Assembly (NCBI GenBank): GCA_012839445.1
Contig: DUNI01000012.1
Location: 1-50,330 of the forward strand
From: Bacillota bacterium
Lineage (GTDB): Bacteria; Bacillota; DTU030; DUMP01
DNA length: 50,330 nucleotides
Direction: 5' to 3'
The first letter of the stretch is position 1. Each line of letters starts with the position of its first letter. The position numbers and the translations under genes were made by a program. The notes beneath the pieces are model-generated. The model did no database searches. It saw only the letters and a program-made list of their open reading frames with translations, and was not told the DNA's origin. This document shows positions 1 to 50,330 of this stretch, one piece after another.

Positions 1-375
1 ACCGATGTGGGCCCGGACTACTTCGCCGATCGATTTCCCTTCGTGGCGAACCGAAGCCACCAGAGCGGTAAAGTCGTGGACACCGCCGAAAAAGACACTG
101 CCCAGTACAACCCAAAGAAATACTGGCATCCAGCCAAAACCGGCGGCTGCAATCGGGCCCGTGATGGGACCAGCACCGGCAATACTGGCAAAGTGGTGTC
201 CTAACAACACTGGCGCCGGAGTAGGAACATAGTCGATTCCGTCATTCATGGTCTCAGCTGGAGTGGGAGCATTAGGATCCAGTTTTAGTACCGAGTCTGA
301 TAGATAGCGTCCGTAAAATACATAACCTATAAATAAAATTGCAGCTCCAATTAGGACCATTAAAGTGGTACTCAT
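1..375 (-). CDS. cstA: Carbon starvation protein CstA family (N-terminal part, runs off window start)
   Basis: Minus-strand translation from the ATG at 375 reads [102 protein letters not shown]..., typical CstA N-terminus; AAGGAGGA RBS upstream. Open at the window edge, so absent from the ORF track. Confidence 0.93.
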
Positions 376-402
376 TAAACAAGTCCTCCTTTACCTTATG
401 GT

Positions 403-960
403 CTAAATAATAGTAGAACCTATTGAGGCACGATAAGTCTCACCTTGAGCCTCCTTTCCCTGGAATATGCAATACGCCTCTTGTAATGCACGACCCGCTT
501 TATTGGTATATACATTGTGATCGGTGAGATCCACCGCCACAAGCCTCACTTCGCACCAACCCTGTAGTAAAAGTCTGAAATTTTTGCTGTAAGAAAAGTC
601 TTCTATAATTCGTTGTCCCTCTGGGGTAACTCCGCTTGTAGCCACTAAAACCCCAGTGATTACCGAAGACATATGTTCGTCGCTGGGCCGAACCAGTTCA
701 CCCGCAGCTTGTTTCAGATAAGTGCAAAACTGCTTGACCCGATCTGCGGTTACCTGCTCTTCCCCACGTACCAGCACAATCTCGTGATTCTCGTAAGCAA
801 ACAGCTTAATTTGCTTAAGTAAAAAATACTTTTCGTTCCGCATCTTGAACCGAGCCATCAGATCTAACTTTTCCCCCATCACTGTTTGGTCTCGATAAAT
901 ATCATAGTAGGGAGCTAATCGTTTAGTAATAATCTCAAGGTAGTTGTCCAACCCTAACAT
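403..960 (-). CDS. Hypothetical protein, 185 aa
   Basis: Uninterrupted ORF in line with the cstA/lytTR block; no family recognised. Confidence 0.7.
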   Translation of the reverse strand: MLGLDNYLEIITKRLAPYYDIYRDQTVMGEKLDLMARFKMRNEKYFLLKQIKLFAYENHEIVLVRGEEQVTADRVKQFCTYLKQAAGELVRPSDEHMSSVITGVLVATSGVTPEGQRIIEDFSYSKNFRLLLQGWCEVRLVAVDLTDHNVYTNKAGRALQEAYCIFQGKEAQGETYRASIGSTII

Positions 961-1087
961 TTATCTACACTCCCCCCTTATGTAAAAGCATAACAAAACC
1001 GCCGATCCCTATCTACACATTGAGGACCAGCGGTATAAATTGGAGGTTGAACGGTATTAAATCAGTCCTGAACGGTTCCCAATAACG

Positions 1088-1879
1088 CTAAAGGACAATC
1101 CCCATCTTTTCGCGCAACAAAGGCGCCCGTCGGCGGCTCACCGGAATTTCGGTGTTGTTAGAATCTGCCAATACCAACAGATAACTTCCGTGAAACCAAG
1201 GTATGACTTCGGCCACATGGTCCATATTTACTAAATATCCTTTGTGAACCCGAAAGAAGCGACTGCCCAACCGCTCTTCCAATTCCACCAAGGTACTTCG
1301 CACCTGGTACTCGTCTGTCTTGGTCTTGACCAGTACGTCTTTATCCCGGCAGTAAGCATAACAAATACTTTCTACTGGCAATAACAAAATGCGTCCGTTG
1401 GTGTCCACCGGCACCCGGGCCACGTTCTGCTGCTGCTTCACCTTGTCCAGAAAAGATTGCAGGTTAGTGGCCAGCTCCATCTGTCTAAAACCAGCACGTA
1501 AAGCCAGTAGGCGATCTACTGTTTGGGCGATACGCTCCTCTTGAAAAGGCTTTAAAATGTAATCCACTGCACTCACTTCAAAAGCCCGCAGAGCATAGCT
1601 ATCATAGGCAGTGGCAAACACTATTAACGGTGGTTGTCCTTCATCTGCTAACAAGACTTCGGCCACGGCGAAGCCATTTTGACCCGGCATCTTAATATCA
1701 AGAAACAGCGCTTCCGGCTCCAGAGACCGAGTCAGTTCAATGGCCTCAGGACCGGTGGCGGCTTCACCCACCACCGCTACCTTACCTGTTTTCTCCAATA
1801 AATATCGTAGTTCTGAACGAGCCGGCGCTTCGTCGTCCACCACCAACACTTTAAGTTTAGCTGGCAGATAATTGCCCAT
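1088..1879 (-). CDS. LytTR-family response regulator
   Basis: Receiver motifs (VVDDEAPAR, LFLDIKMPG, KPF) plus LytTR domain (FFRVHKGYLVNMDHV). Confidence 0.93.
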   Translation of the reverse strand: MGNYLPAKLKVLVVDDEAPARSELRYLLEKTGKVAVVGEAATGPEAIELTRSLEPEALFLDIKMPGQNGFAVAEVLLADEGQPPLIVFATAYDSYALRAFEVSAVDYILKPFQEERIAQTVDRLLALRAGFRQMELATNLQSFLDKVKQQQNVARVPVDTNGRILLLPVESICYAYCRDKDVLVKTKTDEYQVRSTLVELEERLGSRFFRVHKGYLVNMDHVAEVIPWFHGSYLLVLADSNNTEIPVSRRRAPLLREKMGIVL

Positions 1880-3551
1880 GACCCACCACCTCTAACGGCA
1901 CAGCAAAGCTGACACAAGTACCGACACCAGGAACACTGGTAATGGTGGGCGCATGTTCCGCTCCGTATACATTCTTAAGACGTTCACTGACATTGGTAAG
2001 TCCAATGCCGGTAGAATGAGCCCCCCGCTGTACCTGTGCTAGAATATCGGCCGCCATGCCAATACCGGTATCTTTTACGGCCAGATATAAATCCGATCCT
2101 TTCTGCCGAGCCAAAATAATCACCTTACCTCCATCCGAACGCGGTGCTATTCCATGCTTAACAGCGTTTTCTACTAATGGTTCCAAGGTCAGTCGCGGTA
2201 ACTTAACTTGGAGGAACTCCTCCGGTATGTCTTCTACCAATTGTAATTTAGGACCATAGCGGGCCTGCTCTAAGGCCAAGTAGGCTCTCACATGTTGTAG
2301 CTCTTCTTTTAGAGTACAGAAGTCGCCAGCCTGGGCTAGGTTACGGCGGAAGTACGCCGCCAAATCCAATAATAAGGTGCGAGCCGTATTGGGTTCGGTC
2401 CGACAGTAAGAGACAATAGTATTAATAGCATTGAATAAAAAATGGGGATTGATTTGGGCCTGCAACGCCGTAAGTTCTGCTTGGGCCGTCAACTCCGCCC
2501 GCCGCGAGGCCTCGGCCAGTTCCAGCTGAGTAGAAAAAAGCTGGGACAAACCCGTTGCCACTTCCATATCTACCGGGGTGATACCACCGGCACGGGCCCG
2601 GTACAGTTTGAGCGAGCCCACCACCCGGTTTTGGCATAATAGCGGTACCACTACCCCTGCTTCCAATAAACAGTCCTCCTGGCTGCAACCAATATCCGCT
2701 TTCGATTGTGCCACCTCTATTGTTCCCTGTTCTAACACCCGGGCTGTAGCCTGGGTGAGAAAGGGGTGCCCCGGTAAATGATGCTCCGATCCTAACCCCA
2801 GGTGCGCTAATACTTTTTCCCGGTCGGTAATGGCTACGGCATCCACCCCGGTAAGCTCCAAAATAATACGGGCGGTATAACCGGCCGAACGCTGGTTCAG
2901 ACCGCGTTTTAAATGCGGTAACGATAAGCGGGCAATTTCTAGAACCTTCTGAGTTTGCATGGCGCCAATGCGGTCTTCTTCCGCTTTGATGCTGTCAAGC
3001 ATGGAAATGAATATGCCTACACCGGCTCCGTTTACCAACGTCATGGGGACTGAAATTACCTTTACCAGCTCTAAGGAGTCTACAAAGGGCTTAGCAAATA
3101 GCAACAAAATTAGCATCTGCAATAGCTCCGCTGCTAAGCCAGTGGCCAGACCAACTTCCCAATCAACCTTCTGGACCCGCCGCGACACCAGTCCACCGAG
3201 CAAACCCTCCACGGTAGTGGACAAGCCGCAGGCAAAACCTGTGAACCCACCTAAGGAGCATCGGTGCACACCGGCGATAGCACCGGCTCCCAGACCTACC
3301 CAAGGACCGCCAATCAGTCCTGCCACCACTGCCCCGACAGCCCGGGAATTGGCAATGGCACCCTTTACCTCGATCCCCCAGTAAGTTCCCAGAAGGGTGA
3401 AAAGGCCAAAGCCAATGGTTAAGAAAACCTTATCCGTCCCAGTAGCCATCTTACTAAGCATGCGCCTGAACATAGGAATGCGACTAAACAAAAAGGCGCT
3501 GGTAGCAATTACACACATCCTAAGGGACAGCTCCACCAATAATGATACCAA
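1857..3551 (-). CDS. LytS-type sensor histidine kinase (5TM-LYT, GAF-like, His kinase)
   Basis: LQAQINPHFLFNAINTI H-box, NAVKHGI N-box, GIGLTN G-box; N-terminal TM region with GLIGGPWVGLGAGAIAGVHR. Overlaps the response regulator gene. Confidence 0.93.
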   Translation of the reverse strand: MVSLLVELSLRMCVIATSAFLFSRIPMFRRMLSKMATGTDKVFLTIGFGLFTLLGTYWGIEVKGAIANSRAVGAVVAGLIGGPWVGLGAGAIAGVHRCSLGGFTGFACGLSTTVEGLLGGLVSRRVQKVDWEVGLATGLAAELLQMLILLLFAKPFVDSLELVKVISVPMTLVNGAGVGIFISMLDSIKAEEDRIGAMQTQKVLEIARLSLPHLKRGLNQRSAGYTARIILELTGVDAVAITDREKVLAHLGLGSEHHLPGHPFLTQATARVLEQGTIEVAQSKADIGCSQEDCLLEAGVVVPLLCQNRVVGSLKLYRARAGGITPVDMEVATGLSQLFSTQLELAEASRRAELTAQAELTALQAQINPHFLFNAINTIVSYCRTEPNTARTLLLDLAAYFRRNLAQAGDFCTLKEELQHVRAYLALEQARYGPKLQLVEDIPEEFLQVKLPRLTLEPLVENAVKHGIAPRSDGGKVIILARQKGSDLYLAVKDTGIGMAADILAQVQRGAHSTGIGLTNVSERLKNVYGAEHAPTITSVPGVGTCVSFAVPLEVVGHGQLSAS

Positions 3552-3631
3552 AATGGTTCACCCCCTGCCGGCCTTCATCGAAAACCCTACCTGCAATGGC
3601 ACCCAGGTGTTATGATGTTTATACATTATGT

Positions 3632-4696
3632 CTATACGTTAAAGCGAAAAGCCATGATGTCGCCATCTTGAACGATATAATCTTTACCTTCGAGCCGCAG
3701 TAAGCCCTTTTCTCGCAGCTTAGGCACAGTTCTCTCTTGCACCATGTCCTTATAAGACACCACCTCGGCCCGAATAAAACCTCGTTCAATATCCGAGTGA
3801 ATCTTGCCGGCTGCTTCCCGGGCTGTGGTACCGCGTTTAATCGTCCACGCACGCACCTCATCGGACCCCACCGTAAAGTAAGATATAAGATCCAGGTGAG
3901 CATAAGCTGCCTGAGCCAGGCGGGCCACCCCGGATTTTTTTAATCCTAAATCCTCTAGAAACAAGCCTCGCTCTTCTTCCGGTAGCTCGCTGATTTCTTC
4001 CTCTAGCGGTGCACAGACAGTGAGCAAAGGCATGTGGTGCCGGTAGGCATACTCTTCTAGCTCCGCCTGTCCCGGCGCCTCTTTTGTCCGCAAACCTTCT
4101 TCAGAAGTGTTTAGCACCGCTAACATGGGTTTGTCTGTATATAGGCCGTAATTATTCAAGGCCAAACGCTGCTGGGCAGTATACTCCTGACCTATAACCG
4201 TTTGTTCATTTTCCAACGCCTGCAGCGCCTTTTCCAATGCCTCTTGTTCTCCGGGAATCTCCTTACCTGCTTTTTTATTTTTGCTCAGGCGCTCTAACCG
4301 TCGTTCTACCACATTTAAGTCCGTTATAATAAGTTCGGTTAAAACATCCTGTAAATCAGCCGCCGGTTGCGGCTGGTCACAAACACCCAAGGCATCATTG
4401 GTAAAGCCACGGGTAATAATCACTAACGCGTCAGCATCTTGCATGGGACCGGCAAATTCTGCTGCTCCACCTTGTCCTAGACCAGGAATATCTATAATAT
4501 CTATCCGTGCTTGGGTAGTCTTTTGCGGTTTGTAAAGCCCACTTAAAAAGTCAATACGCTCATCAGGAACCTTAGCTACGCCTGTATGACTGTCCCTTTC
4601 ACCGGCGTAAGTTGCCGTAGCTACACCGGCACCGGTGAGAAGATTGAAAAACGTCGTCTTGCCTGCCAACGGCAATCCTAATAAACCAATTTTCAT
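3632..4696 (-). CDS. YchF-like GTP/ATP-binding protein with C-terminal TGS/DUF933 domain
   Basis: GLPLAGKTTFFNLLTG P-loop, DIPGLGQGG, NTSEEG, C-terminal RAEVVSYKDM...YIVQDGDIMAFRFNV. ATG at 4696 preferred (cctcct RBS upstream) over the longer ORF. Confidence 0.88.
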   Translation of the reverse strand: MKIGLLGLPLAGKTTFFNLLTGAGVATATYAGERDSHTGVAKVPDERIDFLSGLYKPQKTTQARIDIIDIPGLGQGGAAEFAGPMQDADALVIITRGFTNDALGVCDQPQPAADLQDVLTELIITDLNVVERRLERLSKNKKAGKEIPGEQEALEKALQALENEQTVIGQEYTAQQRLALNNYGLYTDKPMLAVLNTSEEGLRTKEAPGQAELEEYAYRHHMPLLTVCAPLEEEISELPEEERGLFLEDLGLKKSGVARLAQAAYAHLDLISYFTVGSDEVRAWTIKRGTTAREAAGKIHSDIERGFIRAEVVSYKDMVQERTVPKLREKGLLRLEGKDYIVQDGDIMAFRFNV

Positions 4697-4921
4697 AATG
4701 CTGTCCTTATCCTCCTCGGGGTTATATCTGAACAAATTGCAAAAGTAATTGCTTAGACCAAGTTTCTGCATTTACCCCTTTCCAATAACATTATACTATA
4801 AACCCTGCTAACTCGAAACCTTGACCTGTGCATTCAGAAAGTATAAGCTCAAAATAGGGGATCATCCAAGAGCAATAATTGGAGCTACCGACTATCACCA
4901 TAATCTATAAAGAAAGGAGCA

Positions 4922-5194
4922 TTGTACATGCGCATCTATGCCTACCCGCCGTTTGACACTCTCTTGGGTAAGGCTGAAATAGAGCTAAATCAAGAAAACC
5001 TATCTCTTTGGGAGCTGCTGCAAATATTAGCCCAGAATTACCCTGCCTTTAAACACGAGCTGCCGGATAAGGCCACCGACGAAGGTCTTCGGGCCCGTAT
5101 GCTACCTATCGGCGAAGGACACATTTATTCCGTCACTGATACCATTCCTGCCGACGCCATCTTAAAGATTTTTCCGCCTCTCACCGGCGGGTAA
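4922..5194 (+). CDS. MoaD/ThiS-like small sulfur-carrier (ubiquitin-fold) protein
   Basis: 90 aa or less, MRIYAYPPFDTLLGKAEIEL..., C-terminal ...FPPLTGG diglycine; RBS aaaggag. Start may be ATG 4928. Confidence 0.75.
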   Translation: MYMRIYAYPPFDTLLGKAEIELNQENLSLWELLQILAQNYPAFKHELPDKATDEGLRARMLPIGEGHIYSVTDTIPADAILKIFPPLTGG

Positions 5195-5299
5195 ATGTTA
5201 TACCATATGGACCGTATGACTTTTATTTAACAATCTTAAATGATTTTCCCAACGCTTTATTACCTCGCTCGACATTTTATCTACCGTTTCGTGGTCGAA

Positions 5300-5315
5300 T
5301 TCCATTTTAATGGAA
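5300..5315. promoter_or_regulatory. Palindrome TTCCATTttAATGGAA upstream of a promoter (candidate operator)
   Basis: Perfect 7-bp arms, 2-nt spacer, located 17 nt 5' of the -35 at 5333. Confidence 0.35.
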
Positions 5316-5332
5316 ATGTAACATTGAAATCC

Positions 5333-5361
5333 TTGACGTTTTTGTGTTTTTGTGTGATAAT
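5333..5361 (+). promoter_or_regulatory. SigmaA-type promoter TTGACG-17-GATAAT
   Basis: -35 5333-5338, -10 5356-5361 (tgtGATAAT), 17-nt spacer. Confidence 0.7.
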
Positions 5362-5408
5362 AAGGACTATACTAAGGTATACTAAAGTTTCGGAAGGAGG
5401 TTGCGGGC

Positions 5409-5555
5409 TTGAATAGAAGACTAGAAGCCCTTAAACGAGAACGCGAACAGCTTCTCGACGAGTGGGCTAGTGATAGAGACGATAAAGATACCCGCCTAAA
5501 ACTGCTAGTTAGACTTATGGATCTCGAAGAAGAGATCAACGAAAACATCGCTTAA
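5409..5555 (+). CDS. Small highly charged protein, 48 aa
   Basis: TTG start after GGAGGT RBS: MNRRLEALKREREQLLDEWASDRDDKDTRLKLLVRLMDLEEEINENIA, then stop; own promoter and terminator. Below the ORF track size cutoff. Confidence 0.65.
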   Translation: MNRRLEALKREREQLLDEWASDRDDKDTRLKLLVRLMDLEEEINENIA

Positions 5556-5570
5556 CCATTTAAACGTCAA

Positions 5571-5609
5571 AGGGGCCAGGTGTTAATCAAACTAACACCT
5601 GGCCCCTTT
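5571..5609 (+). terminator. Hairpin terminator of small ORF
   Basis: Perfect 15-bp stem aggggccaggtgtta/taacacctggcccct followed by ttta. Confidence 0.75.
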
Positions 5610-5817
5610 ACTATTAAGTGTGGATTTTAAATAGCATCCTGGAAGGCTGTTTTATTTCTTACTCATTTTCGGCTACCAGCAATGATACTTCCTCTTATAA
5701 GAAGGCTGTTTTATCGGCATCGGCTGGCCGGGCACACCATGCAGCAGGCCCGCACTAGTTATAAGTGCGGGCCTGGCAAAATAGCTTCCGGCAACGACCT
5801 ACTCTCCCAGGGGATAG

Positions 5818-5891
5818 ACACGGCCGTTAAGCCCTCCAGCGCCGATGGTACTTGGGGCTATCCCCTGGGAGAGTAGGTCGTTGCCGGAAGC
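5818..5891 (+). rRNA. 5S rRNA, 3' part only (partial or chimeric)
   Basis: acacggccgttaagccctccagcgccgatggtacttggggctatcccctgggagagtaggtcgttgccggaagc matches the conserved 5S 3' half; the expected 5' half is replaced by an inverted copy of the 3' end. Confidence 0.8.
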
Positions 5892-5900
5892 TATTTTGCC

Positions 5901-5930
5901 AGGCCCGCACTTATAACTAGTGCGGGCCTG
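5901..5930 (+). terminator. Hairpin downstream of 5S 3' end
   Basis: aggcccgcacttataactagtgcgggcct: 10-11-bp stem; inverted copy present in the left arm. Confidence 0.55.
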
Positions 5931-6025
5931 CTGCAATTAGAGAAGAGTTGGGGAAAACACATAACCCTTAATTGGAAATAAATTAGCCTACTGCTACTTT
6001 TGAATAGCAGTAGGCTAACGTGTTA

Positions 6026-7351
6026 TTACAGAATTAGACTGGATGCTATAGTAAAATATATGGTTAAGGCTGCAGCGTCGACGATGGTGGTGATGAGTGG
6101 GCTGGCCATAATAGCCGGATCGACGTTAAATCGCTTGGCTATCATAGGTAACATACCGCCTACCACCTTGGCCAGAAGCACGGTAAAAAATAGGCTGATA
6201 CACACAGTCACTGCTATTGGTAAAGAGACGCCTTGAAGATACAATCGCAATAAGTTCGTGCCAGCTAACGCTAACCCTACCACTATGCCTACTAACATCT
6301 CTTTGACTATAATTTTTGGTAGGTCATCAGATTCTATGTCTCCTAGGGCAATTCCACGAATCACCAATGTGGACGACTGGGAACCGGCATTTCCTCCGGT
6401 GTCCATCAGCATAGGAATAAAAGCGGCCAACAGGACTGAAGATTGCAGAACGTCTTCAAATCTCTGAACAATATTGGCAGTGAATGTAGCCGAGATCATT
6501 AATATTAACAACCAACCTACCCGGTGTTTGGCCAGTGTTAGCACACTGGTTTTTAGGTATTTATCTTCGACCGGGGCAATACCGGCCATTATTTGAAAGT
6601 CTTCGGTAGCTTCCTCTTCGATAATATCAAGAATGTCATCGACGGTGATTATTCCTACCAGACGATTTTCATTATCTACGACTGGCATGGACATCAGATC
6701 GTACTTAATAAATTTAGCTGCCACATCTTCTTGATCATCTAGAGTGTATACATAAGTGATATTTGTTTCCATTATGTTTCCTACTAAGTCATCTTCTTCA
6801 CTTAGTATGATTCTTCGTATAGTCACTATCCCTTCAAGTTTACGTTCATTATCAATAACGTAACAGGTATCGATTGTTTCTTTATCTAGTCCGGTCTTTT
6901 TAATGCGCTTTAAAGCATCCTTAACAGTCATTTCTTTTTTGAGATCTACAAACTCAATAGTCATTAAGCTACCGGCGGAGTTCTCCGGGTAGTTTAGAAA
7001 CTGGTTCAAAAGACGGCGGGTATTCTCATCAGCATTCTTTAACACTTTTTTAACAAAATTAGCAGGCATCTCTTCCAGGAAATCGATGGTATCGTCGAAG
7101 CGTAGCTCGTCGAGGATGGAACGGATTTCTCTGTCAGTAATATTCACAACCACATATTTTTGTTGTTCAGGTGACATATATGAAAAGACGCTAGCGGCGC
7201 TGTCCTTAGATAGCAATCTAAACAGCATTAGAGATTTTTCCAGTGACAAGTCTTCCAAAAAATGGGCGATGTCTACGGGGTTCATTTCTAGTAGTCGGGC
7301 TCTTGCTTGCCCGAACAAATTGTGCTCGACTAAATCTATGACTCGTTGCAT
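6026..7351 (-). CDS. mgtE: Magnesium transporter MgtE
   Basis: N-terminal MgtE domain, CBS pair (SMPVVDNENRLVGIITVDDILDIIEEE), TM region MLMDTGGNAGSQSSTLVIRGIALG; ATG 7351 with aaaggagg RBS preferred. Confidence 0.95.
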   Translation of the reverse strand: MQRVIDLVEHNLFGQARARLLEMNPVDIAHFLEDLSLEKSLMLFRLLSKDSAASVFSYMSPEQQKYVVVNITDREIRSILDELRFDDTIDFLEEMPANFVKKVLKNADENTRRLLNQFLNYPENSAGSLMTIEFVDLKKEMTVKDALKRIKKTGLDKETIDTCYVIDNERKLEGIVTIRRIILSEEDDLVGNIMETNITYVYTLDDQEDVAAKFIKYDLMSMPVVDNENRLVGIITVDDILDIIEEEATEDFQIMAGIAPVEDKYLKTSVLTLAKHRVGWLLILMISATFTANIVQRFEDVLQSSVLLAAFIPMLMDTGGNAGSQSSTLVIRGIALGDIESDDLPKIIVKEMLVGIVVGLALAGTNLLRLYLQGVSLPIAVTVCISLFFTVLLAKVVGGMLPMIAKRFNVDPAIMASPLITTIVDAAALTIYFTIASSLIL

Positions 7352-7506
7352 ATAGAAAGCCTCCTTTGCTGTATTAGTTTGAGATTTATTACCGCTGCGC
7401 ATTCCATTATTATTTCGAGAAGTTCTAATAGCCATCCCTATCGTTGACCCTAGCTTTGAGAAAGTGTTATAGTTGCGTTGACAGAGTTTAGAAGGGGAGG
7501 ACGTTA

Positions 7507-8229
7507 ATGGATACAGCGTTACTGGCAGATAAGCTTATCAAATGGATTAGCAATCAAGTAGTGGCAGCCGGTGGAAAAGGAGTGGTTTTTGGGTTAAGCG
7601 GAGGTCTGGATTCGGCGGTGGTAGCCGGCTTGGCTAAAAGGGCATTTCCGAAAACATCGCTCGGTGTAATCATGCCTTGCTATAGCCATCCTCAAGATGC
7701 GGCTCATGCCCGGTTGGTGGCACAAAAGGTCTCTTTATCTGTATATGAAGTGGTTCTAGATAAAGCATATGATGTCCTTCTTGATCTGGTATCTAGGGTG
7801 GATCAGAGTAAACCTAAACAACTGGCCGCTGCTAACGTAAAGTCAAGATTGCGTATGATTACCCTATATTATTTAGCAGCTCAACATGATTACTTAGTAG
7901 TGGGAAGTAGCAACAAGAGTGAACTGACTGTAGGGTATTTTACCAAGCATGGGGATGTGGGAGATATTTTACCGCTTGGTAACCTGGTTAAGAAGCAAGT
8001 AAAAGAATTAGCGCGTTACTTGGATATACCGGAAGAAGTTATTAACAAGCCACCGTCTGCTGGTTTGTGGGTTGGGCAAACAGATGAAGCCGAGATGGGA
8101 TTAAGTTATGATGAATTGGATTGTTTCATACTTTCCGGGCAAGCATCGCCGGAGATAGGCCGCCGCATTTTAGGCTTGAAGCAAAAAAGCGAGCATAAGC
8201 GCCGACTGGCGCCACATCCAGATTTCTAG
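7507..8229 (+). CDS. nadE: NH3-dependent NAD+ synthetase
   Basis: FGLSGGLDSAVVAGLA PP-loop, VVGSSNKSELTVGYFTKHGDVGDILPLGNL. Confidence 0.95.
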   Translation: MDTALLADKLIKWISNQVVAAGGKGVVFGLSGGLDSAVVAGLAKRAFPKTSLGVIMPCYSHPQDAAHARLVAQKVSLSVYEVVLDKAYDVLLDLVSRVDQSKPKQLAAANVKSRLRMITLYYLAAQHDYLVVGSSNKSELTVGYFTKHGDVGDILPLGNLVKKQVKELARYLDIPEEVINKPPSAGLWVGQTDEAEMGLSYDELDCFILSGQASPEIGRRILGLKQKSEHKRRLAPHPDF

Positions 8230-8424
8230 CAAGGACAACCTAGTTGTTTCTGTTAGTCGGTTACTGGATGACTATCGACAAGGCATGCACGCAGCTATAC
8301 GTCTTTAACTCTCCCGCTTTAATAATGGAGTGGTTCGTGGTAGAATAAAAAAGTAAGGGATTTGTTCTGTTATTTAACAATGCGTGGATTCCCGGCTACG
8401 CAGGCTTAAGCGGGGTGAGAAGTG

Positions 8425-9180
8425 ATGGCGGGACATTCTAAGTGGTCGAACATTAAGCGTAAGAAAGCCAAGACTGATGCGGTGCGGAGTCGCCTATTTA
8501 CTCGTCTTGGCCGGGAGATAATGGTGGCGGTACGAGAAGGTGGATCTGATCCCGAGACTAACTTTAGATTGAATATGGTTATAGACAAGGCACGTAATGC
8601 CAACATGCCAAACGATAATATTATACGTGCTATTCAACGCGGTAGTGGTACTCTGGAAGGTTCAAATCTGGAGGAAGTTGTGTACGAAGGCTACGGTCCG
8701 GGAGGCGTGGCTGTTATGTTGGAACTTCTTACAGATAATCGCAACCGTACAGCTTCTGAGATTCGTCACATTTTTTCAAGACACGGGGGGAACTTAGGCG
8801 AAGGTGGATGTGTGGCCTGGATGTTTTCACAAAAAGGAAGTCTACTTATAGACCGGTCTGGGTTAGAAAAAAGCATAGATGAAGTGATGATGGATGCGTT
8901 GGATGCAGGAGCTGAGGATGTACAAGAAGATGGTGAAATGATTGAGATTCTTACCGCACCAGCGGATTTCGCTGATGTGGAGGAGGCGCTGGCAAAAAAG
9001 GGATATCAATTTGACGAAGCTCAAATAGCCCGTATTCCCCAAAACACGGTGAAGCTAGATCGGGATGATGCTGAGCTTACACTTAAGCTCATGGACGAAT
9101 TGGAGGAACATGATGATGTCCAAGATGTTTACTCCAATTTTGACATCCCAGATGATATTTTGGCTGAACTAGAATCATAA
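8425..9180 (+). CDS. yebC: YebC/PmpR family protein
   Basis: MAGHSKWSNIKRKKAKTDAVRSRLFTRLGREI..., YEGYGPGGVAVMLELLTDNRNRTASEIRHIFSRHGGNLGE. Confidence 0.97.
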   Translation: MAGHSKWSNIKRKKAKTDAVRSRLFTRLGREIMVAVREGGSDPETNFRLNMVIDKARNANMPNDNIIRAIQRGSGTLEGSNLEEVVYEGYGPGGVAVMLELLTDNRNRTASEIRHIFSRHGGNLGEGGCVAWMFSQKGSLLIDRSGLEKSIDEVMMDALDAGAEDVQEDGEMIEILTAPADFADVEEALAKKGYQFDEAQIARIPQNTVKLDRDDAELTLKLMDELEEHDDVQDVYSNFDIPDDILAELES

Positions 9181-9208
9181 AAGGAGCGCCGAGCAGGCGC
9201 TCCTTTTG
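9181..9208 (+). terminator. Rho-independent terminator after yebC
   Basis: AAGGAGCGCCgagcaGGCGCTCCTTttg. Confidence 0.85.
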
Positions 9209-9278
9209 TATATTTAGGGCCGGGAAAGGGAATAGTACATTGATAGGCAAAGGCAATGCGTAAAAATGGAGGGATTTT

Positions 9279-9824
9279 ATGCGCTTTGTGCATTGCAACT
9301 CCCGGCCCTGGCTTCTTGGTCTTCTTTTGCTAACTCTTGTGGGGGCTACGGTTTTAGTTGTTACCATTAAGGGGCCAGGACTGGCTGTTAATCGTTACAA
9401 CAGTCAGCAAGCAACTACTGTGCCTAAATCTCCCCCTGTTCTGGTAGAAGAACTCCGTTATGAAGGTTGTGGGCATAGAGTTGAAGAGAAACGGGAGCTG
9501 TCGGCTGAACTCAGGTTATTAGCCCCAAAGGAGATAGCCCAGATTTATAACGCTAGCACTTACCAGACAAGCGACGAAAGACTCCGGTTGTTTAACGATC
9601 GCCCTGGTCTGTGTCCTGCCTGCAAGGAACACATTTTTGTTAGCCTAGACGGCGATGAAGTGGCGGTGTTTTATGGATTACCAGGAGGGCCCCAACAGCT
9701 AAAAGAACGAATACAAATAAGAACCGAGGGGTTACCGCTACAGGCGGTACTGGATCTTCGAAGAGGAATTCCAGTGACAAGTGAAAAAGAACTCTTACAT
9801 GTTTTAGAAGGCCTGATGAATTGA
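9279..9824 (+). CDS. BofC-like protein
   Basis: Single N-terminal TM segment, C-terminal region ERLRLFNDRPGLCPACKEHIFVSLDGDEVAVFYG; position directly upstream of ruvC. Confidence 0.6.
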   Translation: MRFVHCNSRPWLLGLLLLTLVGATVLVVTIKGPGLAVNRYNSQQATTVPKSPPVLVEELRYEGCGHRVEEKRELSAELRLLAPKEIAQIYNASTYQTSDERLRLFNDRPGLCPACKEHIFVSLDGDEVAVFYGLPGGPQQLKERIQIRTEGLPLQAVLDLRRGIPVTSEKELLHVLEGLMN

Positions 9825-9839
9825 TCAGGCTTGTTTTTT
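9811..9839 (+). terminator. Terminator overlapping stop codon of the bofC-like gene
   Basis: GCCTGATgaattgATCAGGCttgttttttt. Confidence 0.8.
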
Positions 9840-9906
9840 TGCTTTGGCAGGGTTTTGCTGGTAGGTTGTAGAAAAATGTTGGGAGTACAAAGAGAGGGAG
9901 AGGACA

Positions 9907-10404
9907 ATGCTTATTTGTGGTATAGATCCTGGTATTGCCCGATTAGGTTATGCCTTGTTGCACCAAGATTCGGGACGGTCGGAAGTTCATACTTTTGGCT
10001 GCTTGGAAACGCCGGTTGACATGCCGGTGCCACAGAGGCTTCTGAGTCTACATGAGCAGCTATCTGAAGTTCTGGCCGCTAAGCCGCAGGCGGTGGCAAT
10101 AGAGACTTTGTTTTTTAATAAAAATGTACGTACTGCATTTTCGGTAGCTGAGGCTCGAGGAGTGGTGCTACTTTCATGTGCTGAGCGGGATATTCCAGTA
10201 TTCGAATATACGCCACCCCAGGTGAAGCAAGCCGTGGTTGGTTATGGTCGAGCCGAAAAGCGTCAAGTTCAGATTATGCTTCAACGGATCATGAAATTAG
10301 GTGACATTCCCCGGCCTGATGATGCCGCTGATGCCCTCGCTATTGCTTTCTGTCATGCTCAAGTAGCCCGATTCAAACAAAGGTTGCAACAGGGGGTGCA
10401 GTGA
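9907..10404 (+). CDS. ruvC: Holliday junction resolvase RuvC
   Basis: MLICGIDPGIARLGYAL, AIETLFFNKNVRTAFSVAEARGV, DDAADALAIAFCH. Confidence 0.97.
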   Translation: MLICGIDPGIARLGYALLHQDSGRSEVHTFGCLETPVDMPVPQRLLSLHEQLSEVLAAKPQAVAIETLFFNKNVRTAFSVAEARGVVLLSCAERDIPVFEYTPPQVKQAVVGYGRAEKRQVQIMLQRIMKLGDIPRPDDAADALAIAFCHAQVARFKQRLQQGVQ

Positions 10405-10988
10405 GACTGTTTGATTATATCCGTGGCGTCTTGATTGAAAAGACGACTGAAAGGGCTGTGCTGGAAGTAGGTGGTATAGGGTTTGCCTTGACCATCACTG
10501 CTACCACATCCCAAGAACTGCCGTTAGCAGGCGAGACTGCTACAATATTCACGTATCTTCATGTCCGAGAAGATAGTCTGACTTTGTTCGGTTTCACTTC
10601 ACGGTTAGAACGCTCCGTATTCACCATGCTACTGGATGTAGGAGGCATTGGTCCTCGGACAGCCCAAGCAGTCTTATCTACACTTACGGCAACAGCATTT
10701 ATTCAAGCAGTCAATAGTGGGGACATGGCTGCTTTACTTAAGGTAAGTGGTGTAGGTAAAAAGACAGCCCAAAGAATAATTCTTGAACTAAAAGATAAGT
10801 TGCGTCGGCTAGCACAGGAAACAAATGTGACAACGATATCCACTGCCGAACCGGATCTAGCGGCGGCAGCACTGATACAGTTAGGTTATACTGACGAGGA
10901 GGTGCAAATGGCTCTTGCCAACGTAGAAAGTAGCGCGGACACGGCAAAACGTGTACGCTCCGCTTTAGAAGTTTTAAGGAAGAGGTAA
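10401..10988 (+). CDS. ruvA: Holliday junction helicase subunit RuvA
   Basis: [14 protein letters not shown], helix-hairpin-helix [14 protein letters not shown] and [19 protein letters not shown]; 4-bp overlap with ruvC. Confidence 0.97.
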
Positions 10989-10995
10989 CCAATAT

Positions 10996-12027
10996 ATGCA
11001 AGAGAGAATTATTGCCGGCGAGGCTTTGCCAGGAGACAAGGAACTAGAAGTAACTTTAAGGCCCCAACGGTTGCAGGATTTCGTTGGCCAGGAACGGGCG
11101 AAGGCGAATCTGGAGGTTTTCATACAAGCGGCAAAGCTTCGCGAGGAGAGCTTAGATCACGTATTACTATATGGCCCTCCAGGTTTGGGCAAGACAACAC
11201 TGGCTCGCATAATTGCTAGAGAGCTTGGGGTAAACATTCAAACAACTTCTGGGCCGGCCATAGAACGCCCTGGTGACCTAGCGGCTATCCTCACTGGTCT
11301 TAACCAGGGGGATGTGCTTTTTATTGATGAAATCCATCGTTTAAGTCGGACAGTGGAGGAGATACTTTATCCGGCTATGGAGGATTTTGCTTTAGACATT
11401 ATAGTAGGGAAAGGACCTAGTGCTCGTTCGTTACGTCTTGATCTGGTCCATTTTACCTTAATAGGAGCTACTACGCGTATAGGATTGTTAACCTCTCCGC
11501 TCAGGGATCGATTTGGTGTTGTGGCTCGATTGGAGTATTACCAGCCGGAAGCTTTACAAGAAATCATTTTCCGTACTGCTAGTATTTTAGGGGTTACTAT
11601 CACTGCTGAGGCAGCCTTAGAAGTGGCTACTAGGGCTCGTGGTACTCCGCGCATAGCTAATCGATTGCTGAAAAGAGTACGCGATTTTGCTCAAGTCAAG
11701 TCCGAAGATATGATTTCGGTGGATACTGCTCGAGGAGCTCTGGCTTCGTTGGAAGTAGATCCATTAGGACTGGATCGTTCTGATAGACAACTACTTACGG
11801 CACTGATCAATAATTTTGGTGGTGGGCCGGTAGGATTAGATACGTTGGCGGCCATACTAAGTGAGGATGCCGGTACTGTGGAAGAAGTGTACGAGCCTTT
11901 CTTGCTACAGCAGGGGTTGATTATGCGCACAGCCCGTGGTCGCATGGCCACCTCTTTGGCTTACCGGCATATGGGAATAGAAATGCCAGCAGGTCTAGAG
12001 CAGATGGAGATAACAGGGAGTGAGTAA
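10996..12027 (+). CDS. ruvB: Holliday junction helicase RuvB
   Basis: [51 protein letters not shown]. Confidence 0.98.
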
Positions 12028-12250
12028 AGTGCCTGGCTTGGATCCTTTCGGTAAAATACTCATGGGCTTGGGTGGCTTGCTGTTCATTCTTGGAGCTTTG
12101 TTAACCTTTGGTGGCCGTCTATTTCGTTTTGGACGTTTACCAGGAGATATTTTAGTTCAGCGCGGTAATTTTACTTTTTATTTTCCTATCCTTACTTGCT
12201 TAATCTTGAGCATTATTCTTAGTCTTATAATGAGAGTTTTTCGTCGTTGA
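12020..12250 (+). CDS. DUF2905-type small membrane protein
   Basis: [47 protein letters not shown]; overlaps the ruvB end. Confidence 0.85.
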
Positions 12251-12379
12251 GCTTTCCGTTCTATTATCGCCTGGTTGTTTTCTTAGTTAGTTCCCAGGTA
12301 CCATGACGGCAGCATCTAAAATGAGCTGACTGGTACGCAATGCGGTAATAAATTTCATTTTCAGGTTAGGGGTGAAGAG

Positions 12380-13693
12380 GTGGTTAAGGCTTCTAACAGA
12401 ACTATATGGATGACTCCGCTGCTAATAGTGCTATTGCTGTTAGTGACGGTATCAGGAGCAAAGGCAGCACCTATGGTACGGGTAGGTCTTACTGTAGGTG
12501 GGTCTGCTGTTCGAATAAGAGGCAGCGGTTTGCTAATCGATCCTAATGGCAATGTAGTAACCGAAATAAATAATAGTAACTTAAATTTGACAGCCGGTAG
12601 TGGGCAAGTTTGGTTAAGCGATACCCCGTACTCTTTTTTGCGTGCAACGCCAAGCAGTAGTGGTATCGATACTTATCTGCAGGTAAATGATAAGCCTTAC
12701 CGGGGAGATCTTATCATTAGTTCTTCTGTGGGTGGGATTCAGGTTGTAAATGAACTTGGCCTGGAGGATTATTTGTTAGGTGTTGTGCCGCAGGAAATGT
12801 CACCATCATGGCCTCTGGAGGCTCTCAAGGCCCAAGCAGTGGCGGCCAGGACGTTTACCCTTAAGAACATGAATAAACACCATGTGGACGGCTTTGACTT
12901 GTGCGACACGTCTCATTGTCAGGTATATGGTGGGGTGGCTGCCGAACATGAGGCTACGTCTATTGCTGTTGGGGATACTGCCGGCCTTGTTCTTAAGTAT
13001 GATGGAGATCTTATTGATGCATATTACCATGCCAGTTCCGGTGGTCGAACCGAGACGGCCGGTGCTGCCTGGGGACAAGACCGCCCTTATCTGACAGTGG
13101 TAGACGAGGAGGTTGACTTAGCTGACCCGTATGCTTTTTGGGAAGTAAGTTTTAGCTCAGAGGAATTAGGCGAACGCTTGGGTCGAGCAGGTTATCCGGT
13201 GGGTCCGGTAGAACGGATAGAAATCTCAAAGCGTACTCCTTCCGGACGTGCTGCCTCTGTTTTTGTTCAAGGGGTTTATGGGACAGCGGAGATCGCTGGT
13301 ACGCGCCTGCGTCAAGTGTTGAATTTACGAAGCACGTTGTTCGATATTGACGGACAGACAGTGGGCGAGGAAGCAGTTTGGCAGGAGCGGCAACAAGTTG
13401 TTGCGTTAGTCCAAGGTAGGAATAATTCTTTTACTACCGGTGTTCCTTCAGGTACACATGTTATTACGACAGGAGGCACAGTAGTCCTCAAGTCTCGAAC
13501 AGCATCTGGCGATATTAGCCGGGGAAAAGGCAAAGCTGAGATCATATTACAAGGCCGAGGTTATGGGCACGGTGTAGGTATGTCTCAGTGGGGGGCGAAG
13601 AACTTGGCCGAAAGTCAAAAGGAGGCCGACAAAGATATTTTCGTCCGGATTTTGACCCATTATTATAATGGCGTTACAATAGAGCCATACTGA
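12380..13693 (+). CDS. SpoIID/LytB domain protein
   Basis: LEDYLLGVVPQEMSPSWPLEALKAQAVAARTF, GYGHGVGMSQWGA. Confidence 0.95.
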   Translation: MVKASNRTIWMTPLLIVLLLLVTVSGAKAAPMVRVGLTVGGSAVRIRGSGLLIDPNGNVVTEINNSNLNLTAGSGQVWLSDTPYSFLRATPSSSGIDTYLQVNDKPYRGDLIISSSVGGIQVVNELGLEDYLLGVVPQEMSPSWPLEALKAQAVAARTFTLKNMNKHHVDGFDLCDTSHCQVYGGVAAEHEATSIAVGDTAGLVLKYDGDLIDAYYHASSGGRTETAGAAWGQDRPYLTVVDEEVDLADPYAFWEVSFSSEELGERLGRAGYPVGPVERIEISKRTPSGRAASVFVQGVYGTAEIAGTRLRQVLNLRSTLFDIDGQTVGEEAVWQERQQVVALVQGRNNSFTTGVPSGTHVITTGGTVVLKSRTASGDISRGKGKAEIILQGRGYGHGVGMSQWGAKNLAESQKEADKDIFVRILTHYYNGVTIEPY

Positions 13694-13719
13694 TTTTAAG
13701 TGCGAGGAGCGTCTTAGTT

Positions 13720-15914
<2,195 letters not shown>

Positions 15915-15959
15915 TGTTTTCGGCGAAGAATTAGTAAGATAATCCAGGGAGGGATTTTG

Positions 15960-16304
15960 GTGCCACAACAATTAGCTGGTCTGCTGCCCATGATAGTGTT
16001 TTTTGTCATTTTCTACTTATTTTTGATTCGGCCGCAGCAAAAGCAGCGCAAGGAACGCCAGGAAATGCTGAATGCTTTAAGGAAAGGAGACAAGGTAGTT
16101 ACAATCGGTGGCATCCATGGCACTCTTACCAGTGTCAAGGAGCATCAAGTGAGACTTAAGGTCGCGGACAATCTAGAGCTAAGGCTTAACCGCGAAGCTA
16201 TAGGCTATGTAACTAAAGAAGCCAAGACTAAAGAAACTAAAAAAGAGGAGCCGGCTTCAGAACAACAAGAGGATGCGGGCACAGACGAAGAACAAAATAA
16301 CTAG
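15960..16304 (+). CDS. yajC: Preprotein translocase subunit YajC
   Basis: PMIVFFVIFYLFLIRPQQKQRKER...LRKGDKVVTIGGIHGTL. Confidence 0.96.
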   Translation: MPQQLAGLLPMIVFFVIFYLFLIRPQQKQRKERQEMLNALRKGDKVVTIGGIHGTLTSVKEHQVRLKVADNLELRLNREAIGYVTKEAKTKETKKEEPASEQQEDAGTDEEQNN

Positions 16305-16314
16305 TCAAAGCAGA

Positions 16315-16338
16315 AACAGGCGTTATAGCCTGTTTTTT
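16315..16338 (+). terminator. Terminator after yajC
   Basis: AACAGGCgttataGCCTGTTtttt. Confidence 0.85.
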
Positions 16339-16411
16339 GCTTGTCTACAGTCATGCTGTTTGATCTGGGTGCGTACATTACCATGAGGAGCAAACAGCGA
16401 GGTGATGATTA

Positions 16412-16813
16412 ATGAAGAAGAGTTCGCGGATGCAAACGGATGTCGGTCTCGTGTTTTCGCTCAAGGTATTGATTAAGGCTGTCTTGTTAGCTCTGGCAGT
16501 GTATATTATTTTAGCTTTCTTAGTTACGGTGGTAATCAACTTTCGTAGTGAATTGGAAGTGAAATTGCCTACGTTAGCCTACGTGGCTCAATATCTAACG
16601 GTCTTTGTCACAGGTATAGCTGCTGGACGTGCGGCGGAGCAGTCGGGCTGGCTACATGGGTTAGGGGCAGGAATGGTTTTCGCGATAATTGTTTTGGTTG
16701 TTGGCAGTTTCTTGTTACCTGTTAAGTCACCAGTAGCCGGTAGGGTATTGTGGCAGGTATTACCTGCTGCGCTATTGGGCATGGGCGGTGGCGCTGTAGG
16801 GGCCAATTTGTAG
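16412..16813 (+). CDS. TIGR04086-like four-TM membrane protein
   Basis: ~133 aa, multiple TM segments with small-residue-rich C-terminus; location next to yajC. Confidence 0.6.
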   Translation: MKKSSRMQTDVGLVFSLKVLIKAVLLALAVYIILAFLVTVVINFRSELEVKLPTLAYVAQYLTVFVTGIAAGRAAEQSGWLHGLGAGMVFAIIVLVVGSFLLPVKSPVAGRVLWQVLPAALLGMGGGAVGANL

Positions 16814-16824
16814 GAGGCTCGCTA

Positions 16825-17973
16825 ATGGATAAACGTTCTAGAATAGTCATTTGGACGACAGTCGTACTGTTTCTAACGGTTGTCATGTCTTCAAGAGTGT
16901 GCAATGGTGCACCGGATATTACTGCTGATGCTGCCGTGGTCTTGGATGCCCGGACCGGCAGCATTCTTTACGGCCGTTGCCTGTATCAAGAGCGACCACC
17001 GGCCAGCACTACTAAGATTTTGACCGCTATCATTGCACTGGAAAAAGGCCGTCTCGGTGATATTGTTACTATAAGCCCAAAGGCCGGGTATACAGAAGGC
17101 TCAAGTATTTATTTGCGACCAGGGGAGAAACTGACACTGGAAGAACTCATTTGGGGAGCGTTGCTGGAGTCAGGTAATGATGCTTGCGTTGCCATTGCCG
17201 AACACTTAGCCGGCAGTGAAGAAGATTTTTCTGAATTACAAAATAGGAAAGCAAAGGCTATTGGTGCTTGGGATACTCATTTTGTAAATCCACATGGATT
17301 GTCTGATCCCAAGCATTACACCACCGCCTATGATCTGGGAACAATGGCCCGATATTCACTGCGCAACAGTAAGTTTCAGAAAATAGTACGTAGCCAGGAA
17401 AAGATTCCCGAAAGGTTGGGGGAAACCAGATCCTTTTTTAGTACCAACCGTTTACTGTGGAGCTACAGTGGTTGTGACGGGGTCAAAACCGGCACTACGG
17501 AAGCGGCGGGGCAGTGCTTGGTAGCATCGGCCAGTAGAGGGGGAAGGCAGTTGGTAGCGGTGGTATTACACAGTGATGACCGCTGGAAGGACGCTGCTGC
17601 TTTGTTAGATTATGGTTTTAGCCATACTAAGCTTCTTAAATTGGCTTCAGCCGGACAGGTTACCTACTTTCCTTTGGAGTACGGCCTTAAGACTGTCCTC
17701 ACGGCCCGAGCTGCGTCCGATTTATATGTGGTGGTACCAGCAAATATGGCCGAGCAGCTAAACACCTTATGGCTTCCTCTCAGTGATCTTAAAGCACCGG
17801 TGGGCTATGGTGAAAAGGTAGGTGAAGTTCAGGTTTGGATACAAGGGAAGTTAATCGCACGGACGAATTTGGTATCTGCCTCTAATATACCATCGAGGAC
17901 ATTGCTTAATGTGTTACTATGGCAAGTCTATCGGCCATTACTGTTCCAGCTAAGGGTTTGGCATTTGCTCTAG
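16825..17973 (+). CDS. D-alanyl-D-alanine carboxypeptidase (DacF-like)
   Basis: PPASTTKILTAIIALE (SxxK), SGNDACVA (SxN), DGVKTGTTEAAG (KTG). Confidence 0.95.
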   Translation: MDKRSRIVIWTTVVLFLTVVMSSRVCNGAPDITADAAVVLDARTGSILYGRCLYQERPPASTTKILTAIIALEKGRLGDIVTISPKAGYTEGSSIYLRPGEKLTLEELIWGALLESGNDACVAIAEHLAGSEEDFSELQNRKAKAIGAWDTHFVNPHGLSDPKHYTTAYDLGTMARYSLRNSKFQKIVRSQEKIPERLGETRSFFSTNRLLWSYSGCDGVKTGTTEAAGQCLVASASRGGRQLVAVVLHSDDRWKDAAALLDYGFSHTKLLKLASAGQVTYFPLEYGLKTVLTARAASDLYVVVPANMAEQLNTLWLPLSDLKAPVGYGEKVGEVQVWIQGKLIARTNLVSASNIPSRTLLNVLLWQVYRPLLFQLRVWHLL

Positions 17974-18060
17974 CGATTCTTCTGGTTCAAATTACCGAGA
18001 GGAAAGGGACAGGTGCTGCCGAATATCTTAGGGTATTGCATTTGTAGGGAGGTAGAGGCA

Positions 18061-18648
18061 GTGCCAGACAAATATCATAAAGAAGAAGTATACTTAAGAC
18101 CTCTTCTAAAGAGTGATCTTCAGAAAATGGCTACTTGGGATCAGGATGAAGAGCTCGGATATTTCTTTGGGCTTGACGTAGACGACAGTGGCAGCTCCTA
18201 TGCAGATCGCTGTGCAGCTCTGCTCGAAAAACCGAATCATCGTTTATGGGCTATTGAAGTAGGCGAAATCGGTTTTATCGGGGAGGTGGAGCTAAGCCAA
18301 ATTTGTTGGCGGGCTCGTGAGGCAGAACTGAAGATATGTATTGGTGACCCTGCTTATCGGGGACGGGGTTTTGGTACTAGAGCTCTCAAGTTAACCTTGA
18401 ATATTGCTTTTACAAGGCTTAAGCTAGAAAGGGTGTACTTAAGGGTATACCACTACAATACTAGAGCGCTGCAATGTTATTTGCGCTGTGGGTTTAAGAA
18501 AGAAGCAGTGCTTAGAAATCGACGTCGTTTTGGGGGCCAGAATCGTGACATTTACCTAATGTACATAGACTGTCACAGCTTTAATAAGGAGCGATCCAAT
18601 TTTACACCAATACCATCAATTGACAACAGACTAGTGTCATCGCTATAA
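18061..18648 (+). CDS. GNAT family N-acetyltransferase (RimJ/RimL-like)
   Basis: YLRPLLKSDLQKMATWDQDEE, DPAYRGRGFGTRAL, VYHYNTRALQCYLRCGFKKE. Confidence 0.9.
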   Translation: MPDKYHKEEVYLRPLLKSDLQKMATWDQDEELGYFFGLDVDDSGSSYADRCAALLEKPNHRLWAIEVGEIGFIGEVELSQICWRAREAELKICIGDPAYRGRGFGTRALKLTLNIAFTRLKLERVYLRVYHYNTRALQCYLRCGFKKEAVLRNRRRFGGQNRDIYLMYIDCHSFNKERSNFTPIPSIDNRLVSSL

Positions 18649-18649
18649 T
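18620..18649 (+). promoter_or_regulatory. Consensus SigmaA promoter TTGACA-18-TATAAT before secDF
   Basis: -35 18620-18625, -10 18644-18649, overlapping the end of the GNAT gene. Confidence 0.75.
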
Positions 18650-18735
18650 ATGGTGGATGATAACAGAACAGGGTCGGGAAAACGATCTGTTCAGTTGTAT
18701 CTTTGCAAGTGTCGTAGGGGGAAAAGGAGGAAGCG

Positions 18736-20802
18736 GTGTTGAAGTGGTCCAACATAGCCAAACTGACAGTAATTGTGGTGGTGGTAGCTCTACTTGGTAT
18801 CGGAGGAGCGAAACCCATTAAGAACAACATCCGGTTGGGACTTGATCTGCGCGGGGGCACTCATTTGGTGCTGAATTTGGTAGATACACCGGAAGCAAAA
18901 GTGGATGAACAAGCACGACAGGGTGTTATTAGGATTATTAACGACCGAATTAATCAGTTTGGTGTTACGGAACCGTTGATTATACCGGAAGGTTCACACC
19001 GTGTTATTGTGGAGCTTCCTGGTTTAAAGGATTCAGAAGAAGCGGTACGAATTATTCAAATGACAGCCCAGCTGGACTTTGCCGATAAGAGTGGGCAGGT
19101 TTGGCTAACTGGAAAAGATCTAAAAGATGCTCGTTTTGTATATGATCGGGAAAACAAACCTGTAGTAGCCTTGGAATTTAATCGTGAAGGAAGCCAGAAG
19201 TTCGCTGCTGCTACTGAAGCTAATCTTGGGCAGCCGCTGTTTATTTTATTGGATGAGCAAGTAGTTACTGCGCCTGTAGTAAAAGATGTTATTCACGATG
19301 GTAAGGCAGTAATCAATGGTATAGAGTCGGCTGAGGAAGCACAGCGCTATGCTATTGCGCTGCGTTCTGGTGCTTTACCTGTCAAGGTGGATGTAATAGA
19401 AAACCGTACCGTAGGACCTACTTTAGGACAAGATTCTATTGAAAAGAGCAAGCGTGCTTTTCTTATCGGCGTGGTAGCGGTATTGGCTTTTATGGCTTTT
19501 TACTACGGTGTTTTTGGTTTGGTGGCAGATTTTAGTTTGGCAGTATATGTGTTCTTGGTTCTGTCAGCCTTGGCTGCTTTACATGCTACCTTAACACTGC
19601 CTGGAATTGCTGGATTTATCCTTTCTATTGGTATGGCAGTAGATGCAAACGTTATTATATTTGAGCGAATCAAAGAAGAGAGGCGCAACGGCAAGACAGT
19701 GCGGTCTGCAGTAGAGGCCGGGTTTACCAGAGCTATGACCACTGTTATTGATTCCAACGTGACGACTTTGATTGCTGCTGCTGTGCTTTACTACTTGGGC
19801 ACAGGTCCTATTCGAGGTTTCGCTGTTACTTTGGGCGTGGGGATTATCGCTAGCTTACTAAGTGCAGTTCTTGTTACCAAACATGTGTTGCGTATAGTGG
19901 TAAATATGGGATTGCCGGTAGATATACGGCTAGGGGGGTTATCTAATAAGATAAGAATGGATATAGTAGGTAAACGCAGACTCTGGTTTACTTTGTCTGG
20001 CCTTGTTATTGCTACCGGTTTAGTGGCGCTGTTGCTTCACGGAGGTTTGAACCAAGGCATAGAATTCCAGGGGGGTACTTTGCTACAACTTCAGTTTGAG
20101 CAGACCGCTACCTTAGAGGAAATGCGCTCTGTGCTGGCAGACTATGGCCTGGAAAAAAGCACACTTCAAGAGACAGGGGACAAAACATTTCTGATTCGTA
20201 CGAAAGAGCTTAGCGATGAGACTCGGCGTGAGGTTTTAGGTGGATTAGAAGAAAAAATAGGTCCTTACGAAGTGTTAAGAATTGAAAAGGTTGGCGCGAT
20301 AATAAGTGCTGAGCTTAAAAATAATGCTATACTAGCCCTAATTGTGGCTACGGCTTTAATGTTGATTTATATTGCTTTCCGGTTTGAATTCAAATTTGCT
20401 GTGGCAGGCGTCTTGGCTCTTCTTCACGATGTCTTGCTGACCGTCGGTATCTTTGCCTTGTTAAAGGTAGAAATCGATAGCACCTTTGTGGCGGCTATTT
20501 TAACCATCGTTGGTTATTCCATCAATGATACCATTGTTGTGTTTGATCGAATTAGGGAGAACGTAAAAAATAGCAAGAAAGAATCTTTAGCCCAAATAGT
20601 AAACAGAAGTGTTTCTGAGACTCTAACCAGGTCCATAAACACGTCGCTAACCACTTTATTTGCAGTTATAGCCTTGCTTGTGTTTGGTGGGGAAACAACC
20701 AAGGTGTTTGCTTTAGCTCTTTTTATTGGCCTCGTAGCAGGCACTTATTCTTCGATTTTTATCGCTTCTCCCTTATGGCACCGTTGGCAGGGAAAGGCTT
20801 AA
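18736..20802 (+). CDS. secDF: Protein translocase SecDF (fused)
   Basis: SecD: LGLDLRGGTHLVL, GMAVDANVIIFERIKEE; SecF: NQGIEFQGGTLL, VGYSINDTIVVFDRIREN; single 688-aa ORF. Confidence 0.97.
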   Translation: MLKWSNIAKLTVIVVVVALLGIGGAKPIKNNIRLGLDLRGGTHLVLNLVDTPEAKVDEQARQGVIRIINDRINQFGVTEPLIIPEGSHRVIVELPGLKDSEEAVRIIQMTAQLDFADKSGQVWLTGKDLKDARFVYDRENKPVVALEFNREGSQKFAAATEANLGQPLFILLDEQVVTAPVVKDVIHDGKAVINGIESAEEAQRYAIALRSGALPVKVDVIENRTVGPTLGQDSIEKSKRAFLIGVVAVLAFMAFYYGVFGLVADFSLAVYVFLVLSALAALHATLTLPGIAGFILSIGMAVDANVIIFERIKEERRNGKTVRSAVEAGFTRAMTTVIDSNVTTLIAAAVLYYLGTGPIRGFAVTLGVGIIASLLSAVLVTKHVLRIVVNMGLPVDIRLGGLSNKIRMDIVGKRRLWFTLSGLVIATGLVALLLHGGLNQGIEFQGGTLLQLQFEQTATLEEMRSVLADYGLEKSTLQETGDKTFLIRTKELSDETRREVLGGLEEKIGPYEVLRIEKVGAIISAELKNNAILALIVATALMLIYIAFRFEFKFAVAGVLALLHDVLLTVGIFALLKVEIDSTFVAAILTIVGYSINDTIVVFDRIRENVKNSKKESLAQIVNRSVSETLTRSINTSLTTLFAVIALLVFGGETTKVFALALFIGLVAGTYSSIFIASPLWHRWQGKA

Positions 20803-20835
20803 GTTTTATAGCGGTATGTAAATTATGTAGAGAGG

Positions 20836-20859
20836 GCGCCCATTGAAAGGGCGCTTTTT
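20836..20859 (+). terminator. Terminator after secDF
   Basis: GCGCCCattgaaaGGGCGCttttt. Confidence 0.85.
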
Positions 20860-20876
20860 CTTATACGGCATCAAGG

Positions 20877-22331
20877 ATGTCTCTTCGGGGCACACTAGCT
20901 CTCAGACCGGTACCAGTAAAGGAGAGGGTGGCCTCTGTGCGTTCCTACACATCTTTGATTAGGCATGAAGGAAACCAGGAACTGTTCTTCTTTACCGAAC
21001 TTAGCGTCATTGGTTTAAAAGCTGGTATGCCGATACATGTACACGTAGAAGGCCTTAGAGGGACTGGGAAGACTACTATTTTACGGGCAGCCAGCTCTTT
21101 TTTGCCACAGTCGGTGCGGATCAAGGATTGCCGGTTCAACTGTGATCCGGTAAAACCTCATTGTCCTCAACATATCCTACTAAGTAAGGAACAATTGGAT
21201 GCGGTAGAAACTGAACAGGTAAAGATTCCTTTTCTGGAGATATCTCACGCAGCCAAGATAGGGACAGTTGTTGGAACATTGGACCTGAAACAGCTAACCA
21301 ACAAAAAGGAGCCCGAGGCAGCACTGCTTCCGGGGACTTTACCCCAAGCTCACCGAGGGATAGTGTTGGTGGATGAAATCAATCGGTTGGCTGATACGGC
21401 TCCCGAGCTTACTGATATCATGCTCGATGCTATGGGTACTAAACCTGGGCGTGTACAGATTGAAGAAAATGGATTGCCTACGGTTTCGCTACCACTTCAA
21501 ATAAGTGTTTGGGCTACTTCAAACCCAGACGAAGATCCGGGTTCATTAGCAGACATCAGACGCCAGCTTTCTGATCGCTTTGATTTTACAGTTCAAATGG
21601 GTAGACCTAAAGAGGTGAGGACCCTGCTGGCTATCTTAAGTCCAGAGCTAGAACTAGCGGCAATCCAGAAAACGGTTGTTGAAGCGGACATTTTATTAGG
21701 GCAACATTTGGCTGAAATGGCTGAACAAGTTGGGCGAATCAAGATTCCATCCGGCATCTTGGAATCTTTGGCAGAAGTATACATTAAGCACCATTTCGAA
21801 AGCCTGCGTTCCTTAGAAGCATTAAAGACAGGTGCTGTTTTAGCTGCTGCTCGAAGAAATAGGCAGCAAGTAACATGGGATGATGTACTGTCTGTTGCTC
21901 CGGCTGCGTTACGACATCGAATAAGCCCCGATGAACTGACAGTTATTCTTCAAGAACTGCAGCGGGAAAAAAGAGTAACAGAAAATCCCGCTTGGGCTGC
22001 AGGTAGCAGTGCCCTTCCTGAGAAAGCGTCTCAGTCTACCAGAAAGTCGGGACAATCAAAGCGGTCACTTAGTTGGTGGAGTCGATTTATGGCGTGGTGG
22101 AATAGTTTGTTAGGTAGTCGGCGAGACAATCGGCAGCAGGGAACAGCATCAACTAAAGATACAGACATACAGAGCAAATCGGCCAGAAGGAAACTGGGAC
22201 CGTCGACAAAAAGGAGTAACCCCCTTGACATGCCTTTGGTTACACCTCCTGCTGTAGCCCGACCGTTACTGGAACTTGATATTTCCGATGCTATCACTGT
22301 TGGAGAAGTGGACAATGACCACAAGAAATAA
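20877..22331 (+). CDS. MoxR/Mg-chelatase ChlI-like AAA+ ATPase
   Basis: Walker A GLRGTGKTTILRA, Walker B IVLVDEINRL, ATSNPDEDPGSLADIRRQLSDRFDF; Cys cluster CRFNCDPVKPHC. True start may be GTG 20937. Confidence 0.88.
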   Translation: MSLRGTLALRPVPVKERVASVRSYTSLIRHEGNQELFFFTELSVIGLKAGMPIHVHVEGLRGTGKTTILRAASSFLPQSVRIKDCRFNCDPVKPHCPQHILLSKEQLDAVETEQVKIPFLEISHAAKIGTVVGTLDLKQLTNKKEPEAALLPGTLPQAHRGIVLVDEINRLADTAPELTDIMLDAMGTKPGRVQIEENGLPTVSLPLQISVWATSNPDEDPGSLADIRRQLSDRFDFTVQMGRPKEVRTLLAILSPELELAAIQKTVVEADILLGQHLAEMAEQVGRIKIPSGILESLAEVYIKHHFESLRSLEALKTGAVLAAARRNRQQVTWDDVLSVAPAALRHRISPDELTVILQELQREKRVTENPAWAAGSSALPEKASQSTRKSGQSKRSLSWWSRFMAWWNSLLGSRRDNRQQGTASTKDTDIQSKSARRKLGPSTKRSNPLDMPLVTPPAVARPLLELDISDAITVGEVDNDHKK

Positions 22332-23997
22332 AATGCATGAATTAGGGCAGCGCTTATCTCTGGCACTGGATCAAAGCATGGGGGTGCGTTTAGGTGAGAG
22401 TACAGTGGTTAGCCAACGGGTTCATGTAGTGTCGCCACAAAAACCGGAAGAAATAAAAATAATTAGAGATGATGCTGGTCAAGTGTTTTATGGGCGCAGA
22501 AAGCGAGGTACTATTTACCATATTGATGTTTTTCATCAAGTAGGGCAAGTTGACCATCGAATGGTGGCACAAGCTTTAAGACAGACGCTAAACCAGGAGT
22601 TAGGATTGGCTAGCCGGCAGCTGTTGGATCTGATAGATATTCAGACTGCCACTGGAGGTGGGAGGGTTACAGGGAGCTTGAATTTTGGTCGTAAAGCTTC
22701 CCTGCGTCGGGCTCATGCTAACCATGTGCACTTAGCAGCTGAACTTAACCCAGCCCAGCTTTCTCTTCTAGTACCCATAGTGGCAACAGTTGAAGCCGAG
22801 GTGCTCAGGCAAGGTTTAGAAATTCGAAAAGTGGAAAAGGTAACCTTGGATTTGCTGGAAAAGGCTGGATCGCCCACTGACTTATCTGCTTATACCTCAG
22901 AAAGCGACTCGCTTCTTCGCGAAAAGGAAACCTCTCAGGATACTAAAGCTAATGGTTTTCAGAGCAATATGGAAGAAGCTCAACAATTGGTGGCTAAAAC
23001 CCTTCCACCAAAAGAACTTCTACATCTGCTGAATCTTTTTCCACTGGAGCCTGGCCCCGAGCATAGAAGGCGTTGGGGGGATCTGGATCATACTCTAGAG
23101 ACTCTTAAGAGCAAAGGATTTGTAGATCGGCGGCGTGGAAGTTGGTCCTTGACACGTAAAGGCTTAGCTCTTCAAAATTTTATTAACCTGCATTTACCGG
23201 AGTTAGAAAGCAAGATGCGCCAGTTTTTACGGCGTATTCCCACAGCAGGAGGTGCAGCTCGATCTTCGTCACCTCATAAGCAGGAAATTGGCCTTAAGTA
23301 CCAACGAGATAAACGGGAACTTTCTTCTAACTCAGGAGGACAAGTAAATCTTCCGGCAACTGTCAGCCAAGCTGCCTGCCGTTGGATACGAGGTTTAAGT
23401 CCGTCAGGTTGCATCCTTAAGGAGGATCTGCGCTACGCTCAACCGCTGAGACATCAAAGATATAACATAGTCCTTCTTCTTGACACCAGTGCGTCCATGG
23501 CTGGAGATCGGTTACGTGCAGCCCGGTTACTAGCTCAGCATTTGGTTTTGGCTACACGGGATAAGGTGGCCGTAATCTCCTTTCAGGATGAAACAGTGTT
23601 GGTACCCTCAGCTTTTAGCAAGTCATTGAGTAAAATGCAAGCACAACTACTATCACTAAGAGCAACCGGACTTACGCCATTAGCTCATGCCTTAGACGGG
23701 GCCATTAAGTTCTTGCAGCGTCATCGGGTACGTAAACCATTGGTAGTGTTAATTACTGATGGAATTCCTACTGTGTCGTTAAAGGGAGGTGATCCTAGCG
23801 CTGATGCCTTGTTTCAAGCTGCCAAACTCAAATCGTTACCGCTGGAATTTGTGTGTATCGGACTTGATCCTAATCAGAGTTTCTTAGAAGAATTATGTCG
23901 AGCAAGTGGAGGACGGTTATACGTAGTTAAGGAACTTGAACCAGGAGTCCTGGCCCGGCTTGTCCATCAAGAACTAGATGGGCGTCGTGCTAATTAG
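22315..23997 (+). CDS. VWA-domain protein (Mg-chelatase ChlD-like)
   Basis: MIDAS NIVLLLDTSASMAGDRLRAARLLA, VVLITDGIPT, TGLTPLAHAL; overlaps the end of the ATPase gene. Confidence 0.9.
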   Translation: MTTRNKMHELGQRLSLALDQSMGVRLGESTVVSQRVHVVSPQKPEEIKIIRDDAGQVFYGRRKRGTIYHIDVFHQVGQVDHRMVAQALRQTLNQELGLASRQLLDLIDIQTATGGGRVTGSLNFGRKASLRRAHANHVHLAAELNPAQLSLLVPIVATVEAEVLRQGLEIRKVEKVTLDLLEKAGSPTDLSAYTSESDSLLREKETSQDTKANGFQSNMEEAQQLVAKTLPPKELLHLLNLFPLEPGPEHRRRWGDLDHTLETLKSKGFVDRRRGSWSLTRKGLALQNFINLHLPELESKMRQFLRRIPTAGGAARSSSPHKQEIGLKYQRDKRELSSNSGGQVNLPATVSQAACRWIRGLSPSGCILKEDLRYAQPLRHQRYNIVLLLDTSASMAGDRLRAARLLAQHLVLATRDKVAVISFQDETVLVPSAFSKSLSKMQAQLLSLRATGLTPLAHALDGAIKFLQRHRVRKPLVVLITDGIPTVSLKGGDPSADALFQAAKLKSLPLEFVCIGLDPNQSFLEELCRASGGRLYVVKELEPGVLARLVHQELDGRRAN

Positions 23998-24024
23998 CAG
24001 GAATAATTCCAGTCAGTGACGAAT

Positions 24025-24058
24025 AAAACCCTCACCAGGCGTCTTAGGGGAGGGTTTT
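24025..24058 (+). terminator. Hairpin overlapping RBS of the next gene
   Basis: AAAACCCTC...GAGGGTTTT ending 2 nt before the ATG at 24060. Confidence 0.6.
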
Positions 24059-24059
24059 T

Positions 24060-24386
24060 ATGTTTACGTTAGTGCTGACCTTAATCTGCGCATTACTGGT
24101 GGCCATTTTTGCTGTGCAAAATGCTAAGCTAGTGGCAGTGACTTTTTTGGTCTGGCGCTTTGAAGTGTCTTTGGTTTTAATTATTCTTGGCGCTGCAGCT
24201 TTAGGGGCAACCGCCGTGTTTTTATTGGGGACTCTCAAATTAGTAAGACAGGGACGAACCATTAAGGAAACAACTCAGCGGGCAAAACACCTGGAATCAC
24301 AATTGGAACGATATGAGCAGGTAGCCGAAGCCAAGAAAAAGAAGGAAACTTCGAGTCCAGATAAAGAAGGGAATAATAGCCAGTGA
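24060..24386 (+). CDS. LapA/DUF1049-type membrane protein
   Basis: MFTLVLTLICALLVAIFAVQNAKLVAVTFLVWRFEVSLVLIILGAAALGA, then coiled tail. Confidence 0.85.
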   Translation: MFTLVLTLICALLVAIFAVQNAKLVAVTFLVWRFEVSLVLIILGAAALGATAVFLLGTLKLVRQGRTIKETTQRAKHLESQLERYEQVAEAKKKKETSSPDKEGNNSQ

Positions 24387-26707
24387 CGCGTTGGGAGTTA
24401 ATAGCGCCACCCGAGAAGGACATGGTTGAATCTTTAAGTACTAAGCTAGGTATTTCAGAATTGCTGTCAGCCATATTAGTTCAGCGTGGCTACTCTAATG
24501 AGGAGTTAGCTCGGCGCTTTTTATGGCCAGAAATCTCTCACCTCCATACACCTTTTGCCATAGATGGCATGACTGCTGCTGTGGAAAGAATACAGCTTGC
24601 GTTACAGCGCAAAGAGCGGGTAGGTGTTTTTGGTGATTACGATGTAGACGGTATTGTGAGCACAGCTATACTGGTGTTGGCGCTCAGGGATAAGGGACTT
24701 GATGTCATTTACCGTTTACCTGAACGCTTAACTGAAGGCTATGGACTTAGTCAAGATGGCCTTAGGGATTTGGCGCAAAACGGCGCCAAACTAATTATTA
24801 CCGTGGACTGCGGTATCTCCAGCCTGACAGAATTGCGTTGGGCAAAGGAAAACGGTTTAGATGTTATTATTTGTGACCATCATCTTCCGCCATTAGTCTT
24901 GCCTCCGGCCGTGGCCATCTTAAACCCAAAGGTATTGCCTAATCAATATCCTTTTAATGACCTAGCTGGGGCCGGCGTGGCACTCAAGTTGGCCTGTGCA
25001 CTTCACCAAGAATTGGATTATAGATGGCTAGAATTGGCCGCTTTGGGTACTGTGGCTGACGTGGTACCACTTGTAGATGAGAACCGTGTTATTGTAGCAG
25101 AAGGGCTTAAAGCTATGAAATCTACCGGCTTTGCTGGTTTGCGGGCCTTGTGCGAATTGGCCAACCTTAATCTGGCAAATCTTAAGGCCGGATCTATTGG
25201 CTTTAGACTGGCACCTAGGCTTAATGCGGCTGGCCGATTAGGAAGTGCCATTCCCGGAGTGGAGCTTTTTATTACTGATGATGAAACAAAGGCGTATGAA
25301 ATAGCCCAACAATTAGATCAGCAGAATCGAGAGCGTCAACAGATCGAAGCTGAAGTACTCGCTCAAGCTATAGACCAAGTGGAGCGATATTCCAATCTTA
25401 AAGAGGATACTGCCTTAGTAGTTGCTGGTGAAGATTGGCATCCAGGGGTAATCGGTATAGTGGCGTCTAGATTGGTAGATCGCTGGCATCGTCCGGCGTT
25501 GGTAATATCATTATCGGATGACAAAGGCAAAGGGTCTGGCCGTAGCATCCCAGGGTTTTCCTTATTTGAGGGACTGAAGCAGTGTAGTTCCTACTTGACT
25601 GCCTTTGGTGGGCATCGTCTGGCTGCTGGGTTTTCTTTGGAGAGGGAACAATGTGAGGCTTTTCGCCAAGCTTTCTTAAGCGTAGCTAATAGTCAGCTAA
25701 GCCCGGAAGATTGTGTTTCATATCGTCGAGTTGACGCTGAAGTTTCGTTAGACTCGCTCAATCTTTCTGTGGCTCAAGAGTTAGAACTGTTAGCACCTTT
25801 TGGCTATGGAAATCCAGAGCCAGTTTTATTACTCCAAGGTGTCGAAACAGAGCGGGTACGTCAAATAGGAAATAGCGGAACTCATTTGCGATTGGATCTG
25901 AATCATTTTGGACATACATTGCCTGCTATAGGGTTTGGGTTAGGTGATATGGCTACTGAGTTAACAAGTGCAGCAAAGATCGATGTCTTAGGATTTCCTG
26001 TGGTGACTGAATGGCAAGGCCTTGTAGGGGTAGAAATGCGTCTTAAGGATGTTCGCACCAAGAACTGCCCGTCGGAAATTTCTTGTCGACCAGGGCACCC
26101 AGCGGCTCCGCGATTGGTAGATTGGCGTGGTTTTGAGGGTATGCTTGTTGATGATCAACATGGTTCTTCTTCAGTAACAGAGTGCCATCTGGTTTTTAGT
26201 CAACCACCTGAACAGTTGAGCAAGTTGCAGGAGCGTTTAGTCAGGGTGCCACCCAAGGGGAAAATCGGTTTACATTTTGGTCCGGACGAGGTAGCAGCAG
26301 CCAAAAACAACATAAAACAGAAGTTTTTAGATCGCAATTTTATGGCTCATGTATACTTAGTATTGAAAGGAGCAGGAGCTACAGGAACTTCTTGGTCTAA
26401 GTTAGTTGCAGAACTTGGTTGTAGCGAGCAAGAATTGGAACTCAAAGTTCGACCGGCACTAGCAATCTTACAAGAATTGAATTTGGCGGAAAAATATTTG
26501 GTAGAAGGCAGGACATATTTTCGGTTAGCAGACAAAGCCGGAGAAAAACGGGTGAAGTTACGAACTTCGCCTACATTCAAGAAATTAGAACTTGAAAAAA
26601 TGAAGGCATTAGAATTAACAGCTTTCTTTGCTGAAGCTCCGTCGCCGATTCTAGCCGAGGCTTTAGCGCGTCTATGGCAGGAAAGCGTAACAATAGCAGA
26701 AAAGTGA
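24383..26707 (+). CDS. recJ: Single-stranded-DNA-specific exonuclease RecJ
   Basis: VGVFGDYDVDGIVSTAIL, ITVDCGISS, DHHLPP, ALGTVADVVPL, APRLNAAGRLG, FGGHRLAAGFS. Confidence 0.97.
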   Translation: MTRWELIAPPEKDMVESLSTKLGISELLSAILVQRGYSNEELARRFLWPEISHLHTPFAIDGMTAAVERIQLALQRKERVGVFGDYDVDGIVSTAILVLALRDKGLDVIYRLPERLTEGYGLSQDGLRDLAQNGAKLIITVDCGISSLTELRWAKENGLDVIICDHHLPPLVLPPAVAILNPKVLPNQYPFNDLAGAGVALKLACALHQELDYRWLELAALGTVADVVPLVDENRVIVAEGLKAMKSTGFAGLRALCELANLNLANLKAGSIGFRLAPRLNAAGRLGSAIPGVELFITDDETKAYEIAQQLDQQNRERQQIEAEVLAQAIDQVERYSNLKEDTALVVAGEDWHPGVIGIVASRLVDRWHRPALVISLSDDKGKGSGRSIPGFSLFEGLKQCSSYLTAFGGHRLAAGFSLEREQCEAFRQAFLSVANSQLSPEDCVSYRRVDAEVSLDSLNLSVAQELELLAPFGYGNPEPVLLLQGVETERVRQIGNSGTHLRLDLNHFGHTLPAIGFGLGDMATELTSAAKIDVLGFPVVTEWQGLVGVEMRLKDVRTKNCPSEISCRPGHPAAPRLVDWRGFEGMLVDDQHGSSSVTECHLVFSQPPEQLSKLQERLVRVPPKGKIGLHFGPDEVAAAKNNIKQKFLDRNFMAHVYLVLKGAGATGTSWSKLVAELGCSEQELELKVRPALAILQELNLAEKYLVEGRTYFRLADKAGEKRVKLRTSPTFKKLELEKMKALELTAFFAEAPSPILAEALARLWQESVTIAEK

Positions 26708-26758
26708 TAAATGTGTTAGACTTGGTTAAATACTTTCCCACAGGAAGAGGGACAGAGC

Positions 26759-28918
26759 GTGAAACTGGGAGATCTATGCCGAAAAATAAAAAGTTATAAC
26801 CCGAAAACCGATCTGAATTTAGTAACCAAGGCATACGAATTCGCTGCCCTAGCCCATAAGGGGCAATTTCGTATTTCGGGTGACCCATATATCCAGCATC
26901 CGCTAGGGGTGGCTAGCATCTTAGCGGAATTGGAGTTAGATGTTATCACTGTTGCCGCCAGCCTGTTGCACGATGTAGTAGAAGACACGCAGTTCACGCT
27001 TGAAGATATCAATGAGACTTTTGGCGAAGACATTGGCTTGTTGGTAGATGGGGTTACTAAACTTAGCCGAATTGAGTACAAGTCCAAGGAAGAGCAACAG
27101 GTAGAGAATCTGCGCAAGATGTTTTTTGCTATGGCTAAGGACATTAGAGTTATACTTATTAAGCTAGCTGACCGGTTGCATAATCTTCGAACGTTAAAGT
27201 ATTTGCCTGTTCGAAAGCAGAAAAAAATAGCCCAAGAGACGCTTGATGTGTATGCGCCATTAGCACACCGGTTGGGGATTTTTCGAATCAAATGGGAGTT
27301 AGAAGACACAGCTTTTCGTTATTTGGAACCAGAAAAGTATTATGAGCTAGTAGAAAAGGTCGCCAAGAAGCGCCAGGAGAGGGAATCTTATATTAACAAG
27401 GTCATTGGCATTTTTATGACCAAACTAGAAGAGGTAGGCATTGAAGCTGAGATTCAAGGGAGGCCTAAGCACCTTTACAGTATTTACCAGAAGATGGCCC
27501 AGCAGAACAAGGACTTTCGCGAGATATACGATCTAACGGCTATTAGAGTTATTGTAGATAGCATTAAGGATTGTTATGGTGTTCTGGGTGTGGTCCACAC
27601 TTTGTGGAAACCGGTACCAGGCCGTTTCAAGGATTATATTGCCATGCCCAAAATCAATATGTACCAGTCCTTACACACTACCGTAATTGGGCCGGAGGGA
27701 GAACCGCTTGAGATTCAGATCCGCACTCAGGAAATGCATCGGACTGCTGAATACGGCATTGCTGCCCACTGGCGATACAAAGAAGGGACTAAAGGCACTG
27801 ACGAATTTGATAAGAAATTGCTATGGCTGCGACAGATGTTAGAGTGGCAACATGACTTACGTGATGCGCGTGAGTTTATGGAAACCTTAAAAATAGATTT
27901 ATTTGCCGACGAGGTGTTTGTTTTTACTCCTAGAGGGGATGTTATCGATCTACCCGCAGGTTCGTGTCCCATTGATTTTGCCTACCGTATTCATACGGAT
28001 ATTGGGCATCGGTGTATAGGAGCTAAGGTTAACGGGCACTTGGTACCACTTGACTACAAACTTCAAAATGGTGACATTGTCGAGGTAGTAACCAGCAAAT
28101 TAGCTAATGGACCCAGCAAGGATTGGCTCAAATTGGTACGTACTCCACAGGCCAAAACCAAAATCCGTCAGTGGTTTAAGAAAGAACGAAAAGAGGAAAA
28201 TATCGTCCGTGGACGCGAGAGCCTGGAAAAGGAGATTCGCAAGCTCGGTTATGAACCTCATGAACTACTTACAAACGGACCCATGGAAACGGTATTAGAA
28301 CGCTTTTCGTTCTCCACTTTGGAGGATTTGCTGGCTTCCATAGGTTACGGAGGTCTTACTGTTCATCAGGTGGTTACCCGCCTGAAGGAAGAATACCGAC
28401 GGTTACATCCTGAGAAGGAAGCTGAGATGGAGTTGCCGGATTTAAAGCCTCGACCTAAATCTCGCAGCGCTAGTCATGGAATTAAGGTAAAAGGTGTAGA
28501 TAATCTACTGGTTCGGTTATCTCATTGTTGCAATCCCGTTCCCGGTGATCCTATTATTGGGTATATCACTAGAGGGCGCGGAGTGTCTATACATCGGGTG
28601 AACTGTCCGAACGTGGCATTCTTAAGTGATCCCGAACGACTGATTGAGGTTAGCTGGGACCAAGATCAAGCAGCATCTTTTGCGGCCGATGTAGAATTGG
28701 CTGCCATGGACAGACCTGAGCTGTTGAGTGATGTGATGAATGTTCTTAGCGACATGCGAACTCGAATTAGTGCGGTTAATGCGCGCACAACTCGAGACAT
28801 GATTAGCATAATTAACTTGCGCTTAGAAATTAAGGACCTAGAAGATTTAAAGGCCATCATTAACAGACTGAGCACTATTCGCGATGTTTTCAGCGTTGAA
28901 AGGGTTACACCCGCTTAG
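26759..28918 (+). CDS. relA: RelA/SpoT bifunctional (p)ppGpp synthetase/hydrolase
   Basis: [14 protein letters not shown]; synthetase: [61 protein letters not shown]-terminus. Confidence 0.97.
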
Positions 28919-28932
28919 AAGGAGGAGAAAAA

Positions 28933-29382
28933 TTGCGTGCTGTGATACAACGGGTAAAGAAAGCCCAGGTAACTGTTAACGGAGAAGTGACCGGTACCAT
29001 AGGTGAAGGACTAGTGGTATTGCTAGGAGTGGCCAAAGGCGATACAGAAAAAGATGCCACTTATCTGGCCGATAAAATAATAAACCTTCGTGTTTTCGAG
29101 GACGAAGAGGGGAAATTAAATCGCTCCCTACTAGATGTCGGCGGCCAAATTCTGGCTGTCTCTCAGTTCACCCTGTTAGGAGATTGCCGGAAGGGTCGTC
29201 GACCTAGCTTTGGCAATGCAGCTGTTCCTGAGGAAGCTGAACCTTTGTACAATGTGTTTGTTAATGCGATAAAAGATGCAGATATCAATGTTGCAACTGG
29301 CGTTTTCCGTACAGAAATGGTAGTAGAAATTCATAACGATGGTCCAGTTACCCTAATTATAGAAAGTCGGAGGGAAAGATAG
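28933..29382 (+). CDS. dtd: D-aminoacyl-tRNA deacylase
   Basis: [53 protein letters not shown]. Confidence 0.97.
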
Positions 29383-29383
29383 A

Positions 29384-30016
29384 ATGGCCATTGAGGTAGA
29401 ACGATTGTTGGTTGGTGTTATTGTTACCAATTCTTATCTAGTTCGTTGTTCTGCTGATGGAGAAGCAGTAGTAATAGACCCTGGAGCAGATGGGGATAAG
29501 ATACTGGCGGTTGCACAAGAAAAAGGGTTGAGATTACGTTATATTATAAACACGCATGGGCACGGGGATCATATTGGTGCAAACGCATATATAAAGGAAC
29601 GTACCGGAGCATCCATATTGATACATAGCGCTGATGCCCAGATGCTTGTTTCGGCCCGAGAGAATCTCTCGGCTTGGATGTCGAAGGGCATAACCAGTCT
29701 GCCGGCAGACAGATTGCTTGCGGCCGGTGATGAAATTATCTGTGGTGAAGTGACGTTTAAGGTGCTCGCTACTCCGGGGCACACGCCAGGCAGTATTTCA
29801 TTGGCCGCTCCAGGTTTGGTTTTCACCGGTGATGCCCTCTTTAAAGAGTCCATCGGGCGCACGGATTTTCCCAAGGGCTCTTTAAATGAGCTTCTAACCG
29901 GTGTCAGAAACAATTTGTTCACGTTGCCGGAGGACACAATAGTCTATCCTGGACATGGACCTGCTACTACTATCGGTTATGAACGAAAGTACAATCCTTT
30001 CTTTTTGCCGGGCTAA
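29384..30016 (+). CDS. MBL-fold hydrolase (glyoxalase II-like)
   Basis: INTHGHGDHIGAN, ATPGHTPGSISL, FTGDALFKESIGRTDFPKGS, VYPGHGPATTI. Confidence 0.93.
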   Translation: MAIEVERLLVGVIVTNSYLVRCSADGEAVVIDPGADGDKILAVAQEKGLRLRYIINTHGHGDHIGANAYIKERTGASILIHSADAQMLVSARENLSAWMSKGITSLPADRLLAAGDEIICGEVTFKVLATPGHTPGSISLAAPGLVFTGDALFKESIGRTDFPKGSLNELLTGVRNNLFTLPEDTIVYPGHGPATTIGYERKYNPFFLPG

Positions 30017-30043
30017 GTTCTCTCTCGAACAAAAAACTTCCAC

Positions 30044-30126
30044 TTAATTACAGTTCATGGAAGGATTTTGCAAACCACTGTAGAAATAAGAACCGTAGGT
30101 CTAGGTCAAAATAGAACTGTAATTAA
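30044..30126. promoter_or_regulatory. Inverted repeat TTAATTACAGTTC...GAACTGTAATTAA upstream of ald
   Basis: 13-bp perfect arms (30044-30056, 30114-30126) flanking 57 nt. Confidence 0.45.
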
Positions 30127-30150
30127 TTATGTTCTAAGGGGGACGAGAGA

Positions 30151-31269
30151 ATGATCATTGGTGTACCTAAGGAAATCAAGGACAATGAGTACCGTGTAGG
30201 TATGACGCCGGCAGGTGTCACCGCCCTTAAAGGAGCTGGGCACTGTGTGGTAGTAGAAAAAGGTGCTGGTTTTGGCAGCGGAATTACGGACGAGGAATTT
30301 GTTCAGGCTGGAGGAGAAATTGTTCCTGGACCAGCCGATGTTTATGGTGCTGCTGACATGATTGTTAAAGTAAAAGAACCCCTTCCGCCGGAATATGATC
30401 TGATGAAGGAAGGGCAAATAGTGTTTGCTTATCTCCACTTGGCTCCTGAAAAAGAGCTAACAGCAGCCTTACTGCGCCGGAAGGTACTCGGTGTGGCCTT
30501 CGAGACAGTACAGCTGGCGAATGGAGGACTGCCGCTGCTGGTTCCTATGAGTGTAATTGCAGGGCGCATGTCCATTCAAATTGGTATCCACTATTTGGAA
30601 AAACAAAATGGTGGCAAAGGTGTTTTGATTTCCGGCGTGCCTGGCGTACTGCCGGGCAAAGTGGCTATTATTGGTGGTGGAACAGTAGGTTATAATGCAG
30701 CCCGCCAGGCAGCTGGCCTAGGAGCTGATGTTACTATCGTTGATATCCGGCCAGAGCGGCTGGTCCAGTTAGACGACTTGTTCCAGAATCGAGTTAAGAC
30801 CCTTATGTCCAATGCCTTCAATATCGCTAATTTGGTAAAGGATGCCGATTTGGTTGTCGGTGCTGTCTTGATTCCTGGAGCTCGCACCCCTGTTCTGGTA
30901 ACAGAAGAGATGGTTAAATCTATGAAACCTGGGTCTGTTATTGTGGACGTAGCCATTGACCAGGGGGGCTCAGTGGAAACTGCGGATCGGATTACCAGTC
31001 ACAGCAATCCTACCTTTGAAAAATACGGGGTTGTTCATTACTCGGTACCTAATATTCCTGGTGCAGTGCCTCGTACAGCAACTTTTGCTTTGGCTAACGC
31101 TACTTTGCCTTATGTTTTGCAGCTGGCCAATAAGGGATGGAAGAAAGCAATGCAGGAAAACGCAGCTTTGGCCAAAGGCCTTAATGTAGTGAACGGTAAA
31201 GTGACATTGAAGGCAGTGGCTGATGACCAAGGATTAGATTACACACCTGTGGAAGAAATCTTGAAATAA
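30151..31269 (+). CDS. ald: Alanine dehydrogenase
   Basis: MIIGVPKEIKDNEYRVGMTPAGV, GGGTVGYNAARQAAGLGADVTIVD, VDVAIDQGGSVET. Confidence 0.97.
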   Translation: MIIGVPKEIKDNEYRVGMTPAGVTALKGAGHCVVVEKGAGFGSGITDEEFVQAGGEIVPGPADVYGAADMIVKVKEPLPPEYDLMKEGQIVFAYLHLAPEKELTAALLRRKVLGVAFETVQLANGGLPLLVPMSVIAGRMSIQIGIHYLEKQNGGKGVLISGVPGVLPGKVAIIGGGTVGYNAARQAAGLGADVTIVDIRPERLVQLDDLFQNRVKTLMSNAFNIANLVKDADLVVGAVLIPGARTPVLVTEEMVKSMKPGSVIVDVAIDQGGSVETADRITSHSNPTFEKYGVVHYSVPNIPGAVPRTATFALANATLPYVLQLANKGWKKAMQENAALAKGLNVVNGKVTLKAVADDQGLDYTPVEEILK

Positions 31270-31279
31270 GCTTGATCAA

Positions 31280-31304
31280 GCCCGGGTCACTATTTAACCC
31301 GGGC
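31280..31304 (+). terminator. Hairpin after ald
   Basis: GCCCGGGTcactatttaACCCGGGC; no strong T-run. Confidence 0.55.
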
Positions 31305-31342
31305 AAATCCAAACCTGGTTAGCAGAATAATGCAAATAGACG

Positions 31343-31408
31343 CATGCTTAGTAATCTGGCTAATAATTATCTCCCGTAACATTATTATTAACCAGATTAC
31401 TAAGCATG
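31343..31408. repeat. 25-bp near-perfect inverted repeat, 16-nt loop
   Basis: catgcttagtaatctggctaataat (31343-31367) / attattaaccagattactaagcatg (31384-31408), one mismatch. Confidence 0.85.
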
Positions 31409-31594
31409 ATTGTAAAACCCAATAAATATAAATAGTAAGAGCAGGTGGTAAGTTAATGGTATCGTCAACCATTACACCGCCCTAAAATAGGGGGAATATT
31501 CGGATTATACTAGACAAAGGGGTGATTATAGCAACGTACTAATTTTGAGTAAAAGTAATCGCTAGCTAAAACAGAAAGGGGGCTACTTAAGAAG

Positions 31595-32947
31595 ATGGAA
31601 GCCTTAATGGCGTTTAACTCTAAGGTAAATGCTTTTGTTTGGGGACCTCCCATGCTTATTTTACTGGTTGGTACCGGTATTTATTTAACGTTTAAGCAAA
31701 ATTGGCTACAGGTAACCCAATTTGGTTATGCCATGAAAAATACTGTTGGGCGCCTGACGGAAAAAGGTGAAGGTGAAGGTGGCGAGGTCACACCTTTCCA
31801 GGCTTTGGCAACAGCCATGGCGGCCACGGTAGGCGTAGGTAATATTGCTGGAGTGGCCACTGCTATTGCAACCGGCGGGCCCGGTGCGGTATTTTGGATG
31901 TGGCTGTCAGCGTTTTTTGGGATGTGTACCAAATATTCGGAAGCGGTGCTGGCTGTGCATTACCGTGATGTGTTGCCAGATGGAACCATCATCGGTGGGC
32001 CCTTTAAGTATATCGAAAAAGGGCTTAATGCTAAGTGGTTGGCGTCAACTTTTGCCCTCTTGGGTGCAATTGCAGCTTTAGGTATAGGTAATATGACTCA
32101 GTCTAATTCTATCGCTCAAGTACTAAATACCTATTTTGGCGTTCCTAACTTGGTATCCGGTATTGTTATAGCAGTGTTGGTAGGAGTTGTGGTCATTGGC
32201 GGCTTAAAAAATATCGTTAAGGTTACGGAAAAGTTGGTGCCTATTATGTCAATCTTTTATCTTCTGGGCGGTATTGTGCTGATAGCAATGAATCTAGGCA
32301 AAATACCAACTGCTTTGGGGCTTATAGTAAGTAACGCTTTTACAGGTACAGCTGCGGTAGGTGGTTTCGCAGGGACGACAGTTATGATGGCAATGAATAA
32401 AGGTGTTGCTCGCGGCGTGTTTAGTAACGAAGCTGGCCTTGGTAGTGCTCCCATAGTGCACGCTACTGCTAGAGTAAAACATCCAGTCCAGCAGGGGTTT
32501 TGGGGTATTTTTGAAGTTTTCGTAGATACGATCCTTGTTTGTTCAATTACTGCTCTGTCTATTATTATCACCGGTGCCTGGCAAACCGGTGAAACGGGCG
32601 CCGCTTTGACTGCCATGGCTTTTAACCAAGCGATTCCGTATTTTGGAACATATATAGTTTCCATCGCTTTGATACTTTTCGCATACTCTACCATGCTTAG
32701 CTGGGAGTACTATGGTGAGAAATGTCTGGAGTACCTTGCCGGACCGGGAGTGCGTATGGCTTATCGTGTTGTTTTCATTCCGTTCCTGATTATTGGTGCC
32801 ATTGGTGGCCTTGAGGCTATTTGGGATTTAGCTGATACTCTAAACGGTCTTATGGCTATTCCCAACTTAATTGGCTTACTCGGCTGTTCACCTGTATTGT
32901 TCAAACTTAGCAAAGAGTACTTTACCGAGGTTATAAATTCTAAGTAA
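31595..32947 (+). CDS. Sodium:alanine symporter (AGCS family)
   Basis: GEVTPFQALATAMAATVGVGNIAGVATAIATGGPGAVFWMW, NKGVARGVFSNEAGLGSAPI. Confidence 0.96.
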   Translation: MEALMAFNSKVNAFVWGPPMLILLVGTGIYLTFKQNWLQVTQFGYAMKNTVGRLTEKGEGEGGEVTPFQALATAMAATVGVGNIAGVATAIATGGPGAVFWMWLSAFFGMCTKYSEAVLAVHYRDVLPDGTIIGGPFKYIEKGLNAKWLASTFALLGAIAALGIGNMTQSNSIAQVLNTYFGVPNLVSGIVIAVLVGVVVIGGLKNIVKVTEKLVPIMSIFYLLGGIVLIAMNLGKIPTALGLIVSNAFTGTAAVGGFAGTTVMMAMNKGVARGVFSNEAGLGSAPIVHATARVKHPVQQGFWGIFEVFVDTILVCSITALSIIITGAWQTGETGAALTAMAFNQAIPYFGTYIVSIALILFAYSTMLSWEYYGEKCLEYLAGPGVRMAYRVVFIPFLIIGAIGGLEAIWDLADTLNGLMAIPNLIGLLGCSPVLFKLSKEYFTEVINSK

Positions 32948-33076
32948 GTAAAACTGCAAGATGACAGTTGTATCTAATTTGCGCAATGTGTATTAAGATA
33001 CATCATTATATGCCTTTAAAGTAATCTATCAACGCTATATAATATACTGGTAGAGCAACTTTGCAGGCTTTCTGCT

Positions 33077-33100
33077 AGGCTGCCTTGGTGGCAGCCTTTA
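33077..33100 (+). terminator. Hairpin between symporter gene and alr
   Basis: AGGCTGCCttggtGGCAGCCTtta. Confidence 0.5.
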
Positions 33101-33197
33101 AATTGTGGATGTTTCTTGGTTCATCACAACTTTGAAAGCCAAAAGAAGTCCTTTGGCGTCACAAGTCGATCGGTTTACTCGGAAAATGAATGTATAG

Positions 33198-34334
33198 TTG
33201 GAGGTGTGGCTGTTGATTCCTTGTCTAACATGGGCTGAGGTGGATCTTAAGGCGATACGGGCTAATCTGATCGCCATAAGAGCGTTAGTAGGATCGAGGG
33301 TAAAGATTATGGCTGTGGTTAAGGCTAATGCCTACAGTCATGGACTAATAGAAGTAGGTAGGACTGTTGCTGAGGCGGGGGCTGACCAGTTAGCCGTAGC
33401 CACATTGAATGAAGCGGTGTTGCTACGTGAGTCTGGATTGAAGCTGCCAATTTTGGTGCTGGGAACTGGCATTCCCGGCGACGGAGTAAAAGAAGCTGTT
33501 CGCTATGATATTGCCCAGGCTCTATGTACAGTGGAACTGGCTGATGCTTTGTCTAAAGCAGCTCAACAGCTGGGCAAACCGGCACAGGCGCATCTTAAGA
33601 TTGACACCGGTATGGGTCGGATTGGTGTTAGGGTGGATGAAGCTGTTAGTTTTATGGAGCAGATTGCAGGACTGCCGGGCTTACAGTTTACAGGAATTTT
33701 TAGCCACTTTGCTGCCGCTGATGAAGGAGACGAGGAATATACTAATTTACAGCAAAAGCGTTTTCAAAAGGTGCTAGATAATCTAGAACGACATGGTTAT
33801 ACGTTTCCGTTGCGGCACCTGGCCAATAGCGCCGGTATTTTAGATTATCCCGAGGCGTATTTTGATATGGTTCGTCCTGGCTGCATTATTTACGGTTGCT
33901 GGCCTAGCCCGGACAACAAGAAAATAATACCCTTGGCTCTAACACTTACGTTAAAGACCCGAATTGTGTACATTAAGAAAGTAGCGGCTGGGACTCCTAT
34001 TAGCTATGGTCTAACCTATACAGCACCGTCTGAACGAACACTGGCAACATTGCCCATTGGCTATGCCGACGGCTATAAACGAGCCTTATCCAATACGGGA
34101 TATGTGTTGATAAGAGGAAGACGTTGTCCGATAGTAGGTAGGGTGTGCATGGATCAATGTGTAGTCGATGTAACAGGAGTTCCTGACGTAAGCCTGGGTG
34201 ACGAAGTGGTACTTATCGGAAGCCAGGGCAACAACATAATAACGCCGGCTGATCTTGCTAAACTTGCTGGGACTATGGACTTAGAAATTCTCTGTAATAT
34301 CAGCGCTCGCGTGCCTAGGGTTTATATAGATTAA
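33198..34334 (+). CDS. alr: Alanine racemase
   Basis: KIMAVVKANAYSHG (PLP Lys), HLKIDTGMGRIGV, TLPIGYADGYKRALSN, CMDQCVVDVT. Confidence 0.97.
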   Translation: MEVWLLIPCLTWAEVDLKAIRANLIAIRALVGSRVKIMAVVKANAYSHGLIEVGRTVAEAGADQLAVATLNEAVLLRESGLKLPILVLGTGIPGDGVKEAVRYDIAQALCTVELADALSKAAQQLGKPAQAHLKIDTGMGRIGVRVDEAVSFMEQIAGLPGLQFTGIFSHFAAADEGDEEYTNLQQKRFQKVLDNLERHGYTFPLRHLANSAGILDYPEAYFDMVRPGCIIYGCWPSPDNKKIIPLALTLTLKTRIVYIKKVAAGTPISYGLTYTAPSERTLATLPIGYADGYKRALSNTGYVLIRGRRCPIVGRVCMDQCVVDVTGVPDVSLGDEVVLIGSQGNNIITPADLAKLAGTMDLEILCNISARVPRVYID

Positions 34335-34368
34335 GATGTCTCAGTTAGCCATATGGTAGGTGGTATAA

Positions 34369-34397
34369 TTGACAGAAACCCATGGAAGGGCTAGAAT
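34369..34397 (+). promoter_or_regulatory. SigmaA promoter TTGACA-17-TAGAAT for hisS leader
   Basis: -35 34369-34374, -10 34392-34397. Confidence 0.75.
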
Positions 34398-34403
34398 AAA
34401 TAA

Positions 34404-34660
34404 TGACATTAGTATAGTATTAAAGCGTAGATGGGGATAGTAGGTAGCAGGCAGGTGTTTAGGAAGCTTAAGCCGTGACTGCAAGCTCAAGCCATCGTAG
34501 CCGTACTGAAGAACACCCCAGAGCGGCGAGCCGAAAAGAGTAGGTTGGTCCGGGCTATCCCGTTATGTTGTAAGAGGGGCATTATGCCCAAGCAGGGTGG
34601 CACCGCGGGTATCCTCCCGCCCCTGGCAGGCTTTTTGCCGGGGACGGGAGGTGTTTTTTC
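34404..34660 (+). promoter_or_regulatory. T-box leader (probable His specifier) upstream of hisS-aspS
   Basis: AGCAGGGTGGCACCGCGGG T-box motif, AGTA near the 5' end, gaaCACcccagagc candidate CAC specifier, terminator cctcccgcccctggca...gccggggacgggaggtgtttttt. Confidence 0.92.
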
Positions 34661-34686
34661 ATACATAAATCCAAAGGAGGGGTTAG

Positions 34687-35961
34687 ATGCTTACTACAGC
34701 GCCACGGGGAACGCGTGATATTTTACCAGAGGAAGCTGCCAAGTGGAGGTACTTGGAAGATAATATTCGCGAATGTTGCCGTCTTTACGGATACGGTGAG
34801 TTACGCCCACCGCTGTTTGAGCATACCGAGCTGTTTCAACGCAGTGTTGGTGAAGCAACTGATATTGTGGAAAAGGAAATGTATACTTTTGAGGATCGTG
34901 GTGGCAGGAGCATTACATTGCGCCCAGAGGCTACCGCTTCTACAGTGCGGGCTTATCTAGAACACAATCTTTATGCCGGTCCGCAGCCGGTAAAACTGTA
35001 TTATATGGGGCCCATGTTTCGTTACGACCGTCCCCAAGCTGGACGTTATCGCCAGTTTTCCCAATTTGGAGTAGAGGCTATTGGGGTTCAAGATCCAGCT
35101 ATAGATGCCGAGGTTATTGCTTTAGCACTTGACTTATGTATGCACTTAGGTTTAAAGGATCTGGCGGTCGAGCTAAATAGTATTGGCTGTCCTACATGTC
35201 GGAAGGAATATCGACAGGCGTTGCTAATGTATCTTTCAGAGCACAAGGACAAGCTTTGCCAGACCTGCCTTGGTCGCATGGAGCGCAATCCTCTTCGAGT
35301 CTTAGACTGCAAAGAAGAAGGTTGCCGCACACTTACCACGGCAGTCCCCCAAATGTTGCAGTACTTATGCACGGAGTGCGCTGAGCATTTTCAAGCTTTG
35401 CAGCGATGCTTAGAAGCAGTAGGAGCAAGATACACACTGAATCCAGCTATGGTCAGAGGACTGGATTATTATACTAAGACAGTCTTCGAAATTACTTGGT
35501 CTGGACTGGGAGCACAGACTGCTATCTGTGGTGGCGGACGCTACGATGGGTTAGTGGAGGAGTGTGGCGGCCCGCCAACTCCGGGTGTAGGTTTTGCTAT
35601 GGGGTTAGATCGCTTACTGCTAGCTTTGGAACAATCAGGCGTGACTTTACCGACTGCTAGCAAGCCAGCAGTATATATAACTACCGTATCTAAAGATGAT
35701 AACCAAGAGGCGTTTACTTTGCTTACTACTTTGCGCCGGGCTGGAATTAGTGCTGATAAGGATTATCGCCAAGCCAGTCTACGAGCCCAGCTGAAGGCAG
35801 CTAACCGCTCCGGTTGCCACTTTGCTATTATTGTGGGAGGTGAAGAACTGGAGCGAGGGGCAGTAGCAGTGCGCAATATGATCAGTGGAGAGCAGAAAGA
35901 GGTTAAACAAGAACAATTGATCGAAGTCTTGTATGAGAGCCTAAAAGAAGACGCACGATAG
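34687..35961 (+). CDS. hisS: Histidyl-tRNA synthetase
   Basis: PRGTRDILPEEAAKWRYLE, LRPEATASTVRAYLEH, MVRGLDYYTKTVFEI, AICGGGRYDGLV. Confidence 0.98.
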   Translation: MLTTAPRGTRDILPEEAAKWRYLEDNIRECCRLYGYGELRPPLFEHTELFQRSVGEATDIVEKEMYTFEDRGGRSITLRPEATASTVRAYLEHNLYAGPQPVKLYYMGPMFRYDRPQAGRYRQFSQFGVEAIGVQDPAIDAEVIALALDLCMHLGLKDLAVELNSIGCPTCRKEYRQALLMYLSEHKDKLCQTCLGRMERNPLRVLDCKEEGCRTLTTAVPQMLQYLCTECAEHFQALQRCLEAVGARYTLNPAMVRGLDYYTKTVFEITWSGLGAQTAICGGGRYDGLVEECGGPPTPGVGFAMGLDRLLLALEQSGVTLPTASKPAVYITTVSKDDNQEAFTLLTTLRRAGISADKDYRQASLRAQLKAANRSGCHFAIIVGGEELERGAVAVRNMISGEQKEVKQEQLIEVLYESLKEDAR

Positions 35962-36034
35962 TGTCGAGAGAAACCAGCGAGTCACTAAACGATGATTTAG
36001 GATATAGAACCGGTAGCAGAGAGGAGAAGGGCGT

Positions 36035-37846
36035 ATGACTGTGCGGCAAGAAGCATGGCAACGCACACATAACTGCGTTGAGTTGCCAGAGTTGGTTGGT
36101 GAGACCGTAGTTTTGAACGGATGGGTACAACGCCGGCGCGACCATGGCGGTCTCATTTTTGTGGATCTTAGAGACCGCTCCGGCTTGGTTCAAGTGGTGT
36201 TTAGTCCAGACACGGCACCAGGATGTTTCAGTAGAGCAGAGACTATTCGCGGCGAATACGTGCTGGCTATACGAGGAACTATTCGTTTGCGTCCGTCCGG
36301 AACCGAAAACCCTCGTCTTAAGACGGGTACCGTTGAAGTGATGGCCCAAGACCTTTGGATTTTGAACACGGCTAAAACACCGCCTTTTTATATCGAGGAC
36401 AAGGTAGATGTGGATGAGAAAGTACGGCTAAGGCATCGTTACTTAGATCTTCGTCGTCCGGAACTGCAGCGAAACATTTTACTACGCCACCGGACGGCTA
36501 AAGTAGTGCGCGATTTTTTAGATGAGCACGGATTTCTTGAAATTGAGACTCCCATGCTTACTTTAAGTACTCCAGAAGGGGCTCGGGATTTTTTAGTGCC
36601 CAGTCGGCTCAATCCAGGTAGATTTTATGCCTTGCCACAATCACCGCAGTTATTCAAGCAGCTTCTTATGGTGGCAGGGATGGAACGGTATTTTCAGATT
36701 GTACGTTGTTTTCGAGACGAAGATTTAAGAGCAGACCGGCAGCCAGAATTTACACAGATCGACATAGAAATGTCATTCATTACCCCAGAGGATATTCAAA
36801 GCCTTATGGAAGAAATGATGGCTACGGTCCTTAAGCGAGTGTTGAATAGGGACATCACAGTACCTTTTTCCCGCATTAGCTATCAAGAAGCTATGGAACG
36901 TTATGGTAGTGACAAACCCGATCTAAGATTTGATCTGCCATTGGTAGATGCGACCCCGGCTTTTGAAGGTACAAATATTCGTGTATTTGAGCAGGTACTA
37001 AAGAAAGGCGGTTGCATTCGGGGTTTAAAAGCCCCAAATTGTGCAGACTTTACACGCAGAGAGATTGACGAATTGACGGAAGTGGTAACGCAACTGGGAG
37101 CCAAAGGATTGGCCTGGATTGCTTTGGAAGCACAGGGCAAGGTGCGTTCTCCCTTAGCTAAAGTTTTGACTGAGAAGGAACTAGACAAGCTTAAGGAATT
37201 GTTTACCGCCCAAGATGGGGATTTGCTTTTGTTGGTGGCAGCAGAGGAATATATAGCTGCCATGGCCATGGGCCAGCTACGCCTTTATTTGGGGCATAAA
37301 CTTGATCTTGTTGATGAGAATTCTTTGGCGTTTGCTTGGGTTACGGATTTTCCTTTGTTTGAGTGGAGCCAGGAAGAGAATCGGTACGTGGCTATGCACC
37401 ATCCTTTTACATCCCCTGTAAACGAGGACTTATCTCTTTTGGATACTGATCCTGGTAAAGTACGGGCCAAAGCCTATGACTTGGTCCTAAACGGTGTTGA
37501 GATCGGCGGTGGCAGCATTCGTATTCATAAGCGCGAGGTTCAAGAAAGGGTGTTCCGTGCATTAGGCTTGACGGCTGCTGAGGCTAAACAGAAGTTCGGA
37601 TTTTTACTTGAAGCCTTTGAATACGGTACTCCGCCTCATGGTGGCATAGCGTTTGGTTTCGACCGTCTGATTATGCTTCTTGCTAAAGAAGATAGTATCA
37701 GGGATGTCATTGCCTTTCCCAAGACGGCTTCGGGCACTTGTCTCCTTACTGGAGCACCGGGCCCAGTGGAACCGAAACAGCTGGCAGATATCAACATAAA
37801 AATACCAATTGAGGCAGGGATTGAAAAGTCTGTCAAACCTAGGTAG
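36035..37846 (+). CDS. aspS: Aspartyl-tRNA synthetase
   Basis: [59 protein letters not shown]. Confidence 0.98.
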
Positions 37847-37860
37847 ATCAATGCTTACAC

Positions 37861-37889
37861 TTGAAAAATAGTTTCCAGTATGCTAAGAT
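37861..37889 (+). promoter_or_regulatory. SigmaA promoter TTGAAA-17-TAAGAT for 6S RNA
   Basis: -35 37861-37866, -10 37884-37889. Confidence 0.65.
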
Positions 37890-37895
37890 AAGACT

Positions 37896-38090
37896 AACCA
37901 AAGAGATCCCTGCTGTGTTCGTGAAGAGTCGGCTTGTTTTGAGCCAACACCTTTGAAGAGGGAGCTACGACTCTGATAATTACGTACACGCCCCTTTTAG
38001 GGGACGTACAACATTATCAGGCGGGCACCCACCTGCTTGAGAGAGCAGCTTCAAAAACGGTCGACCCACGGCATGGTGGGGTATTTTTTT
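37896..38090 (+). ncRNA. ssrS: 6S RNA
   Basis: tccctgctgtgttcgtgaagagtcggcttgttttgagccaacacctttgaagagggag resembles Firmicute 6S RNA; promoter upstream, terminator acccacggcatggtggggtattttttt; aspS/tcdA(yrvM) location as for B. subtilis 6S-1 (bsrA). Confidence 0.85.
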
Positions 38091-38104
38091 TAGGAGTGAC
38101 AAGT

Positions 38105-38818
38105 GTGCAGGAGCAATTTAGCCGTATGGCTCTTCTTATCGGCGAAGAAGGGTTGGCTAAGCTAGCTAGGGCTACGGTAGCAGTGTTTGGGATTGGCGGT
38201 GTAGGATCTTTTGCTGTTGAGGCCCTAGCAAGGGCTGGAATAGGGCACCTGGTGTTGGTTGATCCTGATAGTATTGAAAAGAGCAACATTAACCGCCAGC
38301 TTCATGCTACTGTTAATACTATTGGTCAATCTAAAGTTCTTGTAATGAAAGAACGCATATTGAATATTAACCCGGCGGTAAAGATTGAAGCTAGACGAGA
38401 GCGATATACACCTGAACATGGAGCAACATTGATCCGTCCTGATTATACGTATATCATTGACGCGGTGGACGATGTATCGGCAAAAGTAGACTTAATTGTC
38501 AGAGCCAAAGAATCTAATATACCCATTATTTCCAGTATGGGTGCAGGAAACCGTCTTAATGCCAGTGGATTTTGTATAGCTGACATTTCCGAAACCAGCG
38601 GATGCCCTTTGGCACGAGTGTTGCGCCGTAGACTGAGAAAGTTAGGTATTACAACAGGGGTAAAGGTGGTATTTTCACCTGAGCCTCCACTTAAGCTTAC
38701 ATACAATCAAAATGGGCAAGGAAGCCGACCTCCTGGACCTGGAAGTATCTCTTTTGTACCTCCGGTAGCCGGTCTTCTGATGGCTGGCGAGTGTGTGCGC
38801 GATCTATTACGGGATTAG
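38105..38818 (+). CDS. tcdA: tRNA threonylcarbamoyladenosine dehydratase TcdA-like (ThiF/E1 family)
   Basis: VAVFGIGGVGSFAVEALARAGIGHLVLVDPDSIEKSNINRQLHA, SSMGAGNRLNA. Confidence 0.93.
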   Translation: MQEQFSRMALLIGEEGLAKLARATVAVFGIGGVGSFAVEALARAGIGHLVLVDPDSIEKSNINRQLHATVNTIGQSKVLVMKERILNINPAVKIEARRERYTPEHGATLIRPDYTYIIDAVDDVSAKVDLIVRAKESNIPIISSMGAGNRLNASGFCIADISETSGCPLARVLRRRLRKLGITTGVKVVFSPEPPLKLTYNQNGQGSRPPGPGSISFVPPVAGLLMAGECVRDLLRD

Positions 38819-38908
38819 GAACCTTACTAGTCGACATGGGTGACTTCTTTGACTTAGGATCCTGACATTATTGTGACCGGGACCTACTTCGTGAGAGGTG
38901 GTTGTACC

Positions 38909-39514
38909 ATGGATCAATCAAGGAGCAAAAAGGCTATTCGTCAAGAAATCATAAAGCGACGTGCCGCCCTGGATCCTTTAGAGCGCGAGCAAAATAGTTT
39001 TGCAGCAGCTAGGAGACTGCTCTCCTGGTCCAAGTACCAAGAAGCGAAAACAGTACTTTTATTTGCAGGAGTACGTTCGGAAATTGATACAAGATTTTTG
39101 GCACAGGAGTCTTTGCGTTTGGGTAAGTGTGTGGCTATGCCACGTTGCGTACCGAAAAGCCGGGAACTGTTGTTACTGGAAATTGAGTCTTGGGAAGATT
39201 TGAAGCCTGGTTTCTATGGGTTGTTGGAGCCGGGTCCTGAGGAACCTTGTATTTTACCGACAGCGGTGGACTTAATAGTATCACCAGGGGTGGCTTTTTC
39301 ACCTAGTGGATACCGTATTGGCTATGGTGGAGGCTATTACGATCGGTTGATAGCGCAGTTACCCGGCGTTCTTACTGTGGGATTGGCATTTCAATTACAG
39401 GTAGTGGCTTCATTACCCCGAGACATGTACGATATGCCTGTGGATTTCTTGGTGACTGAAGAGGACTTGGTAGATTGTAGGGCTGTAAGGGAGAAGAAAG
39501 GGGATGTTAACTGA
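38909..39514 (+). CDS. 5-formyltetrahydrofolate cyclo-ligase
   Basis: SKKAIRQEIIKRRAAL, LIVSPGVAFSPSGYRIGYGGGYYDR. Confidence 0.95.
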   Translation: MDQSRSKKAIRQEIIKRRAALDPLEREQNSFAAARRLLSWSKYQEAKTVLLFAGVRSEIDTRFLAQESLRLGKCVAMPRCVPKSRELLLLEIESWEDLKPGFYGLLEPGPEEPCILPTAVDLIVSPGVAFSPSGYRIGYGGGYYDRLIAQLPGVLTVGLAFQLQVVASLPRDMYDMPVDFLVTEEDLVDCRAVREKKGDVN

Positions 39515-39515
39515 T

Positions 39516-40559
39516 ATGGCCGACAAGAAAGTGGATTTTCGTAGTGACACTGTTACCCGCCCAACTCCGAAGATGCGGCGAGCCATGTACGAGACCGAAG
39601 TGGGCGATGATGTTTACGGTGAAGACCCTGCGGTAAACAAACTGGAAGAGAAGGCGGCAGATTTACTGGGAAAAGAAGCAGGCTTGTTTGTAACAAGTGG
39701 AACCCAAGGTAATCTCATATCAGTACTTACCCATACCTTGCCAGGGCAGGAAGTAATCTTAGAAAGCGAGAGTCATATATTCTACTATGAAGCGGCAGGG
39801 GCGGCACTTATCGGCGGTGTGCAAATGCGCACAATTCCAGGAAAGCGAGGAGCCATGAACCCGTCCAAAGTAGAGGCAGCCATTCGTTCCGATGATATTC
39901 ACTTTCCGTCCACAGGGCTCATTGCATTGGAGAACACTCATAATCGAGCCGGTGGGGCAGTTATTCCGCTTTCGAACATGGCAGCTTTGGCTACTATAGC
40001 AAGAAAACATGCAATACCTATACACCTAGATGGCGCTCGTATATTTAATGCAGCTGTTGCTTCGGGAACTACAGCTAAGGAGATTGCTTCTTATGCTGAC
40101 TCGATCTCCTTTTGTTTGTCCAAAGGTCTCTGTGCCCCTGTGGGTTCGGTAATTGTTGGCCGAAAAGAATGGATAGACAAGGCCCGGAAATGGCGCAAAC
40201 GCCTAGGAGGCGGGATGAGACAAGCAGGGATATTGGCTGCTGCGGGCATTGTTGCTTTAGAGCAAATGATTAGGCGTTTACCCGAAGATCATGCTTTGGC
40301 ACAATACTTAGCTGAAGGTTTGGCTGAATTACCGGAAGTAGATGTAGTGTTGCCTGAGACTAACATAGTGTTAATGAATGTTGAAAAGAGCGGGTTAACA
40401 GCAAAGCAGTTACTGCAACGACTGGAAGATGAAGATATTTTAGCTACTGATTTTGGACCTTTCACCGTTAGGCTTGTTACGCATAAAGACGTAGACCGGA
40501 CCGGAGCAGACCGTCTTCTTGACGCAGTCAAAAATATTTTTAAAGGTGAGGCCAGATGA
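39516..40559 (+). CDS. Low-specificity L-threonine aldolase
   Basis: VDFRSDTVTRPTPKMRRAMYETEVGDDVYGEDP, HLDGARIFNAAVASG, SKGLCAPVGSV. Confidence 0.96.
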   Translation: MADKKVDFRSDTVTRPTPKMRRAMYETEVGDDVYGEDPAVNKLEEKAADLLGKEAGLFVTSGTQGNLISVLTHTLPGQEVILESESHIFYYEAAGAALIGGVQMRTIPGKRGAMNPSKVEAAIRSDDIHFPSTGLIALENTHNRAGGAVIPLSNMAALATIARKHAIPIHLDGARIFNAAVASGTTAKEIASYADSISFCLSKGLCAPVGSVIVGRKEWIDKARKWRKRLGGGMRQAGILAAAGIVALEQMIRRLPEDHALAQYLAEGLAELPEVDVVLPETNIVLMNVEKSGLTAKQLLQRLEDEDILATDFGPFTVRLVTHKDVDRTGADRLLDAVKNIFKGEAR

Positions 40560-41866
40560 CAGGAGACTTATTTGAACCAATTAGGAAAAAGAGTGCCCCA
40601 TTAGCGGAGCGGATGCGCCCTCAAACTTTGTCTGAGTTCGTTGGTCAAGAAGAAGTCCTTGGCTCTGGAATGCCTCTTAGGAGGGCGGTAGATGGAGGCT
40701 ATATGGTTTCGCTTATTTTGTGGGGACCACCAGGCTGTGGCAAGACTACGTTGGCACGTTTGCTGGCTAGAGAGACTCGGGCACACTTCTACCCCTTGAG
40801 TGCTGTCTCAGCCGGTGTGGTTCAAGTACGACAAGCGGTCCAAGAAGCCAAAAACCGCCTGCAGTCTTTTGGGCAGCGAACGATACTGTTTTTAGACGAA
40901 ATTCATCGTTTCAATAGAACTCAACAAGATGCCCTTCTCCCACACGTGGAAGAAGGGCTCCTTATCCTCCTCGGAGCTACTACAGAGAACCCGTATTATA
41001 ATTTAACAGCACCACTTCTTTCCCGTTGCCAGGTTGTCCAGTTAAAGCCACTGACAAAAGAGGCTATCAAGGTTATTTTAGGAAATGCACTGACTGATAA
41101 AGAACGAGGACTGGGAAGTTTAAAGCTGTCGCTAACAGATCAGGCAGCCGAAGCAATTGCAATTCTCTCCTCCGGCGATGCCAGGGCTGCACTTAACACA
41201 CTGGAACAAGCGGCCCATGCTTTATCAAGTACCACCAAAGTTATTAATCTTGATCTGGTACAACAAGTGGCTCGAAAGACATTGCCTTATGATGCTGCCG
41301 GCGATTATCATTACGATACAGTCTCAGCTTACATAAAGAGTCTACGTGGCTGTGATCCTGATGCGGCCTTATATTGGCTGGCACGCATGCTAAAAGCGGG
41401 AGAGGATCCGCGGTTCATTGCCCGGCGTTTGATCATTGCTGCTGCTGAAGATGTTGGAAATGCAGATCCTGAAGCACTAAAGTTAGCAGTAGCAGCTGCC
41501 CAAGCGTTAGAATTAATCGGTTTGCCTGAAGGACGGATTCCATTGGCACAAGCTACTGTTTATGTGGCCTCAGCACCTAAGAGTAATGCAAGCTATATAG
41601 CTTTGAATAAGGCCTTAGCTCATCTGGACAAGCTACCGGTTGAGCCGGTTCCTTTGCATCTTAGAAGCGCAGCTTTTCAAGGAGCGAAGGATCTCGGAAT
41701 TGGCATAGACTATGTGTATCCGCATGATCATCCGGGCAACTTTGCACCGCAAGATTATCGCCCCCCTCAGGCTTCTGGGAAGAAATATTATGAGCCCACG
41801 GATAACGGTATCGAAAAAGAGATAAAGGCGCGACTGCAGCGTTGGTGGGGCGAAAAAAAAGGTTAA
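40556..41866 (+). CDS. rarA: Replication-associated recombination protein A (RarA/MgsA AAA+ ATPase)
   Basis: LAERMRPQTLSEFVGQEEVLG, LWGPPGCGKTTLA, FLDEIHRFNRTQQDALLPHVEEG, ATTENPYYNL. Confidence 0.97.
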   Translation: MTGDLFEPIRKKSAPLAERMRPQTLSEFVGQEEVLGSGMPLRRAVDGGYMVSLILWGPPGCGKTTLARLLARETRAHFYPLSAVSAGVVQVRQAVQEAKNRLQSFGQRTILFLDEIHRFNRTQQDALLPHVEEGLLILLGATTENPYYNLTAPLLSRCQVVQLKPLTKEAIKVILGNALTDKERGLGSLKLSLTDQAAEAIAILSSGDARAALNTLEQAAHALSSTTKVINLDLVQQVARKTLPYDAAGDYHYDTVSAYIKSLRGCDPDAALYWLARMLKAGEDPRFIARRLIIAAAEDVGNADPEALKLAVAAAQALELIGLPEGRIPLAQATVYVASAPKSNASYIALNKALAHLDKLPVEPVPLHLRSAAFQGAKDLGIGIDYVYPHDHPGNFAPQDYRPPQASGKKYYEPTDNGIEKEIKARLQRWWGEKKG

Positions 41867-41874
41867 GATTTTCC

Positions 41875-41903
41875 TTGACATGCCGTTGGGCCTGTGCTAT
41901 CTT
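41875..41903 (+). promoter_or_regulatory. SigmaA promoter TTGACA-17-TATCTT of rrf2-isc operon
   Basis: -35 41875-41880, -10 41898-41903. Confidence 0.7.
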
Positions 41904-41913
41904 AAATACAAGC

Positions 41914-41937
41914 AATCCTAGTGAATTACTAGGGATT
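41914..41937. promoter_or_regulatory. Palindromic operator candidate for Rrf2 regulator
   Basis: aatCCTAGTgaattACTAGGgatt between the promoter and the rrf2 start. Confidence 0.65.
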
Positions 41938-41951
41938 AAGGGGAGAGGATT

Positions 41952-42407
41952 GTGAAGCTATCCACCAAAGGACGTTATGGAATGCGGGCGATGCTGGCGT
42001 TAGCTCGGCGTTACGGTGAAGGTCCGATTCCGTTGAAAGAAGTGGCGAAAACCGAGAGTCTCTCAGAAGCGTATTTAGAACAGTTGGTGAGCGAACTGCG
42101 AAAAGCTGGCTTGGTTCGCAGTGTTCGTGGTGCTCAGGGCGGTTATTTGTTGGCTAAGAAGCCGGCGGTTATCACTGCAGGTGACATTATCCGTGTGCTA
42201 GAGGGACCTATTGGCCCAGTGCAATGTGTAGTGGATCTCCCAGACACTGAAATCTGTGACTGTGCCGAATCTTGCGTAGAGCGTTTGTTATGGCAGCGTC
42301 TACGTGACAGCATGGCCCAAGTCCTTGACAGCATTACGCTGGCAGACTTAATGGCAGAGGAGAAAAAGCTTAGTCCAATATCCGATACCGGAGACAGAGA
42401 GTGCTGA
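41952..42407 (+). CDS. Rrf2 family regulator (IscR/CymR-like)
   Basis: MKLSTKGRYGMRAMLALA, VRSVRGAQGGYLLAKKP, CVVDLPDTEICDCAESC cysteines. Confidence 0.95.
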   Translation: MKLSTKGRYGMRAMLALARRYGEGPIPLKEVAKTESLSEAYLEQLVSELRKAGLVRSVRGAQGGYLLAKKPAVITAGDIIRVLEGPIGPVQCVVDLPDTEICDCAESCVERLLWQRLRDSMAQVLDSITLADLMAEEKKLSPISDTGDREC

Positions 42408-42440
42408 TACTATATTTGAAACTGAAAGGAGAAAGGTCTA

Positions 42441-43622
42441 ATGCGTCGCGTGTACTTAGATCACGCTGCGACCACAGCTGTGCATCCTGAAGTCTTACAG
42501 ACAATGTTACCTTATTTGCAGGATCAATTCGGTAACCCTTCCAGTATTTATAGCTGGGGTCGGGAAGCCAAAGCTGCCATTGAAAATGCCCGGGCGCAAG
42601 TGGCGGTGCTAATTAATGCTGATCCATCCGAAATTATTTTTACCGGCAGCGGAACAGAAGCAGACAACTTTGCACTTTCAGGTGTAACAGATGCTTTAGA
42701 TCAACGTGGGGCACACATAATAACATCTAAGATTGAACATCATGCTATCTTGCATACGGCAGAGGCATTAGAAAGGAAAGGCTATAAAGTCACGTACCTG
42801 CCGGTTAATACAGAAGGTTTGGTGAATCCTGAAACCTTGAAGGAAGCTTTCACCGAGGGAACTGTCTTGGTAAGCATAATGTTTGCTAACAATGAAATTG
42901 GTACCATTGAACCCATCGCCGAACTGGCACAAATTACTAAAGAGCACGGAGCATTGTTCCATACTGATGCAGTCCAAGCTGTGGGGAATTTGCCCATTGA
43001 TGTGAAACAGCTGGATATAGATCTTCTTAGTTTGTCCGGCCACAAAATATATGGTCCCAAAGGTGTAGGTGCTTTATATGTACGGCGTGGTACTAGAATC
43101 AAGCCTTTGCTCCATGGTGGTGCCCAAGAGCGCAAACTCAGAGCAGGTACAGAAAATGTTCCTGGTATTGTGGGATTAGGCAAAGCTGCCGAGCTAGCTC
43201 GGCTAGAGCTTGCAGAGCGGCAGACACATCTTACTGAGCTCCGGGAATACTTGATCGATGGGGTACTTAGCTCTATTGATCACGTGCGGCTTAATGGCCA
43301 TCGCTCATTGCGTCTACCGGGAAACACTAATTTCTCGTTCGAGTATATAGAAGGCGAATCCTTATTGCTTAGTTTAGATTTGGCCGGTATTGCAGCTTCA
43401 AGTGGTAGCGCCTGTACGTCCGGCTCGTTGGAGCCTTCACATGTGCTTATGGCGATAGGGCTTCCGCATGAAGTGGCTCATGGCTCTTTGCGCCTTACCA
43501 TAGGCCGAGAGAATACCAAGGAAGATATTGATTATTTGCTATCGGTTTTACCAAACATTGTTAAGCGCCTACGGTCCATGTCGCCATTGGCACCTAAGGG
43601 AGGGTTAAGTCATGTACAGTGA
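42441..43622 (+). CDS. iscS: Cysteine desulfurase (IscS/NifS)
   Basis: MRRVYLDHAATTAVHPEVL, LSLSGHKIYGPKGVGALYVRRG, SSGSACTSGSLEPSHVL. Confidence 0.96.
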   Translation: MRRVYLDHAATTAVHPEVLQTMLPYLQDQFGNPSSIYSWGREAKAAIENARAQVAVLINADPSEIIFTGSGTEADNFALSGVTDALDQRGAHIITSKIEHHAILHTAEALERKGYKVTYLPVNTEGLVNPETLKEAFTEGTVLVSIMFANNEIGTIEPIAELAQITKEHGALFHTDAVQAVGNLPIDVKQLDIDLLSLSGHKIYGPKGVGALYVRRGTRIKPLLHGGAQERKLRAGTENVPGIVGLGKAAELARLELAERQTHLTELREYLIDGVLSSIDHVRLNGHRSLRLPGNTNFSFEYIEGESLLLSLDLAGIAASSGSACTSGSLEPSHVLMAIGLPHEVAHGSLRLTIGRENTKEDIDYLLSVLPNIVKRLRSMSPLAPKGGLSHVQ

Positions 43623-43989
43623 GAAGGTCATGGATCATTTCACGCATCCGCGCAATGTGGGAGAAATAGAAAACCCAGATGGCGTGGGGGAAGTAGGTAA
43701 CACTGTTTGCGGAGACGTGATGAAAATATTTTTAAGAATTAAGGATGATCGAATCGAAGATATCAAGTTTAAGACCTTCGGTTGTGGAGCAGCTATTGCT
43801 ACTTCTAGCATGGTGACTGAGCTTGTTATAGGTAAGACACTTCAAGAGGCCAAAGAAATTAGTAATAAGACAGTGGCGGAAGCGCTAGGTGGCTTGCCAT
43901 GCCAAAAAATGCATTGTTCTAATTTGGCAGCTGATGCTCTACATGCAGCGATCGATGATTATCACAAAAAGCAAAAAGTTAGTGGGTGA
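43612..43989 (+). CDS. iscU: Fe-S cluster scaffold IscU/NifU-like
   Basis: YSEKVMDHFTHPRNVGEI, GDVMKIFLRI, KTFGCGAAIATSSMVTEL, LPCQKMHCSNLAADAL. Confidence 0.96.
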   Translation: MYSEKVMDHFTHPRNVGEIENPDGVGEVGNTVCGDVMKIFLRIKDDRIEDIKFKTFGCGAAIATSSMVTELVIGKTLQEAKEISNKTVAEALGGLPCQKMHCSNLAADALHAAIDDYHKKQKVSG

Positions 43990-43994
43990 ATCAT

Positions 43995-45083
43995 ATGGTA
44001 CGCCAGCGTGTAGTGGCGGCTATGAGCGGTGGTGTAGACTCATCGGTAGCAGCGGCGCTTCTAAAAGAACAAGGGTACGACGTAATTGGTATTACTATGC
44101 AGATGGGGGTACAATCCGAAGAAAACTCTCTTGGGGAAGAGTCTAGTTGCGGCAGATGCTCTGTAAGCGCGGTGGAAGATGCTAAGTCAGTGGCATATAA
44201 ACTTAATATACCATTTTATGTCATTAACATGCAGGAAATGTTCCAACGCCAAGTAGTAGATTACTTTTGCCAAGAATATGCTTTGGGACGTACGCCAAAT
44301 CCTTGCATTGTTTGTAACACGCAACTTAAATTCAAGGCTTTGTTAGCAAAGGCAATGGCCTTAGGTGCTGATTATATAGCTACCGGACATTATGCACGCA
44401 TAAGACAAGATGCTGAGCGTCAGCGGTATGTCCTAATGGAAGCTGTGGACAAGCACAAAGATCAAAGTTATGCTCTCTATAATCTTAGTCAGAGGCAGCT
44501 GGCTCGTACATTGCTTCCGTTAGGGCAGACGACCAAAGAAGAAACTAGAGAAATAGCAACTAAGTTTAACTTGTCAGTGGCGCAAAAAGAGGATAGCCAA
44601 GAAATATGTTTTATACCTGATGATGATTACCGCGGTTTCTTGAAAAAGCGTATACCGGCAGCGATAAAGCCAGGTTTCTTTCTTGACTTACAGGGACGAG
44701 TTCTTGGTAAGCATAAAGGATTGCCATTTTATACTATTGGCCAGCGTCGGCACTTAGGAATTGCGGCTTCTAGACGACTGTACGTAGTTGATATTGACGC
44801 CAAGCGGAATGTGGTTATTCTAGGCGAGGAAAAAGAGTTGTTGCGTTCACAAATCCGGTTGGAAAGAGTTAACTGGGTTAGTATTTCACCACCAAAGGAT
44901 GCTATAGATGCTACTGTTCGAGTGCGCTACCGCGGCCTTAAATACCAGGCTAGGGTGTTTCCTAAAAATGATTTTGCTGCCATGATTAAGTTTCATCAGC
45001 CCGCCCGGGCACCGGCTCCAGGCCAGGCAGCGGTGTTTTATTATGGTGAGGAAGTTTTGGGCGGGGGCACCATTGTTAGATAG
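43995..45083 (+). CDS. mnmA: tRNA-specific 2-thiouridylase MnmA
   Basis: VVAAMSGGVDSSVAAALLKEQGYDVIGI, GRTPNPCIVCNTQLKF, KDQSYALYNL, QEICFIPDDDY. Confidence 0.97.
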   Translation: MVRQRVVAAMSGGVDSSVAAALLKEQGYDVIGITMQMGVQSEENSLGEESSCGRCSVSAVEDAKSVAYKLNIPFYVINMQEMFQRQVVDYFCQEYALGRTPNPCIVCNTQLKFKALLAKAMALGADYIATGHYARIRQDAERQRYVLMEAVDKHKDQSYALYNLSQRQLARTLLPLGQTTKEETREIATKFNLSVAQKEDSQEICFIPDDDYRGFLKKRIPAAIKPGFFLDLQGRVLGKHKGLPFYTIGQRRHLGIAASRRLYVVDIDAKRNVVILGEEKELLRSQIRLERVNWVSISPPKDAIDATVRVRYRGLKYQARVFPKNDFAAMIKFHQPARAPAPGQAAVFYYGEEVLGGGTIVR

Positions 45084-45119
45084 GGACCGGTTGTACTAGC
45101 AACTAGGTCCCTACTTTTG
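45081..45119 (+). terminator. Terminator after mnmA
   Basis: TAGGGACC...GGTCCCTActtttgttt. Confidence 0.75.
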
Positions 45120-45180
45120 TTTGGAATGGCCGGATGCGGGACATAATAGATTCAGAAACCCTACACAAGGAGGGGAGACA

Positions 45181-45363
45181 GTGACCACTTCTTGGTCTTG
45201 TCCTGTGTGCGGTGAGGGTCATGTAGGTAGAGTAGGCGCAAATCAATACTACTGCCGCAACTGTTACTTAGAGTTTACGCCTACTGAAGAAGGCTTTTTG
45301 GTCTACGAAGTCCAAGACGACGGCTCGCTGTTGGCTTGGGATGATACCATCATCAGCAGCTAG
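45181..45363 (+). CDS. Small zinc-ribbon-like protein
   Basis: GTG start: CPVCGEGHVGRVGANQYYCRNCYLEF; aggagggg RBS. Confidence 0.75.
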   Translation: MTTSWSCPVCGEGHVGRVGANQYYCRNCYLEFTPTEEGFLVYEVQDDGSLLAWDDTIISS

Positions 45364-45377
45364 AGGAGGCTAGAATT

Positions 45378-45560
45378 ATGCGACGTAGCAAGTTTTGGAG
45401 TGGTTTGCTGGTGGGTGGAATTTTGGGGGGATTGTTTGGACTAGTTTCATATCCAAATCTTAAACCAGAGACTAAAGGAAGAATTATTCAGACCCATCAA
45501 AAAATAGGTAGGGCAAAGTCAGTAATGGAAGATATGTGGCGCAGGCTGGTTAGAGACTAG
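45378..45560 (+). CDS. YtxH-like small membrane protein
   Basis: MRRSKFWSGLLVGGILGGLFGLVSYPNLKPETKGRI. Confidence 0.7.
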   Translation: MRRSKFWSGLLVGGILGGLFGLVSYPNLKPETKGRIIQTHQKIGRAKSVMEDMWRRLVRD

Positions 45561-45561
45561 T

Positions 45562-46605
45562 ATGTTCAGTTGGTTGTGGCACACCCGACTACTTTTTCCT
45601 TTAGGCCTGCTGTTTGTAGGCCTTTTTCTTTTTGTAGTGCGCACAGCTGTAGTGCCTTTTGTTTATGCCTTGATTTTAGCGTATCTTTTGGCTCCTTTGG
45701 TTAATCACTTAGAACGCCGAGGTGTAAACCGCGTAGGTGCTATTTTGTTCTTGTACATTGTTCTGGCAGCGTTGTTGGTACTATTTGTGGTAGGAGTTTT
45801 GCCACTAACCATTACTGAATTGGATGCTTTTGCCGACATGATACCTACTTACACCAAAGAGGCTAGCATGCGGTTAAATCAAATGCAGCGCTTTTATTCT
45901 CATTGCACCTTACCGGTTAGCTTACGAAAGGTAGTAGATGAGACTATTGTTCGAGTGGAAGATACTCTTTTGAGGCATATCCGATCAGTGGCAGAATTCA
46001 TAGTATCATTATTTTCCCATGCTTTGGCCATTGTAATTGCCCCGATTCTATCTTTTTACATGCTACGTGATCTGGCTCTTATAAAAAATACTTTCTTTGC
46101 GTTGCTTCCTGCCAGCGCAAGCAAAGATATTGGACACCTATTACGGGAACTGGATGCTGTTTTAGGCGGTTTTATCCGTGGGCACCTATTGGTGTCGCTT
46201 ATTGTAGGCGTTCTTTCTTTTATTGGACTGACCTTGTTGCGTATCGACTTTGCCTTGCTTATCGGTATTGTGGCTGGGGTGTTCGACATTATCCCCTATT
46301 TTGGACCAGTCATAGGAGCGCTACCTGCAGTTATTATTGCCTTACTGGAATCTCCTCTCAAAGCCTTCTATGTGGCTGTTCTATTTCTTATGATCCATCA
46401 GCTGGAGAGTACCATTATTTCTCCCAAGATTCTTGGGGAAAGGGTAGGGTTACATCCGCTGACAGTTATTTTTGTTATCTTAGTAGGGGGACAATTGGCG
46501 GGTATCGTGGGTGTTCTTGTAGCTGTGCCTTTGACGGCAGGACTAAAAGTATTTCTCCTTTTTTTTCGTCGACAGCTTTTACTTGAAAAAGTTGACAGGA
46601 ATTAG
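45562..46605 (+). CDS. AI-2E family transporter / putative permease
   Basis: FVYALILAYLLAPLVNHLERRGVNR, GVFDIIPYFGPVIGALPAVIIAL, PKILGERVGLHPL. Confidence 0.93.
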   Translation: MFSWLWHTRLLFPLGLLFVGLFLFVVRTAVVPFVYALILAYLLAPLVNHLERRGVNRVGAILFLYIVLAALLVLFVVGVLPLTITELDAFADMIPTYTKEASMRLNQMQRFYSHCTLPVSLRKVVDETIVRVEDTLLRHIRSVAEFIVSLFSHALAIVIAPILSFYMLRDLALIKNTFFALLPASASKDIGHLLRELDAVLGGFIRGHLLVSLIVGVLSFIGLTLLRIDFALLIGIVAGVFDIIPYFGPVIGALPAVIIALLESPLKAFYVAVLFLMIHQLESTIISPKILGERVGLHPLTVIFVILVGGQLAGIVGVLVAVPLTAGLKVFLLFFRRQLLLEKVDRN

Positions 46606-46620
46606 GGACTGTTTTATAAT
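46592..46620 (+). promoter_or_regulatory. Perfect consensus SigmaA promoter TTGACA-17-TATAAT for alaS leader
   Basis: -35 46592-46597, -10 46615-46620; -35 lies inside the upstream gene's 3' end. Confidence 0.85.
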
Positions 46621-46626
46621 AGGGTC

Positions 46627-46862
46627 CAAAGAGGAAACAGCGAGGAAGGAAAAAGTACCTTTGGTCTCTCTCTCAGCGAGGGAACTCTAGGGTGGAAAGT
46701 TCCTGGGAAGTCCAAGGGGAAGGCCGTTCCTGAGCTGGGCGTGAAGAGCGCTTCCGGAGTGCACCGTTATCGCACCTGTGCATTAGCACCTTCTGAGGCT
46801 ATATAATAGCAAATCAGGGTGGTACCACGAGTGTATCCCTCGTCCCTGCGACGGGGGTTTAT
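46627..46862 (+). promoter_or_regulatory. T-box leader upstream of alaS
   Basis: AATCAGGGTGGTACCACGAG motif; AAAGTACC; TTCCTGAGCTGG; terminator ccctcgtccctgcgacgggggtttatt. Specifier possibly GCC (aagGCCgttcctgagc). Confidence 0.9.
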
Positions 46863-46887
46863 TGTGTTTAGCGATCTTCAAGAAAGG

Positions 46888-49545
46888 ATGAAGGCAGTGG
46901 AAAAACTTAGTGGTGATGAAATCAGAAGTCGGTTTTTTAAGTTCATGGAAAGTAAGGGACATCTTGTATTACCCAGTGCCTCTCTAGTACCGGAACACGA
47001 TCCGAGCCTTCTTCTTATAGGTGCTGGCATGGCACCTTTTAAACGTTATTTCACGGGGCAGGCTACACCTCCTGCACTTCGGGTAGCAACCTCACAAAAA
47101 TGCGTGCGTACCGGTGATCTAGAGAACGTTGGTCGCACAGCTCGTCACTTAACGTTTTTTGAGATGCTGGGAAACTTCTCTTTTGGTGACTATTTTAAGT
47201 CGGAGGCTATTCCCTGGTCGTGGGAATTTCTAACTGAAGATTTAGGACTTCCTAAGGAGCGACTATGGATATCTATCTACACGAATGATAATGAAGCCTA
47301 CGATATTTGGCATAATGTTGTCGGAATCCCTTCCGAACGTATTGTTCGGCTAGGCAAAGACACAAATTTTTGGGAGATAGGTCCTGGTCCATGCGGTCCG
47401 TGTTCAGAGATCTATATTGACCTTGGCTCGGAGCGAGGCTGTGGTTTACCCACATGCAAAGTAGGCTGCGATTGTGACCGCTACTTGGAGATCTGGAATC
47501 TAGTGTTTACTCAGTTCGATCGTGATGAAGAGGGAAACTATACTCCGCTTCCCAAAAAGAATATTGATACAGGGATGGGGCTGGAACGCCTAGCTTCTGT
47601 GCTCCAGGGAGTTAGCAACAACTTCGAGACTGATCTACTTTTTCCTATTATCCAAGCAGCCCAAACAGCGGCTGGTGTAAAATATGGTATGTCTGAAGAA
47701 ATTGATGTGGCATTAAAGGTCATTGCGGATCATACTCGAGCCATTGTTCATCTTATTAACGATGATGTTCTTCCTTCAAATGAAGGTCGCGGTTATGTAT
47801 TAAGACGTTTGCTCAGGAGAGCGGTGCGTTATGGGCGTCTCCTGGGAATACAAAGGCCGTTTATGGGTGAAGTTGCCTCGGTTGTAATGAAGGTTGGCCG
47901 TCCAGCCTACCCTGAACTGGTGGAAAAAGAACCATTTGTGCAAGAGGTAATTGAACAAGAAGAGACACGCTTTTTGAGTACCTTGGATACCGGGCTTAAT
48001 ATTCTTAGCAATATGATAGCCGATCTTAAAAAGCATGATGAAAAGATTCTTACAGGTCACGATGCCTTTCGCCTGTACGACACTTATGGTTTCCCCTTGG
48101 ATCTTACTAGAGAAATTCTGGCCGAGCAGAATATTAAAGTGGACGAGGCTGGTTTTGAAGCCGAAATGGAGGCCCAGCGTGAACGGGCGCGGTTGGCCCG
48201 TGAACAGGACGATGGCATGGGGGTTACAGATCACGAAGACGATCTATTTGCTCACCTAAGTACTGAGTTCATCGGTTATGAGACATTAGTTACAGATGAA
48301 GCTTCTATCCAGGCTTTAGTTGTGGATGGCCGTTCTGTTTCAACAGTTTCAGCCGGCATGTCGGTACAAGTGGTTCTGAACCGAACCCCATTTTACGCTC
48401 AGGCAGGCGGTCAGGTGGGGGATTATGGCTTTATCCGAACAAATGAAGGCTACATCAAGATTGTGGATGTGAGACGAACCGTATCAGGTGCTGTGGTTCA
48501 TATGGGACAGGTGATGAAGGGCCAGGTTAGTGTGGGAGACAAAGTGAAAGCAGAAGTAGACAAAGAGCGGCGTCTAGCTACAGCCCGTCATCATACAGCT
48601 ACACATTTGTTACACCAAGCATTGCGTCAGGTATTGGGTGATCATGTGCATCAGGCAGGTTCGCTGGTTACATCAAAACGACTCCGGTTCGACTTCTCCC
48701 ATTTTAGCCCAGTGACAATGGAAGAACTGAAAGAAATTGAGAAACTCGTGAACACTTACATCTTAGCTGATATTTCCCTGGAAATAAATGTAATGGGACG
48801 TGATAAGGCTGAAGGTTTAGGTGCCCTGGCTCTATTTGAGGAAAAATATGAGGATCAGGTACGAGTGGTGCAAATAGGTTCATTTAGCTTAGAATTGTGT
48901 GGAGGAACCCATGTTAGTCGCACAGGAGAAATTGGTTTATGCCGCATTGTGAGTGAAACCAGTGTAGGGTCCGGTTTGCGTAGGATTGAAGCTGTAACTG
49001 GATTAGAGGCTTGGTCCCTATGGCGCCAGCAAGAGTTATTATTGGCAAAGACGGCTGAACTGTTGGGAGCTAGTATGGACGATATTCTGACTAAGGCAGA
49101 AGGACTGCGGATGGAATTAAGAGAAAAAGACAAGGAATTGGAGCGGCTGAGGCAAAAATTCCTGGAAACCTCTGCTTTAGAACTGCTGGATCAGGCTGAG
49201 CAAATAGGAAACAGTCAATTGCTAGTTGCTCCTGTAAAGGCTCAGTCCATGGATGATTTGCGTCAAGTGGTAGATACCCTTAAAGTAAGAATGCCAAGCG
49301 CGATAATCATATTGGGTTGCCGCAGTCAGGACAAAGTAAATTTCTTAGCTTACGTTAGCCGTGATTTGGTAGGTCAAGGTTTCCATGCCGGTCATATTAT
49401 AAAGGAGGCAGCCAAAGTTGCCGGTGGTGGTGGCGGTGGCCGGCCGGAAATGGCTCAAGCCGGTGGGAGGGACCCAGCTAAGTTAGAAGCGGCCTTGTCT
49501 ACGGCCACTACGATTGCAAAAGACAAACTTAAAAGTATTTATTAA
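46888..49545 (+). CDS. alaS: Alanyl-tRNA synthetase
   Basis: SGDEIRSRFFKFMESKGHLVLPSASLVPEHDPSLLLIGAGMAPFKRYFTG, ARHHTATHLLHQALRQVLG, LELCGGTHVSRTGEIG. Start within the ORF chosen by homology; a GTG ~9 nt downstream is an alternative. Confidence 0.97.
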   Translation: MKAVEKLSGDEIRSRFFKFMESKGHLVLPSASLVPEHDPSLLLIGAGMAPFKRYFTGQATPPALRVATSQKCVRTGDLENVGRTARHLTFFEMLGNFSFGDYFKSEAIPWSWEFLTEDLGLPKERLWISIYTNDNEAYDIWHNVVGIPSERIVRLGKDTNFWEIGPGPCGPCSEIYIDLGSERGCGLPTCKVGCDCDRYLEIWNLVFTQFDRDEEGNYTPLPKKNIDTGMGLERLASVLQGVSNNFETDLLFPIIQAAQTAAGVKYGMSEEIDVALKVIADHTRAIVHLINDDVLPSNEGRGYVLRRLLRRAVRYGRLLGIQRPFMGEVASVVMKVGRPAYPELVEKEPFVQEVIEQEETRFLSTLDTGLNILSNMIADLKKHDEKILTGHDAFRLYDTYGFPLDLTREILAEQNIKVDEAGFEAEMEAQRERARLAREQDDGMGVTDHEDDLFAHLSTEFIGYETLVTDEASIQALVVDGRSVSTVSAGMSVQVVLNRTPFYAQAGGQVGDYGFIRTNEGYIKIVDVRRTVSGAVVHMGQVMKGQVSVGDKVKAEVDKERRLATARHHTATHLLHQALRQVLGDHVHQAGSLVTSKRLRFDFSHFSPVTMEELKEIEKLVNTYILADISLEINVMGRDKAEGLGALALFEEKYEDQVRVVQIGSFSLELCGGTHVSRTGEIGLCRIVSETSVGSGLRRIEAVTGLEAWSLWRQQELLLAKTAELLGASMDDILTKAEGLRMELREKDKELERLRQKFLETSALELLDQAEQIGNSQLLVAPVKAQSMDDLRQVVDTLKVRMPSAIIILGCRSQDKVNFLAYVSRDLVGQGFHAGHIIKEAAKVAGGGGGGRPEMAQAGGRDPAKLEAALSTATTIAKDKLKSIY

Positions 49546-49635
49546 AGGCAGGAAGGCCTCGCTTTTGGCAGGAAAATCATCTGTATAAACCGAATATAGT
49601 TTAGTACGGGGATTTTGCTGAAGGAGTGAGGCCGT

Positions 49636-49893
49636 ATGCAAAAAGAAGCAATGGAAGAAACACGCCAATTTTCTCTGCGTGACGAGGCGGCCGAGGCTCG
49701 AACAGTCCTCAGGGCAGTCTATCAGGCCCTGCAGGAAAAGGGTTATAATCCCATTAATCAGCTAGTGGGATACCTGTTGTCCGGCGATCCGGCTTACATC
49801 ACTAACCATAAGAATGCTCGTAATCAGATCCGTCAGCTTGAGCGTGATGAGATACTGGAAGAGTTAGTTCGCACCTATTTAGTCAGCAAATGA
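49636..49893 (+). CDS. IreB family regulatory phosphoprotein (DUF965)
   Basis: TRQFSLRDE...[55 protein letters not shown]. Confidence 0.95.
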
Positions 49894-49914
49894 GACTACG
49901 TGGAGGCAGTAACA

Positions 49915-50256
49915 ATGGAGCATAGAAAGTTAGGCCGCTCGGGCTTGGTAGTTTCCCGACTTTGCTTGGGTACACTTACCATAGGCCCTTTGCAGGCTAA
50001 TCTAACCCTGGCCGATGGTGCCAGGGTTATTCGTACTGCGCTAGAGGAAGGTATCAACTTTCTTGAGACAGCTGATCTTTATGAAACCTATGATTACATC
50101 CGTGAGGCGCTAGTTGGTTGGACCGAACCGGTAGTGATCGCCAGTCGTTCCTATGACTATACCTATGAGGGCATGCAGTCTCGAGTAGAAAAAGCTTTAA
50201 GACAACTGAAAAGAGATTATATTGATTTATCCACTCGAGACTGCATACCCTCATAG
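49915..50256 (+). CDS. Aldo/keto reductase, N-terminal part only; last residues are encoded by an inverted duplication
   Basis: MEHRKLGRSGLVVSRLCLGTLTIG...RVIRTALEEGINFLETADLYETYDYIREAL...VEKALRQLKRDYIDL, then non-homologous STRDCIPS and stop from the folded-back copy. Confidence 0.85.
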   Translation: MEHRKLGRSGLVVSRLCLGTLTIGPLQANLTLADGARVIRTALEEGINFLETADLYETYDYIREALVGWTEPVVIASRSYDYTYEGMQSRVEKALRQLKRDYIDLSTRDCIPS

Positions 50257-50330
50257 GTATAGTCATAGGAACGACTGGCGATCACTACCGGTTCGGTCCA
50301 ACCAACTAGCGCCTCACGGATGTAATCATA
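50089..50330. repeat. 98-bp near-perfect inverted duplication with 46-nt loop at window end
   Basis: 50089-50186 pairs with 50233-50330 (one mismatch, 50172/50247); runs exactly to the last base. Confidence 0.97.

Follow-up and report, generated by a model that had tools for sequence, protein, structure and literature searches.

Does the perfect palindrome that lies between a ychF-like gene and mgtE on this contig, built from the 3′ part of a 5S rRNA gene and its terminator, represent a new genetic element, or was it created during assembly? The window, 50,330 nt in length, is the entire contig C100 of an assembly of 2.04 Mb (254 contigs, 92% complete). By sequence comparison, positions 5740-5817 and 5858-5935 form an exact inverted repeat, with two arms of 78 nt that are 100% complementary and are separated by a 40-nt spacer. 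The preliminary description had reported this repeat, and its exact arms are confirmed; a palindrome of this length is far above chance expectation. The locus is composed as follows:

5740-5817, minus strand: left arm, consisting of a 5S 3′ end (5817 to ~5786), a terminator hairpin (5775-5745) and CTGCA; exact reverse complement of 5858-5935
5817-5818: inner joint, GGGGATAG followed directly by ACACGG; very probably a false join within two 5S copies, with neither true continuation kept and zero shared bases
5818-5889, plus strand: 3′ part of a 5S gene, 5′ part absent; identified with the Rfam 5S model RF00001 and by alignment with relatives' intact 5S genes
5900-5930, plus strand: terminator-like hairpin behind the right 5S, with a 12-bp stem and a 7-nt loop

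On the plus strand, the loop and right arm, from 5818 onward, contain 5S sequence from the conserved ACACGGCCGTTAAGCCC to the 3′ end, followed by the terminator hairpin. On the minus strand, starting at 5817, an identical 5S 3′ end leads into an identical hairpin. The 5′ part of the gene is absent from both sides of the joint, and because of this absence the match to RF00001 over 5787-5889 scores 34.6 bits, below the Rfam cut-off of 38 bits. The outermost 5 nt of each arm (CTGCA) sit outside the terminator hairpin, and beyond them the left and right flanks differ completely and at once. Equivalent hairpins were found behind 5S in five relatives (G001, G002, G003, G004 and G007), while the GTDB contig collection, from which the window's own genome is possibly absent, contained no exact match to the terminator hairpin. 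The predicted RNA fold of the palindrome is one long hairpin (-183 kcal/mol, z -25.9). Such a fold arises because the stretch is palindromic; it is a consequence of the palindrome and no sign of function.

We examined the remainder of the genome for ribosomal RNA. The absence of 16S and 23S genes near the locus, remarked on earlier, extends to the whole genome: neither yielded a match anywhere in the 254 contigs, no second 5S was detected in them with the Rfam 5S model, and the 50,330-nt window contains no further rRNA match. Two other RNAs were identified in the window, a 6S (SsrS) RNA at 37904-38086 (85.4 bits vs. a cut-off of 46.4) and a T-box leader at 46634-46850 (96.9 bits vs. a cut-off of 93). 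The fragmentation of the assembly and its loss of rRNA, together with two relatives that are apparently metagenome-assembled, suggest that it was made from a metagenome. A 5S search of the window's genome and 40 relatives gave matches in 31 of the 41 genomes. Of the 14 fragmented relatives for which a best 5S locus was available, 13 carry it within 350 bp of a contig end. Contigs normally stop near 5S, and one that runs through it is the exception.

The comparison of flanking gene order that the preliminary description had proposed proved informative, and it requires the genes on either side of the palindrome:

3632-4771, minus strand: ychF-like GTPase (Pfam YchF-GTPase_C), left flank
4922-5194, plus strand: 90-aa ORF, left flank; conserved in G002 and G003 (56-61% identity), no Pfam match
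5409-5555, plus strand: 48-aa ORF, left flank; conserved in G004, G001, G002 and G003 (72-89% identity), no Pfam match
6026-7435, minus strand: mgtE (Pfam MgtE), right flank
7507-8229, plus strand: nadE (Pfam NAD_synthase), right flank
8422-9180, plus strand: yebC (Pfam YebC), right flank

In G004, the two flanks lie on separate contigs, each behind its own 5S. Contig C13 starts just upstream of a complete 5S and continues with a terminator, mgtE, nadE and yebC, which corresponds to the right side of the window; contig C179 starts at the equivalent point with another complete 5S and continues with a terminator, the 48-aa ORF, ychF and lytS, which is the left side reversed. G002 is similar: one contig (C119) carries a 23S end, a complete 5S, a terminator and mgtE, and another (C6) breaks off within a terminator identical in sequence, beside the 48-aa ORF, ychF and lytS. 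Contig C77 of G001 breaks off inside 5S, which is followed by the terminator, the 48-aa ORF and lytS; by our reading of the sequence, mgtE of G001 is not adjacent to 5S and adjoins ftsZ. The order within the left arm and its flank, 5S, terminator, 48-aa ORF and ychF, is thus that of G004 C179, and its first three elements recur in G001 C77. The genes nadE and yebC also stand behind 5S in G007 (C31) and in G003. Taken together, the arrangements in G004, G002 and G001 argue that each side of the joint is, as judged from gene order, a separate 3′ neighbor of an rrn operon: the left arm would belong to the operon upstream of ychF/lytS, and the right 5S part to the one upstream of mgtE/nadE.

G003, which consists of a single contig, allows the distance between these operons to be measured. 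Its 5S matches lie on the minus strand throughout, at 126, 488 and 2,012 kb. The 48-aa ORF (481.6 kb), the 90-aa ORF and ychF (469.8 kb) are located downstream of the 488-kb 5S, with other DNA inserted, and nadE and yebC are downstream of the 2,012-kb 5S. These two loci are on the same strand, 1.52 Mb apart in one direction and, if the contig is taken as a circle, 1.36 Mb apart in the other; the sides that meet in the window are not neighbors in G003.

Several smaller features were observed in the left flank. The 48-aa ORF sits behind an rrn operon in all four relatives in which it is conserved. Downstream of it in the window, at 5569-5609, is a perfect 17-bp hairpin (AAAGGGGCCAGGTGTTA, 7-nt loop); it was considered as a possible dispersed repeat, and an exact 17-mer search of the genome returned a single site. 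Between this hairpin and the left arm, the 14-nt sequence GAAGGCTGTTTTAT is present twice in direct orientation, at 5642-5655 and 5701-5714, in a stretch for which inspection by eye revealed no counterpart in the intergenic sequence of G004 or G001.

These observations lead us to conclude that the palindrome is, with high probability, an assembly artefact, a head-to-head misjoin of the 3′ ends of two rrn operons, and that the palindromic 5S is almost certainly not a new genetic element. The basis for this conclusion is the sequence of the locus, the gene order of relatives and the absence of other rRNA from the genome. The organism would carry two or more rrn operons that share an identical 78-nt 3′ end (the 3′ part of 5S, the terminator and CTGCA). 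The rRNA repeat itself would have failed to assemble into the genome, leaving two contig ends inside 5S, with ychF/lytS beyond one and mgtE/nadE/yebC beyond the other. Joined head to head, these ends would produce a perfect palindrome with a 40-nt loop.

The limits of the palindrome can be considered separately. The two rrn copies of G004 remain similar across the hairpin and CTGCTG, with divergence setting in further out; since the window's arms likewise end just outside the hairpin, the outer limits are the natural limits of the rrn repeat. The inner limit falls within the 5S gene. Relatives carry CATCTCGA before ACACGG, and the true continuation of the arm after GGGGATAG is CCCC. We looked for microhomology at this joint and found no shared bases. 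The joint is blunt and is therefore not a plain overlap join. We infer that it was made by an assembler step or a chimeric read, either of which would suffice.

GC skew also changes at the joint, from -0.13 to the left of the palindrome to +0.15 to the right, as if segments of opposite replication direction had been joined. On its own, this change of sign fits a false joint, a real inversion or an origin alike. An origin-like site is relevant to one alternative, in which two rrn operons are truly neighboring and divergent and the assembler dropped the rRNA genes and anything between them, so that the flanks are neighbors at the distance of at least two rrn operons. The orientation of the flanks fits this arrangement, as does the skew, and the ychF-side operon of G003 is 30 kb from dnaA. 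The nadE-side operon, however, is 1,387 kb from dnaA, measured in the same direction, and has the same orientation, and in the window's genome dnaA is on a different contig (C145), so a divergent pair across the origin was rejected when tested with this gene. The distance in G003 argues against a neighboring pair, although the order in the window's own genus or species could differ. We regard truly neighboring operons as unlikely, and the 5S-to-5S joint would be false even so. The preliminary description had favored a misjoin of two oppositely oriented operons at their shared 5S ends; the misjoin finds support in the gene order of four relatives, whereas the operons need not be a neighboring divergent pair. 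Given the separation of at least 1.36 Mb between co-oriented loci in G003, the sequence that belongs between the two parts of the contig may extend well beyond rRNA genes.

A second alternative is that the chromosome was truly inverted between breakpoints lying in two 5S genes, which would leave a palindromic 5S remnant while other, intact rrn operons supply 5S. An inversion would yield exactly such a joint and the same skew flip, its blunt joint could be the result of end joining, and G003 has at least three 5S loci. It would, however, disable two 5S genes, and the full-strength skew on both sides implies that it is either very recent or located at an origin. The assembly contains neither the reciprocal joint nor any other rRNA, and none of the 40 relatives in the 5S search shows a head-to-head 5S arrangement. 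An exact pattern search of 398 genomes of the phylum, including this one, in which diverged copies would be missed, gave no second case of an inverted pair of 5S 3′ ends in the 397 others. This lack of recurrence also leaves the earlier suggestion of a genuine palindromic 5S pseudogene without support. We consider an inversion highly improbable; if it were true, a living population would contain a remnant that can be transcribed into a perfect hairpin of 78 bp.

Perfect inverted repeats with a short loop are the usual form of snap-back molecules, and the palindrome matches that form. Yet a simple snap-back chimera, which had also been proposed and in which one strand folded back and copied itself during amplification or library making, is scarcely credible here, because a fold-back copy would continue into its own flank in reverse complement and the arms instead lead to two different flanks, each with its own rrn operon in relatives. 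At most, a chimeric molecule or read could have supplied the inner 5S-to-5S joint of the misjoin.

For users of the assembly, a misjoin at this site means that gene order across 5740-5935 is not usable and that the contig should be split there. Pipelines that call a 5S gene or a hairpin RNA at these positions would be misled, and the palindrome should not be searched for a function. When a perfect inverted repeat within 5S coincides with a GC-skew flip, the pair offers a cheap flag for misjoins of this kind.

Related errors are known. Metagenome bins lack most rRNA genes, and repeats in metagenome assemblies are collapsed and left out of the bins (PMC7605220). The genome studied here has likewise lost its other 5S, 23S and 16S genes; the difference is that a contig usually just stops at the operon, whereas here two ends became joined. 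GC-skew flips have been used to detect misassemblies, one of which spanned rRNA operons (Chen et al. 2020, PMC7111523). That case, as it is cited there, is a Citrobacter koseri genome whose assembly across its rRNA operons was wrong (Olm et al. 2017, cited in PMC7111523). As far as that citation describes it, the C. koseri error and the present one have in common a false join at a repeated rRNA region that is exposed by an inversion of GC skew. On the same account, long repeats mediated the C. koseri join, in the finished genome of an isolate, whereas in the window two truncated 5S copies appear fused head to head in a draft genome from which the rRNA itself has been lost.
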